Below, one piece after another: positions 1 to 64,000 of a DNA stretch of 64,000 nucleotides. A program made the translations under genes and the position numbers. Position 1 is the first letter of the stretch. The number at the start of each line of letters is the position of its first letter. The notes beneath the pieces are model-generated. The model was given only the letters and a program-made list of their open reading frames with translations. It was not told the origin of the DNA and did not search any database. Source of the stretch: Bacteroidota bacterium (GTDB taxonomy: Bacteria; Bacteroidota; Bacteroidia; Palsa-948); NCBI GenBank assembly GCA_003164895.1, contig PLUL01000021.1, positions 124,001 to 188,000 of the forward strand. The letters are read 5' to 3'.

Positions 1-772
1 CATATTCCTGAAGCGCTTTATCATATTTTCCAATGTCCTGCCAAAATTTTGCTCTTGCATATTCAGCTTCAAAACTTTTCGGCTGAAGATTAAGTGCATT
101 GTCAAAATATCCAAGCGCTATCGGATTCTTCTTAGCGGCTGATAAAACTCCCAACTGCATATACGCTTCAAAATAATTTTGATTGAATTCTACTGCCGAT
201 TGAAAACATGAAATTGCACTTGCCGTATCAACCTTTCCTCTTGCGTTTGGTGCTTCTTTCAAAATCATTCCCTTCTGAAAATACGCAAGGGCTTTTGTTT
301 TGTCAAAGTGAATACTTCTGTTTACATAATAGATTGCCGTATCATAGGTTCGCGCCAAATAAAACAATTGACTGTACTTCAACAACGCTTCTACATTTGC
401 AGAATCGAGTTTGATAGCTTTTCTTAAAGCATCTCTTGTATCGCGTGTTTTGTTTTGAGTAAAATAAAGATCAGAAATGAAAGTGTAATAATTGGATTTT
501 GTGCTGTCAATCTTCAACGCTATTTTCATATCCGCAATTGCGCTTGCAAAACTTTTATGAGAAAAATATGCCTGCGCTCTTTGATAATATAAATCTGCGC
601 TATTGCGTTCATTATTTATCTTTTCATTCAATTCACGAACGTCTGCCGGAGTAGGATCGTTAACAACTGCCGAATGTTTTTCCTGTTTTCCATTTCCGCA
701 GGAGGAAAAAATCAATGTAATGATGAGCAAATTAGCCAATTTGAAAATTAAAACACAAACTCTTCTTTTCAT
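1..772 (-). CDS. TPR-repeat lipoprotein, cut by the left window edge
   Basis: An open frame runs leftward from an ATG at 770-772 and leaves the window before any stop, giving at least 257 codons. It begins MKRRVCVLIF, continues with a hydrophobic stretch and has a lipobox IFSSC (Cys25), so it should be a lipoprotein facing the periplasm. The rest is made of tetratricopeptide-type helix pairs, visible as segments such as LYYQRAQAYF, EAYMQLGVLS and ALGYFDNALNLQP. TPR lipoproteins usually scaffold protein complexes; no specific partner can be named. It starts 69 bases after the recA stop with no clear promoter of its own, so it is probably the third gene of a bcp-recA-TPR unit. The C-terminus is not seen. 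Confidence 0.85.
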   Translation of the reverse strand, partial: MKRRVCVLIFKLANLLIITLIFSSCGNGKQEKHSAVVNDPTPADVRELNEKINNERNSADLYYQRAQAYFSHKSFASAIADMKIALKIDSTKSNYYTFISDLYFTQNKTRDTRDALRKAIKLDSANVEALLKYSQLFYLARTYDTAIYYVNRSIHFDKTKALAYFQKGMILKEAPNARGKVDTASAISCFQSAVEFNQNYFEAYMQLGVLSAAKKNPIALGYFDNALNLQPKSFEAEYARAKFWQDIGKYDKALQEY

Positions 773-841
773 CCTAAAATCAGTTTGTTACAGATGTCTT
801 TAAATTAATTAATCAGCAAATCTGCCAATCGGAAATTTGTT

Positions 842-1897
842 TTACGATTCTTTAATCAACGCTTCTTTAATTTTGGTTTCGATCTCCAACGCAAGTTCCG
901 GGTTATCATCGAACACTTGCTTCACGGCATCTCTACCCTGACCAAGTTTTGTTCCGTCATAGCTGAACCACGAACCGCTTTTTTGAATCACGTTGTGGAG
1001 AACTCCAATGTCTATTATTTCTCCCACTTTAGAAATTCCTTTGCCGAAAAGAATATCAAATTCAGCAAGACGGAAAGGCGGTGCTACTTTATTCTTTGCC
1101 ACTTTCACCTTCGCGCGATTTCCAATTACAACATCACCTTCTTTTATCTGACCGATTCTGCGGATGTCAATTCGAACGGATGCATAAAACTTAAGCGCGT
1201 TTCCTCCGGTAGTTGTTTCAGGGTTTCCAAACATCACTCCGATTTTTTCGCGGAGCTGGTTGATAAAAATAACACAGCATTTTGTTTTGCTTATTGTTCC
1301 TGTGAGTTTACGCATTGCCTGCGACATCAATCGCGCATGCAAACCCATTTTTGAATCTCCCATCTCGCCTTCAATTTCGGCTTTTGGTGTAAGTGCGGCA
1401 ACCGAATCAATAACAATAATATCAAGCGCACCTGAACGAATAAGGTTCTCTGTAATTTCCATTGCCTGCTCGCCGTTATCCGGTTGAGAAATTAAAAGCG
1501 CTTCGAGATCAACGCCAAGATTCTTTGCGTATAATCTGTCGAATGCATGTTCCGCATCCACAAACGCAGCAATGCCTCCAAGTTTTTGCGCTTCTACAAT
1601 TGCGTGAAGAGCAAGTGTAGTTTTTCCTGAAGATTCAGGTCCATAAATTTCTATGATTCTTCCGCGGGGAAATCCGCCCACACCCAGCGCAACATCCACG
1701 CCAAGCGAACCCGTAGGAATTGCATCAATTTTTTCAATTGCACCGGTTTGCATTTTCATGATGGTGCCTTTGCCGTAGGTTTTTTCTAATTTATCAATCG
1801 TGAGTTGAAGTGCTTTTAGTTTTTCTTTGTTCACTTCAACGTTTGCCGCTAATGCGTGTTTTTCTTTCGGCGCTTCTTTAACTGCTTCTTTTGCCAT
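842..1897 (-). CDS. recA: Recombinase RecA
   Basis: RecA binds single-stranded DNA, drives ATP-dependent strand exchange and triggers LexA-type self-cleavage. The 351-residue protein has normal family length. Residues 86-93 are the Walker A loop GPESSGKT, the second ATP-site segment [10 protein letters not shown] follows, and [20 protein letters not shown] spans the conserved DNA-binding L2 loop. Residues 1-25 form a Lys/Ala-rich extension, common in Bacteroidota RecA. The start ATG (1895-1897) follows the bcp stop by 34 bases, and that gap is almost filled by a simple repeat of ATTGATTATT words. No LexA-box-like operator was recognised upstream. Confidence 0.98.
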
Positions 1898-1906
1898 GGT
1901 AATTAA

Positions 1907-1936
1907 TTGATTATTTATTAATGATTATTGATTATT
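1907..1936. repeat. Simple ATTGATTATT word repeat between bcp and recA
   Basis: The bcp-recA gap consists of imperfect copies of TTGATTATT/TTAATGATTATTG. The copies run into the bcp stop codon. This resembles other short word repeats in the window (for example 12917-12950 and 36294-36325). No function is evident. Confidence 0.5.
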
Positions 1937-2420
1937 TTTCTATTGCTAAAGACTCCAATATTTGTTCTGTATGATCTTTTGTATCCACCTTGCGGATTAT
2001 TTTTTCGATCTTCCCTTTTTCATCAATTACAAAAGTAGTGCGTATTATTCCGTCAAACGTTCTTCCCATAAAAGTTTTCTTTCCCCACACATCATAGTCT
2101 TTGATTATTTCTTTTTCGGTATCCGGAATCAAAGTAAAAGGTAATTTGAATTTCTTAGTGAACTTTCCATGCGATTTTTCATCATCCTTGCTTACTCCAA
2201 TCACTTCGTATCCTTTTTTCTTTAAGCTGTTGTAATTATCGCGCAGATTGCAGGACTCTGCCGTACATCCGGGAGTATCATCTTTGGGATAGAAATACAA
2301 AATAACTTTCATTCCCTTTAATTCTTTGAGAGAACTGTTTTCTCCTTTGGTATTAATAAACAAAAAATCGGGAGCTTTATCTCCCTCCTTCAAACTTGTT
2401 TGATGATTAGATTTTACCAC
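1932..2420 (-). CDS. bcp: Thioredoxin-dependent peroxiredoxin, BCP/PrxQ family
   Basis: It reduces hydrogen peroxide and organic hydroperoxides with electrons from thioredoxin in the cytoplasm. The peroxidatic Cys lies in TPGCTAESC, and the second Cys five residues later (C52 and C57 from the start chosen here) is the classic BCP pair. GDKAPDF near the N-terminus and FMGRTFDGIIRTTFVID near the end are family signatures. The open frame extends to a TTG at 2448-2450, but that codon is part of the -7 element TACGTTTG at 2448-2455. The GTG at 2418-2420 is therefore preferred, giving 162 residues and a normal N-terminus before GDKAPDF. Transcription appears to continue into recA, which would link peroxide defence and DNA repair. 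Confidence 0.93.
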   Translation of the reverse strand: MVKSNHQTSLKEGDKAPDFLFINTKGENSSLKELKGMKVILYFYPKDDTPGCTAESCNLRDNYNSLKKKGYEVIGVSKDDEKSHGKFTKKFKLPFTLIPDTEKEIIKDYDVWGKKTFMGRTFDGIIRTTFVIDEKGKIEKIIRKVDTKDHTEQILESLAIEK

Positions 2421-2447
2421 GTGTTTTAATATTTTCAAAAGCACTCG

Positions 2448-2455
2448 CAAACGTA
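2448..2455 (-). promoter_or_regulatory. Bacteroidota -7 promoter element for bcp-recA
   Basis: The minus strand reads TACGTTTG, matching the TAnnTTTG consensus of the Bacteroidota primary sigma factor. It lies 27 bases before the GTG start chosen for bcp. A -33 TTG at the expected distance is not obvious. Confidence 0.55.
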
Positions 2456-2566
2456 ATTAAAAAAGGTATAGAGATTAAAGAATATGAAAAGTTGTTGAAA
2501 GATTTTAATGTTGAGATTACCCAAAGTTGAAAGTTAGAAATTTCATGTTGAAAGTTTTTATACCAA

Positions 2567-2635
2567 GATTACACCGATTTGATAAAGATTACACTCCGAA
2601 AGGGTCTGATAGATTCCTCAGAGAGTCCTTTCGGA
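2567..2635. repeat. Palindromic intergenic repeat downstream of terC
   Basis: GATTACACCGATTTGATAAA at 2567 shares its core with the repeats at 3616-3701. It is followed by an inverted repeat TCCGAAAGG (2595-2603) / CCTTTCGGA (2627-2635). The wider stretch between bcp and terC (2456-2870) holds nothing else convincing. An 80-codon frame from a TTG at 2579 starts inside the repeat and has no recognisable features. Confidence 0.55.
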
Positions 2636-2870
2636 CCGATTACGTTGTTGCTTTTCATTGGCGTAATCTGTATATATCTTTTCGGAAAATTACATTTTTT
2701 TAACTCAAATTACATATTCGCTAAAAATACAGGAAGATATTTTGTTTTTGTCCATACCCTACATCCTCTCAAACAGACAGGGATGAAGTCATTTGCATTC
2801 CGTCTTATAAAAATTGGCTAAAAAGTCCTTTCATTCGCTATTGGAATCAAGCAAATGAGAATACCCTTCC

Positions 2871-3608
2871 CTACTCCCTCTTCGCCCGCTTGCTCCTCAT
2901 CCACATATTCAATCCTTCCACCAACAGAGAGAATGCCATACTTATATATATGTATTGCTTGGGCACATGAATGTGGAATGATTCAAGAATTAAAACAGCG
3001 CCAATCATCAGCAAGAAAGCAAGCGCCAGCATTTTAATAGTGGGATGTTTGTTAATAAAGTCGCTCACTTTTTCGGAGAACCAAAGCATGATGATCATTC
3101 CAATGATCACCGCTCCTATCATTATAAGCACGTTGGAAACCAATCCAACGGCTGTAAGAATAGAATCGAACGAAAAAATAATATCTATGAAAACTATTTG
3201 AACAATGATGGCTGTCAGCGCAACGCTTTTAATATTTATTTCTGATTCATCTTTTCCTTCCAGCTTGTTTTGAATTTCAATTCCGGTTTTAATGAGAAGA
3301 AAAACTCCTCCGGCAAACAAAATAAGATCGCGTCCGGTTACTCCAAAATCAACGATCATAAAAAGCGGATATCTCAAAGCAATTATAGAGGTGATGCAGA
3401 ACAAAAGCAAAATGCGCATGATGAGTGCAAGTGACAAACCGATGGTTCTCGCCTTGCGCTGATCTTTTCTATCAGGTATTTTTCCGGCAACAATGGCAAT
3501 GAAAATAATATTGTCTATTCCCAGCACTATCTCCAGCACCGAAAGCGTGAGCATACTTATCACAGCATGAATTGAAAAGAGCTCCTGAAAGTTTTGTGTG
3601 ATGTTCAT
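2871..3608 (-). CDS. TerC family integral membrane protein
   Basis: A 245-residue inner-membrane protein with about seven hydrophobic segments. The TerC/YgdQ-type motifs are present: LEIVLGIDNIIFIA near residue 25 and FIDIIFSFDSILTA near residue 145, each carrying the conserved acidic residue pair inside a membrane helix. TerC relatives are linked to metal-ion (manganese, tellurite) handling and to metalation of exported enzymes; the substrate cannot be read here. The gene stands alone, divergent from padR across a 264-base region filled with palindromic repeats. Related GATTACACCGAT repeats lie on both sides of it. Confidence 0.9.
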   Translation of the reverse strand: MNITQNFQELFSIHAVISMLTLSVLEIVLGIDNIIFIAIVAGKIPDRKDQRKARTIGLSLALIMRILLLFCITSIIALRYPLFMIVDFGVTGRDLILFAGGVFLLIKTGIEIQNKLEGKDESEINIKSVALTAIIVQIVFIDIIFSFDSILTAVGLVSNVLIMIGAVIIGMIIMLWFSEKVSDFINKHPTIKMLALAFLLMIGAVLILESFHIHVPKQYIYISMAFSLLVEGLNMWMRSKRAKRE

Positions 3609-3615
3609 TTTGGTA

Positions 3616-3701
3616 AATGATTACACAGATTTTAATATGATTGCACCGATTTGTTTTCCATTTGCATCGGTGTAATCATTAATTTTTATCGGTGTAATTT
3701 G
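3616..3701. repeat. GATTACACCGAT-type palindromic repeat in the terC/padR gap
   Basis: AATGATTACACAGAT at 3616-3630 pairs with ATCGGTGTAATCATT at 3666-3680 (one mismatch in 15). A further ATCGGTGTAATTTG copy lies at 3688-3701, and an inner GCACCGAT/ATCGGTG pair allows alternative folding. It sits just before the terC start codon. It may be a dispersed repeat or an operator; the sequence does not decide. Confidence 0.7.
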
Positions 3702-3827
3702 CATTTGACACAAAAATACTCAGAAAAGTTTCGTTTCAATGAAAATTATTCTCATTCATTTTCAATAAGTTATACCGAATACAGTCTTAAGCATGGTATT
3801 ATGTGTTACAAGGTACTGTTTTATGTA

Positions 3828-3835
3828 TATCTTTG
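3828..3835 (+). promoter_or_regulatory. Bacteroidota -7 promoter element for padR operon
   Basis: TATCTTTG matches TAnnTTTG and lies 37 bases before the padR ATG. A weak -33 candidate (TTA at 3806-3808) is 19 bases upstream. The element supports the ATG at 3873 rather than the longer open frame from 3651. Confidence 0.6.
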
Positions 3836-3872
3836 CTTTGTCAATCAGAAAAACAAATTCAAAATAAAAAAC

Positions 3873-4196
3873 ATGGACATAGACAACACCCAGGCTCAGA
3901 TGAGAAAAGGAGTTCTGGAGTTTTGCATTCTGGCTACGCTCACCAATGGAGATGCGTATCCGACGGAGATCATCGAAAAGATGAAAGAAGCAAAACTCGT
4001 TGTGGTGGAAGGAACCCTTTATCCCCTGCTTACACGTCTGAAGAACATGGGACTCCTCAGCTATCGCTGGGAAGAATCCACATCGGGACCACCACGCAAA
4101 TATTACAAACTCACTCCGGTAGGAAAACAATTCCTGAAAGAATTGGAAAGTACCTGGGATGAACTTGTAAGATCAGTAAACAAAATCACAAAATAA
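3873..4196 (+). CDS. PadR family transcriptional regulator
   Basis: A 107-residue cytoplasmic winged-helix repressor. The sequence shows the PadR pattern: an N-terminal helix (MRKGVLEFCILATL), the recognition region YPTEIIEKM, the segment VVEGTLYPLLTRLKNMGLL and the wing RWEESTSGPPRKYYKLTPVG. The open frame can be extended to 3651, but the extension contains the promoter and is rejected. A PspC-domain membrane protein follows after 20 bases. The PadR-PspC pair recurs in Bacteroidota and suggests that PadR controls envelope genes, possibly including its own promoter. Confidence 0.93.
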   Translation: MDIDNTQAQMRKGVLEFCILATLTNGDAYPTEIIEKMKEAKLVVVEGTLYPLLTRLKNMGLLSYRWEESTSGPPRKYYKLTPVGKQFLKELESTWDELVRSVNKITK

Positions 4197-4216
4197 TTTC
4201 ATAACACCTAATACAA

Positions 4217-5896
4217 ATGAACAAGACAATTAACATCAACCTCAGCGGCATCATCTTTCACATTGAAGAAGATGCATATTTGAAACTGCACAATTATCTC
4301 TCAACCATAAAAGGGTACTTCTCAGAATCCGAAGGCAGAGATGAAATTATGTCGGACATTGAAAACCGAATTGCTGAAATGCTTTCTGAAAAAGTAAGTG
4401 ACCGAAAACAAGTGGTATTGATGACGGATGTAGATTATGTAATTGGCATCATGGGTAAACCGGAAGATTTTGCCGGAGATAAAGCTCAGAGCAACGAATC
4501 AAAAAAAGAACAACCCATTTATAGTTCTACAGGAAAACGCAGAAGAGTTTTTCGCGATACCGACAATAAAATTCTGGGCGGAGTTTGTTCAGGAATTGGA
4601 AATTATTTCAACATCGATCCGCTCTGGTTAAGATTGGCATTGGTGATCGCTTTCTTTTCATTTGGAGTTGGCTTCCTATTATATATCGTGTTATGGATAG
4701 TGATCCCTGAAGCAAAAACCGCAGCAGAGAAATTAGAAATGCACGGAGAAGACATCAATGTTTCCAACATCGGAAAAAAAGTGGAAGAAGAAATGAAACA
4801 CTTTGGAAAGAAAATGGAAAGCTGGGGAGAAGAAGTTAAGAAAACCGCTACATCAGCTAAAGGAAGAGATTTCGTTGACAAGTTTGTAGGATTCTTAACC
4901 GATATATTTGGTGCGTTCTTCAAAATATTTGCAAAGTTGCTCGGTGTTCTCTTTATCATAATAGGTTTGATATTTCTGGCAAGCATTGTGAGTTCTCTTT
5001 TTGGCGGAACTGGAATGATCCACATTGACAACCATTCTCTTTCCATCAACGATTTCTTTTACACATTTTTTGACAGGGGAAATCAGTTCTTGCTCGCCAC
5101 TTTTGCAATTGTCTTATTTCTTGGCGTTCCGCTAATCATGCTTGTTTACAGAGGCGTAAAATTGCTTCTTGGAATAAGAGGAAAGAACAGAATTGTAAAT
5201 TTCACCGCAGGAATTCTTTGGCTGGTAGGACTTGCATTGGCGATTGCAATGGGAATACAAGTTGCTGACCAGTTTTCGGAAGAAACAACCAGCAAACAAG
5301 ATTTCTCTCTGACAAAAACAAAATGCGATACACTTTTTCTTCGCATGAAAGAAGTAAAGGACTGGAATGATGACGACAAAGAAAATTCTCACAAAAAACA
5401 TTTTCATATTTCAATTAAAAAACACAAACTGTTTGCAACCGACAGTTCAAATATTTATTTCGGTTATCCAACGCTTGACATCGTGAAAGGTGAATCTGAT
5501 AACATGGAAATTGTAGTATACAATTATGCAATGGGTAAGGATAAAAAAGAAGCGATTCACTTTTCGCACAACATCAGTTACGAAATTTCTCAAAAAGATT
5601 CTTTAGTAGAACTTATGCCCTACTTTTCAATTCCAAAGGAAGAAAAATGGCGCAATCAGCAAGTGCATGTGGAAGTTCGCTTACCAAAAGGAAAAACAGT
5701 TTACTTATCTAAAAACATGCGTAATATTTTGGACGATGTAAAGAATGAAACCGATACTTACGATGGAGATATGGTAGGAAAAAAATGGATAATGGGAGCA
5801 GAAGAATTAAAATGTGTTGATTGCAATGGGATTGAAATGGAACACAATAAAAAATGGAAGAAACATGTTGATACTAAATCTTCAAACGATGAATAG
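4217..5896 (+). CDS. PspC-domain membrane protein
   Basis: A 559-residue protein. The N-terminal ~85 residues are a soluble domain (MNKTININLSGIIFHIEEDA) typical of Bacteroidota proteins of this architecture. The PspC domain begins near residue 117 (KILGGVCSGIGNYF) with a membrane hairpin rich in Phe/Val/Ile. A charged amphipathic stretch follows, then three further membrane segments at roughly residues 230-355. A soluble tail of about 200 residues contains two CVDC-region cysteines near the end. PspC proteins sense or stabilise the membrane under envelope stress; here the partner is the PadR regulator encoded just upstream. The exact role is inferred from context. Confidence 0.88.
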   Translation: MNKTININLSGIIFHIEEDAYLKLHNYLSTIKGYFSESEGRDEIMSDIENRIAEMLSEKVSDRKQVVLMTDVDYVIGIMGKPEDFAGDKAQSNESKKEQPIYSSTGKRRRVFRDTDNKILGGVCSGIGNYFNIDPLWLRLALVIAFFSFGVGFLLYIVLWIVIPEAKTAAEKLEMHGEDINVSNIGKKVEEEMKHFGKKMESWGEEVKKTATSAKGRDFVDKFVGFLTDIFGAFFKIFAKLLGVLFIIIGLIFLASIVSSLFGGTGMIHIDNHSLSINDFFYTFFDRGNQFLLATFAIVLFLGVPLIMLVYRGVKLLLGIRGKNRIVNFTAGILWLVGLALAIAMGIQVADQFSEETTSKQDFSLTKTKCDTLFLRMKEVKDWNDDDKENSHKKHFHISIKKHKLFATDSSNIYFGYPTLDIVKGESDNMEIVVYNYAMGKDKKEAIHFSHNISYEISQKDSLVELMPYFSIPKEEKWRNQQVHVEVRLPKGKTVYLSKNMRNILDDVKNETDTYDGDMVGKKWIMGAEELKCVDCNGIEMEHNKKWKKHVDTKSSNDE

Positions 5897-5952
5897 TAAT
5901 AATCAGTTAAAAAAAATATTTCAAAATAAAATAACACTTAAAACCAAATACA

Positions 5953-6150
5953 ATGGAAACACAAGATCAAAATCAGGACAAAGCTAAAGCTTCAAAGAAA
6001 GCCGGCGGATTATTATTCGTAGGATGTATGTTCATCGGCATGGCGATGGGATGGTACTTTGATGCGTATCAAATAGGAATGTTCGGAGGAATAGGAGTCG
6101 GATTTATTATGATGGCGGTTGTGGTAATGTCAAACGCAAACAGAAGGTAA
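5953..6150 (+). CDS. Small two-helix membrane protein
   Basis: A 65-residue protein with a charged N-terminus (METQDQNQDKAKASKKAG) and two Gly-rich hydrophobic helices (GGLLFVGCMFIGMAMGW and MFGGIGVGFIMMAVVVMS). It lies 56 bases after the PspC gene and 35 before a beta-barrel gene on the same strand, so it is probably co-transcribed with the padR unit. Real coding is supported by frame length, strand and the clear membrane pattern. No family was recognised. Confidence 0.75.
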   Translation: METQDQNQDKAKASKKAGGLLFVGCMFIGMAMGWYFDAYQIGMFGGIGVGFIMMAVVVMSNANRR

Positions 6151-6185
6151 AAACAAAATAATCATTCCGAATTCGATTACTGATC

Positions 6186-8615
6186 ATGAAACAACTATTC
6201 ATAATTATTTCCATCAGTGTTCAAAGCATCTTGGTTTTCGGACAAACAAATGATGCAACCATAAAAGGAAATCTAAAAGATGAAAAGAAACAACCGCTTG
6301 AATTTGCAAATGTCTTGCTTATCAAAGCTACTGATTCTTCACTGGTAAAAGCGACCGTTACAAACGAAAACGGAGATTTTGAAATAACTAATTTTCCTAT
6401 AGGTGAATACAGAATTGAATGCAGGCAAATTGGTTTTTCAAAATATTATTCGGAAAAATTCAGTTCAACTTCTGCTCCTGCTTTTGATGGAATTGTCCTG
6501 AAAGAGAATTCCAAAGTATTGAAGGAAGTTGAAATCACAAACAAACGCCCCTTTCTCGAACATCAACCCGGAAAAACAATAGTGAATGTGGATAACAGTA
6601 TCGTGTCATCCGGAGGAACAGTAATGGATGTGCTGGAAAAATCTCCGGGCATTATGGTTGATAAAGACGGCAACATTAGTCTGAAAGGAAAAAGCAACGT
6701 GCTTGTAATGATTGATGGAAAACCAACTTACTTAAGCGGCGAACAACTTGTAAATTTATTGAAGACCTTACCGGCAGACCAAGCCGACCAAATAGAACTG
6801 ATGACAAATCCTCCTGCTAAATACGATGCTTCAGGAAATGCGGGCATCATCAATATCAAACTAAAGAAAAATAAATATTTTGGTTTTAATGGAACTGTAA
6901 TGGCAGGATATTCGCAAGGAATTTATCCTAGAACATCCGATGGTTTCAATTTGAATTTCAGAAACGAAAAAGTAAATGTATTTGCCAATTATAATTTCAG
7001 CGATAAAAAAAGTTTGGAAACAATTGACCTCACACGCCTTTTTCATGACAACAACGGAAATCTCAGCAATGACTTTACGCAAAAATCAAGTTTGACGAGA
7101 AATAGTCTCTCGAATTATTTCAAAGGCGGAGCTGATTTTTTTATTAGTAAAAATCAAACCCTTGGAGTAGTAATGAATGGATTGGTAAATCCGAGCAGTG
7201 AAAACAATTTAAACAACACCAAAATAAAAAGCGGAACTGAAGTATTGCAATCAGGAGTTATTACAAACAGCACTTCCGACAATACGGAAAATAACATTGC
7301 AGCAAACCTTAATTACAAATGGGACATTGACAGCACGGGTGGAAGTTTTACTGCTGATGCAGATTATGCGTTGTTCAATTTCACTTCCGCGCAGCATATC
7401 CGAAACGATTACTTTGACAGCACTCAATCTTACAATGGAATTTCTTCCATCTTACGAAGCAGCGTGCCAAGTTCTGTTGAGATACGTTCTGTCAAATCGG
7501 ATTTCACAAAAACTATTTTTCAAAAAATAAAACTAGAAGCCGGAATCAAGAGCAGTTTGGTAACTACAGATAACGATGTGAAATATTATACAACAACCAA
7601 TGGAATTGAAACGATTGACAGCACAAAAACAAATCACTTCACTTACAGCGAAAATATCAATGCAGCATATATAAGTCTTTCGAAGGAATTTAAAAAAATC
7701 AGTATCCAAGGCGGATTACGAGACGAACAAACCATTGCAAAAGGCACACAGCTTTCAAATGATTCTACGTTCATACGAAATTATTTTCATCTCTTCCCTA
7801 CTCTATTCATCGGTTACAAAATGAATTCAAAAAATCAATTTGATTTCTCCTACAGCAATCGCATTGACAGACCTGAATACGACATACTCAATCCTTTTAA
7901 ATTCTATCTTGACCCCTACACGTATGCAGTAGGAAACCCATTTCTTAAACCTGAGTTTACCAATTCTGTGGAACTGTCGCATACATTTATGGACAGATTT
8001 ACCACCTCAATTAATTTCAGCCAAACTAAAGATGTGCTCATGCAAGTGCCGGAGCAAATAGATTCTACCAAAACAACTTTCTTTACACGACAAAATTTTG
8101 GAACTAAAAACAGTTACGGACTTTCTTTTATACTTCCTTTTTCCATCAGCAAGTGGTGGACAACAACCAATTCAATCAACATTGTTTATTTTGATTTTCA
8201 AGGAACTTTTCTTGGAGCACAATATAATAATGCCGGAACATTCTTTCAAGGCAACAGTTCAAATGAATTTCAATTGTCAAAAGGATGGGTGGGCGAAGTT
8301 TCTGGAAACTATCATTCCACTTTGCCTTTTGGTATATTTATTGTAAAACCTGAATACGAAATTTCACTTGGAATACAAAAGAAAATATTAAAGAACCGCG
8401 GCAAGTTAAAGCTGAACGTGCAGAATATTATTCATAGCAGTCAGGATGTTACTATTAAATATCAAAACATGGATGTTGCCATATCCCAGCAAAGAGATAT
8501 ACGTTTTGTCGCATTAAATTTCTCCTATAACTTTGGCAAGACCAGTGTGAAAAGTTCGAGGCAGCACTCTTCAGGTGTTGAAGATGAAATCAATCGCACT
8601 AAGGGAAAAAATTAA
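6186..8615 (+). CDS. Outer-membrane beta-barrel protein with carboxypeptidase-like and plug domains
   Basis: An 809-residue secreted protein. The signal peptide ends near VFGQ. A CarboxypepD_reg-like domain follows (TIKGNLKDEKKQPLEFANV, residues ~25-110), then a plug domain (SSGGTVMDVLEKSPGIMVD, DGKPTYLSGEQL, NPPAKYDASGNAGIINIKLK), and a long barrel with the NRIDRPEYDILNPF / GNPFLKPEFTNSVELS signatures of the OMP_b-brl_3 family. Such proteins are TonB-receptor relatives, but no TonB box or SusD partner is visible, so substrate uptake cannot be asserted. It follows the padR-pspC genes and precedes a second protein of the same class. Confidence 0.92.
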   Translation: MKQLFIIISISVQSILVFGQTNDATIKGNLKDEKKQPLEFANVLLIKATDSSLVKATVTNENGDFEITNFPIGEYRIECRQIGFSKYYSEKFSSTSAPAFDGIVLKENSKVLKEVEITNKRPFLEHQPGKTIVNVDNSIVSSGGTVMDVLEKSPGIMVDKDGNISLKGKSNVLVMIDGKPTYLSGEQLVNLLKTLPADQADQIELMTNPPAKYDASGNAGIINIKLKKNKYFGFNGTVMAGYSQGIYPRTSDGFNLNFRNEKVNVFANYNFSDKKSLETIDLTRLFHDNNGNLSNDFTQKSSLTRNSLSNYFKGGADFFISKNQTLGVVMNGLVNPSSENNLNNTKIKSGTEVLQSGVITNSTSDNTENNIAANLNYKWDIDSTGGSFTADADYALFNFTSAQHIRNDYFDSTQSYNGISSILRSSVPSSVEIRSVKSDFTKTIFQKIKLEAGIKSSLVTTDNDVKYYTTTNGIETIDSTKTNHFTYSENINAAYISLSKEFKKISIQGGLRDEQTIAKGTQLSNDSTFIRNYFHLFPTLFIGYKMNSKNQFDFSYSNRIDRPEYDILNPFKFYLDPYTYAVGNPFLKPEFTNSVELSHTFMDRFTTSINFSQTKDVLMQVPEQIDSTKTTFFTRQNFGTKNSYGLSFILPFSISKWWTTTNSINIVYFDFQGTFLGAQYNNAGTFFQGNSSNEFQLSKGWVGEVSGNYHSTLPFGIFIVKPEYEISLGIQKKILKNRGKLKLNVQNIIHSSQDVTIKYQNMDVAISQQRDIRFVALNFSYNFGKTSVKSSRQHSSGVEDEINRTKGKN

Positions 8616-8708
8616 AAGTATTGTCAATAGAAATATAATAATCTGACTATATTAAACCTTCATACATTCAAATACATCAAACAGCATAATCCTTTCAACT
8701 AATCAAGA

Positions 8709-11546
8709 GTGAATTTTCGTTTAACATTCGTTTTATTATTTGCCTCTTTATACTCTTATAGTCAAAGTATTTATGTGAAAGGAAAAATCAGTGATGCGAA
8801 GGATAAATCTCCGCTGATTGGTGCTGCTGCAGTTCTTTTAAAAACAAACGATTCATCAATTTACAAAGGAAGTGCTGCTGATAAAAACGGAAATATTTTC
8901 ATTGAGAATGTTTCTTCGGGTAAGTATATCCTGAAAGTTTCTTACATCGGTTATACTAATTTTTTTAGAAATCTCGAAATCAATTCAACACCGATTGAAC
9001 TTGGTAACATTTCATTAGCTGAAAACTCAACTACGCTCAAAAAATTTACTGTAGTGGATAAAATGCCGCTTGCAGTTCAGAAAGGAGATACTTCGGAATA
9101 TAATGCCGGAGCGTATAAAACAAATCCTGATGCTACTGCAGAAGATTTAGTTGGTAAAATGCCAAGCATCACATCTCAAAACGGAACGGTGCAGGCGCAA
9201 GGAGAAAATGTGCAGCAAGTATTGGTTGACGGAAAACCATTTTTCGGAAATGACGCGAATGCTGTTCTGAAAAATTTACCTGCTGAAATCATTGACAAGA
9301 TTCAAGTGTTCGACCAAAAGAGCGATCAATCGCAATTCACAGGATTTGATGATGGAAACACACTCAAAACAATTAACATCGTTACCAAAACAAAATTCAG
9401 ATACGGAGAGTTTGGGAAATTTTATGCAGGTTATGCCGATGATAACAGATATCAGGTTGGCGGAAATCTGAATGTCTTCAACGGAGACAGGCGTTTTACA
9501 ATTCTTGCTCAGTCAAATAATATCAACCAGCAAAATTTTTCTACCGAAGATCTTTTGGGTGTAACAAGTTCTTCAGGAGGTGGTGGCGGCGGAAGAGGCG
9601 GTGGTGGTGGAAATTTTGGTGGCGGTCAAGGTGGTGGTGGTGGAAACAGTGCTTCTAACTTTTTGGTTAACCAGCAAAGTGGAATTGCAACTACAAACGC
9701 TATCGGATTAAATTACATTGGCAAATGGAATAAAAACGTGGATGTTTCGGCAAGTTATTTTTTCAATTGGAGTAACACCGCTACAAATACCAATCTTTTA
9801 AAGCAATATGTTTTGCCATCCGATTCGGGATTGAATTACAATGAAAAGGATGCATCGGTGAAAAAGAATATTAATAATCGTGCCAACCTCCGGTTAGATT
9901 ATAAAATAGATTCCATGAACTCAATTCTTTTTCGTCCGAAAATTTCTGTTCAACAGAATAGCGGTAACGCAGGATTTGTTGGAGAAAACGTGCAGCAAAA
10001 TATTTTACTGAATACTACCAACAGTCAAAACAATAGCAACTTAACCGGAATAAATTTATCAGGTCCACTACTCTACCGACATAAATTTCATAAGAGAGGA
10101 AGGACTTTATCCTTGAGTGTAAATCCCGGATATTCCACAAACACCGGTCCTGCTTATCAATTTTCAGGCAACCGATATTACACCGATACTCTTGCCAACG
10201 ATACGCTCAATCAAAAAACAAACTTAACACAGCCAAACGTTACGGTTGTTTCAAATGTAATGTACACCGAACCACTTGGCGGTGGCGGCAGAAATTTATT
10301 GCAGTTTAATTATGGCGATAACTACAGCAAAACAAATTCCAACTTGGAAACATTTAATTATTCTCCTATCACAAATGATTATACAAATAAAGATACCATT
10401 CTCAGCAGCACATTTCAAACTACTTACTTGGCACAAAATGTCGGAACAGGTTATCGTTATCAATCTAAAAAAGTGCAGCTTTCTTTTGGTGCGTCATTTC
10501 AGGTTGCGAAGTTGAGTAACGAAACACAATTCCCTCCGCCCGATTCAAAAACAAACGAAACTTTTCAAAGTGTTTTACCCAATCTTATGTTCCGTTATAA
10601 TTTCCCAAACAAAAGCAACTTGCGTATTTTTTACCGAACAAGTAACTCTCCTCCAAGCGGTTCGCAATTGCAAAATGTATTGAATAATAATAATCCGCTG
10701 CAACTCAGCATTGGAAATCCAAATTTGAAACAAGATTACGAACACAATGTTACTATTCGCTATTCGGCAGCAAATGCGGATAAAGCCAATGCGTTTTTTA
10801 TTTTGTTCAGCGGAAATTATTATCAGAATTATATGGGAAGCAGCACCATTATTGCCAACCCCCCAATGACTGTAGATAACAATGTTCTGTTGCAAAATGG
10901 TTCGCAATTTACCATGCCGGTAAATATTGACGGATATTATAGTTTGAAATCATTTGTTGTTTATAGCATTCCATTCACTAAAATAAAATCGAGTTTACAT
11001 TTTAATGCATCGGTAAATTATTCTCAAACTCCAGGATTAATTAATAATCAGATAAATTATTCCGATGCTCCATCGGGCGGTTTGGGAGTAACGCTCAGCA
11101 GCAATGTGAGTACGAATGTTGACTTCACGGTTTCATCTAATTCCAATTTGAATTATATTGAAAACACATTGCAAAAACAACTTAACTCGAATTACTTTAC
11201 ACAAACTTCTTCGGTTAAATTGAATTTAATATTTCTGAAGAATGTTGTTTTCAATACCGTGCTTACTCATCAATACTATGCCGGATTGAGCCAGAATTAT
11301 AATCAGGATTATATTTTGTGGAACTGCGCTTTGGGATATAAATTTTTGAAAGATCACAAAGGCGACATTCGTTTATCGGTGTTTGATGTGTTGAATCAGA
11401 ATAAAAATATTCAGCGAACTGTAAGCAACACCTATATTCAGGATACGCAGACCAATGTTTTGCAGCGATACTTTATGCTCATTTTCACTTACAATTTAAA
11501 AGTATCAAAGAAAAATATCCCTCCCACTCCGTCTAAAACTAATTAG
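8709..11546 (+). CDS. Outer-membrane beta-barrel protein with Gly-rich loop
   Basis: A 945-residue outer-membrane protein with a GTG start, a signal peptide ending SYSQ, a CarboxypepD_reg-like domain (VKGKISDAKDKSPLIGAAAV), a divergent plug (DGKPFFGNDANAVLKNLPAE) and a large barrel of the OMP_b-brl_3 type (GNPNLKQDYEHNVTIRYS). Residues ~290-315 are almost pure glycine with Arg, Asn, Phe and Gln, most likely a surface loop. Similar Gly-rich stretches occur in the two envelope genes at 13850 and 14737. It lies 93 bases after the preceding barrel gene and may share its transcript. Substrate unknown. Confidence 0.9.
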   Translation: MNFRLTFVLLFASLYSYSQSIYVKGKISDAKDKSPLIGAAAVLLKTNDSSIYKGSAADKNGNIFIENVSSGKYILKVSYIGYTNFFRNLEINSTPIELGNISLAENSTTLKKFTVVDKMPLAVQKGDTSEYNAGAYKTNPDATAEDLVGKMPSITSQNGTVQAQGENVQQVLVDGKPFFGNDANAVLKNLPAEIIDKIQVFDQKSDQSQFTGFDDGNTLKTINIVTKTKFRYGEFGKFYAGYADDNRYQVGGNLNVFNGDRRFTILAQSNNINQQNFSTEDLLGVTSSSGGGGGGRGGGGGNFGGGQGGGGGNSASNFLVNQQSGIATTNAIGLNYIGKWNKNVDVSASYFFNWSNTATNTNLLKQYVLPSDSGLNYNEKDASVKKNINNRANLRLDYKIDSMNSILFRPKISVQQNSGNAGFVGENVQQNILLNTTNSQNNSNLTGINLSGPLLYRHKFHKRGRTLSLSVNPGYSTNTGPAYQFSGNRYYTDTLANDTLNQKTNLTQPNVTVVSNVMYTEPLGGGGRNLLQFNYGDNYSKTNSNLETFNYSPITNDYTNKDTILSSTFQTTYLAQNVGTGYRYQSKKVQLSFGASFQVAKLSNETQFPPPDSKTNETFQSVLPNLMFRYNFPNKSNLRIFYRTSNSPPSGSQLQNVLNNNNPLQLSIGNPNLKQDYEHNVTIRYSAANADKANAFFILFSGNYYQNYMGSSTIIANPPMTVDNNVLLQNGSQFTMPVNIDGYYSLKSFVVYSIPFTKIKSSLHFNASVNYSQTPGLINNQINYSDAPSGGLGVTLSSNVSTNVDFTVSSNSNLNYIENTLQKQLNSNYFTQTSSVKLNLIFLKNVVFNTVLTHQYYAGLSQNYNQDYILWNCALGYKFLKDHKGDIRLSVFDVLNQNKNIQRTVSNTYIQDTQTNVLQRYFMLIFTYNLKVSKKNIPPTPSKTN

Positions 11547-11565
11547 GGCAAAAGGATTTTTAAAT

Positions 11566-12978
11566 TTACTTCCGAATAATTATTTTTTTCGTTGAGCTTC
11601 CTTCGCTTGTTTTCACTTGAAGAAAATACATTCCATCCGATAAATCTTTTCTACTAATTACGAATGTCGAATTACGAATGAATTGGTTGTAAACTTTTTG
11701 CCCAAATACATTGTAAATAGTTAATTCAGGATTTGTAATTTGTGGATTCGTCATTCGTAGTGTAGCCGTTTCAGAGAAAGGATTAGGAGAAATAGTGAAA
11801 TCATTTTTCAAATTATTTTCGGCTACGCCCATTCCTGCCGGATTTATTTTAAATATTGTTCCCAAATGATTTGCACCTCCGGTGTTTGTCATTCCATAAA
11901 AACAAGTTCCGTCAGTATAAAGCGAACCAAAAGCAATACTTCCATTTGCTGCACCCGAAAAGTCGAGCAATTTAGAATATCCGGTTCCATCGGGTTTAAT
12001 TTCATATACCACACCGCTATCATTTATTCCGCCCGAAGTTGTCATTCCGTAAAGAAAATTTCCGGCAGAAATAAGTGAACCCCATGGAAAACTTCCATTT
12101 GCAGTTCCGGTAAAATCCAGCATCTTAGAAAATCCTGTTCCATCGGGTTTTAATTCAAAAATGGTTCCGCAACCATCCGAACAAGTTCCTGTTCCGCCAA
12201 AATTAGTTACGCCAAAAAGATTTGTTCCATTATAAACAAGCGAGCCATACGGAATCCAAGCATTCGAAGAATCCGGGAAGTCGAGCAATTTTGTGTATCC
12301 GGTTCCATCGGGCTTTATTTTAAAAACAGCTCCTACATTATGAATTCCTCCTCCGGTTGTAACTCCATATAAAAACGTTCCGTCGGAAATAAGCGAGCCA
12401 TTTGGATAAGCGCCGTTTGTGGTATTAAAATCCATCAGGTCGGCATAGCCGGTTCCATCGGTTTTTATTTTAAAGATTGTTCCTACATTGCTTGCTCCGC
12501 CAAAATTAGTCATTCCATAAAGAAAAGTTCCATCCGATATAAGTGCGCCATAAGGCATTCCGCCATTTGCAGGAGTGAACTCAAGCAACTTGGCATATCC
12601 GGTTCCATCTGTTTTTATTTTAAATACGGTTCCATCATTGTATGTGCCGCCGGAATAAGTCATTCCGTAAAGGAAAGTTCCATCATAAAAAAGAGAACCC
12701 AAGGGATTGTATCCATGCAAAGTATCGTTAGCAAAATCCAGCAGTTTAGAATATCCAGTACCATCCGTTTTTATTTTAAACACAGTTCCTTTATTGTTTG
12801 CTCCGCCTGAATAAGTCATTCCGTAAAGAAAAGTTCCATCTGATATTAGCGAGCCATACGGGTTGCTTCCGTTTGAACTGCCGACAAAATCAAGGAGTTT
12901 GGTGTATTGTCCGAAACAATTGATAATTGGAAATTGACAATTGATAATTAAAAACAGGTAGAGTAAAAGTTTTTTCAT
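11566..12978 (-). CDS. GloVer-repeat surface protein with T9SS sorting domain
   Basis: A secreted 470-residue protein. Seven tandem units of about 50 residues each carry G.LISDGTFLYGMT..GG...GT.FKIK.DGTGY.KLLDF, the GloVer (TIGR03803) repeat, expected to fold as a propeller-like array. The last ~75 residues are a type A T9SS sorting domain (ISPNPFSETATL, YNVFGQKVYNQF, LSDGMYFLQV, KKIIIRK), so the mature protein should reach the cell surface. ATG 12976-12978 is preferred over a TTG two codons upstream. The signal peptide (LFLIINCQFPIINCFGQ) and part of the sorting domain are encoded by dispersed word and palindromic repeats. It converges with the barrel gene across 19 bases. Confidence 0.92.
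   Translation of the reverse strand: MKKLLLYLFLIINCQFPIINCFGQYTKLLDFVGSSNGSNPYGSLISDGTFLYGMTYSGGANNKGTVFKIKTDGTGYSKLLDFANDTLHGYNPLGSLFYDGTFLYGMTYSGGTYNDGTVFKIKTDGTGYAKLLEFTPANGGMPYGALISDGTFLYGMTNFGGASNVGTIFKIKTDGTGYADLMDFNTTNGAYPNGSLISDGTFLYGVTTGGGIHNVGAVFKIKPDGTGYTKLLDFPDSSNAWIPYGSLVYNGTNLFGVTNFGGTGTCSDGCGTIFELKPDGTGFSKMLDFTGTANGSFPWGSLISAGNFLYGMTTSGGINDSGVVYEIKPDGTGYSKLLDFSGAANGSIAFGSLYTDGTCFYGMTNTGGANHLGTIFKINPAGMGVAENNLKNDFTISPNPFSETATLRMTNPQITNPELTIYNVFGQKVYNQFIRNSTFVISRKDLSDGMYFLQVKTSEGSSTKKIIIRK
11651..11760. repeat. ACGAATTACGAAT-type palindromic element inside a coding region
   Basis: The left end CTACTAATTACGAATGTCGA (11651) and the right end, terminating GGATTCGTCATTCGTAG (11744-11760), form an imperfect inverted repeat. 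It has the same CTAC...GTAG ends and size (~110 bp) as the intergenic element at 43852-43951. It lies within the T9SS sorting-domain codons of the GloVer protein, where it encodes TNPQITNPELT and FIRNSTFVISRKDL without lengthening the domain noticeably. Confidence 0.6.
12917..12950. repeat. AATTGATAATTG word repeat encoding a signal-peptide core
   Basis: Four imperfect copies of a ~10-base word (CAATTGATAATTGGAAATTG and onward) occupy the codons for INCQFPIINC in the signal peptide of the GloVer protein. It belongs to the same class as the words at 25291, 36294 and 60555. Confidence 0.65.
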
Positions 12979-13021
12979 TTTCAATAATTTTTGCGTTGTA
13001 ACTAATTAAATTTGATAATGG

Positions 13022-13029
13022 CAAATATA
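13022..13029 (-). promoter_or_regulatory. Bacteroidota -7 promoter element for the GloVer gene
   Basis: The minus strand reads TATATTTG, an exact TAnnTTTG match, 43 bases upstream of the ATG at 12978. Confidence 0.6.
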
Positions 13030-13115
13030 CAGCGAATACACTTTTATCGTCGCCATCATTAAACCATTTTAGATAACTATTGTCAAATATTGCAAAAAAC
13101 TTAAAATAATATCTC

Positions 13116-13490
13116 ATGAAAAAATTTAAAATCGGAATGATTGCTCTGCTAATGTTAATTGTAAACTTAGTAGGAGCACAACAATCAACAAAAACTCCCG
13201 AAGAAAGAGCAACGGCACGAAGCACTAAGCTCACACAAAATTTGGGATTAACTGCCGATCAGCAAAAAAGCATTTATGATTATTGTCTTCAACGCGCTCA
13301 ACAGGAAGATGTTGACAGAACCAAGTATCAAGGCAATAAAGAAGCAATGCGAAATGCTCGTAAACAAAACGAAGCAAACTTTGAAACCAATTTATATACA
13401 ATATTAACTGCCGATCAAAAGACTAAGTTTGAACAGATGAAACAACAACGCAAAAATAAAGGCGGCAATTCATCCGGACAAGAACAATAA
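13116..13490 (+). CDS. Spy/CpxP-like periplasmic protein
   Basis: A 124-residue exported protein with a clear signal peptide (MKKFKIGMIALLMLIVNLVG, cut near GAQ). The mature part is charged and helical and carries two LTADQ motifs (LGLTADQQKSIYDY and ILTADQKTKFEQMK), the hallmark of the LTXXQ/Spy superfamily. The tail is Lys/Asn/Gly-rich (QQRKNKGGNSSGQEQ). Family members act as ATP-independent periplasmic chaperones or envelope-stress and metal-response factors; which applies here is not known. It lies 110 bases before an acyl carrier protein gene on the same strand. Confidence 0.82.
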   Translation: MKKFKIGMIALLMLIVNLVGAQQSTKTPEERATARSTKLTQNLGLTADQQKSIYDYCLQRAQQEDVDRTKYQGNKEAMRNARKQNEANFETNLYTILTADQKTKFEQMKQQRKNKGGNSSGQEQ

Positions 13491-13599
13491 ACGAATTCTT
13501 TAGCTTTTCAAATATCTTAATAGGAAAATCAAATCCTGAAGTAGAAAACTTTGGTATTCGATATTCTCTATTAAAAAAAACTAATCATCTCTACTTAAT

Positions 13600-13848
13600 A
13601 TGACACAAACAGAAAATATTGAATTAAAAGTAAAAGCAATCATTTGCGATAAACTTGCAGTAGAAGAAAGACAACTATCTCTTCAGACAAGTTTTACAAA
13701 CGACCTTGGTGCCGACTCGCTTGATGTGGTGGAACTCGTTATGGAGTTTGAAAAAGCATTCGGCATTGAAATTCCGGATAATGAAGCCGAAAAAATAAGT
13801 ACTATTGGCGAAGCTATTTCATTCATAACGTTGCATATTAAAAAATAA
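13600..13848 (+). CDS. Acyl carrier protein
   Basis: An 82-residue acidic four-helix carrier. The phosphopantetheine attachment site is Ser40 in [20 protein letters not shown], a nearly perfect match to fatty-acid-type ACPs. ACPs carry growing acyl chains on a thioester arm in the cytoplasm. Unusually, no fatty-acid or lipid gene is adjacent: the next gene, an envelope lipoprotein, starts one base after its stop, and a beta-barrel gene follows. It could be a second ACP paralogue or a displaced housekeeping copy, so I give no symbol. Confidence 0.95.
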
Positions 13849-13849
13849 A

Positions 13850-14728
13850 ATGAAAAAAATATTTCTTCTTGTCGGAATGCTTTATTTTTTCTCTTCCTGT
13901 TCACACAAAGTATACGATTCTCTTGAGTGGCAAGGCAATAAGGTTGCTGCTGACGGAAAGATTTCAGAGTGGTCTAATCCGTTGCGATTTTATGACGACA
14001 AAAGCAAACTCAACTATACAATAGCAAACGACCGCAAGAATTTATATATCTGCTTTAAAGTTTCGGACGAAACTGCACAAACAAAAATACTTCGCGCAGG
14101 TATAGAAATAAAAATTGATACGATGAAAAAGAAATTATTTCCAACCACGTTAGTTTATCCGATGGCTAATATTCAAAATCAGGAAAGAAAAAAAGGCAAT
14201 CCTCAAAGTGAAAATAGTTCTGACGAAAATAACCCAAGCGGAAATGGTTCTCGAAAATCCGGAAGCCATTCCGTTAATAAAATGAAACTTCTAAGTCAGG
14301 CAAAAGATGTTCAGCTTTTTGGCTTTAAACCTCCGCTCGGCGGAATAATGCCATTGTATAACAACACCTCCGGAATTTCTGTCGGAATAAATTTAGATAG
14401 CACAGGCGTAATGTATTATGAACTTATTATTCCATTCAACACATTTTATAAAAATGAATTAACCGCTGCCGATTCCAATAAAGTATTTAATTATCGAATA
14501 AAAATAAATGCACTTCCCATGCCACAATCATCGCATGAAGGCGGTGGTGGTGGAAGAGGAATGGGCGGCGGCGGAATGGGAGGTGGTGGCATGCGTGGCG
14601 GTGGAATGGGAGGTGGCGGAATGCATGGTGGTGGTGGACACGGTGGCGGAAGTGGTGGGTATTCAGGCAACGGCGAATTATATTCTTCAAATCAAATAAC
14701 CATTAAAATGAGATTTTCTTATAAATAA
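13850..14728 (+). CDS. Lipoprotein with a Gly/Met/His-rich C-terminal tail
   Basis: A 292-residue protein with signal sequence MKKIFLLVGMLYFFSSC (lipobox FSSC, Cys17). Residues ~25-110 (DGKISEWSNPLRFYDD, LYICFKVSDETAQTKIL) resemble the CBM9-like/DOMON beta-sandwich found in secreted carbohydrate- or haem-binding proteins; this is a tentative fold call. Residues ~230-275 are low-complexity GGGMGGGGM/GGGMHGGGGHGGG. It starts one base after the acp stop and ends 8 bases before a barrel protein that carries similar Gly/Met stretches, so the two products probably work together at the outer membrane. Met and His in the tail hint at metal binding, which is inference only. Confidence 0.75.
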   Translation: MKKIFLLVGMLYFFSSCSHKVYDSLEWQGNKVAADGKISEWSNPLRFYDDKSKLNYTIANDRKNLYICFKVSDETAQTKILRAGIEIKIDTMKKKLFPTTLVYPMANIQNQERKKGNPQSENSSDENNPSGNGSRKSGSHSVNKMKLLSQAKDVQLFGFKPPLGGIMPLYNNTSGISVGINLDSTGVMYYELIIPFNTFYKNELTAADSNKVFNYRIKINALPMPQSSHEGGGGGRGMGGGGMGGGGMRGGGMGGGGMHGGGGHGGGSGGYSGNGELYSSNQITIKMRFSYK

Positions 14729-14736
14729 ATTGTTCC

Positions 14737-17376
14737 ATGAAAAAAATATTTTTTCTTTTATTTACATTAAGTTTTTTTGTTGACGCATTTTCACAGGGAC
14801 AATGGGGCGGTGGAAATATGAAAGGCATGATGGAGAAAGCGAAAGTCGGACATTTCTATGGAAAAATAGTTGACAGCACTTCAGGAAAAGGAATTGAATT
14901 TACTTCCGTACAACTTATCGGAACCATGTTTGACACGTTAACAAAAGCAATTAAAAAAAATGCAATCATTTCCGGTCAGTTGACAAAGGAGAATGGTGAT
15001 TTCAGTTTGGAAAAAATTAATGTGATGGGAAAATACACGCTGAAAATTGTCGCGATGGGATATACCACAAAAGAAATTCCGATTTCTTTTGGAATTGATA
15101 TGCAAAATCTTAAGAAAGCAGGAGGAGATCAGCAGGCAATGATGAGCGCGATGAATGCAGTGGACAAAGACCTTGGCAATATCAAACTAAAATTATCTTC
15201 CACCGAATTAAAAGAAGTAACTATCGTAGGCGAAACTCCCTACATGGAAATTAAACTTGATAAAAAAGTTTTCAATGTAGAAAAAGATATTGTTACCACT
15301 GGTGGAACTGCTGAAGATGTTTTAAAAAATGTGCCTTCGGTAAATGTGGATATGGATGGAAATGTAACACTGCGAAATGCACCTCCCACAATTTTTGTTG
15401 ATGGCAGGCCTACCACGCTTACCATTGATCAGATTCCAGCAGATGCGATTGAAAGCATTGAAGTAATTACAAATCCATCGGCTAAGTATGATGCTTCGGG
15501 TGGCGGCGGCGGAATTCTAAACATTGTTTTGAAAAAAAATAAAAAGATGGGTTACAACGGAAATGTCAGAGCAGGAATTGACAAGCGGGGAAAACTTAAC
15601 GCAGGCGCTGATATTAATTCTCGGCAGGGAAAAATAAATGTGTTTGCAAGTGTGTTTTTAAATCAGCGAAAATCTATTACCGATGGAACCACCGATAGAA
15701 ATAATCTTATCGGAAACCCGCTGACAAATATTCACCAGACTGATGTAAATACGATGGAAGGATATTTTGCAATGGCAAGAGCAGGCGTGGATTATTTTAT
15801 GGATAACCGAAACACCATCACGCTTTCAGGAATGTATGGCGTAGGTTCATTCACTCCATTGGATAATCTCAGTACGAAAACGGATTCGCTGCATCCATCG
15901 GCGTACAATACTTCTTCTTCCTACAATCGGTTGTCAAATACCGGAAGAACATTTGGAAATATCGGAAGTTCTTTATTGTTCAAACATATTTTTCCGAAGG
16001 AAGGAGAAGAACTTACCGCTGACGCAAACTTTAATCAAACCACCAGCGCGGGTACAGGAGATTTCACAACACAGTATTTGGATTTCTATAATAATCCTAT
16101 CGGATCCCAAATTCTTCAAACTCAAAGCAGTTTAGCCGAAAATCAATTTCTCACATTGCAATCAGATTTTGTTAATCCAATTACAAAGAAAATGAAAATC
16201 GAAACCGGAATTCGTGCCGCGCTTAGGAATTTTACCAGTCAGAATAATAATTATCTTGAGAATGTTTTTAATCCGGCAACGAGCAGCAATTATACTTTCA
16301 ACGATCAGGTGTATGCTGCTTACGCCACTTTCAGTCAGGAAGTAGGAAAAAGATTAACCTATCAGGCGGGCTTGCGTGCCGAAAGTTCTTTTTACACCGG
16401 AGAACTTGTGGATTCTTCAAAAACTTTTACCAATCAATATCCTATCAGTTTATTTCCAAGCGCATTTGTAACTTATCATCTTGATTCGACAAGCGATTTG
16501 CAATTCAGCTATTCACGGAAAATTAATCGTCCCGGATTTAATCAATTAATTCCTTACACAAATTATTCCGATTCGCTGAATCTGACAAGAGGAAATCCTA
16601 ACTTAAAACCTGAATTTACAAATACGGTCGAGTTAAATTATCTTTTTAACTTCAATAAATCAGATAATATTTTGTTTTCTGTTTATTACAAAAATTCAAC
16701 CGACCTCATCACTTCCTATCAGGTGAATGAATATAGCCCGGTTCTGAATCACAATGTAATCATCAACACGTATGAAAATGCAAATTCAAGTTATGCGTAT
16801 GGCTCTGAACTTACGGTGAAAACATCCATCAAAAAATGGTGGGACATTACAGGAAATGTAAATATTTATAATTCCGTCATCAACGGCTCGAATATTCAAA
16901 ACAATCTTACCGATCAACAAGTAAGCTGGTTTGGAAAATTAAATACCACTTTTAAAATACCAAAGAATTTTTCCTTGCAACTTTCAGGAAATTATCAATC
17001 TAAAACTTCGCTCGCTATGAATTCGGGCGGTGGCGGCGGACGATGGGGAATGTATGGCGGCGGCGGAATGGGTGGAGGCAATTTGTCCACTGTGCAGGGA
17101 TATTATTTGCCGACTTACGGCTTAGACGTAGCTGTAAAAAAAGATTTCCTCAAAAACAAAGCAGCATCGCTCACTTTTAATTTTTCTGATGTGTTTGCGA
17201 CTCGTAAAAACGCATCGTATTCTGAAACAAGTTTTTTTACACAAAACACTTCCCGTGTGCGCGATCCACAATTTTATCGCGTCACTTTCACCTATCGTTT
17301 TGGAAAATTTGACGTATCGCTTTTCAAACGCAAGAATACAAAAGTGAATACCGAAGGAATGGATGTTGGAATGTAG
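14737..17376 (+). CDS. Outer-membrane beta-barrel protein with Gly/Met-rich segments
   Basis: An 879-residue outer-membrane protein. The signal peptide is followed at the mature N-terminus by GQWGGGNMKGMMEKA. Next come a CarboxypepD_reg-like domain (~residues 45-160, with an inserted Ala/Met stretch), a plug domain (TTGGTAEDVLKNVPSVNVD, FVDGRPTTLTIDQIPADAIE, NPSAKYDASGGGGGILNI) and an OMP_b-brl_3 barrel (YSRKINRPGFNQLIPY, GNPNLKPEFTNTVELNY). Near residue 765-785 a loop reads SGGGGGRWGMYGGGGMGGGN. It follows the Gly/Met/His-rich lipoprotein by 8 bases. A joint receptor role is plausible; the ligand is unknown. Confidence 0.92.
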   Translation: MKKIFFLLFTLSFFVDAFSQGQWGGGNMKGMMEKAKVGHFYGKIVDSTSGKGIEFTSVQLIGTMFDTLTKAIKKNAIISGQLTKENGDFSLEKINVMGKYTLKIVAMGYTTKEIPISFGIDMQNLKKAGGDQQAMMSAMNAVDKDLGNIKLKLSSTELKEVTIVGETPYMEIKLDKKVFNVEKDIVTTGGTAEDVLKNVPSVNVDMDGNVTLRNAPPTIFVDGRPTTLTIDQIPADAIESIEVITNPSAKYDASGGGGGILNIVLKKNKKMGYNGNVRAGIDKRGKLNAGADINSRQGKINVFASVFLNQRKSITDGTTDRNNLIGNPLTNIHQTDVNTMEGYFAMARAGVDYFMDNRNTITLSGMYGVGSFTPLDNLSTKTDSLHPSAYNTSSSYNRLSNTGRTFGNIGSSLLFKHIFPKEGEELTADANFNQTTSAGTGDFTTQYLDFYNNPIGSQILQTQSSLAENQFLTLQSDFVNPITKKMKIETGIRAALRNFTSQNNNYLENVFNPATSSNYTFNDQVYAAYATFSQEVGKRLTYQAGLRAESSFYTGELVDSSKTFTNQYPISLFPSAFVTYHLDSTSDLQFSYSRKINRPGFNQLIPYTNYSDSLNLTRGNPNLKPEFTNTVELNYLFNFNKSDNILFSVYYKNSTDLITSYQVNEYSPVLNHNVIINTYENANSSYAYGSELTVKTSIKKWWDITGNVNIYNSVINGSNIQNNLTDQQVSWFGKLNTTFKIPKNFSLQLSGNYQSKTSLAMNSGGGGGRWGMYGGGGMGGGNLSTVQGYYLPTYGLDVAVKKDFLKNKAASLTFNFSDVFATRKNASYSETSFFTQNTSRVRDPQFYRVTFTYRFGKFDVSLFKRKNTKVNTEGMDVGM

Positions 17377-17402
17377 GATTAAAAATAAAATTTCAAATTA
17401 AT

Positions 17403-17711
17403 ATGTTTAAAAATAATCTTAGCACACTTCGATTTAGCGGATATATGGAAGGGATTAGCTTTCTTGTTCTCATCTTCATTTGTGTGCCGTTAAAACATAT
17501 CTGGGGAATTTCAAAGCCAACTTTGTTTGTCGGCATGGTGCACGGAATACTTTTTATTTTTTATTGCACTATGGTAATTTTAGTGAAGCAAGAACAAAAA
17601 TGGAATTCCTCAAAAACATTTTATGCGCTGTTGGCATCCATACTTCCATTTGGAACTTTTGTTGCGGATGCAAAATTGTTTAAGCAATCAACCACAAACG
17701 ACAAGACCTAA
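17403..17711 (+). CDS. DUF3817 family membrane protein
   Basis: A 102-residue protein with three hydrophobic helices. Its features match DUF3817: RFSGYMEGISFLVLIF near the N-terminus, the middle segment GMVHGILFIFYCTMVIL with its conserved His, and SILPFGTFVADAKLF near the end. The function of the family is unknown. It lies 26 bases after the barrel gene on the same strand and could be the last gene of that transcript. The region after it (17712-17857) holds a tRNA T-arm-like fragment and a half repeat but no gene. Confidence 0.85.
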   Translation: MFKNNLSTLRFSGYMEGISFLVLIFICVPLKHIWGISKPTLFVGMVHGILFIFYCTMVILVKQEQKWNSSKTFYALLASILPFGTFVADAKLFKQSTTNDKT

Positions 17712-17820
17712 AACGGAATTTGAACCCGTCGGCACTACTGTAATTTAATCCTGTTACCTCGATAATTTTAAACCTTTATCTCATAATAGTAAGCTATTGC
17801 AAAAATTGAGAATAATAATG

Positions 17821-17854
17821 TATTCGTATATTCGTACAAATTCGTTTTTCGTAG
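17821..17854. repeat. Half-copy of the ATTCGTA repeat before bshA
   Basis: The words TATTCGTATATTCGTACAAA and TTCGTTTTTCGTAG end in GTAG three bases before the bshA ATG. This matches the right end of the element at 43852-43951, which ends GTAG four bases before its downstream ATG. No matching left arm was seen. Confidence 0.5.
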
Positions 17855-17857
17855 ATT

Positions 17858-18979
17858 ATGAAAATAGGAATGGTTTGTTATCCGACTTTCGGTGGAAGCG
17901 GAGTGGTTGCTACCGAACTTGGAAAACATTTGGCAGCAAAGGGTCACGAAGTACATTTTATTTCGTACAGCCGTCCGGTTCGTTTGGGAATAGATTCAAA
18001 AAATATTTTCTTTCACGAAGTTTCTGTGATCGATTATCCTTTATTCGATTATTCTCCCTATGAAATTCTACTTTCAAGCAAACTCACAGATATTGCGAAG
18101 CATTACAAATTAGATTTGCTTCATGCACATTACGCCATTCCGCATGCTTCAGCTGCATACATGGCAAAACAAGTATTGGCTTCGCACGGAATAAAAATTG
18201 GAGTGATTACCACGCTTCACGGAACGGATATTACCCTTCTTGGAAAAGATCCTGCTTTTGAACCAGTAATTACTTTTTCCATTAATCAGAGTGATGCGGT
18301 TACGGCAGTTTCTCAAAGTTTGAAAAATGATACGCTAAAATATTTTCCGGTGAAGAAGGATATTAAAGTGATTCCGAATTTTGTTTGTATTGAAGATTAC
18401 CAGATTGAAAATAAAGCAGAACGGAAAAAACTGTATGCTCCATACGGAGAAAAAATTCTGATGCACGTTTCTAATTATCGAAAAGTGAAAAGAGTAGAGG
18501 ATGTGCTTCGTGTTTTTGATAAGGTGAGAAAACAAATTCCCGCAAAACTTATTTTAGTTGGCGATGGACCGGAAAAAATCAATATTGAAAAACTCTGTAA
18601 GGAACTGGACACCTGCGGAGATATACATTCTCTGGGAAAGGTAAAGGATGTGGAGAAAATTCTCGGACTTGCCGATTTATTTCTTCTCACTTCCGAAACA
18701 GAAAGTTTTGGTCTTGCCGCGCTGGAAGCGATGTCTGCGCACGTTCCGGTTATTTCAACAAACACAGGAGGAATTCCAGAAGTGAATGTGCATGGATTTT
18801 CTGGAATGCTAAGTAATGTAGGCGATGTGGATGATATGGCTAAGAATGCAATCTCAATTCTTAAGGATGAAAATATTCATCAAAAGTTTTGTGATAATGC
18901 TTTTGAACAGGCAAAGAAATTTAAAATTGAAAATATTTTGCCCATGTACGAAAAACTTTATCAGGAGGTTATTGGCTGA
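17858..18979 (+). CDS. bshA: N-acetyl-alpha-D-glucosaminyl L-malate synthase
   Basis: The first enzyme of bacillithiol synthesis: a GT-B retaining glycosyltransferase joining GlcNAc from UDP-GlcNAc to L-malate in the cytoplasm. The 373-residue length is normal. The N-terminus MKIGMVCYPTFGGSGVVATE and the segment HFISYSRPVRL are BshA signatures. LLHAHYAIPHASAAYMA and TTLHGTDITLLG form the acceptor side, and the GT4 donor motif ETESFGLAALEAMSAHVPVI lies near residue 290. Start and length are unambiguous. No other bsh gene is adjacent, which is usual for Bacteroidota. It converges with the next gene across two bases. Confidence 0.96.
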   Translation: MKIGMVCYPTFGGSGVVATELGKHLAAKGHEVHFISYSRPVRLGIDSKNIFFHEVSVIDYPLFDYSPYEILLSSKLTDIAKHYKLDLLHAHYAIPHASAAYMAKQVLASHGIKIGVITTLHGTDITLLGKDPAFEPVITFSINQSDAVTAVSQSLKNDTLKYFPVKKDIKVIPNFVCIEDYQIENKAERKKLYAPYGEKILMHVSNYRKVKRVEDVLRVFDKVRKQIPAKLILVGDGPEKINIEKLCKELDTCGDIHSLGKVKDVEKILGLADLFLLTSETESFGLAALEAMSAHVPVISTNTGGIPEVNVHGFSGMLSNVGDVDDMAKNAISILKDENIHQKFCDNAFEQAKKFKIENILPMYEKLYQEVIG

Positions 18980-18981
18980 AA

Positions 18982-19713
18982 TTATTTTCCTCCGCTTTCA
19001 GTCCACTTGTACATTTTTTTTCCAATGCCAAAAGTTTTTTTCTTATTTGACTTTGATTTTGAAAATGAAGGAATATCGTAAGTAATTCCAAAAGTTGTCA
19101 TCACATCCATAATCCCGAATTTATTTTCCTTTCCTGAAAAATCTAAAGGGAAAGTTCCGTTTGGCGTGGAACAATTAAATCGAAAATCTCCAATGATACC
19201 GATGTTTTCATAGAGAGGTTGTGTGAAACCAATTCCTGCATTCAGTCCCCATCTTTTCACTTGTGCAAAAGCTCCGAGCTGAAGTCCGGTTGCAAGTTGA
19301 TCAATATCTGTAATTCCAGTAAAACGTGCAAACCAATCGTGTCTGTCAATTCCAATAAGTGCAAAAATGTGTGCGCGTGAATCTTTCATCCCAAAAGAAA
19401 AATGCGTGTTCACATCTATCTTGTGCGTATGAATATCATCCCAAGCCACCGGAGCTGCATGAACCGGAAAACCAGAATACTCTGTTGAAATAAAAAAAGA
19501 TCCATTAATATGAGTAACAAGACTGGCATGAAATCCTCGAATGAGTTCATAATTTATATAACGGCTTAAATCAATATTGGAAGCTACAAGTCCGCCTGTG
19601 ATTTGAAAACGCGGAGCGGTCAACTCAGGTTCTATAGGAGAATTATAAAATGTTTGAGCAAAAACAGAATAAGAGAAAAAAGAAAATGATAAGATATGTA
19701 TCAATCTCTTCAT
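18982..19713 (-). CDS. Outer-membrane beta-barrel protein of unknown function
   Basis: A 243-residue exported protein with a signal peptide ending YSVFAQ. The mature part alternates polar and hydrophobic residues as in small barrels, with aromatic turns (HASLVTHINGSFFISTEYSG, AHIFALIGIDRHDWFARF, WGLNAGIGFTQPLYENIGII). The C-terminus is basic (KSKSNKKKTFGIGKKM). I did not recognise a named family. It is transcribed alone toward bshA, about 90 bases downstream of the M13 peptidase gene and separated from it by a terminator-like hairpin. Confidence 0.7.
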   Translation of the reverse strand: MKRLIHILSFSFFSYSVFAQTFYNSPIEPELTAPRFQITGGLVASNIDLSRYINYELIRGFHASLVTHINGSFFISTEYSGFPVHAAPVAWDDIHTHKIDVNTHFSFGMKDSRAHIFALIGIDRHDWFARFTGITDIDQLATGLQLGAFAQVKRWGLNAGIGFTQPLYENIGIIGDFRFNCSTPNGTFPLDFSGKENKFGIMDVMTTFGITYDIPSFSKSKSNKKKTFGIGKKMYKWTESGGK

Positions 19714-19744
19714 GTTCGGAATTTGAGATAAAGGTAAGAAGAAA

Positions 19745-19784
19745 AAATGGCAGATGAATTAGGATATTTCTTCACCTGCCATTT
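19745..19784 (-). terminator. Rho-independent-type terminator after the M13 peptidase gene
   Basis: On the minus strand AAATGGCAG pairs with CTGCCATTT (nine pairs). A G-T wobble and a TGAA/TTCA extension follow, with a loop of about 12 bases and a T-rich tail. It starts 20 bases after the peptidase stop codon and separates that gene from the barrel gene at 18982. Confidence 0.75.
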
Positions 19785-19803
19785 AATAATTTTAAAATCA
19801 TTT

Positions 19804-21864
19804 CTACCAAATAACCGCTCTGTTTTCCGGCTTGCGATACATGTTGTCGCCTTCTTTTACACCGAATGCATCATAAAATTCCTGCATGTTTGAAAGCGGA
19901 CCAAGCACACGAAAGTTTCCCGGTGAATGCGGATTGGTAAGTACCAATCTTCTCAAAATTTCAGGCGTATATTTATCGCACCAAACCTTTGCCCAACCAA
20001 GAAAGAAACGCTGCTCAGGAGTAAATCCATCAATCGTAACAGGAGTTTTTCCTTCCTGAGATTTTTTAAATGCGTAATATGAAATAGTTAATCCGCCAAG
20101 GTCAGCAATGTTTTCACCAAGAGTTAAACGACCGTTAACATGAAGAGTATCAATAGCAAGATAGCTGCTAAATTGATCCGCAAGCATATCAGTTTTCTGT
20201 TTGAACTTTGCATGATCTTGTTCTGTCCACCAGTTTACCATGTTTCCGTTTGCATCAAACTGACATCCTTCATCATCAAAACCGTGTGTGATTTCGTGAC
20301 CGATCACTGCACCCATTCCGCCGTAATTAATTGCATCATCCTGATTGATGTCGAAGAAAGGACTTTGCATAATTCCCGCAGGGAAAACTATTTCGTTCAT
20401 AGTAGGATTATAATACGCATTGATTGTGGGCGCCGACATTCCCCATTCGGTGCGATCAACCGGCTTGCCTAATTTATTTATCATGAAATTCCAGAGGAAA
20501 CCATTTCCGTTCCATGCATTTTTGGCATACGAATCGCGGGAAATTTCCAAACCGGTGTAATCGCGCCACTTATCCGTATAGCCAAGCTTTTTCATCACTT
20601 TATCAAGTTTTGCAATCGCTTGTTTCTTTGTACTGTCGCCCATCCAGTCGCGGGAATTGATTCTCACTTTGTATGCAGCAATAAGATTGTCAACCATTTC
20701 GGTTACACGTTTCTTTGCTTCGGCAGGAAAATATTTATCTACAAATATTTTTCCAACTGCATCGCCCAATGCTCTGTCGGTTGCTGATAAAATTCTTTTC
20801 CATCGTGGTTTCATTTGCTTTAGTCCGCTAAGAGTGTGTTCGTAAAAATCAAATTCTTCATTTACAAATGCACTGCTCAGGCGAGGAGACATATCATCCA
20901 CTAAACCGTAAGCAAAATATTTTTTCCAGTCGTCAAGAGAAGTGGAAGAAATAGTTTTGTTTAGATCGGTGAAAAATGAAGGTTGACTAATTACAACAGA
21001 ATCTATATTTTTAATTCCGGCTTTTGAAAAATAATCTGCCCAATTAAAGGAAGGACACATCTTTTCAAGATCCTTGATGCTTCTTTTGTTGTAGGTTTTA
21101 ACCGGATCGCGGTTTTCTACATTCGTCCAAGATGCTTTTGCTAATTCGGTTTCAATTTTCATGATGGCATTCGCATCTTTACTTGCTATTTCTTTTGTTT
21201 CGCCCATGAGAACAAGAACATTTGTTACATGCGCAACATATTTTTCTCGAATCATTTTTGATTTCTCATCCTGACGAGTATAATAATCGCGGTCAGGAAG
21301 ACCTATTCCGCCCTGATCGAGACCAACAATTTCCTGATCGCTCTTTTTTGCATCCTGACCAACCGATGCTCTGAATATTTCGTAAATAAAATGCGTGTGT
21401 AATTCTCCGGTGAGTGCGCCTAATTCTTTTTTATCTTTTATAGAATTAATTTTATCTAACGCTTCTTTTAAAGGAGTTAAGCCCGCTTTTTCAATACTGA
21501 CAGAATCCATTCCGCTGCCGTAATAATCTCCAATCAATTGCTCGCTGCTTCCTTTAGTTGCGTTTTTATTTGCGGCAGATGCTTCCAGAATTCCCTTTAA
21601 TTTATCTAATACCTCATCGTGTAAAATATTAAAAGAACCCCACGAACTTTCAGAAGCAGGAATGGCATTCTTTTTTAACCAACCGTTATTGGCATACATA
21701 TAAAAATCGTTGCCGGGTTTAAAGGTAGTGTCGAGAAAACTTTTATCAACGCCTTTAAGAGCGACTGAGTTTTTATTTTTATCACCGCCGCAAGAAATAA
21801 GCCCTGCAAACAATGTTGCAGTAATAATGAGTTGTAGCGAAAAAGAAGATTTAATGGTGTTCAT
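19804..21864 (-). CDS. M13 family zinc metallopeptidase (PepO/neprilysin type), lipoprotein
   Basis: A 686-residue exported endopeptidase cleaving oligopeptides outside the inner membrane. The signal sequence ends in a lipobox (LFAGLISC), so the enzyme is membrane-anchored. The zinc site is complete: GHEITHGFDDEG near residue 520 (HExxH) and GENIADLGG near residue 583 (third zinc ligand, Glu). Substrate-binding NAYYNPTMNEIVFPAGI and the C-terminal motif KPENRAVIW, ending in Trp, are classic M13 features. The N-terminal peptidase domain (VDKSFLDTTFKPGNDFYMYA) is intact. The gene is monocistronic with a terminator downstream. A near-consensus -7 element (TACTTTCG) lies at 21891-21898. Confidence 0.96.
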   Translation of the reverse strand: MNTIKSSFSLQLIITATLFAGLISCGGDKNKNSVALKGVDKSFLDTTFKPGNDFYMYANNGWLKKNAIPASESSWGSFNILHDEVLDKLKGILEASAANKNATKGSSEQLIGDYYGSGMDSVSIEKAGLTPLKEALDKINSIKDKKELGALTGELHTHFIYEIFRASVGQDAKKSDQEIVGLDQGGIGLPDRDYYTRQDEKSKMIREKYVAHVTNVLVLMGETKEIASKDANAIMKIETELAKASWTNVENRDPVKTYNKRSIKDLEKMCPSFNWADYFSKAGIKNIDSVVISQPSFFTDLNKTISSTSLDDWKKYFAYGLVDDMSPRLSSAFVNEEFDFYEHTLSGLKQMKPRWKRILSATDRALGDAVGKIFVDKYFPAEAKKRVTEMVDNLIAAYKVRINSRDWMGDSTKKQAIAKLDKVMKKLGYTDKWRDYTGLEISRDSYAKNAWNGNGFLWNFMINKLGKPVDRTEWGMSAPTINAYYNPTMNEIVFPAGIMQSPFFDINQDDAINYGGMGAVIGHEITHGFDDEGCQFDANGNMVNWWTEQDHAKFKQKTDMLADQFSSYLAIDTLHVNGRLTLGENIADLGGLTISYYAFKKSQEGKTPVTIDGFTPEQRFFLGWAKVWCDKYTPEILRRLVLTNPHSPGNFRVLGPLSNMQEFYDAFGVKEGDNMYRKPENRAVIW

Positions 21865-21903
21865 GGTTGTAGGATAAAATGTTTATGAGCGCGAAAGTAG
21901 AAT

Positions 21904-22404
21904 TTATTTCCTGATGGTAACAATCTCTTCAAATATGCCAAGTTCTTTATTCTTCTTTACATTATCCCAATTGAAATAACGACCATTCATTGCCACATAA
22001 ACGCCAGCAGGAAGCGTTTCGGAAAAGGCAATTGCGCTGCCAAGGTTGAACAATCCATCCGAACTGCCAAACTTGTAAGGAATAAGAGCACCCGTTAACA
22101 CAATTGTTTTTCCTTTTACCTCTTTTGCCAACACTTTTGCCGTTTCTACCATTGTATCAGTGCCGTGGGTGATTACTATTTTGGTTTCGGCACAGCTTTG
22201 ACAACTTTTAGAAATTAAATTCCGGTCGGCATCGGTCATGTGCAGGCTGTCTTTCATCATGAGCATGGTAATATCTACCGGAACACGCGAGCGGCCGAGT
22301 GCAAGTATTTCGGTTAAGTGTGTATCCTTGAAAAAGAGTTCGCCATTAAGCTCGTTATATTCTTTATCAAATGTGCCGCCTGTTACAAAGATTTTGATTT
22401 TCAT
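21904..22404 (-). CDS. Asparaginase-like protein, N-terminal domain only
   Basis: A 166-residue cytoplasmic protein matching only the N-terminal half of L-asparaginases. Both threonine motifs of the active site are present: VTGGTFDKEY (Thr11) and VITHGTDTMVETA (residues 78-90, with Thr82, Asp83). The downstream GALIPYKFGSSDGLFNLGSA matches the family. The C-terminal domain, which completes the dimer and part of the neighbouring active site in full-length enzymes, is absent. The frame ends cleanly with no remnant of the missing half after it, so this looks like a stable short form rather than a fresh truncation. Activity is uncertain. Confidence 0.85.
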   Translation of the reverse strand: MKIKIFVTGGTFDKEYNELNGELFFKDTHLTEILALGRSRVPVDITMLMMKDSLHMTDADRNLISKSCQSCAETKIVITHGTDTMVETAKVLAKEVKGKTIVLTGALIPYKFGSSDGLFNLGSAIAFSETLPAGVYVAMNGRYFNWDNVKKNKELGIFEEIVTIRK

Positions 22405-22431
22405 AAAATGATATATTTTTTTCTAATTATT

Positions 22432-23091
22432 TTAAAACCTATAACCTACATTAATAGCCGCTCTGCCGTAAGTGCCAACTCCTCTATTAACTTCTACTAA
22501 TCCATTTTGATCATATTGATGCATAATATTCATTTGCTGCAAAAAACCTATTCCCAATCCAAGCAAAAAGTCAACAGTCAAACGTTTTCTAACATAATTC
22601 TGGTAACCAATAAATAGTCCACCGCCCAAACGATAATCTTTATCTTCTAAAGTATCCCCCCAGAGTTTTATGCTTCCATGTTCTATTATTTGGTCTAAAT
22701 AAATACCAGAATAAAAACCTGTAAAACATTTTCTTTTGCACCAAAAAAACTTGTAATCTTCAAAAATAACAAGACGACTGAACTTTTGATTACCACCATC
22801 AGAAAAATTTCGATCTGAATTACTATACATTTCAGAGAGTTGAACTGAGTTTCGGATTTTGAATCCCTTTTCTAATGTCAGGCTAACTATTTTATTATAA
22901 AATGCAAGTCCACCGATAAGATTTAAAATATCTATCTTGATATTAAACATATTTTTTGCCGTATCTGCTTTCGTTGTCTTGTGTCGAGAAGAATTGTCTT
23001 TGAACGAGGATGTGTCCGCTGATTGTCCGTGAGATTGGGTGAGGAAAAATCCAAATAAGAACACAAGTAGTATATGCTTTGAATTTTGCAT
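22432..23091 (-). CDS. Exported outer-membrane protein of unknown function
   Basis: A 219-residue protein with signal peptide MQNSKHILLVFLFGFFLTQ cut after SHGQ. The mature part alternates as in small outer-membrane barrels (VSLTLEKGFKIRNSVQLSE, CFTGFYSGIYLDQI, LGGGLFIGYQNYVRKRL, GRAAINVGYRF, ending in aromatic Phe). The open frame extends to 23445, but that extension is the translation of a 21-bp tandem array and contains the promoter, so the ATG at 23089-23091 is preferred. The -7 element TAGGTTTG ends six bases before this ATG, predicting a near-leaderless message. No named family was recognised. Confidence 0.75.
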   Translation of the reverse strand: MQNSKHILLVFLFGFFLTQSHGQSADTSSFKDNSSRHKTTKADTAKNMFNIKIDILNLIGGLAFYNKIVSLTLEKGFKIRNSVQLSEMYSNSDRNFSDGGNQKFSRLVIFEDYKFFWCKRKCFTGFYSGIYLDQIIEHGSIKLWGDTLEDKDYRLGGGLFIGYQNYVRKRLTVDFLLGLGIGFLQQMNIMHQYDQNGLVEVNRGVGTYGRAAINVGYRF

Positions 23092-23097
23092 GTTCTG

Positions 23098-23105
23098 CAA
23101 ACCTA
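23098..23105 (-). promoter_or_regulatory. Bacteroidota -7 promoter element next to a 21-bp array
   Basis: The minus strand reads TAGGTTTG, an exact TAnnTTTG match six bases before the ATG at 23091. A TTTTG string, a possible -33 element, lies 24 bases upstream, where the first unit of the 21-bp array begins. Confidence 0.55.
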
Positions 23106-23130
23106 TCGTTTTTTTAGTTTCTTTTATTAC

Positions 23131-23361
23131 AAAAGGAGTTACTTTTAAGCCAAACCTATTTCCTTTTACGTCAAAAGGAGTTCCTTTTGTATCAAAAGGA
23201 GTTACTTTTACACCAAAAGGAGTTCCTTTTACGCCAAACCTGTTTCCTTTTATGTCAAAAGGAGTTCCTTTTGTATCAAAAGGAGTTACTTTTACACCAA
23301 AAGGAGTCACTTTTACACCAAACCTGTTTCCTTTTATGTCAAAAGGAGTTACTTTTATCAC
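23131..23361. repeat. Tandem array of eleven 21-bp units, two unit types
   Basis: Eleven consecutive 21-base units start at 23131, 23152, 23173 and so on to 23341, with no spacing change. Type X begins AAAAGGAGTTNCTTTT (units 1, 3, 4, 5, 7, 8, 9, 11). Where N is C it contains the perfect palindrome AAAAGGAGTTCCTTTT. Type Y begins AAACCTRTTTCCTTTTA (units 2, 6, 10). Y therefore recurs every four units, giving an 84-base higher-order period. Both strands stay open because 21 is divisible by three; the plus strand would read KGVTFTP/NLFPFMS heptads. The array lies upstream of the gene at 22432-23091. Confidence 0.95.
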
Positions 23362-23445
23362 AAAAGCAGATAACAATACGTCATTGTAATGCAAAAATGC
23401 AACAAAAACAGTAAACAATGGCTTATTGTTTAACAACAATGGCAA

Positions 23446-23487
23446 AAACCTGTTTCCTTTTTTGCTAAAGGAGTTACTTTACCGATA
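23446..23487. repeat. Two outlying units of the 21-bp array
   Basis: One Y unit (AAACCTGTTTCCTTTTTTGC) at 23446-23466 is followed by an X-like unit (AAAGGAGTTACTTTACC) at 23467-23487. They are separated from the main array by 84 bases, exactly four periods. The X-like unit overlaps the last codons of the lipoprotein gene at 23479. The spacer contains an inverted repeat AACAAT/ATTGTT. Confidence 0.8.
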
Positions 23488-23949
23488 CGCTTTATAATGA
23501 AATTCCTCCACATCACCGTTCGATTTAATGTGTTTAAGCCACATAGATTTATATTCCAAGCGCAGGATGCTGTATTCTGTGGTCAGCCCGCTTAAACTGG
23601 ATTGCATATAAAAGTTTTTATGTTTATCTCCGAATTGACATGCTCCTTCGTCGGGCAAATTTCCATCCACCTGATAAGAACCAGTTTTTTGAATGGTAAG
23701 CATATAAAGCCCTCCAACTATATTCGTGTAAGCTGTGGTCTGGTCGGTGCCGTTTACCAAATACACATCAATATACCATGTGGCAGAGATTCGTGATGAC
23801 TTGGAGCGAAAACTAAAATCAGGACCATCAGGATATTTTTTGCATTCTGAAAAGAAAGAAGCAATAATACACAACACAATCAACAACCCTATATTAGTTG
23901 AATGGAGGGATTTATTACGTTTAGCAACAAACAATTTTGCTACTGGCAT
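23479..23949 (-). CDS. Lipoprotein of unknown function
   Basis: A 156-residue protein with a basic N-terminus, a hydrophobic stretch (IGLLIVLCIIASFFSEC) and a lipobox ending at Cys36. The mature part starts KKYPDGPDFSFRSK and looks like a small beta protein (SSRISATWYIDVYLVNG, LYMLTIQKTGSYQV, YSILRLEYKSMWLKHI), reminiscent of lipocalin-like Bacteroidota lipoproteins that begin KKYPDGP. The function is not known. Its last three codons are encoded by an outlying unit of the 21-bp array. The next gene upstream ends 59 bases away on the same strand. Confidence 0.75.
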   Translation of the reverse strand: MPVAKLFVAKRNKSLHSTNIGLLIVLCIIASFFSECKKYPDGPDFSFRSKSSRISATWYIDVYLVNGTDQTTAYTNIVGGLYMLTIQKTGSYQVDGNLPDEGACQFGDKHKNFYMQSSLSGLTTEYSILRLEYKSMWLKHIKSNGDVEEFHYKAYR

Positions 23950-24008
23950 ATTATTGCAACAGCCATTTTACTATTTTCTTAGAATTAAATGTTGCCTCTC
24001 AACTGATC

Positions 24009-25004
24009 TCATTTTTTCTTTTCTTCCTGCTGCTGTGGCTTCATCATATTCTTTTCCACTTTCACTGGTTGCCCAACATTTTTTCCTTTATACTGAACAG
24101 GTTGTTGTGGAGGTGAAGCCGTTTTTCCTTGCTGTGGCTGATTTACATGTGCAGGTTGTTCTACAGCTTTTGAGTTTTCCTGATGCTGAATAACTTGGTT
24201 GTTATTATGTGGCTGCTCATTATTGTTGTGCGGCTGCTCATTATTATGTGGCTGCTCATTATTATTGTGCGGCTGCTCATTCGAATTATGTTGTTCATTA
24301 TTTCTCTGATCATAATTTTGATGTTCGTTATATTGATGATCACCATTATTATAAGGATGATCGTTAGGATTACGTGGTTCGTTTGGCGGTGGCTCATTAC
24401 CTCTTGGTTGATTAGGAGGTGGGGGATTATTACCGCGCGGCTGACTTGGAGGAGGAGGATTATTGCCATTATTATTATTGCGTGGTCCATTATATGATGG
24501 ATTGTTGCGCGCACCGTAATAATGTTGATTTGAATTTTCATCAAATCCCGTTGAATACCCCTTATCCCCATAATTGCCGGACTGATGATAATATCTTGGA
24601 TAATGCTCTTCATATAACTCGTGATGGACCCATGGCTGATGTACACGGTAATCCAAAACAACCACATGCCCTGCATATAAATCGTAGCTGCCATATATTG
24701 GCGGAAGAGTTGGTGTAAACATCCAATTACCATTTTCCATGTAAACATATTGCTGGTTCCATACATCGTAATAACATTGTATATCTGGCAAATAATAATA
24801 TTGAACTTGCGAATTATTATAAGCTGGTGCCCATGCCGGTGGCGGAGCTTGAACAACTACTGGAGGCGGTGGAGGCGGTGCCTGAACTACCGGATACGGC
24901 TGCGGAACCGGCTGTGCTACAATACATGCTTGCAACGCTACGGTAACAAAAAACAGAAAGCCGAAATATTTGATTGATGATTTGGTTTTGAAATTAGTTT
25001 TCAT
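24009..25004 (-). CDS. Pro/Asn/His-rich surface lipoprotein
   Basis: A 331-residue protein with lipobox LQAC (Cys27). A Pro-rich linker (APPPPPPVVVQAPPPAWAP) leads to a compact Tyr/Trp-rich region (VQYYYLPDIQCYYDVWNQQY, NGNWMFTPTLPPIYG) at about residues 65-145. Then comes a long disordered tail with PRGNNPPPPNQ and NNNEQPHNN repeats, ending with basic KKK. It would extend from a membrane into the periplasm or outside. No enzymatic motif is visible. Several long frames on the opposite strand are shadows of its low-complexity codons. A promoter element lies 70 bases upstream. Confidence 0.8.
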   Translation of the reverse strand: MKTNFKTKSSIKYFGFLFFVTVALQACIVAQPVPQPYPVVQAPPPPPPVVVQAPPPAWAPAYNNSQVQYYYLPDIQCYYDVWNQQYVYMENGNWMFTPTLPPIYGSYDLYAGHVVVLDYRVHQPWVHHELYEEHYPRYYHQSGNYGDKGYSTGFDENSNQHYYGARNNPSYNGPRNNNNGNNPPPPSQPRGNNPPPPNQPRGNEPPPNEPRNPNDHPYNNGDHQYNEHQNYDQRNNEQHNSNEQPHNNNEQPHNNEQPHNNNEQPHNNNQVIQHQENSKAVEQPAHVNQPQQGKTASPPQQPVQYKGKNVGQPVKVEKNMMKPQQQEEKKK

Positions 25005-25074
25005 GGTTTTGGTTTTGTGTATTAAAAGACGGTTTACGAACTGGTGTAATAAAAATCATGCCAGTATCGGTTTG

Positions 25075-25082
25075 CAAATGTA
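25075..25082 (-). promoter_or_regulatory. Bacteroidota -7 promoter element for the Pro/Asn-rich lipoprotein
   Basis: The minus strand reads TACATTTG (TAnnTTTG), 70 bases before the ATG at 25004. The 253-base divergent gap to the next gene holds this element and the one at 25243, and nothing else evident. Confidence 0.6.
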
Positions 25083-25242
25083 ATTGAATAAATTTTATTG
25101 GTGGTATTTGTAATAATTTAATTTGGAGTAAAAAACAATCTATTATTACGAGAGATTAAAAGATTAATACAAATAATCTTAAAGGAACAAATAACATAAA
25201 GGAAGATAAAAAAAATTTATTACCAACTCTTACATAGAGATG

Positions 25243-25250
25243 TATATTTG
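25243..25250 (+). promoter_or_regulatory. Bacteroidota -7 promoter element for the TonB-type receptor
   Basis: TATATTTG matches TAnnTTTG exactly and lies seven bases before the ATG at 25258, so the transcript would have almost no leader. It overlaps the longer open frame starting at 25240, arguing against that start. Confidence 0.6.
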
Positions 25251-25257
25251 CCTCCGC

Positions 25258-27645
25258 ATGCGCACACATAAATTTCTTTTCGCATTTTTTCTTCTCACTT
25301 TTCACTTCTCATTTTTCACTTCCTCTTTTGCTCAACCTCTCACCCAAACCGTTCGGGGAATTGTGGTGGATGCCGATTCAAAAGCTCCAATTGAACAGGC
25401 AGGTGTGAAAATCCTCAACATTGATACAGCCATTTATTCCGTAACCGATGCGCAAGGGAAATTCCGCCTTGTAAAAGTTCCGGTAGGAAGACATTCCATA
25501 AAGTTTTCTATAATCGGATACGAGGATGTTCTCCAGCAAAATATTGTTGTTACATCTGGAAAAGAAATTGTTTTGAATGTAGAAATGCATGAAAAACTTT
25601 TAATGGGAAATGCCATTGAAATTATTGCGGAGAAAGACAAAACAAAAGCCAACAACGATCTGGTAACAAACAGCGCACGTAGTTTTGATCACGAAGAAAC
25701 AGAACGCTATGCAGGCACTCGCGGTGATCCAAGTAAAATGGTTGCCAGTTATGCTGGCGTAGCAACAGGAAACGATGCGCGCAACGACATCATTGTGCGC
25801 GGAAATTCCCCACTCGGAGTTTTGTGGCGCTTGGAAGATACCGATATTCCAAGTCCGAATCATTTTTCTACACAAGGCGCAACGGGCGGTCCGGTGAGCA
25901 TTTTAAATAATAATCTTATTGGTTCATCCGATTTTCTTACAGGAGCTTTTCCTTCTCAATATGGAAACCGGATGGCGGCTGTGTTCGATTTAAAAATGCG
26001 AAATGGCAACAACGAAAAAACAGAATACACCGGACAAATCGGATTCAATGGTCTGGAAGCAGGAATTGAAGGACCAATTTCAAAAAAGGATGGTTCATCT
26101 TTTCTCATCAACTACCGTTACTCTACTCTTGCGCCTTTCAAAGCGCTTGGAATAAATTTTGGCGTTTCAGGAATTCCAACCTATCAGGATCTTTCTTATA
26201 AAATAAATATTCCAACATCCAAAGCTGGAGTGATTTCCATCTGGGGAATTGGCGGAATAAGTGATATTGCTTTGCTTGACAGTCAAAAAGATTCTACGGA
26301 CTGGAGTTTTACCGGCAAAGGTCAGGACTTACGGTTCGGTTCTAAGATGGGTGCTACCGGTTTATCTCACTTATATTTTTTCAGCGATAAGATTTCGGGT
26401 AAATTAAATTTTTCAGTTTCCGGAACTCAAGGTTTAGTAACGATTGATACACTTTCAAAAACAAAAGACCCTTACCGTATTTACACAAACAATTCTAAAG
26501 ATTGGCAGTATTATGCGAACTACACAGTGACAGATAAAATAAATGCGCATCATACAATAAAAATCGGAGTGACATGGAATCCCATGTTTGCCGATTATCA
26601 TGAAACATACTGGACGAATGCAGAACATCAATATCTTGATCAGCTCAACACGCAGGGAAACACCACCTCCATTCAATCTTTTATTCACTGGCAATACCGC
26701 ATCACAGAAAAAATTACTATGAACAGCGGTGTGCATTACAATTATTTTGCTCTGAGCAATTCATCAGCCATTGAACCGAGAGCCGGAATCCGCTGGCAAT
26801 TTTTACCAAGGCAAACTCTTTCTTTTGCATTCGGAATGCACAGTCAGGCGCTTCCGTTGGTTTATTATTATTATCATTCGTACGATTCACTCACTCACAC
26901 CTATTCCAATACAAATAAAAATATTGATTTCAGCAAAAGCAGGCAATATGTGCTTGGATACGATTTCAACTTTGCAAAAAATTTTCGTTTCAAGCTGGAA
27001 ACATATTATCAAGATCTGTACAATATGCCTATCTCGCAGTATCACAGCAATTCTTTTTCTACGATCAATGTCGGCAATGAATTAGACGGCTTGACCTATC
27101 GTGATTCTCTGATAAATAAAGGAACCGGATTCAATTACGGAACAGAAATTACGCTTGAAAAGTTTTTCAGCAAAAATTATTATTTCCTAAGTTCTCTTTC
27201 TCTTTACCAATCAAAATACAAAGGCAGCGATGGAGTTCTCCGCAACACTGCTTATAGCGGAGGATATGTGTATAATCTTTTGGGCGGAAAAGAAATTCCA
27301 ATCGGAAAGAAAAATCAAATTCTCGGCTTTGATGTAAAATTCTCTTTTGCAGGCGGAAACCGCTACACGCCTATTGATGTTCAGCAATCCGCTTTGCAAA
27401 AACAGACGGTGTATATTGATTCACTGGCGTATTCCAAACAATTTCCAGCTTATCAAAAAATTGATGTCAAAGTTTCTTACCGCATCAACCGAAAAAAAGT
27501 GTCGCATTATTTTTTCTTTGACGTTGAAAATATTCTCAACCGGAAAAATATTCTTCAGCAGGTGTATGATCCCAACAAGCATGCAATTACTTACGACTAC
27601 CAGTTAGGATTGTTTCCTTATGGCGGATACAGGATTGAATTTTAA
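25258..27645 (+). CDS. TonB-dependent receptor-type outer-membrane protein
   Basis: A 795-residue outer-membrane protein. The signal peptide (FFLLTFHFSFFTSSFAQ) is followed by a CarboxypepD_reg-like domain (VRGIVVDADSKAPIEQAGV, residues ~30-115) and a plug domain (SRSFDHEE-like NSARSFDHEETERYAGTRGD, NDIIVRGNSPLGVLWRLED). A 22-strand-type barrel ends YQLGLFPYGGYRIEF. Compared with the three other barrel proteins in the window it is the closest to classical TonB-dependent receptors. No SusD, siderophore or vitamin gene is adjacent, so the ligand is unknown. It ends 10 bases from the convergent ABC exporter gene. Confidence 0.92.
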   Translation: MRTHKFLFAFFLLTFHFSFFTSSFAQPLTQTVRGIVVDADSKAPIEQAGVKILNIDTAIYSVTDAQGKFRLVKVPVGRHSIKFSIIGYEDVLQQNIVVTSGKEIVLNVEMHEKLLMGNAIEIIAEKDKTKANNDLVTNSARSFDHEETERYAGTRGDPSKMVASYAGVATGNDARNDIIVRGNSPLGVLWRLEDTDIPSPNHFSTQGATGGPVSILNNNLIGSSDFLTGAFPSQYGNRMAAVFDLKMRNGNNEKTEYTGQIGFNGLEAGIEGPISKKDGSSFLINYRYSTLAPFKALGINFGVSGIPTYQDLSYKINIPTSKAGVISIWGIGGISDIALLDSQKDSTDWSFTGKGQDLRFGSKMGATGLSHLYFFSDKISGKLNFSVSGTQGLVTIDTLSKTKDPYRIYTNNSKDWQYYANYTVTDKINAHHTIKIGVTWNPMFADYHETYWTNAEHQYLDQLNTQGNTTSIQSFIHWQYRITEKITMNSGVHYNYFALSNSSAIEPRAGIRWQFLPRQTLSFAFGMHSQALPLVYYYYHSYDSLTHTYSNTNKNIDFSKSRQYVLGYDFNFAKNFRFKLETYYQDLYNMPISQYHSNSFSTINVGNELDGLTYRDSLINKGTGFNYGTEITLEKFFSKNYYFLSSLSLYQSKYKGSDGVLRNTAYSGGYVYNLLGGKEIPIGKKNQILGFDVKFSFAGGNRYTPIDVQQSALQKQTVYIDSLAYSKQFPAYQKIDVKVSYRINRKKVSHYFFFDVENILNRKNILQQVYDPNKHAITYDYQLGLFPYGGYRIEF
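25291..25323. repeat. CTTTTCACTTCTCA word repeat encoding a signal-peptide core
   Basis: Imperfect repeats of CTTCTCACTTTTCACTTCTC (25291 onward) encode LLTFHFSFFTS of the receptor signal peptide. Same class as 12917-12950 and 36294-36325. Confidence 0.6.
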
Positions 27646-27655
27646 AAAATGAAAA

Positions 27656-29431
27656 TTAAACCGCAACTTCTTTTGCAAATTGCAGCTCGTAAAGTTTGCG
27701 GTAATGTTTATTGAGTGTAAGGAGTTCGCGGTGAGTGCCTGACTCAATTATCTCTCCTTTTTCCATCACAATAATTTTATCGGCACGCTGCACGGTGGCA
27801 AGGCGATGCGCTATAACAATGCTCGTTCTTTTTTGCGTGAGCGTTTCTGTAGCGCGCTGTATCAGCATTTCTGATTCGGTATCAATGCTCGAAGTGGCTT
27901 CGTCAAGAATTAATATAGCAGGATTATAAAGATACGCTCGTATGAATGAAATGAGCTGTCTTTGCCCTACCGAGAGCGTTGCTCCGCGTTCCATTACGTT
28001 GTAATCGTAATTTCCCGGCAGCCGCATAATGAAATCGTGCGCGCCAACAGTTTTTGCTGCTTCAATTACTTGCTCTCTTGTCACATTCGGATTGTTGAGC
28101 GAAATATTATTTGCAATGCTGTCGGAATACAAAAACACATCCTGCAAAACAATTCCAATATTCCTTCTCAAAGAATTCAATTCGTAATCGCGGATATTAA
28201 TTTCATCGATGAGAATTTCTCCTTTGGTGTATTCATAAAAACGATTTATCAAACTTGCAATGGAAGATTTTCCCGAACCGGTTGCACCTACCAGTGCAAT
28301 CGTTTGTCCGCACTTTGCTTTGAAAGAAATATTTTTAAGCACCCAGTTTTCCTCATTATATGCAAACCAAACATTTTTAAATTCCACACTCATTCCTTCT
28401 CCTTCGCGAATCTGAGGAAGCACGATAGATTTTTCAGATGAATGCTGAGGCGCTTTTGTATCCATTACTTTAAAAACTCTATCCGAAGCAACAATTCCCA
28501 TCTGAAGTGTATTGAACCTATCCGCGATCATTCGTATCGGACGAAAAAGTAAATTGATATACATAATGAATGCAACCAGTTGCCCAACAGAAAATTCATT
28601 GTCAAATATTCCTCTCCCACCCCACCACACAATAAGCCCGATGGAAACCGAAGAAAGAATTTCGATGAACGGAAAAAAGATGGAATAATACCAGATGGAA
28701 CGGATATTCGCATCGCGGTGTTCTGCATTGATCGCACGAAATTTTTTCATCTCTTCTTCTTCGCGGTTAAATATCTGCACTACGTTCATTCCCGTGATAT
28801 GCTCCTGCACAAAAGCATTGAGACGCGCGATTTGAGTGCGCACTTCGTTGAAAGAACGGTTCACTGCATTCTTAAACATATTTGCTCCGATCAGAAGCAA
28901 CGGAAAAATAGATAAGCTGATGAGAGAAAGTTTCCAGTTGGTGGCGAACATTACAGAGATAATAACAATCAACTTGAGCAAATCGCCAAGGATCACCAAA
29001 AGTCCTTCGGAAAAAATATCAGAGATGGCTTCCATGTCTGAAACCACGCGCGTAACCAACGTTCCGATAGGAGTTTTGTCAAAGTATTGCAGGTGCAGAT
29101 AATTGATGTGATTGAAAAGTTTTGTGCGCATATCGCGGATGATAGTTTGTCCAAGCCAACCTGCGAGATATTCATTCAGAAATTGCAGCAAGGTTTCTAA
29201 AAGTAAAATGCCGACCATCATTAATGTCATTGTCAGAAGCATTTCCTTGTCCGGTTTCACGACAAAATGATCGAGCGTATATTGCGTAAGCCATGGGCGA
29301 ATTGGTGAAACAAAAGCAAATATGACTGATGCAATTGAGGCAAACACAAACATTCCTGTGTAAGGTTTTGCATACGCAAGAACTCTTCGAAGAAGCGCAA
29401 AAGAAAATTTCTGCTGTACGTCTGCACTCAT
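27656..29431 (-). CDS. ABC exporter, fused membrane and ATPase domains
   Basis: A 591-residue half-transporter of the MdlB/MsbA type. Six membrane helices occupy residues ~20-320, and the ATPase domain follows. Walker A is GATGSGKSS near residue 382, the Q-loop region is IGIVLQDVFLYSD, the signature is LSVGQRQL and Walker B is ILILDEATSSID, followed by the switch His in IVIAHRLATV. Two such subunits form a pump for lipids, drugs or peptides at the inner membrane; the substrate cannot be read. Its ATG overlaps the truA stop by four bases, so it is translationally coupled to truA. Confidence 0.95.
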   Translation of the reverse strand: MSADVQQKFSFALLRRVLAYAKPYTGMFVFASIASVIFAFVSPIRPWLTQYTLDHFVVKPDKEMLLTMTLMMVGILLLETLLQFLNEYLAGWLGQTIIRDMRTKLFNHINYLHLQYFDKTPIGTLVTRVVSDMEAISDIFSEGLLVILGDLLKLIVIISVMFATNWKLSLISLSIFPLLLIGANMFKNAVNRSFNEVRTQIARLNAFVQEHITGMNVVQIFNREEEEMKKFRAINAEHRDANIRSIWYYSIFFPFIEILSSVSIGLIVWWGGRGIFDNEFSVGQLVAFIMYINLLFRPIRMIADRFNTLQMGIVASDRVFKVMDTKAPQHSSEKSIVLPQIREGEGMSVEFKNVWFAYNEENWVLKNISFKAKCGQTIALVGATGSGKSSIASLINRFYEYTKGEILIDEINIRDYELNSLRRNIGIVLQDVFLYSDSIANNISLNNPNVTREQVIEAAKTVGAHDFIMRLPGNYDYNVMERGATLSVGQRQLISFIRAYLYNPAILILDEATSSIDTESEMLIQRATETLTQKRTSIVIAHRLATVQRADKIIVMEKGEIIESGTHRELLTLNKHYRKLYELQFAKEVAV

Positions 29432-30192
29432 TTCTTAAAAATATTTTTCGGGTATTCCACTTTCGTTAAATACAAACCGTTTGCAGGGACCAATGCGCCT
29501 GCATTCTGGCAATCTTTGCTGTCAATTATTTTTTTAAAGTCATTCAATGTCAATTTATGTTTCCCAATTAAAACCATCGTTCCTACTATCATACGAACCA
29601 TTCCGCGAAGAAAACGATTGGCACGAATAGTGAAAATCAAGCTATCATCAATAATTTCCCATTCAGCTTTTGAGATTTTGCAAATATTAGTCTTGACTTG
29701 TGTATGCAATTTACTGAACGCAGAAAAATCTTTATTCTTCTTCAGCATATTTGCTGCTTTGTTCATCAAAGCAATATCCAAGTCGCTGTAATAATAATAT
29801 GAACGATTTATGAGAAATGGATTTCGTTTACTATTGATAAAATACTGATAGGTTCTTGCAGTAGCATCAAATCGCGCATTGGCATAACAAGCGACAGAAA
29901 TGATTTCATCAATAGAAATATCTACAGGAAGCATGGAGTTGAACTTATGCACCCAATCTACTTCACCTTCTGCAAGAGAAGGTTTTCTTGAATCAAAATG
30001 CGCAAACAATTCTTTCGCATGAACTCCGGCATCTGTACGGCAACAACCAAACACTTCAATTTTTTCATTCAGAAGTTTTGAAAGTCCTTCATTAATCTTT
30101 TGCTGAACGGTATGCGCAGAATTTTTTTGTACCTGCCAGCCACTGTATCTGGTGCCGTCAAAAGAAATTTTTATGAAATAGCGGTGAAGCAC
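29428..30192 (-). CDS. truA: tRNA pseudouridine(38-40) synthase
   Basis: TruA converts uridines 38-40 in the anticodon arm of many tRNAs to pseudouridine. The 254-residue length is normal. The catalytic Asp lies in GCCRTDAGVHA near residue 55. YFIKISFDGTRYSGWQVQKN at the N-terminus, ARFDATARTYQYFI in the middle and FLRGMVRMIVGTMVLIGKHK near the end are family signatures. The start is GTG (30190-30192), one codon before LHRYF; no better ATG exists. The gene shares a transcript with the downstream ABC exporter through a four-base overlap. Confidence 0.96.
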   Translation of the reverse strand: MLHRYFIKISFDGTRYSGWQVQKNSAHTVQQKINEGLSKLLNEKIEVFGCCRTDAGVHAKELFAHFDSRKPSLAEGEVDWVHKFNSMLPVDISIDEIISVACYANARFDATARTYQYFINSKRNPFLINRSYYYYSDLDIALMNKAANMLKKNKDFSAFSKLHTQVKTNICKISKAEWEIIDDSLIFTIRANRFLRGMVRMIVGTMVLIGKHKLTLNDFKKIIDSKDCQNAGALVPANGLYLTKVEYPKNIFKK

Positions 30193-30209
30193 AAATTAAA
30201 AATAAGAAA

Positions 30210-30217
30210 CAAAAATA
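30210..30217 (-). promoter_or_regulatory. Bacteroidota -7 promoter element for truA
   Basis: The minus strand reads TATTTTTG (TAnnTTTG), 17 bases before the GTG start of truA. No clear -33 TTG. Confidence 0.45.
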
Positions 30218-30244
30218 CATAAAAGAAAAGAGGAGATCGAACAC

Positions 30245-30763
30245 TCACTTAAAAACATATCGAATAGTAAATGCGCTATCCCAAAAATGAAAAGGGTAAT
30301 CGCTGTAATTTGAAAATTCAAGAAAAGGTTTTATATCCAAAGCAATGGTAACCGGAATATCCGGAATTCTATATTCAAGGCCAAAAATACCATCAATGCC
30401 AAATGTCATATAATGGCGCGTTTCGTAATATCCATTCAAATATCCCGGTCCGGTCTGATGCCAGTATTCGTAACTATATGCTCCGCCAAAATGTGCTCCT
30501 CCTCCGTAAAACCACCAAAATCCTTCCATATCATATTTCGTAAATGCAGCTTTGTGAAATTCGTATAGTCCTGTAATCTGAAATCCTCTTTCTCCCCATC
30601 CCGAAGAAAATATTCCTTCTATAGCCCTTCCATCACTGATAAAATGTTTTGCCGTTATGCCGGATGTCCATCCACCTCGAAGACCGACTCCTGTGCTATA
30701 ATCCTGTGTATAAGATTTATAAATTCCCATAAATAACACAAAAGCAAAAAATATTTTCTTCAT
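30245..30763 (-). CDS. Small outer-membrane beta-barrel protein
   Basis: A 172-residue exported protein with signal peptide MKKIFFAFVLFMGIYKSYTQ. The mature part (GVGLRGGWTSGITAKHFI, WGERGFQITGLYEFHKA, GGAHFGGAYSYEYW, FGIDGIFGLEYRIPDI, FTIRYVFK) shows the alternating, aromatic and Gly-rich pattern of an eight-stranded barrel of the OmpA/OmpW size class, ending in Phe-Lys. The open frame extends to 30796, but the -7 element lies inside that extension, so the ATG at 30761-30763 is used. The function is unknown. Confidence 0.8.
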   Translation of the reverse strand: MKKIFFAFVLFMGIYKSYTQDYSTGVGLRGGWTSGITAKHFISDGRAIEGIFSSGWGERGFQITGLYEFHKAAFTKYDMEGFWWFYGGGAHFGGAYSYEYWHQTGPGYLNGYYETRHYMTFGIDGIFGLEYRIPDIPVTIALDIKPFLEFSNYSDYPFHFWDSAFTIRYVFK

Positions 30764-30780
30764 TATAGATTTATTTTTTT

Positions 30781-30788
30781 CAAATATA
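30781..30788 (-). promoter_or_regulatory. Bacteroidota -7 promoter element for the small barrel gene
   Basis: The minus strand reads TATATTTG, an exact TAnnTTTG match, 17 bases before the ATG at 30763. Confidence 0.6.
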
Positions 30789-30868
30789 AAAATCAAAACT
30801 AATCTTAAAATCAGATTATCTTAACATTTTTTAACAATTTTATGAAATTCTTTTTCCCACTTCCACAC

Positions 30869-30876
30869 TAAATTTG
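30869..30876 (+). promoter_or_regulatory. Bacteroidota -7 promoter element for the moxR-bat operon
   Basis: TAAATTTG matches TAnnTTTG, 21 bases before the moxR ATG at 30898. It overlaps an in-frame upstream ATG (30874), which is therefore unlikely to be used. Confidence 0.6.
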
Positions 30877-30897
30877 CATATAAATAATTTCAAACCT

Positions 30898-31884
30898 ATG
30901 ACAGACATTAAAGAACTCAACGACCGCATTCAGCGCGAAAGCGCGTTCATCGACCTTATCAACCTTGAAATGGATAAGGTGATCGTGGGACAAAAATACA
31001 TGGTTGACCGATTACTCATCGGTTTGCTTTCCAATGGGCATATTCTTCTGGAAGGTGTTCCGGGACTTGCAAAAACTCTTGCGATAAAATCTCTGGCATC
31101 CTGCATTCATGCGGATTTTAGCAGAATCCAATTTACGCCTGATCTGCTTCCTGCCGATGTGATTGGAACTCTCATATACAATCAGAAGAAGGAAGAATTT
31201 ACCGTAAGAAAAGGTCCGATATTTTCTAACTTCGTTTTAGCCGATGAAATCAACCGCGCTCCCGCAAAAGTTCAGAGTGCGTTGCTTGAAGCGATGCAGG
31301 AACGCCAAGTAACAATTGGCGATACAACTTTTCCGCTTCCGCAACCTTTCCTTGTTCTTGCAACACAAAATCCGATTGAACAGGAAGGAACTTATCCTTT
31401 ACCCGAAGCGCAGGTTGACCGTTTCATGTTGAAAGTCGTGATTGGTTATCCAAATAAAGAAGAAGAAAAGAAAATCATCCAAATGAATATAGCAGAGAAC
31501 TACCCAACTGCTGCCAGAATTCTTAAACCGGAAGATGTTGTAAAAGCCCGTTCTATCGTTAGAGAAGTTTACATGGATGAGAAAATAGAAAAATATATTG
31601 TTGATATAGTTTTTGCTACAAGAAATCCTGCTGACTATAAACTTTCAAAATTCACTTCGCTTATAAGCTATGGTGCATCCCCTCGTGCGAGTATCAATCT
31701 TGCGCTTGCTTCAAAAGCATATGCATTTATTAAACGCAGAGGTTATGTGATTCCAGAAGATGTTCGTGCAATTTGCAACGATGTTCTTCGCCACCGCATA
31801 GGTTTAACGTATGAAGCAGAAGCGGAAAATATCACCAGCGAAAATATTGTGAGCGAGATTTTGAATATCGTTGAGGTTCCTTAG
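30898..31884 (+). CDS. MoxR family AAA+ ATPase
   Basis: A 328-residue cytoplasmic AAA+ ATPase, first gene of the moxR-bat operon. Walker A has the MoxR form EGVPGLAKT, Walker B is FVLADEINRAPAKVQSALLEAM, sensor 1 is LVLATQNPIEQEGTYPLPEA and the C-terminal lid contains SYGASPRASINLALASKA. MoxR proteins act as chaperone-like partners of VWA proteins, here presumably BatA and BatB and the DUF58 protein encoded downstream. The ATG at 30898 fits the family N-terminus and the promoter at 30869. Confidence 0.95.
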   Translation: MTDIKELNDRIQRESAFIDLINLEMDKVIVGQKYMVDRLLIGLLSNGHILLEGVPGLAKTLAIKSLASCIHADFSRIQFTPDLLPADVIGTLIYNQKKEEFTVRKGPIFSNFVLADEINRAPAKVQSALLEAMQERQVTIGDTTFPLPQPFLVLATQNPIEQEGTYPLPEAQVDRFMLKVVIGYPNKEEEKKIIQMNIAENYPTAARILKPEDVVKARSIVREVYMDEKIEKYIVDIVFATRNPADYKLSKFTSLISYGASPRASINLALASKAYAFIKRRGYVIPEDVRAICNDVLRHRIGLTYEAEAENITSENIVSEILNIVEVP

Positions 31885-31903
31885 AAATTTGATTTGAATA
31901 GAA

Positions 31904-32800
31904 ATGGAAACGACAGAACTTTTAAAGAAAGTCCGAAAGATTGAGATAAAGACGCGTGGTCTTTCCAATCAGATTTTTTCCGGAGAGTACCATAGTGCTT
32001 TCAAAGGAAGAGGAATGGCTTTCAGCGAAGTTCGCGAGTACCAGCCGGGTGATGACATCCGAACTATTGACTGGAACGTTACTGCCCGATTCAATCATCC
32101 TTACATAAAAGTTTTTGAAGAAGAACGCGAATTAACAGTGATGCTTTTGGTTGACGTTAGCGCCTCTGAAAATTTCGGAACACAAAAACAATTGAAAAAA
32201 GATTTGGTTACCGAACTCTGTGCGGTGCTTTCTTTTTCCGCTATCCAGAACAACGACAAAACAGGAATTATTTTTTTCTCAGATAGAATTGAAAAATTCA
32301 TTCCGCCCAAAAAAGGGAAAAGCCATATCCTCCGGATCATTCGCGAACTTATCAATTTCACCCCAGAAGGAAAAGGCACCGACATCGAATTGGCTTTGAA
32401 ATATTTCACAAATGTCATAAAGAAAAAATGCATTACGTTCTTGATTTCAGATTTCATAGATGAAAAATTTACGAGTGAAAACAGAGGCGGCAGTGATGCG
32501 TTGAAAATTGCAAACAAAAAACATGACCTGGTTGCGCTTCGGATAAATGACAGGAGAGAAAGTGAACTTCCAAATGTCGGACTGATACGAATTCTTGATG
32601 CAGAAACCGGAAAATTAAAATGGGTTGACACAGCGAATCAAAAAATCCGACAGCAATATTCAAAAACGTCTTTGAAGCGCGACGCAAAGCTGAAAGATAT
32701 GTTCAATCGAAGCGGAGTTGACGCAACAACCATCAGCACTTCAGAATCCTATATTAAACCGTTGATGAACTTATTTAAAAAGAGAGAAAGTAAAAGATGA
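31904..32800 (+). CDS. DUF58 (VWA-like) protein
   Basis: A 298-residue soluble protein. The DUF58 core motif is clear: SGEYHSAFKGRGMAFSEVRE, then YQPGDDIRTIDWNVTARF, and a VWA-like strand-helix LTVMLLVDVSASENFG with a DxSxS metal site. It sits 19 bases after moxR and overlaps the next gene by four bases (ATGA). In moxR operons the DUF58 protein is thought to be a MoxR client or adaptor; its biochemical role is not established. Confidence 0.94.
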   Translation: METTELLKKVRKIEIKTRGLSNQIFSGEYHSAFKGRGMAFSEVREYQPGDDIRTIDWNVTARFNHPYIKVFEEERELTVMLLVDVSASENFGTQKQLKKDLVTELCAVLSFSAIQNNDKTGIIFFSDRIEKFIPPKKGKSHILRIIRELINFTPEGKGTDIELALKYFTNVIKKKCITFLISDFIDEKFTSENRGGSDALKIANKKHDLVALRINDRRESELPNVGLIRILDAETGKLKWVDTANQKIRQQYSKTSLKRDAKLKDMFNRSGVDATTISTSESYIKPLMNLFKKRESKR

Positions 32801-33861
32801 GAATGCAGAAAGCAAAAGGCAAAAGGCAAAAGTTTTTTTTATTCAATGTAATTGGAAGGATTGTTGGTTTTCCTTTGATTACATTCGCTTTTTTGCTTTT
32901 TGCTTCTCCTCTATTTTCGCAGAATATAACTGCTACGGCTGAACTTGACTCTAATTCAATTCTCATAGGGAAACAGGCAAAAATAAAACTGAAAGTTGAA
33001 TACAAAACCGATCAGGGAAATATTAAAATTGATTTTCCAAAAATTGCCGACACCATTATAAAACAAATTGAAGTTGTAGGAAAATCAAAAGTTGAAAAAA
33101 TAATTCCCGACTCATCAAACATGAGTCGTTTGGCGCAAACCCAAACTATCATTATCACTTCTTTTGATTCAGGATATTATGCGATTCCGCCTTTCAAGTT
33201 TATCATCAATGGAGATTCTAATAAACCAATTGAAACAGCGCCTTTGCTTTTAGCTGTCCACACCGTTGCTGTTGACACAACAATCGCTATCAAAGATATT
33301 AAACCACCAATTGATGTTCCATTTAACTGGAAAGAATATCTTCCTTATATATATATGGGAATTGGTGCGCTTGCCGTTCTTGCCGGAATAATTTATCTCA
33401 TCATTTATTATTTAAGAAAACGCAAAAAGAAACCTGTCCCTGAAATAATCATTCCAAAAATCCCTGCGCATATTACCGCACTCGAACGATTGGAAAAATT
33501 AAAGGAAGAAAAACTATGGCAGCAGGGAAAACTCAAAGAATATCATTCCGAACTTTCTGACATTATCCGGCAATATATTGAACACCGGTTTTATATTCAT
33601 GCAATGGAACAGGTTACTGATGAAATAATGTATTCGTTCAGAACTACCGATGTGAGCGATGAACTGAAAATGAAACTAAGAAATATTTTATTTCTTTCCG
33701 ACCTTGTAAAGTTTGCAAAAGAATTACCTCTTCCGAATGAAAATGAAATGAGTTGGAACAACGCATTTGAATTTGTCATGGTAACAAAAAAGGACGAAGT
33801 AAAAATTGAAACTTCTCAACCAGTCAAAACAGAAACTATAACAGAAGAAAAGCCACAATGA
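32797..33861 (+). CDS. BatD-like membrane protein of the moxR-bat operon
   Basis: A 354-residue protein with a signal sequence (residues ~20-42, ending LFSQ). A periplasmic beta domain follows (ITATAELDSNSILIGKQAKI..., similar to the first domain of BatD), then one membrane helix near residue 190 (YIYMGIGALAVLAGIIYLI) and a cytoplasmic tail of ~140 residues beginning with a KRKKKP stop-transfer. The overlap with DUF58 upstream and batA downstream (four bases each) shows tight coupling. The first ~12 codons are a GCAAAAGGCAAAAGGCAAAAG word repeat, giving an odd Lys/Gly/Gln start MRMQKAKGKRQK. The family role is unknown. Confidence 0.85.
   Translation: MRMQKAKGKRQKFFLFNVIGRIVGFPLITFAFLLFASPLFSQNITATAELDSNSILIGKQAKIKLKVEYKTDQGNIKIDFPKIADTIIKQIEVVGKSKVEKIIPDSSNMSRLAQTQTIIITSFDSGYYAIPPFKFIINGDSNKPIETAPLLLAVHTVAVDTTIAIKDIKPPIDVPFNWKEYLPYIYMGIGALAVLAGIIYLIIYYLRKRKKKPVPEIIIPKIPAHITALERLEKLKEEKLWQQGKLKEYHSELSDIIRQYIEHRFYIHAMEQVTDEIMYSFRTTDVSDELKMKLRNILFLSDLVKFAKELPLPNENEMSWNNAFEFVMVTKKDEVKIETSQPVKTETITEEKPQ
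32809..32832. repeat. AAAAGGC word repeat at a gene start
   Basis: Three consecutive GCAAAAG words encode KAKGKRQK at the N-terminus of the BatD-like protein. Same class as the other word repeats in signal-sequence codons. Confidence 0.6.
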
Positions 33862-34859
33862 GTTTCTTCAACAACATATCATTTGCTTATCCGATGCTGT
33901 TGTGGCTATTGGTTTTAGTTCCGTTAATGATTGCTTCTTATATATTCAGAAATAACTGGGGAGAAATTCAAGTTTCTTCTCTCGCAAATTTATCCCTGAC
34001 GAGCAGGTCATACAAAGAATATTTAAAACATTTCATGTTTGCAATGAAAACCATTGCCATAGGATTACTGATAGTTGTTCTTGCTCGTCCTCAATCTAAA
34101 ACAAGCTGGAAAAATATTACTACGGAAGGAATCGACATCGTTCTCACAATGGACATTTCAGGAAGTATGCTTTCAAAAGATTTCCAGCCGAACCGCATTG
34201 AAGCCGCAAAAAGAGTTGCGTTAGAATTTATTGATGCCCGACAGAACGACAGAATCGGACTGGTAGTTTTTAGCGGAGAAAGTTTTACTCAATGCCCACT
34301 CACAACTGACCACGCCATCATTAAAAATTTAATGGGCGATATAAAAACCGGAATGATTGCAGATGGAACGGCTATCGGAGTAGGACTGGCTACTGCTGTT
34401 AGCCGAATAAAAGACAGCAAAGCAAAAAGCAAAGTAATTATTCTTCTGACGGATGGTGTTAATAATATGGGTGCAGTCGCTCCTGAAACTGCTGCTGAAA
34501 TCGCAAAAGCATTTGGTGTTCGCGTTTACACGATTGGTGTGGGCACAATCGGTAAAGCACTTGCTCCAGTTGCAATGTATCCGAACGGGCAATATATTTA
34601 TGATTATGTGCCAGTGGATTTGGATGAAAAAATGCTTTCTAATATTGCAGAAATCACCGGAGGAAAATATTTTCGCGCAACTGGAAACGACAAACTCGTA
34701 GCGATTTACAAAGAAATTGACAGAATGGAAAAAACAATTGTAGAAGAAAGAAAACACACGCGCAGAACAGAAGAATTTTTTCCATACGCACTTGCTGCTG
34801 GAATTTTGCTTTTGCTGGATTTTACGTTAAACAATACAATACTTAGAAGCTTACCATAA
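33858..34859 (+). CDS. batA: BatA, VWA-domain membrane protein
   Basis: A 333-residue inner-membrane protein. Two N-terminal helices (PMLLWLLVLVPLMIASYIF and FAMKTIAIGLLIVVLA) precede a VWA domain with a complete MIDAS: DISGS near residue 97 and TDGVNN near residue 200. It ends in a C-terminal helix (FPYALAAGILLLLDFTLNN). BatA and BatB are paired VWA proteins of the Bacteroides aerotolerance operon, thought to bind partners in a metal-dependent way under oxidative or envelope stress. It overlaps the preceding gene by four bases and is followed after one base by an unusual orphan gene rather than directly by batB. Confidence 0.92.
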   Translation: MSFFNNISFAYPMLLWLLVLVPLMIASYIFRNNWGEIQVSSLANLSLTSRSYKEYLKHFMFAMKTIAIGLLIVVLARPQSKTSWKNITTEGIDIVLTMDISGSMLSKDFQPNRIEAAKRVALEFIDARQNDRIGLVVFSGESFTQCPLTTDHAIIKNLMGDIKTGMIADGTAIGVGLATAVSRIKDSKAKSKVIILLTDGVNNMGAVAPETAAEIAKAFGVRVYTIGVGTIGKALAPVAMYPNGQYIYDYVPVDLDEKMLSNIAEITGGKYFRATGNDKLVAIYKEIDRMEKTIVEERKHTRRTEEFFPYALAAGILLLLDFTLNNTILRSLP

Positions 34860-34860
34860 A

Positions 34861-35226
34861 ATGATATTTAATAATTTCAAACTAGAGCATTTTTCAAACC
34901 AACAAATAATTGAAATTAATTATTTGGATGAGGTTTATGACTTGCACAATGCATCTGAGTTTTTAAAATTTGAATATGATATTAAAAATCTTTCACTTAT
35001 ATTATTTTGGAATTACTACAAAAACGATGGCACCATTATTATTCCTTTTCAAATAATTTTTGAAGAAGTAACTTTTTTTGAAGTTATGTCAAGAGATGAT
35101 GAAATGCCCAAAGAAGAAGATAGTTGTTTAGAGCAAATTATTAATAATGAAAAAATGATATTTAGTTTTATGGGAGGTATGAAAATAATAGTTGGTGCTC
35201 GTACTGCACGTTTGACTAAAGGATAA
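34861..35226 (+). CDS. Orphan gene inserted between batA and batB
   Basis: A 121-residue protein without signal sequence or membrane helix. It is rich in Ile, Phe, Asn and acidic residues (MIFNNFKLEHFSNQQIIEIN, LSLILFWNYYKNDGTIIIPF, EEVTFFEVMSRDDEM). It looks like a small soluble alpha/beta protein. I recognise no family and bat operons normally lack it. It begins one base after the batA stop and ends nine bases before batB, so it is co-transcribed. Its codons are visibly more AT-rich than those of its neighbours, which suggests later acquisition. Some small immunity-type proteins have a similar look, but that is only an impression. Confidence 0.7.
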   Translation: MIFNNFKLEHFSNQQIIEINYLDEVYDLHNASEFLKFEYDIKNLSLILFWNYYKNDGTIIIPFQIIFEEVTFFEVMSRDDEMPKEEDSCLEQIINNEKMIFSFMGGMKIIVGARTARLTKG

Positions 35227-35235
35227 AAATAAATA

Positions 35236-36267
35236 ATGTACCGCTTCGATCACATAGAATATTTATACGGACTTGGATTGATCCCTTTATTGATTCTTCT
35301 TTTTGTCATAACAAGAATCTGGAGAAAAAGTGCATTGAAAAAACTTGGCGACATGGAAATACTTTCACTTTTGATGCCGAGTGTTTCTTCCTCAAAACCT
35401 ACATTGCGATTTATATTATTTCTCATAGCCATTACATTTTTAATTTTCGGATTGGTCAATCCTCAGATCGGTTCTAAATTGGAAGAAATAAAACGGGAAG
35501 GTTCTGATATAATAATTTGCCTGGACGTTTCGAACAGCATGAAGGCAGAAGATTTCAAACCGAATCGTCTTGCAAAAGCAAAACAGGCAATTGAAAAACT
35601 AATTGACAAACTTAACAACGACAGAATCGGAATAATTGTTTTCGCAGGTGAAGCGTATGTGCAGCTACCGATCACAACAGATTATGCCGCTGCAAAATTA
35701 TTTTTGGAAAATGTAGATTGCGATGCAGTTCCCATTCAGGGCACGGTGATAAGTTCTGCCATTCAACTTGCAGAAAAATCTTTTGGAACTGAAGAAGGAA
35801 AAAATAAAGCAATCGTTATTATTTCGGATGGCGAATCTCACGACGACGATGCCATTGCTGCTGCGCGCGAAGCAAATGAAAAAAATATTACAGTTCATAC
35901 CATCGGCATCGGTTCACCGGAAGGAGTTCCAATTCCTGTTTACAATAAAAATGTACAAGCCGGATTCAAAAAAGATAAAGAAGGCAACACAGTTGTAACA
36001 AAATTAAATGAAGGAGCAATGGAGGAAATTGCGTCCGCAGGAAATGGAGTCTATATTCGCGCTACGCAGGGCGAAATCGGACTTCTCTCTTTACAACAAA
36101 GGATAAATAAAATGGAAAAGAAAACATTTGATTCAAAAGTTTATACCGATTACGAAGATAGGTTTCAAATATTTATTGCCATCTCACTTTTTTTTCTGCT
36201 GATTGAATCTATTCTTACAGAAAGAAAAAGCAAATGGTGGGCTAAACTTTTTAAAGAAAAAGAATGA
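35236..36267 (+). CDS. batB: BatB, VWA-domain membrane protein
   Basis: A 343-residue paralogue of BatA. N-terminal helices (LYGLGLIPLLILLFVITRIW, LRFILFLIAITFLIFGLV) lead to a VWA domain with MIDAS residues DVSNS near residue 97 and SDGESHDDD near residue 197, and a C-terminal helix (FQIFIAISLFFLLIESIL). It is expected in the inner membrane next to BatA. It overlaps batC by four bases (ATGA), indicating translational coupling. Confidence 0.93.
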   Translation: MYRFDHIEYLYGLGLIPLLILLFVITRIWRKSALKKLGDMEILSLLMPSVSSSKPTLRFILFLIAITFLIFGLVNPQIGSKLEEIKREGSDIIICLDVSNSMKAEDFKPNRLAKAKQAIEKLIDKLNNDRIGIIVFAGEAYVQLPITTDYAAAKLFLENVDCDAVPIQGTVISSAIQLAEKSFGTEEGKNKAIVIISDGESHDDDAIAAAREANEKNITVHTIGIGSPEGVPIPVYNKNVQAGFKKDKEGNTVVTKLNEGAMEEIASAGNGVYIRATQGEIGLLSLQQRINKMEKKTFDSKVYTDYEDRFQIFIAISLFFLLIESILTERKSKWWAKLFKEKE

Positions 36268-36974
36268 ACTCTATTAAATACATATTGATTCATTTGGCTA
36301 TTGGCTATTGGCTATTAGCTACTGGTTTTGCACAGACGACTGACGAACAAAAACTTGTTCGAGAAGGAAATAAGAAATACAAAGAGAAAAAATATTCAGA
36401 TGCTGAAAAAAATTATCTTAATGCTCTTGGAAAACAATCAAATTCATATCGAGGAGCATTTAATCTCGGAGATTCCTATTATAAGCAGGGAAAATACAAA
36501 GAAGCAACTGAGCAGTTCGAATCACTTCTTGGACGAAAAACAAGCGATGACACACTTTCAAAAGTTTATCACAACTTAGGAAATTCCTATCTTAAACAAA
36601 AAGAATTTGAAAAATCCATTAATGCTTACAAAAATTCTTTAAAGAAAAATGATTTGGACGATGAAACAAGATACAATCTTGCGTATGCTCAACGAATGAT
36701 GAAACAAGAGCAGGAAAAACAGAAACAACAAAAAAAGGATAAGGATAAAAAAGATAAAGACAAAAAAAACGACAAGGATAAAGATAAGAAAGACGATAAA
36801 AACAAAGATAAAAAGAAGGATGAGAAGAAAGAGCAACAACAGCAGCAAAACATTTCAAAAGAAGATGCCCAACGACTTCTCGAAGCCATGAACAATGATG
36901 AAAAAAAACTCAGGGATAAAATGAATGAGAAAAAAGTAAAAGCCGCAAAATCACAAGTAGAAAAAGATTGGTAG
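36264..36974 (+). CDS. batC: BatC, TPR protein with charged tail
   Basis: A 236-residue exported protein. After a signal-like sequence (LAIGYWLLATGFAQ) come about three TPR units (residues ~25-140: KKYSDAEKNYLNALGKQSNS, FNLGDSYYKQGKYKEATEQF, HNLGNSYLKQKEFEKSINAY). A long Lys/Asp tract (KDKDKKDKDKKN...) leads to a conserved C-terminal helix (SKEDAQRLLEAMNNDEKKL). This order is typical of BatC. The signal-sequence codons are a TTGGCTATTGGCTATT word repeat. The stop overlaps the upstream TTG-extended frame of batD. Confidence 0.9.
   Translation: MNSIKYILIHLAIGYWLLATGFAQTTDEQKLVREGNKKYKEKKYSDAEKNYLNALGKQSNSYRGAFNLGDSYYKQGKYKEATEQFESLLGRKTSDDTLSKVYHNLGNSYLKQKEFEKSINAYKNSLKKNDLDDETRYNLAYAQRMMKQEQEKQKQQKKDKDKKDKDKKNDKDKDKKDDKNKDKKKDEKKEQQQQQNISKEDAQRLLEAMNNDEKKLRDKMNEKKVKAAKSQVEKDW
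36294..36325. repeat. TTGGCTATTGGCTATT word repeat encoding the BatC signal sequence
   Basis: Four TTGGCTA-type words in a row encode LAIGYWLLATG of BatC. The related word ATGGCTA is repeated at 60555-60580 in the opposite role, at a C-terminus. Confidence 0.65.
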
Positions 36975-36988
36975 ATTCAAATTCAAGA

Positions 36989-38833
36989 ATGAAAGACATT
37001 AAAAAATATTTTTTTCTATTAATAGCGCTTGTTGCGAGTTGTGTTTTACATGCGCAAAAATTCACAGCTTCTGTAAATAAAAATAAAGTAGCCGTTGGAG
37101 AAGTTTTTCAAGTTGATTTTACCATCAACGCAAACGGAAAAAATTTCACGGCTCCTTCTTTTAGTGATTTCACGGTGTATTCAGGACCCAATCAATCTAC
37201 CAACATGCAGATTGTGAATGGAAATATTTCTCAGTCGGTTACGCTTTCTTATTATCTCGCTGCAAAAAAAGAAGGAACATTTACGATTGGGGCTGCATCC
37301 ATGATTGTAGGCAATAATACACTGCAATCTAACACAATAAATATTGAAGCGGTAAAAGGCAGCGGTAGCGCGCAACAACAAGGACAGCAATCGCAGCAGC
37401 AAAACAACGGAACTCAGGCAAAAAACAATGGTCAAACAAGTGCTGAAAATCTTTTCGCGAGAACTTCGGTGAGCAAATCAAAAGTATTTGCAGGAGAACA
37501 AATCGCCATTACTCACAAAGTTTATACAAGAATGAATCTGAAAGGATTTCAGAATGTAAAATTTCCTTCTTACAACGGATTCTGGATGCAGGAAATACCA
37601 CAAAAAGCTCAATATGAAATTAAAACTGAAAATATTGATGGAGTTGCTTACAATGTTGTTGAAGTAAAAAAAGCTTTCTTATTTGCACAGCGCAGCGGCA
37701 AAATTGAAATTGAGCCGATGGAAATAGAATGTGTCGTGCGCGAAAAATCGGGAAAGAGAAATGACCCTTTCTCACAATTTTTTGGCAACGACCCGTTTTT
37801 CAATATGGATGCTTACAAAGATGCTGTTTACACAGTGAAAAGTAATGCAGTAAATATTGAAGTCGTTCCGCTTCCTGAAGCAGGAAAGCCGGCAGATTTT
37901 CCTGGCGCAGTTGGAAATTTCAGCATGAATGCTACAATTGATAAAGACAAAGTGAAGGCGAATAATGGCATTACTCTGAAAATTACGGTTTCAGGAAAAG
38001 GAAATTTGAAACTGATTGACGCACCAAAAATTAATTTTCCCGATGGAATTGAAAGTTATGACCCAAAAACAAATGAAAATATTTCCGCGTCTGAAAATGG
38101 AGTTTCGGGAAGCAAAACTTTTGAATATCTGCTCATTCCACGTCACGAAGGAATTTACAAAATTGAGCCGTGGAAATTCAATTACTTTGACATAGACAAA
38201 AAAAGCTACGTTTCTCTGCCATCAAAAGAATTTACCCTCACGGTTGAAAAAGGAGAAGGAAATTTCGCTTCTGTTCCTGTGATGTCGAATGTGACAAAAG
38301 AAGATGTAAAAGTTTATAGCAACGATATTCGCTACATCAAAACAGATAATATTCATCTCAATAAAAAAGGAGAATATTTTTTCGGTTCGCCATTATTCAT
38401 AGCAGGATTTGCGGTTCCTCCCCTACTCTTTCTCGCATTTTTATTTTTGAGGCGCGAACACATCCGAAGAAACAGTGATTTGGCACTCGTCAGAAAAAGA
38501 GGTGCCGGCAGAATTGCAAAGAAGCATCTTGCGCATGCAGAAAAATCCATGAAGAATAACGATAAGGAAAATTTCTTCGTGAATGTATTATCCGCGCTTT
38601 ACAGTTATGCAGGAAACAAAATGAATATTCCGGTTGCTGAACTTTCAAAAGAAAAAGTGGTTGAACTTCTGAAGGGAAAAAATGTTCAGGAGGATGCAAT
38701 CAATGAACTTGTAAAACTGATGGATGAATGTGAGTTTGCAAGATACGCTCCCGGATTGCAATCGGGAGATTTGCAGGATGTTTACAACAGAGCAGCAACT
38801 ATCATCACTAAAATTGAAAACAGCGTAGCATGA
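36989..38833 (+). CDS. batD: BatD, oxygen-tolerance protein
   Basis: A 614-residue protein with a signal peptide (YFFLLIALVASCVLHAQ). A series of periplasmic beta domains follows (FTASVNKNKVAVGEVFQVDF, NLFARTSVSKSKVFAGEQI, FSMNATIDKDKVKANNGITL), each opening with the repeated 'VG/AGE' pattern of BatD domains. A membrane helix sits near residue 475 (PLFIAGFAVPPLLFLAFLF) and a cytoplasmic helical tail ends the protein. A Gln-rich linker (QQQGQQSQQQNN) lies near residue 135. The ATG at 36989 is preferred to the TTG at 36968, which overlaps the batC stop. It overlaps batE by four bases. Confidence 0.93.
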   Translation: MKDIKKYFFLLIALVASCVLHAQKFTASVNKNKVAVGEVFQVDFTINANGKNFTAPSFSDFTVYSGPNQSTNMQIVNGNISQSVTLSYYLAAKKEGTFTIGAASMIVGNNTLQSNTINIEAVKGSGSAQQQGQQSQQQNNGTQAKNNGQTSAENLFARTSVSKSKVFAGEQIAITHKVYTRMNLKGFQNVKFPSYNGFWMQEIPQKAQYEIKTENIDGVAYNVVEVKKAFLFAQRSGKIEIEPMEIECVVREKSGKRNDPFSQFFGNDPFFNMDAYKDAVYTVKSNAVNIEVVPLPEAGKPADFPGAVGNFSMNATIDKDKVKANNGITLKITVSGKGNLKLIDAPKINFPDGIESYDPKTNENISASENGVSGSKTFEYLLIPRHEGIYKIEPWKFNYFDIDKKSYVSLPSKEFTLTVEKGEGNFASVPVMSNVTKEDVKVYSNDIRYIKTDNIHLNKKGEYFFGSPLFIAGFAVPPLLFLAFLFLRREHIRRNSDLALVRKRGAGRIAKKHLAHAEKSMKNNDKENFFVNVLSALYSYAGNKMNIPVAELSKEKVVELLKGKNVQEDAINELVKLMDECEFARYAPGLQSGDLQDVYNRAATIITKIENSVA

Positions 38834-39585
38834 AATATTCTCTAAATATATTTTTCTTTTTCTCTTTTATCGGTATTTCGCTTGCAGGAACCCCGACTAA
38901 TATTCTCGACAGCGCAAATCATTATTACTCGAAAGGAAATTTTCAAAAAGCATCGGAACAGTACGAAAAAATTATTTCTCTCGGATATGAATCACCAGAA
39001 GTTTATTTCAATCTTGGCAATGCATATTATAAACTTGATAAAATTGGAATGTCGGTGCTGAATTACGAGCGTGCGAAAAAATTTTCTCCGCAGAATGAAG
39101 ACATAAACTTCAACTTAAAACTTGCTAATCAAAAAACACTTGACAAAATTGAATCTGCACCAAAACTTTTCCTTGAAGATTGGTGGGATAATCTAAAAAG
39201 TATGCACTCAGAAAAAACGTGGGGAATCAGAAGCATTGCTTGCTTTATATTATTCCTTTTCTTTCTGGGAGTTTTTATTACGACACAAAAAGTATTGACA
39301 AAACAAATCGGTTTCTGGTTATCTATTGTTTTTTTTAGTTTCACTCTGATTTCCTTTTTCATTTCTAAAAGCAGGTACAATGATTTGACAAATCAAAATT
39401 CAGCCGTGATTCTTATTCCTTCTGTAGAAATAAAAAATTCTCCTTCCGATGCAGGAACAAAACTTTTTATCCTTCACGAAGGCACAAAAGTTGCTGCACC
39501 TGAAACAAATGGCGAATGGGTGAAAATAGAACTTACTTCTGAAAAAGTTGGTTGGGTAAAAAGAAGTTCGATTGAGTTTATCTAA
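38830..39585 (+). CDS. batE: BatE, TPR and SH3-like membrane protein
   Basis: A 251-residue protein with a signal sequence (FFFFSFIGISLAG). Two to three TPR units follow (HYYSKGNFQKASEQYEKII, VYFNLGNAYYKLDKIGMSVL), then two membrane helices (IACFILFLFFLGVFITT, WLSIVFFSFTLISFFIS) and a C-terminal bacterial SH3-like domain (AVILIPSVEIKNSPSDAGTK, GEWVKIELTSEKVGWVKRSS). This is the standard BatE architecture closing the bat operon. A phosphoesterase gene begins five bases later on the same transcript. Confidence 0.93.
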   Translation: MKYSLNIFFFFSFIGISLAGTPTNILDSANHYYSKGNFQKASEQYEKIISLGYESPEVYFNLGNAYYKLDKIGMSVLNYERAKKFSPQNEDINFNLKLANQKTLDKIESAPKLFLEDWWDNLKSMHSEKTWGIRSIACFILFLFFLGVFITTQKVLTKQIGFWLSIVFFSFTLISFFISKSRYNDLTNQNSAVILIPSVEIKNSPSDAGTKLFILHEGTKVAAPETNGEWVKIELTSEKVGWVKRSSIEFI

Positions 39586-39590
39586 ATGGG

Positions 39591-40085
39591 ATGACAAGAA
39601 TTCTTCTTCTCTCCGACACGCACAATCACTTTGACGAAAAAATAATTAAGTATGCCGAACCTTGCGACCAAATTTGGCACGCAGGTGATATTGGTACGGT
39701 GGCAGTTACTGATAAATTAATAAAACTAAAACCACTCATAGCCGTTTACGGGAACATTGATGGAATGGATGTTCGCAGAGAATTTCCCGAGCACCAGCGA
39801 TTCAAATGTGAAGATGTAAATGTTTGGATGACACATATCGGAGGAAGTCCCGGAAAATATTCTCCTGAAATCAGAAACGTATTAATCGTAAAGCCACCCA
39901 AACTCTTCATTTGCGGGCATTCACACATTTTAAAAGTAATGTACGATAAAAAATATCACATGCTTTACATGAATCCCGGCTCGGCAGGAAATTACGGTAT
40001 GCATAAAGTAAAAACTCTTCTCAGATTTACAATTGATAAAACAGAAATTAAAGATTTGGAGGTGATTGAGATTGGAAAATTATAA
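39591..40085 (+). CDS. YfcE/MJ0936-type metallophosphoesterase
   Basis: A 164-residue cytoplasmic phosphodiesterase. The metal ligands are in place: LLLSDTHNHF (Asp, His), WHAGDIG (Asp), VYGNIDG (Asn), MTHIGG (His) and ICGHSHI (His pair). The protein has the compact length of the YfcE family. Its natural substrate is unknown; relatives cleave phosphodiesters in vitro. It follows batE by five bases, so it is probably the last gene of the moxR-bat transcript. The rho promoter lies 22 bases after its stop. Confidence 0.93.
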   Translation: MTRILLLSDTHNHFDEKIIKYAEPCDQIWHAGDIGTVAVTDKLIKLKPLIAVYGNIDGMDVRREFPEHQRFKCEDVNVWMTHIGGSPGKYSPEIRNVLIVKPPKLFICGHSHILKVMYDKKYHMLYMNPGSAGNYGMHKVKTLLRFTIDKTEIKDLEVIEIGKL

Positions 40086-40107
40086 TTAGGATTCTAAAAG
40101 ATTTTTT

Positions 40108-40135
40108 TTGCATATCAAAAAACTTTATACATTTG
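40108..40135 (+). promoter_or_regulatory. Promoter of rho with both Bacteroidota elements
   Basis: TTG at 40108-40110, a 17-base spacer and TACATTTG at 40128-40135 fit the TTG-N17-23-TAnnTTTG pattern described for Flavobacterium. The predicted leader of about 215 bases before the rho ATG contains no gene. I saw no strong hairpin in it. Confidence 0.75.
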
Positions 40136-40356
40136 CAATGTTATTTCCTTGGTTCATCCGTAATTCCAAATATTTATCTAACTTATTTCTTGATAAAAGT
40201 TCTTATTGATTAGTTTTCTTTTTATTTCTTTGTGATACATCTATCAATTCAAATACTTCAATAATTATCAGTTACTTACACTATTTTATCTGTAATTTTA
40301 ATTCTATAAATGTTTTCCTTCCAAAATTCATAAATTTTAACCTTTAATTCCTACCT

Positions 40357-41949
40357 ATGTACGACATCATTGAACTCAATGGCAGCGATCTCAAAGAACT
40401 CAAAGACATCGCAAAAGAACTTAATATTCCGAAATTCGAAACGCTAAAGAAACAAGACCTTATTTACAAAATCCTTGACTTTCAGGCAATCAATCCTACG
40501 AAAATACCTGATACAAAAGTGAAACATAAAAAACCGTCGGACGAAAAGAAATCCACTCCCACTGCAAAAAGTTCTCATGTGGAAAGAACCCAGAAATTGA
40601 GCGAAGAAGATTTTGAAACTGATAATAACGGCTCTAACAATGGTGAAGATACCTCCGCTCCTGCTCAACATCCTTCTCGTACAGAACAATCATATCACGA
40701 AACAGAAAAATTTTCTTTACCCGTTGATCCTGTTATTTCTCCCAGCGACACAAACAGTGAAACAAAAGAACAACCGCAACAACAGCAACCTCAGGAAACT
40801 CCACGTCAGGATAGAAAACCGGAAATTAGTTTTGATGGAATTGTAAATGGAGAAGGCGTTTTGGAAATTATGCCCGATGGATATGGATTTTTGCGTTCTT
40901 CTGATTATCAATACCTTAATTCACCCGATGATATTTATGTTTCTCAATCGCAAATTCGTCTTTTCGGATTAAAGACAGGAGATACAGTGAATGGCGCGAT
41001 CCGCCCGCCGAAAGAAGGAGAAAAATATTTTCCGCTTATAAAAGTTGAAAGCATCAACGGGCGCGATCCGTCCTATGTGCGCGACCGTGTTCCGTTCGAT
41101 CACTTGACTCCGCTCTTCCCGATTGAAAAATTTAAGCTCACAAAACCGAAGGACCCAAACATGTCCATGCGGATTATTGATTTGTTTACACCGATTGGAA
41201 AAGGACAGCGTGCTCTGATTGTTGCACAACCAAAAACCGGTAAAACCGTTTTGTTGAAGGAACTTGCCAACGCAATTTCTGCAAATCATCCAGAAGCATA
41301 TTTGATTGTCCTTTTGATTGATGAGCGTCCTGAAGAAGTTACCGACATGGCACGAAGTGTAAATGCAGAAGTTATTTCTTCTACGTTCGATGAACCTGCT
41401 GAGCGTCATGCACGAATTGCAAATATTGTTCTTGAAAAAGCAAAACGCATGGTGGAATGCGGACACGATGTGGTGATACTCCTCGATTCTATTACACGCC
41501 TTGCACGCGCTTACAACACGCTTTCTCCTGCATCAGGAAAAGTTTTGTCGGGCGGTGTGGAGGCAACTGCTCTGCAAAAACCAAAACGTTTTTTTGGTGC
41601 TGCCAGAAAAATAGAGAACGGAGGTTCGCTTACCATTCTTGCAACGGCTCTCACAGAAACAGGTTCAAAAATGGACGATGTTATTTTTGAAGAGTTCAAA
41701 GGAACAGGAAACAGTGAGATGCAGTTAGACAGGAAACTTGCCAACAAACGCATCTTCCCTTCAATTGATATTACTGCTTCAAGCACCCGCAGAGATGATT
41801 TGCTGGTTGACAAAGAAACATTACAGCGTCTTTGGATTCTGCGCAAACATCTTTCAGACATGACTCCGCTTGAAGCAATGGAATTCATCAAAGAAAGAAT
41901 GAAGAATACACAAAGCAACGAAGAGTTTTTAGTTTCTATGAATAGTTAA
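40357..41949 (+). CDS. rho: Transcription termination factor Rho
   Basis: A 530-residue hexameric RNA helicase that terminates transcription. The Rho_N domain is at residues 1-40 ([20 protein letters not shown]). It is followed by an insertion of about 110 residues rich in Ser, Gln, Pro, Lys and Glu (residues ~45-160), then the RNA-binding cold-shock domain ([20 protein letters not shown]). The RecA-like ATPase has Walker [16 protein letters not shown], the Q-loop region [20 protein letters not shown] and the Arg-finger region near [20 protein letters not shown]. The insertion explains the length above the ~420 residues of E. coli Rho. It is expressed from its own promoter with a long leader. 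Confidence 0.97.
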
Positions 41950-41962
41950 GGAATTTCTCTCT

Positions 41963-42472
41963 TTGAAATCCACCATTAAATATTCTTTGTCTGCTGCATT
42001 AATTGTAATTGCAATTAAGTTGATCATTTATTTTTCGCATTTACAACTTACCCCTGTCGGAGTTTTTTTAAGCATCTTTTCACTTGTGTTAATGGGAATT
42101 CCTCTTGCACTTGCTATGAAAAATAAACGCGAGAATGAACTAAATGGTTTCCTCACTTTAAAACAGGCAATGAGAGTTGGTTTAGGAATTTCAATTATTG
42201 CAGGGATCATAGTCGGGCTTTTTGCTTATATCCAATTTCGATTTATTGACCATGACACACTGCCGATGATACTTGAAAAAACCATCACAGATATGCACAA
42301 AGAAAATGCAGTCCAATCACAAATTGATAATGAAATAATATTTAAAAAAGATTTTTATTCTCCGTTTAACCAAGCAAAAGGTGCGCTGATTGGTGTGCTT
42401 GGTGCTGGATTTTTAATTTCCTTTATCAGTTCAACTTTTCTGATAAAGAATCCTCCAACTACAGAGATTTAA
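41963..42472 (+). CDS. DUF4199 family membrane protein
   Basis: A 169-residue inner-membrane protein with four hydrophobic helices (YSLSAALIVIAIKLIIYF, VGVFLSIFSLVLMGIPLALA, VGLGISIIAGIIVGLFAYI, GALIGVLGAGFLISFISST). The cytoplasmic segment GFLTLKQAMRVGL is the DUF4199 hallmark. The start is a TTG (41963-41965), as no ATG exists before the first helix. It follows rho by 13 bases and overlaps the 3' end of the convergent mpl gene by four bases. The function of the family is unknown. Confidence 0.85.
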   Translation: MKSTIKYSLSAALIVIAIKLIIYFSHLQLTPVGVFLSIFSLVLMGIPLALAMKNKRENELNGFLTLKQAMRVGLGISIIAGIIVGLFAYIQFRFIDHDTLPMILEKTITDMHKENAVQSQIDNEIIFKKDFYSPFNQAKGALIGVLGAGFLISFISSTFLIKNPPTTEI

Positions 42473-43848
42473 TTCTTAGCCAGTATTTCCTCTCCCATTC
42501 TTTTAAAGTCCATTCCATCAAAAGTTCCCGAGCTCATCATAAGAAGATTTTGATCCTTCCAACTTTGTTCGAGAATGAACTGAGAAATCAAATTTGAGTC
42601 AGTAAAAACTTTCAAAGAATTTCTTCCAAAGGAATCTTTCACTTGCTGCTCGGAAATTGGTTTTAGTTTTTTGTGTTCGATTGTGTGAGGATTGAAATAC
42701 ACGATCGCTTCATCGGCAGCATCCATCGTGCCGGCATACTCTTTCAGAAAATTCTCATTCAAACTGCTGAACGTATGAAGTTCAAGACAAGCCAAAAGTT
42801 TTCTATTGGGAAATTGTTTTTTAACTGCATCAAGAGTTGCTTTTACTTTTGATGGAGAGTGAGCAAAATCTTTGTAGAAGGCAAACTGCTCATTCTTCAC
42901 GATCAATTCAAGCCGCCTTGCAGCTCCTTTGAAAGAAGATATCGCAGAATAAAATTGCTCATCGCTGATGCCGATCTGTTTGCAAACCAAACGCGCGCCA
43001 TTAATATTCATCAGATTATGTTCGCCATAAACAGAAAGTTTGACGTCAGACGTTTGTTGTTTGTCGTTAGTAAATACTAAATATGTAATTCCGTTTTCGA
43101 TCTTATGTTCAGGAACAGCGTAAGGATATTTGCGAATATCCGCTCGCGCTTTTGCAACTAAGTTTTTCAGCTCATCATCCTTCTCGCAATAAACAAGTGC
43201 GCCTATCTGTTCGATGCAATCCATAAACTTTTTGAATTGCTCAACATAACTTTCAAAAGTTGGAAACACATTGATGTGATCCCAGGCAATTCCGCTGAGC
43301 AAAGCGATATCGGGTTTGTATAAAAGAAACTTCGATCTTCTGTCAATGGGAGAAGCAAGATATTCATCTCCTTCAAACACAGCAATGGTTGCTGAGTTGG
43401 TCAGCTTCACCATCGTGTCAAATCCTTCCACTTGCGCACCAATCAGATAATCAAAATCTTTTCCGCAATTCTTTAATACATGAAGGATCATCGCAGTGAT
43501 AGTGGTTTTGCCATGGCTCCCTCCTATTACAATTCTGATCTTATCTTTCGTTTGCTCGTAAATATATTCGGGGTAAGAATAAATCTTCACTCCAAGTTCT
43601 TGCGCTCGCACCAGTTCAGGATTATCCAAACGCGCGTGCATTCCCAATATCACAGCATCCAATTCTTTATGAATATTAGTTGCATCCCATCCTAATTTCT
43701 CTGGAAGCAATCCAAGTTTTTCCAAACGCGATTTGGATGGCTCAGCAATCTCATCGTCAGAACCGGTAACAGTAAATCCTTTTTTATGAAGCGCGATGGC
43801 AAGATTGTGCATCACCGCTCCGCCAATTGCTATAAAGTGTACTCTCAT
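42469..43848 (-). CDS. mpl: UDP-N-acetylmuramate:tripeptide ligase (Mpl), peptidoglycan recycling
   Basis: A Mur-ligase-family enzyme that joins recycled L-Ala-gamma-D-Glu-meso-DAP to UDP-MurNAc in the cytoplasm. The 459 residues match the usual length. The N-terminal domain opens VHFIAIGGAVMHNLAIALHK, with the family's Gly-rich nucleotide loop. The central ATP site is VIGGSHGKTTITAMILH, and the third domain contains FYKDFAHSPSKVKATLDAVK, the Mur-ligase His motif. The MurC paralogue is distinguished by the LGMHAR segment after VIL. It is divergent from the MBL-fold gene across a repeat-filled 107-base gap. Confidence 0.94.
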   Translation of the reverse strand: MRVHFIAIGGAVMHNLAIALHKKGFTVTGSDDEIAEPSKSRLEKLGLLPEKLGWDATNIHKELDAVILGMHARLDNPELVRAQELGVKIYSYPEYIYEQTKDKIRIVIGGSHGKTTITAMILHVLKNCGKDFDYLIGAQVEGFDTMVKLTNSATIAVFEGDEYLASPIDRRSKFLLYKPDIALLSGIAWDHINVFPTFESYVEQFKKFMDCIEQIGALVYCEKDDELKNLVAKARADIRKYPYAVPEHKIENGITYLVFTNDKQQTSDVKLSVYGEHNLMNINGARLVCKQIGISDEQFYSAISSFKGAARRLELIVKNEQFAFYKDFAHSPSKVKATLDAVKKQFPNRKLLACLELHTFSSLNENFLKEYAGTMDAADEAIVYFNPHTIEHKKLKPISEQQVKDSFGRNSLKVFTDSNLISQFILEQSWKDQNLLMMSSGTFDGMDFKRMGEEILAKN

Positions 43849-43851
43849 ATT

Positions 43852-43951
43852 CTACGAATTACGAATTTACACGAATTACGAATAAAAAAATTCTGTTAGT
43901 AAAATAGTTTTTAACTTTGATTTGTAATTCGCACCAATTAGTAATTCGTAG
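43852..43951. repeat. 100-bp palindromic element filling the mpl/MBL divergent promoter
   Basis: The left arm starts CTACGAATTACGAATTTACA (43852), and the right arm ends CCAATTAGTAATTCGTAG (43951). Over about 30 bases the arms are imperfect inverted copies, with an AT-rich centre of about 38 bases. The element begins three bases after the mpl start codon and ends four bases before the MBL start codon, so it makes up nearly the entire shared regulatory region. Related elements lie at 11651-11760, 17821-17854 and 59617-59683. Confidence 0.8.
43912..43919 (+). promoter_or_regulatory. Bacteroidota -7 promoter element within the palindromic element
   Basis: TAACTTTG (TAnnTTTG) lies 36 bases before the MBL gene ATG at 43956, in the centre of the repeat, suggesting that the element itself carries the promoter. 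Confidence 0.5.
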
Positions 43952-43955
43952 GGTT

Positions 43956-44795
43956 ATGAAATTATACTCAATCAACACCGGCTATTTCAAACTTGATGGT
44001 GGCGCTATGTTCGGAGTGGTTCCAAAATCATTGTGGAACAAAACCAATCCTGCCGATTCCAACAACATGATCAATCTCGGACTGCGCGCATTGCTTATTG
44101 AAGATGGAAATAGATTAATTCTCATTGACAATGGGATGGGAACAAAACAAGATGCAAAGTTTTTCAGCTACTATTATCCGCACGGCGAAGATACGCTGGA
44201 AAAATCTCTTGCCAAATACGGATTTACTCCCGATGCTATCACCGATGTATTTCTTTCTCATCTTCATTTTGATCATTGCGGAGGCAGCGTGAAATGGAAT
44301 TCCGACAGAACAAAATTTGAACTCGCTTTCAAGAATGCAACTTACTGGAGCAATGAAAGGCACTGGGCTTGGGCAACAAAACCTAACCGCAGAGAAGGCG
44401 CAAGTTTTTTGAAGGAAAATATTATTCCAATTCAGGAGAGCGGACATTTGAAATTTACAACAGAAGGCGCAGAACTCTTTCCGAGTGTTTCGATTATGTA
44501 TTCAAGTGGGCACACCGATGCCATGATGCATCCACACATAAAATACAAAGGAAGAACCATTGTGTATGTTGCTGATCTGATCCCGACCACAGGACATATT
44601 CCTGTTCCGTATGTGATGGGTTACGATACACGACCATTGATCACGATGGACGAAAAAGAAAAATTCCTTAGCAAAGCAGCTCAAGAAGATTATGTTTTAT
44701 TTTTTGAGCACGATGCTATAAATGAATGCTGCACGCTTCAACAAACGGAGAAAGGTGTGAGATTGAAGGAAACTTTTCCTTTGGCGAATTTATAG
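43956..44795 (+). CDS. MBL-fold metallo-hydrolase
   Basis: A 279-residue cytoplasmic hydrolase. The dinuclear zinc motif HLHFDHCGG places His102, His104, Asp106 and His107. A further His follows in SSGHTDAMMHP, an Asp in YVADLIPTTGHIP, and a final His in FEHDAINEC. The layout resembles lactonase/AhlD-like enzymes (LIDNGMGTK, RHWAWATKPNRREGASF), so hydrolysis of a lactone, possibly N-acyl homoserine lactone, is a possibility but not proven. The longer open frame from 43917 starts inside the repeat and is rejected. It is followed by a non-coding stretch with a 21-bp array. Confidence 0.92.
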   Translation: MKLYSINTGYFKLDGGAMFGVVPKSLWNKTNPADSNNMINLGLRALLIEDGNRLILIDNGMGTKQDAKFFSYYYPHGEDTLEKSLAKYGFTPDAITDVFLSHLHFDHCGGSVKWNSDRTKFELAFKNATYWSNERHWAWATKPNRREGASFLKENIIPIQESGHLKFTTEGAELFPSVSIMYSSGHTDAMMHPHIKYKGRTIVYVADLIPTTGHIPVPYVMGYDTRPLITMDEKEKFLSKAAQEDYVLFFEHDAINECCTLQQTEKGVRLKETFPLANL

Positions 44796-44848
44796 TAGAC
44801 ACTACCTTTCATTCTTACTTTCTGGACCCTACCCTCACGCCTGGGGTA

Positions 44849-44932
44849 CTCGTTCGTCTTAACGGGACTCTCGTTCGATAGCTCGGGATACTCATTCGTC
44901 TTAACGGGACTCTCGTTCGATCGCTCGGCTAA
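44849..44932. repeat. Four 21-bp units, two alternating types
   Basis: Units start at 44849, 44870, 44891 and 44912, each opening CTCGTTCG or CTCATTCG. The first and third continue TCTTAACGGGACT; the second and fourth continue ATAGCTCGGGATA or a variant. The order is A-B-A-B with a 42-base higher period. The GC content is well above the surroundings. It lies in the gap 44796-45088 between convergent genes. The rest of the gap holds a short ACCC/GGGT hairpin-like stretch near 44952-44990 and no gene. Confidence 0.85.
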
Positions 44933-45088
44933 TGAAACAACCTTAAATTAACCCTGACACAGTTCATTGAACAGACCCTTCTAAACAGGGGTGTGTAGAT
45001 CATTATTGCACAGCATTTGTAAGTTATCGCCCAGTGCTATATTTTGAAAATAAAATTTAGGTGAAATCGACAAACTGTATTACAAATA

Positions 45089-48000
45089 TTACTGCACCAC
45101 CACCACCACATCGTCATAGGCGCCACAGCTATTTGTCCATCGGAAAACATAAGTACCGCTGACCAAACCTGTAATTGTAGTTGTTGCAAGTGCGGCATTA
45201 GTAATGGTTGCTGCCCCTCCGCTTACTTTTGTCCATGATGCACCAGCAATAATATTGGCTGCCATAGTAGCCGGACTTGCGCAAAGATATTGATCAGGTC
45301 CTGCACTTGGAGCAGTAGAAGCGCCAATTGTAATAACATAATTTGCAGATACGCTTCCATTGCCACAGGCATCTACTCCAAGTACTGTTAAATTACCGCT
45401 AGTGGCGGCACCTGAAAAATTAATGGTAATTGCATTCGAGCTTCCAATAATAGTAGCTCCTGCACCTGAATATGACCATGTATAACTTGTTGCGTTTGTA
45501 ATAGCTCCAACAGAATAGCCAACACCATTTGAACCCGTACAAGGAGCTGCAGTACCCGTAATAACACCTGCTGCTGCAGGCAATGGATTAACAGCAATTG
45601 CATAAGCCGAAGAAGTGGTTCCGCTGCCGCATGTATTTGTACCCGTAACAGTTAAAGTACCTGCCGTAGCTCCTACCGCAAAATTAGCGGTAATAGAATT
45701 TGTGCCGCCGCCCGATGCAATAGAAAATCCCGCACCTGTATATGTCCATATATAACCTGTTGCATTGGTAATTGCGCCAACAGAAAAAGCTACGCCGTTT
45801 TGTCCTTGGCAAACAGTAGGAGTTCCTGTTATTCCACCAGATGCGGAAGGAAATGGGTTTACAGTAACAGTAAATGGCACCGTAGATGTACTGCTGCATC
45901 CACCTGCAGTTTGTACTGTAACAGTACCATTGTATGTACTTGCTGCTGCTGCTGCCGGAACTGTAATAGGTATTGGTGAAGCAGGCAAAGCAGTTAATGC
46001 AACATTTGCAAATCCTGCGGCAAGAGCAGTAGCATCGTAGGTAATGCTGTATTTAGTAGGCGCATTTGTTGTTGCGGTATATGGTAAACTTGCTGCAGTT
46101 GTACCACGACACACAGCAGGGTTTGCTCCTAAAGTAATGGTAGGAGCGAGACAAGGTACTGTAACAGAAAAATCATCAAACCCAAGAAAGTAAGGAGTAA
46201 TGTTATTGGTTACATGAACCATAAAATAATAAGTTCCTGTAACTCCCGGAGTAAATGCCTGTGTATTCGCTACACAAGTAGTTCCTGTTGTTGTACCTGA
46301 GGTAAGAAATGCCGAACCCAATAATGTTGACCCGGTTCCTGTTTGAGTAGTGTTATATCGTACCTCAGCATTCCACCCCTTATATCCATCACCTACCCAT
46401 TTAAAACCAAAGTTATAAGTATTGCCGGCAGTTAATGTAAAAGCAGGAGTAATCAGATATTTGTCTATTCCTGTGTAGGGATAATAATTAACATCAACAT
46501 AATTAGGAACTGAACAAGGAGAATTATATCCCGAACCTGTAGAAGAAGTCCAAACACCAGTTGGTTGTGTTAACCAACAATTGGGAACAATATCTGTTCC
46601 GAGAGTACTCATAGCATCAAAATTTTCTGTCCATGGAAATGCATTAATAGGCGTAACACATGGATTTGTAACAGTAAGAGTAGCACTATTGGAATTTGCT
46701 GAACATCCTGCTGCTGTAACCACGCAGCGATAATAATAAAGCGCTAAAACTGAGGTGCCATTTGCAGTAAGAGTAGGAGTCGTAGGATTGGTATAAGTAA
46801 CGCCCGCAGGAGTGCCGTTTGCCACATTTACCCATGTTACATTATCCGAACTCATTTGCCATTGATACGTGGGGCTGCCTGCAGAAGTAACCACCCCAAA
46901 ATATGCATTAACACCGATTCCAACAGATGTGTTGGTTGGATTAGTAGTAATGATAGGCATAGGGTTTGCGGTAATTGGATAATTAGCAGAAATAGTTCCG
47001 TTACCGCAGGCATCTACTCCGTAAACAGTTAAATTTCCGCTTGTTGCTATACCTGCAAAATTTATGGTTATTGCATTGGTAGCACCGACAATGGTAGCAC
47101 CACCGCCCGTATATGCCCATGTGTAACTGGTTGCATTTGGAATAGTAGGTACTGAATAAGCAACACCGTTTTGTCCTTGACAAACAGAACCGGGTCCTGA
47201 TATTGTACCCGCTGCCATTGGCAACGCATTAATGGTTAAATTAACACCATTGGCAGAACCTACTACGGCAGGAGTGCTACTCACTACCCGTATTCTATAA
47301 AGAGTTCCTGAAACAGCTGCGGCAGGAATAGTGGCTGTGATAGTACCCGCGACTTGAGAGGTAAGTGTTCCAATATTAGTTGGGCTTCCAAAAGAACCGA
47401 TGGCATCAGACAACTGAGCAGTAAATACATTCCCTGCTGTGTAAGCTCCGGTAATGGTATAAGGTACTGATATAGGCGTTTCACCCGCACAGAAAGTAGG
47501 ATAACCTGCACCGGCAATAACTCCTGTAGTGATTGTCTGCGCAGTAGGAGCAATAAGACTGACATTATCTACAAAAATACCGTATTGATTTGTTGCTGAA
47601 TAATCATGAAATCCAAAATAGTAAGTACCTGCCACTGGAACTGTGAAGGTAGAAGTTTGAGTGGCATAAGCCGTATTGCTAAATCCGGCATTAGTGTAAA
47701 TAGTTGTTGTCATACCTGCAATCGTTTGGGATGTTCCACATGCCAATACTAACTTTTCAGTATAACTTGAACTAAAGGCAGCATAAATAAAACTTACAGT
47801 GTAGGTAGTTGCTGTTGCAAGAGTAACTCCCTTGCTGAATGCCCAATCATCATTTGGATGGGAGGCATCATACTCGCAAAACATGGCATTGGGACTTGAA
47901 CCTCCGGAAGGTGGCGGGAAAGTACTCGAAGAATTATCAGTTTGCCAATGATTTCCGTCACCAACACCACCATTATCATTATCAATGTATGTCCAGCAGG

Positions 48001-49216
48001 CAGGTAAAGCAGGAGTAACCGCTCCATCAAAATTTTCGGAATAGGGCTGGGCTGCGGCTGCGCAGGAAGCAACCGATATACTTAGGTTATCTATTCCCAC
48101 ATCCACAATCCCTTTATCGGTTACCCTAAATCGGAGTACACTGGTTCCGGAAACGGCTGCGGTAGAAATTGTCTGCGTTGATCCCGCACCTCCAAAAGTC
48201 AATGCTCCTGTACCGGATCCTATATGCAATAAACTCGTAGGAAAAGTAACACCTCCATCGGTTGAAAGCAAAACATCAAAAGCATAAGCAGATGTCCATG
48301 TTTCATTATGCGAATAATCAAAAGTTATAGTTTTTGTTCCTACGGTTGAAAAATCAACAAATAAATCAAGAATACCTTGTGTTCCGCCTGTAGAACTCCT
48401 ATTGCGAAACCTGGCACTATAAGAACCATGTGAAAATGTAGGAGAATATTGCCCTGTAGCATCAAGTAGGGCACTCCAATCTCCAGTACCGGAATAATCA
48501 TACCTATGCCAATAATCCGTAACACCTCCACTACCTGCTACACTGCTTTCCCAATGCGTATCAGGAACACGTGCCGCACCACCCGAACATGGATCGGCAA
48601 CCCATGCTTCAAAATCCTGAGTATAAGGAAGTGCTGCATAAGTTGGGCAATTAGAAACAGCTGTACCGTCAATTTCAATATAGCTGGGACCACCTGTGCC
48701 GGCGGCACCCAAGGTGGAAGAACAACCTGTTTGATCGCCAACTACCCGAAAAGTAATAGAAGATAATCCATTGAACCCTGTTGCGGGAAGTGTAACAGAT
48801 ACATTTCCATTTTGAGTTGTGCAACTTGTAGGAAAAGTGCCAAGTAATGAAACATAACCATCTACGCTAGAATAAAGATAATATTGGTCAGGTCCGGTAG
48901 CCGAACTTCCCATATTAAGAATTACTGCCTGGCTGTTCATATTAAGAAGATAGCTGCCATTAGGCGTAACAGTAATGGTTAAATAATCACTTGTATTATT
49001 CCATGTATTAGAACTGAATCTGGATGAAGACGAAGTACCTGTTAAATTAACACGCGCCAATGATCCACTGGCAACATTTGCTCCAAGGGAAGAAGCAGCA
49101 AGAGGAGATGCTGTTATTCCACTCCATGCTGGGTTCCAGATTGCAAGCTGCCCCCAGCTATTATCGACAAGCAACAAAGCAAGAAAGAAAATTAATATGT
49201 GTAAATATCTTTTCAT
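45089..49216 (-). CDS. Large secreted multi-domain protein, partner gene of T9SS cassette 1
   Basis: A 1375-residue exported protein (signal peptide ending DNSWGQ). Visible modules: a first beta domain (residues ~25-190), three cleaved-adhesin/choice-of-anchor-J-like domains near residues 195-380, 390-552 and 860-1022 (YTQDFEAW, YSENFDGAVTPALPACW, PWTENFDAM), and PKD-like repeats near 660-750, 1120-1205 and 1210-1295 (VCQGQNGVAYSV, TNATSYTWSYSGAGATI). The terminal Ig-like module begins GPDQYLCASPATMAANI and ends SGTYVFRWTNSCGAYDDVVV plus VVQ. No T9SS sorting domain follows. The ATG abuts the stop of the preceding gene (TAAATG), implying coupled translation. Its route to the surface is unclear. 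Confidence 0.9.
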   Translation of the reverse strand: MKRYLHILIFFLALLLVDNSWGQLAIWNPAWSGITASPLAASSLGANVASGSLARVNLTGTSSSSRFSSNTWNNTSDYLTITVTPNGSYLLNMNSQAVILNMGSSATGPDQYYLYSSVDGYVSLLGTFPTSCTTQNGNVSVTLPATGFNGLSSITFRVVGDQTGCSSTLGAAGTGGPSYIEIDGTAVSNCPTYAALPYTQDFEAWVADPCSGGAARVPDTHWESSVAGSGGVTDYWHRYDYSGTGDWSALLDATGQYSPTFSHGSYSARFRNRSSTGGTQGILDLFVDFSTVGTKTITFDYSHNETWTSAYAFDVLLSTDGGVTFPTSLLHIGSGTGALTFGGAGSTQTISTAAVSGTSVLRFRVTDKGIVDVGIDNLSISVASCAAAAQPYSENFDGAVTPALPACWTYIDNDNGGVGDGNHWQTDNSSSTFPPPSGGSSPNAMFCEYDASHPNDDWAFSKGVTLATATTYTVSFIYAAFSSSYTEKLVLACGTSQTIAGMTTTIYTNAGFSNTAYATQTSTFTVPVAGTYYFGFHDYSATNQYGIFVDNVSLIAPTAQTITTGVIAGAGYPTFCAGETPISVPYTITGAYTAGNVFTAQLSDAIGSFGSPTNIGTLTSQVAGTITATIPAAAVSGTLYRIRVVSSTPAVVGSANGVNLTINALPMAAGTISGPGSVCQGQNGVAYSVPTIPNATSYTWAYTGGGATIVGATNAITINFAGIATSGNLTVYGVDACGNGTISANYPITANPMPIITTNPTNTSVGIGVNAYFGVVTSAGSPTYQWQMSSDNVTWVNVANGTPAGVTYTNPTTPTLTANGTSVLALYYYRCVVTAAGCSANSNSATLTVTNPCVTPINAFPWTENFDAMSTLGTDIVPNCWLTQPTGVWTSSTGSGYNSPCSVPNYVDVNYYPYTGIDKYLITPAFTLTAGNTYNFGFKWVGDGYKGWNAEVRYNTTQTGTGSTLLGSAFLTSGTTTGTTCVANTQAFTPGVTGTYYFMVHVTNNITPYFLGFDDFSVTVPCLAPTITLGANPAVCRGTTAASLPYTATTNAPTKYSITYDATALAAGFANVALTALPASPIPITVPAAAAASTYNGTVTVQTAGGCSSTSTVPFTVTVNPFPSASGGITGTPTVCQGQNGVAFSVGAITNATGYIWTYTGAGFSIASGGGTNSITANFAVGATAGTLTVTGTNTCGSGTTSSAYAIAVNPLPAAAGVITGTAAPCTGSNGVGYSVGAITNATSYTWSYSGAGATIIGSSNAITINFSGAATSGNLTVLGVDACGNGSVSANYVITIGASTAPSAGPDQYLCASPATMAANIIAGASWTKVSGGAATITNAALATTTITGLVSGTYVFRWTNSCGAYDDVVVVVQ

Positions 49217-52200
49217 TTATTTAGTTTTCACCACCTTTTTAACAAATGATTTGTTGCTGTTATTCAGTTTCACCATATAAATTCCGGTGCTGTATTCCGT
49301 TACATCCAATGTTACTTTATTCAAGCCGGGTACTGATGCAATATCTTTTGTCATAATGGGCTGACCAAGCATATCAGTAATAGTTAACTGAATATTTTCA
49401 TTCTGCTCATCGGAGAAAATAATGTTCAGTTCTCTATCAGTCGGGTTAGGCAATGCGCCAATAAAGTTGAAATCGGAATTCTCTTTGCAATTTATTGAAA
49501 TCGGAGAAAACGCGGTAGTCATTCCATTATAATCGGTTTGAGATAAACGGTAGTAACAATTGCCCGGAGATTCTTTGTCAGTATAAGAATATTGTTTGAT
49601 GGTTGAACTATTGCCTGCACCCGGTATGGTATCAATAATTTGGTAATTGAAAAAGTTTTCATCACAACTTCTTTCGAGTGTAAAATAATTATTGTTCATT
49701 TCTGAGGCGGTAATCCACGATAAAATAGTGCTGTGATTAACGCAGGTTGCATCAAAGGCAACTAAATCAATAGGTAGAGGTGTAACGTGGTGTGCCAAAG
49801 AAAATTGAGAAAATCCTGACATCCCATTTCTAGTTGCTGTAATCACATTTGAAGCGTTTGTGCCATACCAAAAAGAACCATCCAATGTCCATCCACCAGG
49901 ACAGAATGGGGTTCTTTTAACAAAAGAGAATTCAGTAGCTACTCCTCCCGCATTATCAAAATTTCTTCCATAAAGAGTCATGTCATAAGCAGCTGTGGTT
50001 GGGTTAGTAGAAAGATAAATATCAGTAGATGCAGTTCCGGTGAACACCGTCCATACTCCTCCCAAAGATCCGGCGTAACCTGTTCCGGTGTTAGTGCCTC
50101 CGTTATCAATCAAATAAGTATATTGACTTGTCTGTTCAGTAGTAGCAACAGTTGAAAGACCGGTTCCTGTTGCATTAGCAGGGTTTTCAAAAAATACTGT
50201 GAGGTAGGAGAATCCGGTGATGGTATTAAAATTAATATTCATAAGTTCATAAGGATAATTTGGCGCAGTGGCTGTGGTTGGATTTCCTCCAACGGGAAAA
50301 TCGTAAGCTGTACTATTTGTTACTTTGCGGGTAATTCTTCCATAAACATAACCGCTCACACTGTTACCGCTAAGGGCAGAACTTGAGGTATTATCAATCA
50401 CTAATTTTCTTCCGCCTTCGGTAAGCACAATACCGTTTTGAAACACAAAGCTATTGCTAACCAGTAAATCTTGATTTCCTACCGCATCTTTAATGGTAAG
50501 AATGGGCGGAGTAGCGGTGTTGTTAAGTACTACGTTATAAAAATCACCTGCTGCAGTACTTGTCTGTGTGAAATTTTGAGCTACAGTTCCCATGAAAACA
50601 ACTTTTTCATTATGGTTAGTTGAGGTGCTTGTGATGGCTCCGTTTTGTATAAAATCTCCGCACACATCTAACTCGGCTTTATCATCAGAGAAAGATAAGG
50701 TTGCGAGATTTGCAAGAGAGATGCTCTGACATGCGGCAGGGGTTGCAGAATAGTTAATATCCGGATGGCTGCCTACGTTGGTAATACTTACTACTGTTCC
50801 GCAGGCAGGCAAGCAGTTAGGTGTCCAGTTTAAAGGATCAAACCAATTACCTGGAGGAGCGCTATGTGCCCCATTCCAAGCAACGCTTGAAGGAATACCG
50901 CTAACGGTCATGGTAACCGGATTGCACGCACTCTCATTGCATGTGCCACCGGCAGATGGCGCAATAACCGAAATATAGAAAGTAGTGGTAACAGGGTTAT
51001 TTGATGTGTAACTCTCCCCCGTACCAACTAAGGTTCCTAAACAACTTCCGGTGTACCAATTATAAGTTGCCCCTGCAATGGGAGCATTAACAAACATGGT
51101 TTGTCCTGACGAACACGCGGTAACATTATTTGCTGTGGGCGGTGTAGAAGGTGTAACAACAACAGCTACCGAGGTGCGCGGAGGCAAACTTACGCAACCG
51201 CTGGCATTGATTGACTGCACATAATAAGTGGTACTAACTACAGGGCTTACTACATAATTTGCTCCCGAAGAAAGAAGGGTGGGTCCGCTTGATGCATTAT
51301 ACCATTCAAAGCTGCAATTAACAGGACCGGTACCAGTTAATGTAGCGGTAGCTCCAGGGCAAATAGGTACGGAGGCAGCTCCAACTGTTGCAACAGCCGG
51401 ATAAGGATAAACAGTAACAAGAAATGTTACAGCAGCTAAATTTCCGCAACATTGAGATGCAACAACCAAACTAACAAGGTATGTTTCATTTAATGTATTA
51501 CTCATGGTATTCTGAAAAGTAATATTGGTTGAACTTGCATTGGGTGTTGCAGGAACCGGAGCTGCATCGCCAAGACTGCCAACTCCTACCGACCATGTAT
51601 AACCTGTAAAACCAGGCATGCCTGCCACGCTGCTTACAAAATTAAGTATCCCATTTGGGCATGTGCCAGTCGCTGATGGCAAAATAACGCCTGCTGAAGG
51701 TTTAGGTGTGATGATATTTAAGAAACCGGTATAATTATTTGCATTGTAAACAATGGTTTTGAATCCTGTATTATTATAAGTAATAGGTGATGGATTTTGT
51801 GCTGCGCTTGTTGTTGGGGAAGCATCTCCGGCTGAACCAAATGTCCAATTGTGTGCAGCCCCAGAGGTAAAGCTTATATTTGTTGAAGTGCATGAAACAT
51901 TGGTTTCAGTAATAAGCGGTTCACCATTAAGGTTAAAAGTTGTTGTAGCGCCTGCAGATTTAGTTATAACGGTGCCATTCAAAAAACATAAAATACAATT
52001 ATCTCCTGCCGCACCATTACCGCCTGCACCACCAGCACCACCATCGCCACCATCGCCACTTGCACCGCCAAGTCCTCCACCAAAAGGTCCACAACCACCA
52101 CCACTGGAACTACACCAATATAAATCAGAAACACCATTACCGCCTGCTCCGCCAGGACCAGCTAATCCTCCTGTTCCGCCTGTTCCCGCTGCAGAAGTAA

Positions 52201-55200
52201 CCCAACAATCAGTAACAGTTGGGGCAACTGTATTCACCGAAAATACTCCAAACGCTGCTCCGGCAGAAACCCCTGCCGTTCCTCCATATCCGCCGCCGCC
52301 GCCGCCGGCACCGCTGTTGCCGGTTTCTCCTGTGTAAGGACCAAATGCATAACCGCACTGAGTGCTTGTCCATGTATTATAATCGCCACCACCACCACCA
52401 CCACCACCACCACCACCACTTCCATTACCTCCGCTTGTTGGCGCACCTCCACCATCAACTATAAAAAATCCACCTGCATAATTGGAAATCCCATTCGCTC
52501 CATTCGCTCCGGGATTTCCATTATTACCAGCAGTACCGGCTTGTCCATTATAAGCAGTTGATGCCACATGAGTGCCACCCATGTTTGCGGCATTTCCTGT
52601 TGCCTTTGCCCCTGCTGCTCCAGCCGTACCACCGGTACCGACTCCAGCCGTTCCGGCACTACCGGCAGCAGCGTTGTTTGCTCCTGAAGTAGCTGTACTA
52701 CCTAATCCGGCTAAACCTCCGGCACCACCTGCATTTGCGCCTGTGCCTGCTGTTCCGACAGCCCCTGATGTTCCGGGACATCCGCCATTCTGAATAGCGC
52801 CATCTCCACCATTAGTAGCAGTACCAATTAAAGAGCCGTTTGTTCCATTTGTTCCATTTGCCCCTGCGCCTGCATCAATATAACACCTTACAATATTATA
52901 AGAAGAACAACCGTTGCCAAGATAAACAGCATAGTTGCTTATTTTACTACCTGTAGCGTTTATTGTGTTTGCCGGATTGCCTCCAAGAGGTGTTGCGCCC
53001 GGCATTTCAATTCTTAAATCCTGCAAACGAAAATTAATTGCGCCTGCTGTAACATTAAAAGCAATTATATTATTAGAAACAGGATTAGTGTTGTCTCTTC
53101 TAATAACCGTAGTATGGGCAGCAGTACCATCCTGACTGTATTTCACAGAGAAGGTTGCATCGTTTGCATAACCGCCCTCAAGCATGGTATTGCTGTTCAA
53201 TGCCAATAAAGTATTTGAACTGATAGTGTAAACTCCCACTGCCATTTTTATGGTGGCTCCTCCGCAAGCAACACCTGTAAGCAGAGAACCCAACGTAGCC
53301 GCGCTTGCCGCATTTGCAATGGATGTTCCATCTTTCGTTCCACTTCCAGTTGGAGTTACATAAAAAATGCTACAGTTATTTGCAGGTGGCGCAGAGGAAA
53401 AAGAAAGAGTTGAAGTAACCGTGTTGGTGCTAATACATCCATTAGCAGATGTAACATAAACACTATAGTTACCTACTGTATTTTCTGCGGGGGTGGTATT
53501 TACAGGTCCGGTATAAGCATACAGTCCGGAAAAAGTGTAAGTGTAGGGCGTGGTACCTCCTGTTGCTGATGCAGTAAATACCTGATTGCCGCCTACGCAA
53601 AGAGTAGGATTCATCGGGTTGATGCTCACTACTGGAGCAGGTGAAACCGTAACAAGTTGAGTAGCAGTTTTTGTACATCCTCCATAAGTAACCAACACTT
53701 GATAAGTTGTGTTGGTGTTTGGAGAAACAGTTGCAACTGAAGTAACTCCTCCGGTAGGCGACCATGCAAAAGTGGCTCCGCCTCCGGGACCTCCGTTTGC
53801 AGTAAGCACTATAGAACTTCCTGCACAAACAATATCTGAAGCAGGAACGGAACTTATTGTAATAGGCGCGAGATAATTAAATGTAGTTGTCTGGGTAATT
53901 GCCATTTGGGTATTGCCGCACTTGTTTTGTAGGGTATTACCATCCGTGCCCACTTTTATTCCAATAGTGTAAGTTCCGGAGAGAAGAGTGCCTCCCAATG
54001 ATAATTTGATTTGAGTGGTAAGACTATTATTTGCCGGTGTAGTGCAACCAATACCCGCTGCAGCAGTTATAGTGGGTGCACCGGGTCCGGTAATTGTAAA
54101 GTCGCTTCCGTCAGAAGCAATGGAAGAACATCTTATTAATTCAGAAGTTGAAACTATAATTGTATTGTTGCAATTATTTACAGCTGGTGTAACAAGAGTT
54201 GGCTGAGTATTATCAACAATAGAAGCCGTAACGCCAGATGCGGGCGCTGGTGTGTCAAAAGTTAGTGTGTAGCCAACCGCATCCATAGAATAATTGTCAA
54301 CTATCATTGCATAAGTGTGTGTAGCTGTAACAGCAAGGTCTGCATTCCATGGTATTCCAGCAGCATTGGTACTATTTGCAAACCCTCCATTTGTAGTTGA
54401 AATACCCGTATTCCCGTAAGTGCCGGAGAAATTACAGCTTACAGGTGTAGCTGTTGGAACATAACTGCATCCACCTATGGCAGTAAGATCATAAATTGCC
54501 CAGTCGTAGTCGTGAGTAGTATTAATAGTGAAAGTAAGATTACCAGTATTCAATACGGTAAAAATATACCAAACAGATGCTTGTTCATTTGCATGCAAAC
54601 ATAAAGTACCGTTTGTAGGATAATTAAGTTCCTGAGTAGTTCCATATCCTGTATAGGAATTTGGTTGAGTATAGGACAACTGGCAAACAGAAATACCATT
54701 GATGCAATCCTGCTCAGGTCCTGTAGTTGATAATATTGAAGGTGAATTAGACCATTTATAAGAATTCAAGTTGTTATTATTACTACTTGACTTATTTTCT
54801 GTTTGTCTCGAATTACTATTTACTTCATTGGTGGAAGGAATAGAATAAGGTCTTGCAACAGATGCTGCATGTTGTGCTACCTTTACCTGACTAACTCTTA
54901 TCGGTTGTTGCAAACCTATCTCGTCAGCAGGCGGATACCAAGTGGGTGCAATAAAATTGGGATCGGCAGCTTTATGTAAGCTATCAATATATTGGCGGGA
55001 ATAACCTTGCTCATGTAGCAATTTGAAATAAATATTATCCTGTTGCTGCTTGCCGATATTAGTTTTGCGAACGCTGTCGAGGAAAGCAATTTTTTGTTTT
55101 ACAATATCATTCGACAAAACAGATTTGTTTACAATCTGCTCCTGTGCAAAAACAAAATTACCACTAATAAGTGTTGCAATTAAAAAAAACAGTGATAGTA

Positions 55201-55213
55201 ATTTTTTTTTCAT
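49217..55213 (-). CDS. Giant T9SS-sorted surface protein with Gly-rich beta-helix
   Basis: A 1998-residue exported protein (signal peptide ending NFVFAQ). In order: a helical charged prodomain-like segment (~25-170), a beta domain (SVCQLSYTQPNSYTGYG, ~175-320), Ig-like units, and a parallel beta-helix-like region (FYVTPTGSGTKDGTSIANAA, ~615-780). A Gly/Ala/Asn-rich stretch (~780-1080) contains an 11-residue poly-Gly. More Ig-like domains precede a module starting GNWFDPLNW (~1453). The type A sorting domain occupies the last ~75 residues (LPNPTDRELNIIF, ITDMLGQPIM, STGIYMVKLNN). The part from ~1450 onward is closely related to the protein at 56623-58431. Likely a cell-surface adhesin or matrix protein. 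Confidence 0.92.
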   Translation of the reverse strand: MKKKLLSLFFLIATLISGNFVFAQEQIVNKSVLSNDIVKQKIAFLDSVRKTNIGKQQQDNIYFKLLHEQGYSRQYIDSLHKAADPNFIAPTWYPPADEIGLQQPIRVSQVKVAQHAASVARPYSIPSTNEVNSNSRQTENKSSSNNNNLNSYKWSNSPSILSTTGPEQDCINGISVCQLSYTQPNSYTGYGTTQELNYPTNGTLCLHANEQASVWYIFTVLNTGNLTFTINTTHDYDWAIYDLTAIGGCSYVPTATPVSCNFSGTYGNTGISTTNGGFANSTNAAGIPWNADLAVTATHTYAMIVDNYSMDAVGYTLTFDTPAPASGVTASIVDNTQPTLVTPAVNNCNNTIIVSTSELIRCSSIASDGSDFTITGPGAPTITAAAGIGCTTPANNSLTTQIKLSLGGTLLSGTYTIGIKVGTDGNTLQNKCGNTQMAITQTTTFNYLAPITISSVPASDIVCAGSSIVLTANGGPGGGATFAWSPTGGVTSVATVSPNTNTTYQVLVTYGGCTKTATQLVTVSPAPVVSINPMNPTLCVGGNQVFTASATGGTTPYTYTFSGLYAYTGPVNTTPAENTVGNYSVYVTSANGCISTNTVTSTLSFSSAPPANNCSIFYVTPTGSGTKDGTSIANAASAATLGSLLTGVACGGATIKMAVGVYTISSNTLLALNSNTMLEGGYANDATFSVKYSQDGTAAHTTVIRRDNTNPVSNNIIAFNVTAGAINFRLQDLRIEMPGATPLGGNPANTINATGSKISNYAVYLGNGCSSYNIVRCYIDAGAGANGTNGTNGSLIGTATNGGDGAIQNGGCPGTSGAVGTAGTGANAGGAGGLAGLGSTATSGANNAAAGSAGTAGVGTGGTAGAAGAKATGNAANMGGTHVASTAYNGQAGTAGNNGNPGANGANGISNYAGGFFIVDGGGAPTSGGNGSGGGGGGGGGGGDYNTWTSTQCGYAFGPYTGETGNSGAGGGGGGYGGTAGVSAGAAFGVFSVNTVAPTVTDCWVTSAAGTGGTGGLAGPGGAGGNGVSDLYWCSSSGGGCGPFGGGLGGASGDGGDGGAGGAGGNGAAGDNCILCFLNGTVITKSAGATTTFNLNGEPLITETNVSCTSTNISFTSGAAHNWTFGSAGDASPTTSAAQNPSPITYNNTGFKTIVYNANNYTGFLNIITPKPSAGVILPSATGTCPNGILNFVSSVAGMPGFTGYTWSVGVGSLGDAAPVPATPNASSTNITFQNTMSNTLNETYLVSLVVASQCCGNLAAVTFLVTVYPYPAVATVGAASVPICPGATATLTGTGPVNCSFEWYNASSGPTLLSSGANYVVSPVVSTTYYVQSINASGCVSLPPRTSVAVVVTPSTPPTANNVTACSSGQTMFVNAPIAGATYNWYTGSCLGTLVGTGESYTSNNPVTTTFYISVIAPSAGGTCNESACNPVTMTVSGIPSSVAWNGAHSAPPGNWFDPLNWTPNCLPACGTVVSITNVGSHPDINYSATPAACQSISLANLATLSFSDDKAELDVCGDFIQNGAITSTSTNHNEKVVFMGTVAQNFTQTSTAAGDFYNVVLNNTATPPILTIKDAVGNQDLLVSNSFVFQNGIVLTEGGRKLVIDNTSSSALSGNSVSGYVYGRITRKVTNSTAYDFPVGGNPTTATAPNYPYELMNINFNTITGFSYLTVFFENPANATGTGLSTVATTEQTSQYTYLIDNGGTNTGTGYAGSLGGVWTVFTGTASTDIYLSTNPTTAAYDMTLYGRNFDNAGGVATEFSFVKRTPFCPGGWTLDGSFWYGTNASNVITATRNGMSGFSQFSLAHHVTPLPIDLVAFDATCVNHSTILSWITASEMNNNYFTLERSCDENFFNYQIIDTIPGAGNSSTIKQYSYTDKESPGNCYYRLSQTDYNGMTTAFSPISINCKENSDFNFIGALPNPTDRELNIIFSDEQNENIQLTITDMLGQPIMTKDIASVPGLNKVTLDVTEYSTGIYMVKLNNSNKSFVKKVVKTK
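52386..52418. repeat. (CCA)11 microsatellite encoding poly-glycine
   Basis: Eleven uninterrupted CCA triplets on the plus strand read as glycine codons on the coding minus strand, at residues ~932-942 of the giant surface protein. Slippage would change the loop length without a frameshift. Confidence 0.95.
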
Positions 55214-55225
55214 CTACTTACAATT

Positions 55226-55276
55226 TCAAACATGAAGAATATCATCATTCCCGCTACAAGTATAATACATGTTTGA
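55226..55276. promoter_or_regulatory. Inverted repeat upstream of the giant T9SS gene
   Basis: TCAAACATG (55226-55234) and CATGTTTGA (55268-55276) are perfect nine-base inverted copies, 33 bases apart, starting 13 bases before the gene's ATG. It could be an operator or leader hairpin. The remaining intergenic bases to 55476 are AT-rich and show no gene or TAnnTTTG match on the minus strand. Confidence 0.45.
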
Positions 55277-55476
55277 TTTTTAAAATATGATGCTCCTCAT
55301 ATTACAAAAGAATTATGTATAGTTTTTCGACAAAGCATGGATTTTGTTCGACCATTTTATTCAAAAAAATATCTGTTACATTAAAAATTATCGAAATCGC
55401 ATAGTGATCAGCAATGCAGGAAATAAATTATTCTTATTTATTTTTTACTTTATCATCCATAAAAATAGCAGATAAT

Positions 55477-56622
55477 TTATTGTACAACAATCTCCATGTC
55501 ACTATAAGTTCCATCACAACTACTTGTCCATCGGAAAACATAAATGCCGCTTGTTAAACTTGTGATAGTTGTGGTTGCACTTGAAGGTGTAGTAATGGTT
55601 GCAGGTGTTCCGCCTATCTGAGACCAAGTGCCTGCGCCGGTTGCAACCATTGTTGTTGTATTAATTGCACTACAAATATATTGATCGGGTCCGGCATTTG
55701 GAACAGAGTAAGGAAGTGTTTGTTGATTTCCATTGAGGGGCAAAGCAGTGAAATATTTTTCAGAACCTGCATCACAATTATATTCAAATACAGAAAAATA
55801 ATAATTGGTTCCTGCTGCGAGTCCGGTAACAGTAACAGGTCCATTGGAATTATTAAACACTACAAACTCTCCTGCATCAAGAGTATTTCCATTGCCGAAG
55901 ATTGTATTTTCTGAGTATGTAGAATTATCGCTTGGTATTTCGGTAATCACACTTCCGGCTTTTACAACTACTATTCTTTTGCTGCCATTTCCATTCGTCC
56001 AATTTATATCCATTTGATCACAACGCACATTTGAAAAAATAATATTTCTTGATTGGGTGGTTGGAGCAATACAAACAGGAATTCCTTTTACAGAAAAATC
56101 ATCCATCCTATAACTACCTCCACCTGACGCAGAAACAAATTTGAATTCTAAATTAGAAACTCCCTCAGCGCCAGCAGGTAAACTTATGGCTGTTCCGCCA
56201 TTCACCAATAACCAATTTGTATTAGCATAAACATCTGTTAAGATCACAGGATTCCAAGTTGCGCCTCCATTACTGCTCCAAAAAAAAGCCGGAACAATAC
56301 CTGTTGCAGTAAATCTTTCGCCCCAACTTACAGTAATATTTTTAAATCCAACCGTTGACAAATTATTATTAAATACCAATGTGGAAGTTCCGTTTGAACC
56401 GCAATCGGCATTATTATTTCCAGAAGAACCAGTATAACCGGATGAAGGACTGGTTCCATTAGTTTTCCAAAGTGTACCAACCCCGCTTGCTATCCACCCT
56501 GTTGGAAATGCCGGAGCTACAAATCCGTCAAAGTTTTGAGTATACAGTATAACTTGCCCATCGGAAATTATAGCAAGAAACATTGCAACTGAAAAATTCA
56601 GTATGTAAAGAAGTTTTGTCAT
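55477..56622 (-). CDS. Secreted protein, partner gene of T9SS cassette 2
   Basis: A 381-residue exported protein. After the signal peptide (FLAIISDGQ) comes a cleaved-adhesin/choice-of-anchor-J-like domain (TQNFDGFVAPAFPTGWIASG, ending RMDDFSVKGI at ~185). A fibronectin-III-like segment follows (NIIFSNVRCDQMDINWTNGN ... TVTGLAAGTNYYFSVFEYNC), then a terminal Ig-like module (GPDQYICSAINTTTMVATGA ... SGIYVFRWTSSCDGTYSDME, IVVQ). The last module is clearly homologous to the C-terminus of the protein at 45089-49216. There is no sorting domain. Its ATG directly abuts the stop of the preceding T9SS gene (TAAATG), as in the paralogous pair. Confidence 0.9.
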   Translation of the reverse strand: MTKLLYILNFSVAMFLAIISDGQVILYTQNFDGFVAPAFPTGWIASGVGTLWKTNGTSPSSGYTGSSGNNNADCGSNGTSTLVFNNNLSTVGFKNITVSWGERFTATGIVPAFFWSSNGGATWNPVILTDVYANTNWLLVNGGTAISLPAGAEGVSNLEFKFVSASGGGSYRMDDFSVKGIPVCIAPTTQSRNIIFSNVRCDQMDINWTNGNGSKRIVVVKAGSVITEIPSDNSTYSENTIFGNGNTLDAGEFVVFNNSNGPVTVTGLAAGTNYYFSVFEYNCDAGSEKYFTALPLNGNQQTLPYSVPNAGPDQYICSAINTTTMVATGAGTWSQIGGTPATITTPSSATTTITSLTSGIYVFRWTSSCDGTYSDMEIVVQ

Positions 56623-58431
56623 TTACTTTTTTACAATCTTTTTTACGAATGATTGTTTGTCGCTGTTCAATTTCACTATGTAAACTCCGGCATTAAAATC
56701 AGACACATCAAGAAAAATATTATTCAATCCTGATTCTGATAAAATATTTTTTGAAATTATCTGCTGACCAAGAATATCGGTTATTGTCAATTGAATATTT
56801 TCGTTTTGAGTATCGGTGAAAATCACATTCAATTCATTTTCCACAGGATTGGGGAGCGCATTAACAAATTTAAAATTGGAGTTCTCTGCGCAATTTGTTG
56901 AAACAGGAGAAAAAAATTTAGTGGTGCCGTTAAAATCTGTTTGTGACAAACGATAGTAGCAGTTTCCATCAGAATTATTATCTATATAAGAATATTGTTT
57001 GATCGTAGAACTGTTTCCAGCACCATGAATGGTTGCAATGGTTTGATACGAAAATAATTTTTCATCGCAACTTTTCTCGATGTCAAAATAATTATTGTTC
57101 ATTTCAGTAGCGGTTATCCATGATAAAACTGTGCCGTGATTAACACAGGTTGCATCAAAGGAAACTAATTCAACCGGAGTAATTATTGGTGTAGAGCCAA
57201 GAGAAAACTGAGAAAAGTCCGACATGTTTGTTCTCGAACTTATCACAACATCCTCGCTATGTGAAGATGAAGAATAATTTCCATCAAGTGTCCAATCAGG
57301 CGAAGTGGAGCAAATAGAAAATAAATTTCTTTTCAGAATAGAAAATGAGGCATCGCTATTTGCGTTATCAAAATTTCTTCCGTAAAGTGTCATTTGATAA
57401 GTTGCAGTTCCCGCATCAGGAATTACTGTCCAAACACCTCCATTCCCAGAAACGCCAACCGAAGTGTTAGTACCTCCACAGTCAATCAACGAAGAATAGC
57501 TGCCTTCTGATTCATTATTCACAGGAAGTGTCGGGCTTGCTGTGTTGCTTGCAATGTTGTTGATTAAATCAGAGGATGGATTTTCAAATTTCACGGTAAG
57601 ATATTTCAATCCTGTTACCGAAGTGAAATTAATATTCATCAGTTCATAAGGATAATTAGGCGAAATTGCAGAGAATGGATTTCCTCCCACCGGAAAATCA
57701 TACTTATTTCCGTTTGCCACTTTGCGAGAAATTCTTCCAAACACATATCCGCTTACACTATTGCCACTCACAGAATTACTTTCAGAATTTTCAATCACTA
57801 ATTTTCTTCCACCTTCAGTAATAACTATTCCGTTAATAAAAATAAAATTGGAATCAACCACTAAATCCTGATAAGTTGCACCTGAAATATTTCCATCACT
57901 GATTGTAAAAATTGGTGGCGAAGCAGTGTTGTTTAACTCCACATTATGAAAATTTCCTGATGCAGTATTGGTTTTTGTAAATGTTTGCGCTTTGCTTCCT
58001 TGAAAAATAATTTTTCCTTTGCCGTTAGCACTGATGTTTCCACTTTGAGTAAAATTTCCGCACACATTCAATTCAGCTTTATTATCTGAAAAACTTAAAA
58101 TAGCTCCGCTGGCAAGATTAATATTTCGACAGGCAGAAGGACTACTATTAAAACCAATATCCGGATGATTGCCTGTATTTGTAATATGAACATCGGTTTC
58201 GCACGTTGGCACAAAAGCAGGATTCCAATTTGAAGCAACAAACCAGTTATTTTCACCTGAAGTTCCTCCTACCCATTCCACACTTTCAGGATCATCATCC
58301 GTTACAGAATTTGTTTTTCTATCAGATAAAACAGGTGTATTACAAAATGTTTTCTGAGAGAAAGCAAAATGACTACCAAGAAAAAATGAAATCGAAAAAA
58401 CTACTTTGAATAATTTCTTTGTCACCAACAT
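56623..58431 (-). CDS. T9SS-sorted surface protein, cassette 2
   Basis: A 602-residue exported protein (signal sequence FFLGSHFAFSQ). The main body (NNWFVASNWNPAFVPTCETD, NHPDIGFNSSPSACRNINLA, DNKAELNVCGNFTQSGNISA, EGGRKLVIENSESNSVSGNS, NYPYELMNINFTSVTGLKYL) matches the C-terminal third of the giant protein at 49217-55213 almost segment by segment. It ends with a type A sorting domain (LPNPVENELNVIF, ITDILGQQIISK, NAGVYIVKLNSDK, KKIVKK). It appears to be the shorter paralogue that shares a duplication history with the giant gene. Its start codon overlaps an inverted repeat. Confidence 0.92.
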   Translation of the reverse strand: MLVTKKLFKVVFSISFFLGSHFAFSQKTFCNTPVLSDRKTNSVTDDDPESVEWVGGTSGENNWFVASNWNPAFVPTCETDVHITNTGNHPDIGFNSSPSACRNINLASGAILSFSDNKAELNVCGNFTQSGNISANGKGKIIFQGSKAQTFTKTNTASGNFHNVELNNTASPPIFTISDGNISGATYQDLVVDSNFIFINGIVITEGGRKLVIENSESNSVSGNSVSGYVFGRISRKVANGNKYDFPVGGNPFSAISPNYPYELMNINFTSVTGLKYLTVKFENPSSDLINNIASNTASPTLPVNNESEGSYSSLIDCGGTNTSVGVSGNGGVWTVIPDAGTATYQMTLYGRNFDNANSDASFSILKRNLFSICSTSPDWTLDGNYSSSSHSEDVVISSRTNMSDFSQFSLGSTPIITPVELVSFDATCVNHGTVLSWITATEMNNNYFDIEKSCDEKLFSYQTIATIHGAGNSSTIKQYSYIDNNSDGNCYYRLSQTDFNGTTKFFSPVSTNCAENSNFKFVNALPNPVENELNVIFTDTQNENIQLTITDILGQQIISKNILSESGLNNIFLDVSDFNAGVYIVKLNSDKQSFVKKIVKK

Positions 58432-58463
58432 ACGAGCAAAATATCTTTATAAAAAAGCTCGTA
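58431..58463. promoter_or_regulatory. Inverted repeat at the start codon of T9SS cassette 2
   Basis: TACGAGC (58431-58437) and GCTCGTA (58457-58463) form a perfect seven-base inverted repeat with a 19-base AT-rich spacer. One arm touches the start codon. It may be an operator or a 5' hairpin. The rest of the gap to hldD is on the other side of the cassette. Confidence 0.4.
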
Positions 58464-58628
58464 AATATAAATAACCGGTTAAATTAAAAATTGATAAATA
58501 TCATCTTTGAAACATTTTTTTGACAAGGTTTTCACATTAAAAAAAAGTTGCAATTAGGGAAGTTGGCTGAATACCATTCTACAAGAAAGAAACACGAAGG
58601 GATAAAATAAAATTTTAGGAGAAGAAAT

Positions 58629-59609
58629 TTAATACTGTTTTTTTTCTCTCAGATAATTCATAACGTAATCATGAATTCCATCTTCGAGAGAAGTAAACTT
58701 GACATCGCAACCTGCACTGGTTAGTTTATTCATTTTCGCTTCTGTGAAGTATTGATATTTGTCGCGAATATCTGCAGGAGTATCAATAAATTCTATTTCA
58801 GATTTTTTTCCTAAAGAAGCAAATACAGAATTAGCCAAATCTAAAAATGTTCTTGCTTTTCCTGAGCCAAGATTATAAATACCGGAATTTTTCCTGGTTC
58901 GCAAAAGCCACAGACAAACTTTAGTTACATCTTTTACATAAATGAAATCGCGCAACTGTTCTCCATTTTTGTAGTTCGGATTATGTGAGCGGAATAGTTT
59001 TACTTTTCCTGTTTCCTGTATTTGATTGAATGCATGAAGCATAACCGATGCCATTCTGCCTTTGTGATATTCATTGGGACCATACACATTAAAAAATTTC
59101 AATCCTGCCCAGAAGGAAGGAAGTTTTGAGTTCGGAGTTCGAAGTTGGGAGATTACCCATTTGTCAAAATCATTTTTTGATTCTCCATAAGGATTTAGCG
59201 GATGAAGTTTTTCTATCAATGAAATATCATCTTCATAACCGAACTCCCCTACTCCATACGTTGCCGCAGAAGAAGCATACACCATCGGTATTCCGAATTC
59301 AGAACAAACCTTCCAAACATTTTTTGAAAAATTAAGATTGAGTTTGTCAAAAATACTTTTATCAAACTCGGTGGTATCGGTTCTCGCACCCAGATGAAAA
59401 ACAAATTGCACCAATCGCTGATTTTCTCTCAGCCATCCGGGAAAAATATCACGATGAATTTCTTTTGAAAAAGTTTTTCCATTCAGATTTTTATTTTTAT
59501 CAGCGCGGGAAAAATCATCCACAATCACAATATCCTTAAAACCTTCTTGATTCATACGGCTGACCAAACAACTTCCAATAAATCCTGCGGCGCCGGTAAC
59601 TACAATCAT
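58629..59609 (-). CDS. hldD: ADP-L-glycero-D-manno-heptose 6-epimerase
   Basis: The epimerase converts ADP-D-glycero-D-manno-heptose to the L-glycero form used in lipopolysaccharide inner core. The 326-residue protein has the NAD(P)-binding loop TGAAGFIGSCLV at residues 5-16, the catalytic ASSAATYG and NPYGESK motifs of short-chain epimerases, and the HldD-specific FFNVYGPNEYHKGRMASV and LGSGKARTFLDLA. Just before FFNVYG the segment ISQLRTPNSKLPSFW is a few residues longer than in E. coli and is encoded by an AACTCCGAACTC word repeat. No other heptose gene lies nearby. The upstream gap is filled by a repeat element. Confidence 0.95.
   Translation of the reverse strand: MIVVTGAAGFIGSCLVSRMNQEGFKDIVIVDDFSRADKNKNLNGKTFSKEIHRDIFPGWLRENQRLVQFVFHLGARTDTTEFDKSIFDKLNLNFSKNVWKVCSEFGIPMVYASSAATYGVGEFGYEDDISLIEKLHPLNPYGESKNDFDKWVISQLRTPNSKLPSFWAGLKFFNVYGPNEYHKGRMASVMLHAFNQIQETGKVKLFRSHNPNYKNGEQLRDFIYVKDVTKVCLWLLRTRKNSGIYNLGSGKARTFLDLANSVFASLGKKSEIEFIDTPADIRDKYQYFTEAKMNKLTSAGCDVKFTSLEDGIHDYVMNYLREKKQY
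59117..59150. repeat. GAGTTCGGAGTTCGAAGTT word repeat inside hldD
   Basis: Imperfect copies of GAGTTCGAAGTT/AAGTTTTGAGTTC encode QLRTPNSKLPS in HldD, between the helix ending FDKWV and the strand GLKFFNVYG. Same class as the other word repeats. Confidence 0.55.
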
Positions 59610-59616
59610 AATTTAC

Positions 59617-59683
59617 TAAATACGAATTTCTACGAATGTACTAATAACAACAATTCGTAAATTAATACAGATTAGTAATTTTG
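59617..59683. repeat. ACGAATT-type palindromic element before hldD
   Basis: TACGAATTTCTACGAATGTA is followed by ACTAATAACAACAATTCGTA and a closing ATTAGTAATTT, giving ACTAAT/ATTAGT and CGAAT/ATTCG inverted pairs. It fills the 79-base gap between the lipoprotein gene and hldD. Related to 43852-43951. Confidence 0.6.
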
Positions 59684-59688
59684 GTAGG

Positions 59689-60129
59689 TTAGTTAAAGAT
59701 GTGCAACGCAGTTCCATCAAATGAAGTTTGATAAATCTTCAGTATGTTGGAAGCTGGTCCGTGATTTACCGAACCGTCAGTCAAGAGAAATTTAGAACCA
59801 CACACGGCATCCGTGGCAGTAACTCCATTGGCATCTACTGAAATTACATTTCTATTCGCAACATTATAGGTACAGCAGCGATCATATGCCATAAATGTGC
59901 TTGGATTAGTACTAGTGCAATAGACAACAATTCCACACACACCAATATTTGCAATATAGGTGTGACCACCAACAATATTTACTTGGGCAAACGCTGGATC
60001 GGATGTGTATAGTAAATAGTTGACCGTAACAGTAGGAACGTAATCCGCTGATTTCTTTTTGCAACTGAACAAAACAAGCACCGTCAGAAAAATAAGTATG
60101 CCGCTTTTTATTTTCAAAACCTTGTTCAT
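59689..60129 (-). CDS. Rieske-like lipoprotein with altered ligand positions
   Basis: A 146-residue lipoprotein (MNKVLKIKSGILIFLTVLVL then FSC lipobox). The core resembles Rieske-type proteins of Bacteroidota: MAYDRCCTYNV in the first ligand loop, and DAVCGSKFLLTDGSVNHGPA followed by SNILKIY in the second. The canonical CxH and CxxH ligands are not present as such: the first loop has Cys-Cys-Thr-Tyr, and the second has Cys at the usual His position with Asp in place of Cys. The fold is probably kept while the cluster may be lost or changed. The second ATG (60127-60129) is preferred for spacing from the promoter; an in-frame ATG at 60141 is also possible. Confidence 0.75.
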   Translation of the reverse strand: MNKVLKIKSGILIFLTVLVLFSCKKKSADYVPTVTVNYLLYTSDPAFAQVNIVGGHTYIANIGVCGIVVYCTSTNPSTFMAYDRCCTYNVANRNVISVDANGVTATDAVCGSKFLLTDGSVNHGPASNILKIYQTSFDGTALHIFN

Positions 60130-60149
60130 TTCTCGATACATCGTTTAGA

Positions 60150-60182
60150 CAAAGTTAAACAAATTTTACATAAACTTGCCAA
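60150..60182 (-). promoter_or_regulatory. Promoter with both Bacteroidota elements for the Rieske-like gene
   Basis: On the minus strand TTG (60182-60180), a 22-base spacer and TAACTTTG (60157-60150) fit TTG-N17-23-TAnnTTTG. It lies 20 bases before the ATG at 60129. Confidence 0.7.
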
Positions 60183-60210
60183 TCCCGATATTAATACCGG
60201 AATTTACTCT

Positions 60211-60549
60211 ATGAATTTTCTATTGAAAATATTTTTTTTCTTTTTTCTGTTCATATCTGCACCGTCTTTTGCTCAGGACAAATCTGCGGATACAAAAACC
60301 GAAAAGAAAAATGATGTAGAAAGTTCCAGAGCAAAGCGAAAAAAAGCAAAAGCGGAATGGAAAGAAAAAAGAAAGCAGGATCACGCCCAACAAAAAGCCA
60401 TTCGCGATCACGAAAAACAATTACAAACAAAAGCGGTGCGCAAACGAATGAGGAAAGACAGGCGGAGAGCAAATCGCACCAACCAAAACAAAAAACAATT
60501 TTTTCTAATACGTTTATTCAAGCCGAAACCGAGAACGGGAGCGTGGTAG
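60211..60549 (+). CDS. Short exported Lys/Arg-rich protein
   Basis: A 112-residue protein with signal peptide MNFLLKIFFFFFLFISAPSF (cut near AQ). The mature 90 residues are extremely basic and polar (RAKRKKAKAEWKEKRKQDHA, AVRKRMRKDRRRANRTNQNK), ending in a short hydrophobic-basic tail (FFLIRLFKPKPRTGAW). Such proteins are scattered in Bacteroidota without known function; nucleic-acid or polyanion binding in the envelope is conceivable. It is divergent from the Rieske-like gene and ends nine bases before the convergent TlpA-like gene. Confidence 0.7.
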   Translation: MNFLLKIFFFFFLFISAPSFAQDKSADTKTEKKNDVESSRAKRKKAKAEWKEKRKQDHAQQKAIRDHEKQLQTKAVRKRMRKDRRRANRTNQNKKQFFLIRLFKPKPRTGAW

Positions 60550-60554
60550 CAAAA

Positions 60555-60580
60555 ATGGCTAATGGCTAATGGCTAATAGC
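60555..60580. repeat. ATGGCTA word repeat at the 3' end of the TlpA-like gene
   Basis: Three ATGGCTA words in a row (60555-60574) continue into AATAGC. The minus strand encodes the last residues LLAISH and the stop codon of the TlpA-like protein, so the repeat sets the C-terminus of that protein. Confidence 0.65.
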
Positions 60581-61761
60581 TCTTTTATTTTATGTTCTAA
60601 AGCCGGTCCTTCTAAATTTTTTCCTGCAATATTTCCATTCTTGTCTATCAAACAAGTAAAAGGAATTCCACTGAAACCATACAGCGCAACAACCGGAGAC
60701 TGCCATTGTTTCATATCGCAAACATGATTTTTCCAAGTGAGTTTGTCTTTTGCAATTGCCTCAAGCCAAGCATCTTTTTTAAAATCAAGCGACACGCTGA
60801 AAACATCCAATCCTTTATCTTTATATTTATTATAAAGTTCAACTACAAAAGGATTTGCAGCGCGGCACGGTTTGCACCACGATGCCCAGAAATCAAGAAT
60901 CACCACCTTTCCTTTGAGAGATGAAAGTGAAAGCGGTTTATCATCCGGATTGTTCATCGTTATTTCGGGAGCGGGCATTCCAATAGCAAGATGTTTTAGT
61001 CCTTGTACATAGGTTTTGAATTCTTTAAGATTAGTGACGTTTGGGTATTTTGCTGTGAGCGCATCAGAAACTTTCACAAAATAATCTACGTCATGTTCCG
61101 GATTTAACATCTGCACCGCTGCTATCGAAGCAAAGGAAGAAGTATTATCATCAATAAATTTTTTTACATATCCGCTTGTTTCCTCAGCCAGTTTGCGGTA
61201 TTCTTCTGACATCGCATTAAACTTTGGCTCCAGCATTTTAGAAAGCGAATCAAGAAATAATTTATCGGATGTGGTGTTCATATATGTTTCGTAAACTCTT
61301 CTGATGGAATCCTGTTTGTTGCGCAACTCATCCATCAATTTGAATTTTTTTCTTGTATCATTATTGAACTGTACAAAGATCTCTGCATCCTTTGATCCTG
61401 TTACTTTATAGGACTCGCCAAGATTTTTTGCATCACCTTCAAAAATTATTTTTTCGGAACTATCAACAATAATTGTTGCATAATTAGAGGCAATTGTTTG
61501 AATGATGTAAAATCCTTTTTCAGAAATTTTTTTTACAAAGACAAATTCTCCCTTCTCATTTACTTTTACCGAATCAAGAGTTTTTGGCTGAGAAGAATTT
61601 ACATCCACCAGCGAAACAGTTTCTCCTCTGCTATTAATAAGTTTCCCTTTTATCTGAAAATTATTTGCATTCTTGTTATCTCCACAGGAGGAAATTAAAG
61701 CAAGCACAATAATGCCGAAGGTAATTCTTAACAGGTGCAATTGTTTTCTGAAAATTTTCAT
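60559..61761 (-). CDS. TlpA-like thiol-disulfide oxidoreductase lipoprotein
   Basis: A 400-residue lipoprotein (lipobox ALISSC). The N-terminal half (FQIKGKLINSRGETVSLVDV ... SEKIIFEGDAKNLGESYKVT) is a DUF4369-type beta domain, followed by a helical linker (~145-250). The C-terminal thioredoxin fold has active site FWASWCKPCRAANP near residues 290-302 and the cis-Pro loop FSGIPFTCLID. These proteins reduce or rearrange disulfides at the periplasmic face. It starts eight bases after the T9SS beta-helix gene stop, so the two are co-transcribed, and its last codons come from a word repeat. Confidence 0.93.
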   Translation of the reverse strand: MKIFRKQLHLLRITFGIIVLALISSCGDNKNANNFQIKGKLINSRGETVSLVDVNSSQPKTLDSVKVNEKGEFVFVKKISEKGFYIIQTIASNYATIIVDSSEKIIFEGDAKNLGESYKVTGSKDAEIFVQFNNDTRKKFKLMDELRNKQDSIRRVYETYMNTTSDKLFLDSLSKMLEPKFNAMSEEYRKLAEETSGYVKKFIDDNTSSFASIAAVQMLNPEHDVDYFVKVSDALTAKYPNVTNLKEFKTYVQGLKHLAIGMPAPEITMNNPDDKPLSLSSLKGKVVILDFWASWCKPCRAANPFVVELYNKYKDKGLDVFSVSLDFKKDAWLEAIAKDKLTWKNHVCDMKQWQSPVVALYGFSGIPFTCLIDKNGNIAGKNLEGPALEHKIKELLAISH

Positions 61762-61769
61762 AAATTAAT

Positions 61770-63536
61770 TTAGTTGATTTTTACAATCTTAAATGATTGA
61801 TATTTATTATTCAAAATAATATTCATTAAATATAATCCGTTTTCCAAAGATGATAAATCAATCTTGCCAACTCCTGAATCGTTCATCTGATTTGGTTTTA
61901 TCTTATTTCCTCTCATGTCAAATATTTCAACATTAAAACTTTCAACAGGTTCGGAATATTTCAGATAGAGAATATTTTTTGTTGGATTTGGATAAATGGA
62001 GATGAACAAATTATTTCCTTTTTCATTTTGTATTGAAGTAATGTTGCCGTGTTCCACTGCACCAATATCAATGCGAGAATTAATTATCCGAGTGTTGCCA
62101 AAAAAATCCAATTCATTATTTATAATGACATGAATCGGATCACCTTTGTCAACACAACCACTGCCGGATTGTAGAGAAAAATTTATTGTTGCCGGATTTG
62201 CAATGTTTGAATTTACAAAAGTCGGATCAGCATACATTGAATTTGCATCTTGCGATGTACCGGTTTGATATGCGGAAAAGCCAGTATAATTTGTCGTGTT
62301 GAACTTGAATTGAATTAAGTTTTGCGCGCTTGTTCCCGAGTTTGAAAAATAATCATTGTAATTATAACTGTTGCTCTGCAAGCTTGCGTAATCAGAACTC
62401 AGCACAATGTTTTGATTGCTGGTAAAAGCTATATTATTTTCGAATAAACAATTACTGACTTTTGAAAGATAAAATTCCCCCATCCCACTTTGTGAATAAT
62501 CGTTATTGAATAAAACATTATTGCTCACGGTACATTTCAAAACTTGTCCTGTGGTTGGATAGTTATAACCTCCAATAGCAAGTCCAGCTGTTTGGTTATT
62601 AAAAAAAATATTGCCTCGCACGGTTACGCTATCAAGAGTTCCAACTTGTTCACATCCAATTTCAATTCCATAACCGTTTCCATACGATTTATTTCTTTCA
62701 ACAATTATTTTTCTGCCTCCATCCACATACAATCCGCCTGACGTAGCATACAACGAAACATTATTATAAGTTTCATTATCGCTCACGGTTCCGTTTCGCG
62801 CCTGGTCGGTTGCAGGATTACTGCTGGTTTGATAATGTCCGGCACAAAGAATTCCGATGTTTGTATTGTCATGAACTTTATTGTGCGAAATAATAAAACC
62901 GCTCACGTTTCCATCCAGCGTAAGATTTTCACTGAAGCCATTTATATTGTTTCGTATTTCATTACTGTCAACTACCAAATTGGAAATTGAAGCGGAAGCA
63001 TTATCGCCATACACAACAAACGGATTACAATTATCATTTGAAGTTGGAATGGTGGAAGCGCTGACAGTCCACCTAATATTTTGAATAAGATTTTTTTTGA
63101 TGGTAATATTTTCTGAAGCTCCATTAATAGTTATTCCGATCGAACCATTTCCCAATGTGTTTTGAAAAATAAGTCCTTGAATCGTTACAAAACTTTTATC
63201 GGTGATAGAGAGCAGCGTTACGTTTGCATTGTTTCCATTCACCTTCACAGAATCATTTTGATAATTTCGAAAAACAATTTGATTGCCAGAAGTTCCCGAA
63301 ACATTAACGGTAAGTTGTTCCATGTATGTTCCGCCTTTTATATACACAGTACTTCCGGCAGAAGATATATTCATCGCATGTTGAATGGTTTTCCATGCGG
63401 ATGCCAATGAATTCCCTGTGTTCGAATCATTTCCACTTCCTCCATCTACATAAAATGATTGAGAAAAACTTATTGTGGTACTGATCAAATTTGTCAATAT
63501 GAAAACGAGAAAAAAGGTCTGTTTAAAATTTCTCAT
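61770..63536 (-). CDS. T9SS-sorted parallel beta-helix protein
   Basis: A 588-residue exported protein (signal peptide ending TISFSQ). FYVDGGSGNDSNTGNSLASA and WKTIQHAMNISSAGSTVYIK introduce a DUF1565/pectate-lyase-like right-handed beta-helix. Its coils are seen as repeated short strands with Asn ladders (ENITIKKNLIQNI, LVVDSNEIRNNINGF, KCTVSNNVLFNND). The last ~75 residues are a type A sorting domain (ISIYPNPTKNILYLKYSE, VEIFDMRGNKI, ENGLYLMNIIL). The role is probably surface carbohydrate binding or cleavage; catalytic residues were not identified. It has a consensus -7 element 16 bases upstream and leads into the TlpA-like gene. Confidence 0.93.
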   Translation of the reverse strand: MRNFKQTFFLVFILTNLISTTISFSQSFYVDGGSGNDSNTGNSLASAWKTIQHAMNISSAGSTVYIKGGTYMEQLTVNVSGTSGNQIVFRNYQNDSVKVNGNNANVTLLSITDKSFVTIQGLIFQNTLGNGSIGITINGASENITIKKNLIQNIRWTVSASTIPTSNDNCNPFVVYGDNASASISNLVVDSNEIRNNINGFSENLTLDGNVSGFIISHNKVHDNTNIGILCAGHYQTSSNPATDQARNGTVSDNETYNNVSLYATSGGLYVDGGRKIIVERNKSYGNGYGIEIGCEQVGTLDSVTVRGNIFFNNQTAGLAIGGYNYPTTGQVLKCTVSNNVLFNNDYSQSGMGEFYLSKVSNCLFENNIAFTSNQNIVLSSDYASLQSNSYNYNDYFSNSGTSAQNLIQFKFNTTNYTGFSAYQTGTSQDANSMYADPTFVNSNIANPATINFSLQSGSGCVDKGDPIHVIINNELDFFGNTRIINSRIDIGAVEHGNITSIQNEKGNNLFISIYPNPTKNILYLKYSEPVESFNVEIFDMRGNKIKPNQMNDSGVGKIDLSSLENGLYLMNIILNNKYQSFKIVKIN

Positions 63537-63552
63537 GGAATACTTGGATAAA

Positions 63553-63560
63553 CAAAGGTA
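63553..63560 (-). promoter_or_regulatory. Bacteroidota -7 promoter element for the beta-helix gene
   Basis: The minus strand reads TACCTTTG (TAnnTTTG), 16 bases before the ATG at 63536. The -33 region is unclear. Confidence 0.55.
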
Positions 63561-63585
63561 GAAAAACAGATGACTGAAGATAAAT

Positions 63586-64000
63586 TCAAGTTCGTTGCAG
63601 CTTTTCCAATTGTTTTTGTTTTTCCGGTTGGCGCAACTCTCGTGCAGTTTGGGTGAAATATTTATGATTACTTAGAAAATTTATTTGCCTTTGATTCCAT
63701 TGATTTTCGTCAAGAGAGTTTCCATTGGCATTTAATTCATCAAACAATGTTTTTCCAATGGAAGGAAAATCAGTTCTGCCGAGATAATCCAGATCCGCAT
63801 CCACCAGAATTTCTTCAAGAATATTTTTTGGAGATTGCGGAATTTTTGTCGCCATAATCATTCCGCAGATAATTTCTATTTCTTCGGAAGTAAAATTAAA
63901 CTTCGGTAAAAACTCACGGGCAATTTCGCAGCCAATCACTTCGTTTTCCTTGTATTGCTTAACAAATCCTGAATCGTGAAGAAGCGCTGCAATTTTTACT
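63586..64000 (-). CDS. HD-domain protein, N-terminus cut by the right window edge
   Basis: An open frame enters at the right edge and stops at 63586 (TGA), giving 138 complete codons. The visible part starts VKIAALLHDSGFVKQY, with the His-Asp pair of HD-type metal-dependent phosphohydrolases. It continues with a conserved helix (EVIGCEIAREFLPKF), a third helix (SEEIEIICGMIMAT) and DADLDYLGR, a further metal-ligand motif. These enzymes usually hydrolyse nucleotides or phosphodiesters. A GTG at 63937-63939 is in frame but would drop the HD pair, so the true start lies beyond 64000. Confidence 0.85.
   Translation of the reverse strand, partial: VKIAALLHDSGFVKQYKENEVIGCEIAREFLPKFNFTSEEIEIICGMIMATKIPQSPKNILEEILVDADLDYLGRTDFPSIGKTLFDELNANGNSLDENQWNQRQINFLSNHKYFTQTARELRQPEKQKQLEKLQRT

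Follow-up and report, generated by a model that had tools for sequence, protein, structure and literature searches.

In-frame heptanucleotide repeat words in a type IX sorting domain and in orthologous enzyme loops of a Bacteroidota genus

Tandem repeats with a seven-base unit are known as heptanucleotide tandem repeats, or STRRs. Those with the unit TAACTGA are described from cyanobacteria, Beggiatoaceae and Bacteroidetes, where they are patchy across phyla and often lie right upstream of start codons; a few are found inside open reading frames (ORFs), mostly at protein ends, and the translated reverse repeat is predicted to form beta-sheet (MacGregor 2015, PMC4679880). Palindromic elements are also on record inside genes, both as repetitive extragenic palindromes (REPs) and, by citation in the same paper, as in-frame Rickettsia palindromic elements (RPEs; Di Nocera 2013, PMC3733652). 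The locus analyzed here resembles each of these systems in part. It shares 7-base tandem units with the TAACTGA-type repeats, and in this genome such units are in excess of chance (45 versus 5.9 at lag 7), but where those repeats have one dominant word with ORF copies mainly at protein ends (PMC4679880), many words are used here, in frame, in conserved enzyme loops, and they differ between orthologues. RPEs are found in intergenic DNA as well as in frame inside ORFs (PMC3733652), and so is the element described below. It differs from them in being an array of degenerate heptamers, with a word that varies from one species to another, and in that an ordinary protein core lies between its arms. 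Like the GTAG-tagged REPs (PMC3733652), it has CTAC/GTAG ends, small inverted repeats and copies inside genes, although no RAYT-type gene was found in this draft genome. Neither heptanucleotide repeats nor in-frame palindromic elements are new; for word swapping at fixed loops of orthologues, a literature search at the level of titles and abstract starts returned no precedent, and none is described in the passages of PMC4679880 and PMC3733652 that were searched.

Repeat arms in a type IX sorting domain

The window, by which we mean the whole 64-kb stretch of DNA that was analyzed, contains on its minus strand a gene (11566-12984) that, from its ORF and translation, encodes a secreted repeat-propeller-like protein of 472 residues, presumably of the GloVer type, as the sequence-only reading had named it. 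Its C-terminal type IX secretion system (T9SS) sorting domain (11572-11793, minus strand; C12:135572-135793) scores above the curated cut-offs of both TIGR04183 (E = 1.9e-15; 58.4 bits, cut-off 23) and PF18962 (residues 398-470, E = 3e-12; 47.1 bits, cut-off 27) and is thus a member of the family with solved relatives 8glk and 8glj, from whose usual members it differs in that its arms are written in repeat DNA. In coding-strand sense, CTACGAATGACGAATCCACAAATTACAAATCC is followed by 45-50 bases of ordinary domain core and then by ATTCATTCGTAATTCGACATTCGTAATTAGTAG. The first arm (11731-11760, minus strand; atttgtaatttgtggattcgtcattcgtag), in the TACGAAT sense on the coding strand, matches the two half-arms with 3 mismatches and encodes LRMTNPQITNPE, a predicted strand edge and the loop that follows it. 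The second arm (11651-11680, minus strand; ctactaattacgaatgtcgaattacgaatg on the plus strand), in the ATTCGTA sense, has 1 mismatch and encodes FIRNSTFVISR, a turn and a predicted strand; its half-arms are separated by a spacer of 2 nt and it holds a period-14 array at 11656-11680, the array threshold being reached in the sorting-domain arms at lag 14 only. A single-sequence structure model (mean pLDDT 70) predicts strands at residues 26-31, 40-45, 50-55 and 60-64 of the domain, which would place the arms, residues 29-40 and 55-65, on strand edges, a loop and one whole strand.

Both arms share their inverted ATTCGTA and TACGAAT words with an intergenic palindromic copy at 43852-43951, beyond which the divergent genes on both sides start within a few bases. 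The inverted repeat is 36 nt long at 81% complementarity in the intergenic copy versus 14 nt at 93% in the coding copy, and the arms of both end in CTAC/GTAG. The two sorting-domain arms are in frame and, like the intergenic copies, free of stops. Although the arms match between coding and intergenic copies, the cores differ: the segment between the arms (11681-11730, minus strand), which encodes ELTIYNVFGQKVYNQ, is by sequence and family alignment an ordinary sorting-domain core that lies outside the intergenic element. The sequence-only reading had placed a whole CTAC...GTAG element of about 110 bp, like that at 43852-43951, in frame within the domain; the two arms and their frame bear this out, and a full-length element in the gene was rejected because the 50-bp core has no match to the intergenic copy. 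A known RNA family was likewise rejected as the identity of the element, since no Rfam family matched in the window.

The element words are far more frequent than expected. With up to 2 mismatches, the 14-base element word occurs 10 times in the 64-kb window (0.73 expected) and 128 times genome-wide, compared to 29 for the reversed control; this word, TACGAATTACGAAT, has 9 exact matches in the 3.25-Mb genome versus 0 for the reversed control. In noncoding copies of this genome the common arm is made up of ATTCGTAATTCG and ATTCGTAATTCGTAG with 2 to 5 nt between them. A degenerate ATTCGTA copy is also present at 59614-59637 of the window, where it separates gene 58629-59609 from gene 59689-60141. 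In five of the ten coding copies the residues were held fixed and the codons redrawn from host usage, with 4000 recodings per arm. This revealed that none of the recodings of the FIRNSTFVISR arm, and 26 of 4000 for the LRMTNPQITNPE arm, matched the element as well as the natural sequence; the corresponding values were 30/4000 and 0/4000 for the arms of a diverged sorting domain at C35:13959, and 0 or 1 of 4000 per arm for three sister-species sorting domains.

The genome has 118 sorting domains, of which 90 were covered by a scan for the ATTCGTA word and all 118 by the lag-7 scan. Searching them for the same words, as the sequence-only reading had proposed, identified both arms in 3 of the 90: the domain of 11566-12984, its paralogue at C12:219486 (63% identity) and the diverged domain at C35:13959 (46%). 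The words were also found in sorting domains of three sister species (G002, G003 and G006) and of G013, a genome from another family, where the same residues are again encoded by the repeat words (L083). The outcome that the sequence-only reading had named as a refutation, distant species with these residues but no repeat at the DNA level, was thus not encountered. Several sorting domains with the pattern LRITN..VIRNS..FVI have both arms in common. The proposed comparison of orthologues gave a divided answer, in that sister-species domains carry the words and the best orthologues of the 11566-12984 protein (L070, L071 and L179) show different repeat words in these arms. Elsewhere in this genome the same two places are occupied by AATTATC, GTTTACA, AAAATTC, AGCTAAT or CATCAAT words, and in sister species by GTCATTA, AATCCTT or CACTCAA words or, in two cases, by a palindromic repeat reading SVIPSGARNL or SVIPNAARNL. 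Two sister-species domains, L195 (G003) and L188 (G006), are alike in their first half, which belongs to one subtype, but the second arm is FVIRNSASFVISRDGL in L195 and IKNISGQTVVLSRDNL in L188; that one arm has been replaced while the domains remain similar elsewhere supports overwriting as one of the steps. Lag-7 scores of 10 or more were seen in 9 of the 118 sorting domains and in 0 of the 245 coding segments taken from further upstream in these genes.

The reading frame is reflected in the spacing of the half-arms. In the ATTCGTA-sense arm every one of the 10 coding copies has a spacer of 2 or 5, the sole stop-free class, versus 2, 3, 4 or 5 in noncoding copies, a rule that rests partly on shared descent, as the ten coding copies are related sorting domains. 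The TACGAAT-sense arm, which is open in every frame, has a spacer of 3, 5 or 6 in nine coding copies and is absent from L195. GC-rich palindromic repeats were also observed in frame in sorting domains (L121 and L125, at C26:51791 and C56:29010; L181 and L192), where they read LTPAPSPSGEGWGEVV, LPTGQAG, SVIPSGARNL or SVIPNAARNL.

Period-7 arrays in coding and intergenic DNA

Five coding period-7 arrays are present in the window, versus 0.0 expected by codon shuffling. One of them, an in-frame array of AATTATC words (12918-12949, minus strand; lag-7 score 12.5), lies in the signal-peptide-like N-terminus of the 11566-12984 protein itself (LIINCQFPIINC) and is absent from all five orthologues or homologues that span this stretch. 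Signal-peptide-like N-termini also host the in-frame arrays of gene 25240-27645 (25291-25321, plus strand; score 11.5, with an extended lag-14 array at 25285-25340) and of the TPR gene 36264-36974, whose GGCTATT array (36294-36321, plus strand; score 18.5) can be followed in orthologues. An in-frame array at the extreme 5' end of gene 32797-33861 (32800-32832, plus strand) and an array spanning the 3' end of gene 60559-61761 (60554-60581, minus strand), redoxin-like by family match, both score 18.5.

Across 634 ORFs (645 kb), the 45 coding arrays compare with a mean of 5.9 and a maximum of 12 in ten runs in which the proteins were kept and synonymous codons shuffled. At control lags in the same ORFs, 4, 5, 10 and 11 were at the null, with a slight excess at 8 (4 versus 0.8) and 13 (2 versus 0.7). 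Of two samples outside the window, which agree with this, one has 27 coding arrays in 370 kb and the other 13 in 214 kb; genus mates have 18 in 200 kb of coding DNA, and 21 genomes of other families have 5 in 482 kb, masked bases excluded. As 7 is not a multiple of 3, the arrays are not repeats of single residues or short peptides. They are hosted by signal peptides, sorting domains and enzyme loops: 20 of the 45 start within the first 30 codons, some of which may be wrong starts because the ORFs were called mechanically, 22 are internal, and 3 end within the last 15 codons. Noncoding arrays number 6 in 30 kb in the sample with 27 coding arrays, where density is greater outside genes, and 0 in 22 kb in the other sample, which points only weakly to an intergenic reservoir. 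Among 101 arrays, 37 pairs share a word, versus 7.8 expected when letters are permuted, and nine words occur both in this genome and in sister genomes. This would favour some copying between loci, but against a null that is lax, and that may be too lax if words share an AACT start.

Noncoding ATTCGTA elements were observed to stop only a few bases short of a start codon (L011, L012, L056, L058, L164, L165, L167, L168 and L176), and some fill the entire gap between two divergent genes; such placement suggests a role for the elements, or their tolerance, in 5' leaders. Among the matches listed, the exact ATTCGTA arm is also present in records from Bacteroidetes, Patescibacteria and Nostocales, and of at least 86 sites examined among these matches, one is in a sorting domain. 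Also among the matches listed, the exact arm lies immediately ahead of, or close to, what are probably the start codons of housekeeping-like genes, in Patescibacteria and in other, unclassified records (L228, L229, L241, L262 and L268). In a gene that we take to be RlmN-like, a palindromic repeat reading VVIPNEVRNL lengthens the ORF at its 5' end (L363, 2656-2760), and translation probably begins at MQKKNIR further in.

Orthologous loops across the genus

For nine repeat loops in six genes of this genome (G000), the counterparts in the remaining six genomes of the genus were examined, all of these genomes being draft assemblies. The genes were picked for their repeats in G000, not randomly, and comprise AnmK, a TMTC-like and a YggS-like gene with ATTCGTA-type words, the TPR gene of the window, and an amidohydrolase-like and a KdtA-like gene with three and two arrays, respectively. 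The names are in part our assumption: we take the PF01168 PLP protein to be YggS-like, KdtA-like was assigned from the gene's sequence, and amidohydrolase-like and TMTC-like are provisional names, the latter presumed for a membrane protein with an ATTCGTA loop that had no Pfam match. Arrays with a score of at least 11 were present in 20 of 49 orthologous loops, G000 not counted, versus 18 of 478 windows taken elsewhere in these genes, a control set that itself includes further repeat loops. No array (score below 8) was found in 25 of the 49 sister-species loops. At 7 of the 9 loops the species have different words (score of at least 8), often of equal length.

In AnmK (PF03702) the loop words are AATTCGT in G000, AACCCCG in G004, AACTCCA in G005, AACTGCC in G006 and AACTCCG in G002, with none in G003 or G001. 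The loop before SMGMS in the YggS-like protein reads ATTCGTC in G000, ACTCCCT in G004, ACTTTAA in G005 and ACTCAAG in G001, is degenerate in G002 and G006, and in G003 has AACTGCC with a nested GC-rich palindrome. Loop 2 of the KdtA-like protein holds AACTGCC, AAAATGG and AAACTTC in three species at equal length, and its loop 1 holds AACTCCC, AACTCCG or TCGTCCC, or AACTGCC-type words beside a palindrome. The first amidohydrolase-like loop has AACCTCC, GAAGGAC or the CCCCTCTCC palindrome, and the second AACATCC, AAGTTGA or AATCTGC-type words, or a palindrome nested in AACCTTA words. The TPR signal peptide (36264-36974) uses GGCTATT in G000 and G005 and GGCTACT or CTACTGC elsewhere, with two species having no array. 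Swapping does not extend to every site: the ATTCGTA word of the TMTC-like loop is kept in all six species, and the third amidohydrolase-like loop reaches the threshold in G000 only, with a degenerate copy in G005.

Homogenization was assessed in three equal-length loops, using the species with an array there. Lag-7 identity within the array was higher than identity at the same position between species in the YggS-like (0.78 versus 0.48), KdtA-like (0.90 versus 0.62) and AnmK (0.75 versus 0.59) loops, and 0 of 2000 column permutations reached the observed value in each of the three. This pattern looks like concerted evolution plus replacement within coding sequence. By eye, the arrays are in phase with flanking strand codons AACT or CATT. 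GC-rich palindromes nested in frame within heptamer arrays were observed in conserved enzymes, namely in the G003 YggS-like (L336) and G001 amidohydrolase-like (L411) proteins, and the arrays may be landing sites for them. One gene of G004 has two in-frame heptamer arrays that are absent from its G000 relative (L367 and L361), a clean presence/absence pair.

Origin and meaning of the coding copies

The sequence-only reading had the repeat either inserted and trimmed, or overwriting the region. The words are indeed repeat-derived and compatible with the frame, and a single palindromic mobile element that inserted once in the 11566-12984 sorting domain or overwrote it, as with RPEs, would explain why both arms are there, inverted and stop-free as in the intergenic copies, and would accommodate the arm replacement between L195 and L188. 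We nevertheless consider a single event quite unlikely, because the words are found at the same places in the paralogue, in C35:13959, in sister species and in another family, the orthologues hold other words in the same arms, and the core is not element-like. Vertical inheritance with domain shuffling, in which one sorting-domain subtype gained the words once, was copied to other genes and was inherited by sister species, agrees with the several LRITN..VIRNS..FVI domains that have both arms, with the 63% identical paralogue and with the TMTC-like loop word kept in six species, but leaves unaccounted for both the other words in the same arms and the species-differing arrays in the AnmK, YggS-like, KdtA-like and amidohydrolase loops, and is unlikely to be the explanation.

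Transposition of GTAG-tagged REP sequences by a RAYT-type transposase is suggested by the CTAC/GTAG ends of the arms and by reports of REPs inside genes (PMC3733652), yet many of the words have no GTAG and are plain tandem heptamers. A search for the transposase profile Y1_Tnp (PF01797) found 0 matches in the draft genome of this organism and was positive in 5 of 14 control genomes; a RAYT transposase was rejected as the agent on this result, and we regard this route as very improbable. That AT-rich codons for conserved residues merely resemble the repeat is hardly credible: ITN and IRNS do fit normal sorting-domain residues, but the synonymous recodings refute chance codon use for the window arms, and the period-7 excess is seen at fixed protein sequence.

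We favour, with a probability of roughly two in three, the reading that the arms are short in-frame copies of a degenerate heptanucleotide repeat, at one of many such loci, and that a genus-wide process acting at the level of DNA makes and maintains 7-base tandem words whose arrays are homogenized within lineages and swapped between them. Such a process would operate both between and inside genes, and copies inside genes would survive where the protein tolerates them, in signal peptides, in the edge strands and loops of sorting domains and in enzyme loops, as stop-free, frame-keeping versions only. An array at such a site would then be homogenized within a lineage, and its word would change between lineages, most likely through slippage-type (slipped-strand) homogenization combined with occasional ectopic replacement or conversion of one array by another; GC-rich palindromes would replace an array or nest inside it. 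The sites at which one word is kept, the frequent loops that have no array and the draft state of the assemblies count against this reading. We infer from the sequence comparisons that copying of this kind would run from array to gene and that the changes would be close to selectively neutral. A bolder proposal, which we hold to be doubtful, is that copying in steps of 7 bases continues in this genus and repeatedly rewrites tolerant segments (sorting signals, signal peptides and enzyme loops) from one DNA word to another, with length and frame kept. It would diversify loops genome-wide and be tied to no single mobile element, perhaps reflecting a 7-base-stepping polymerase or repair pathway for which the outermost bases of the flanking strand serve as seed.

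If the favoured reading is correct, it would bear on a long-standing puzzle, the dominance of heptanucleotides among the tandem repeats of certain bacteria, and would make the question testable by comparing strains of one genus. It would also bear on loop alignments and orthology and on the origin of sorting signals and signal peptides. One enzyme loop could change about ten residues at once with the frame kept, and part of the protein sequence in these organisms would be set by a DNA copying process, not by codon-by-codon change.
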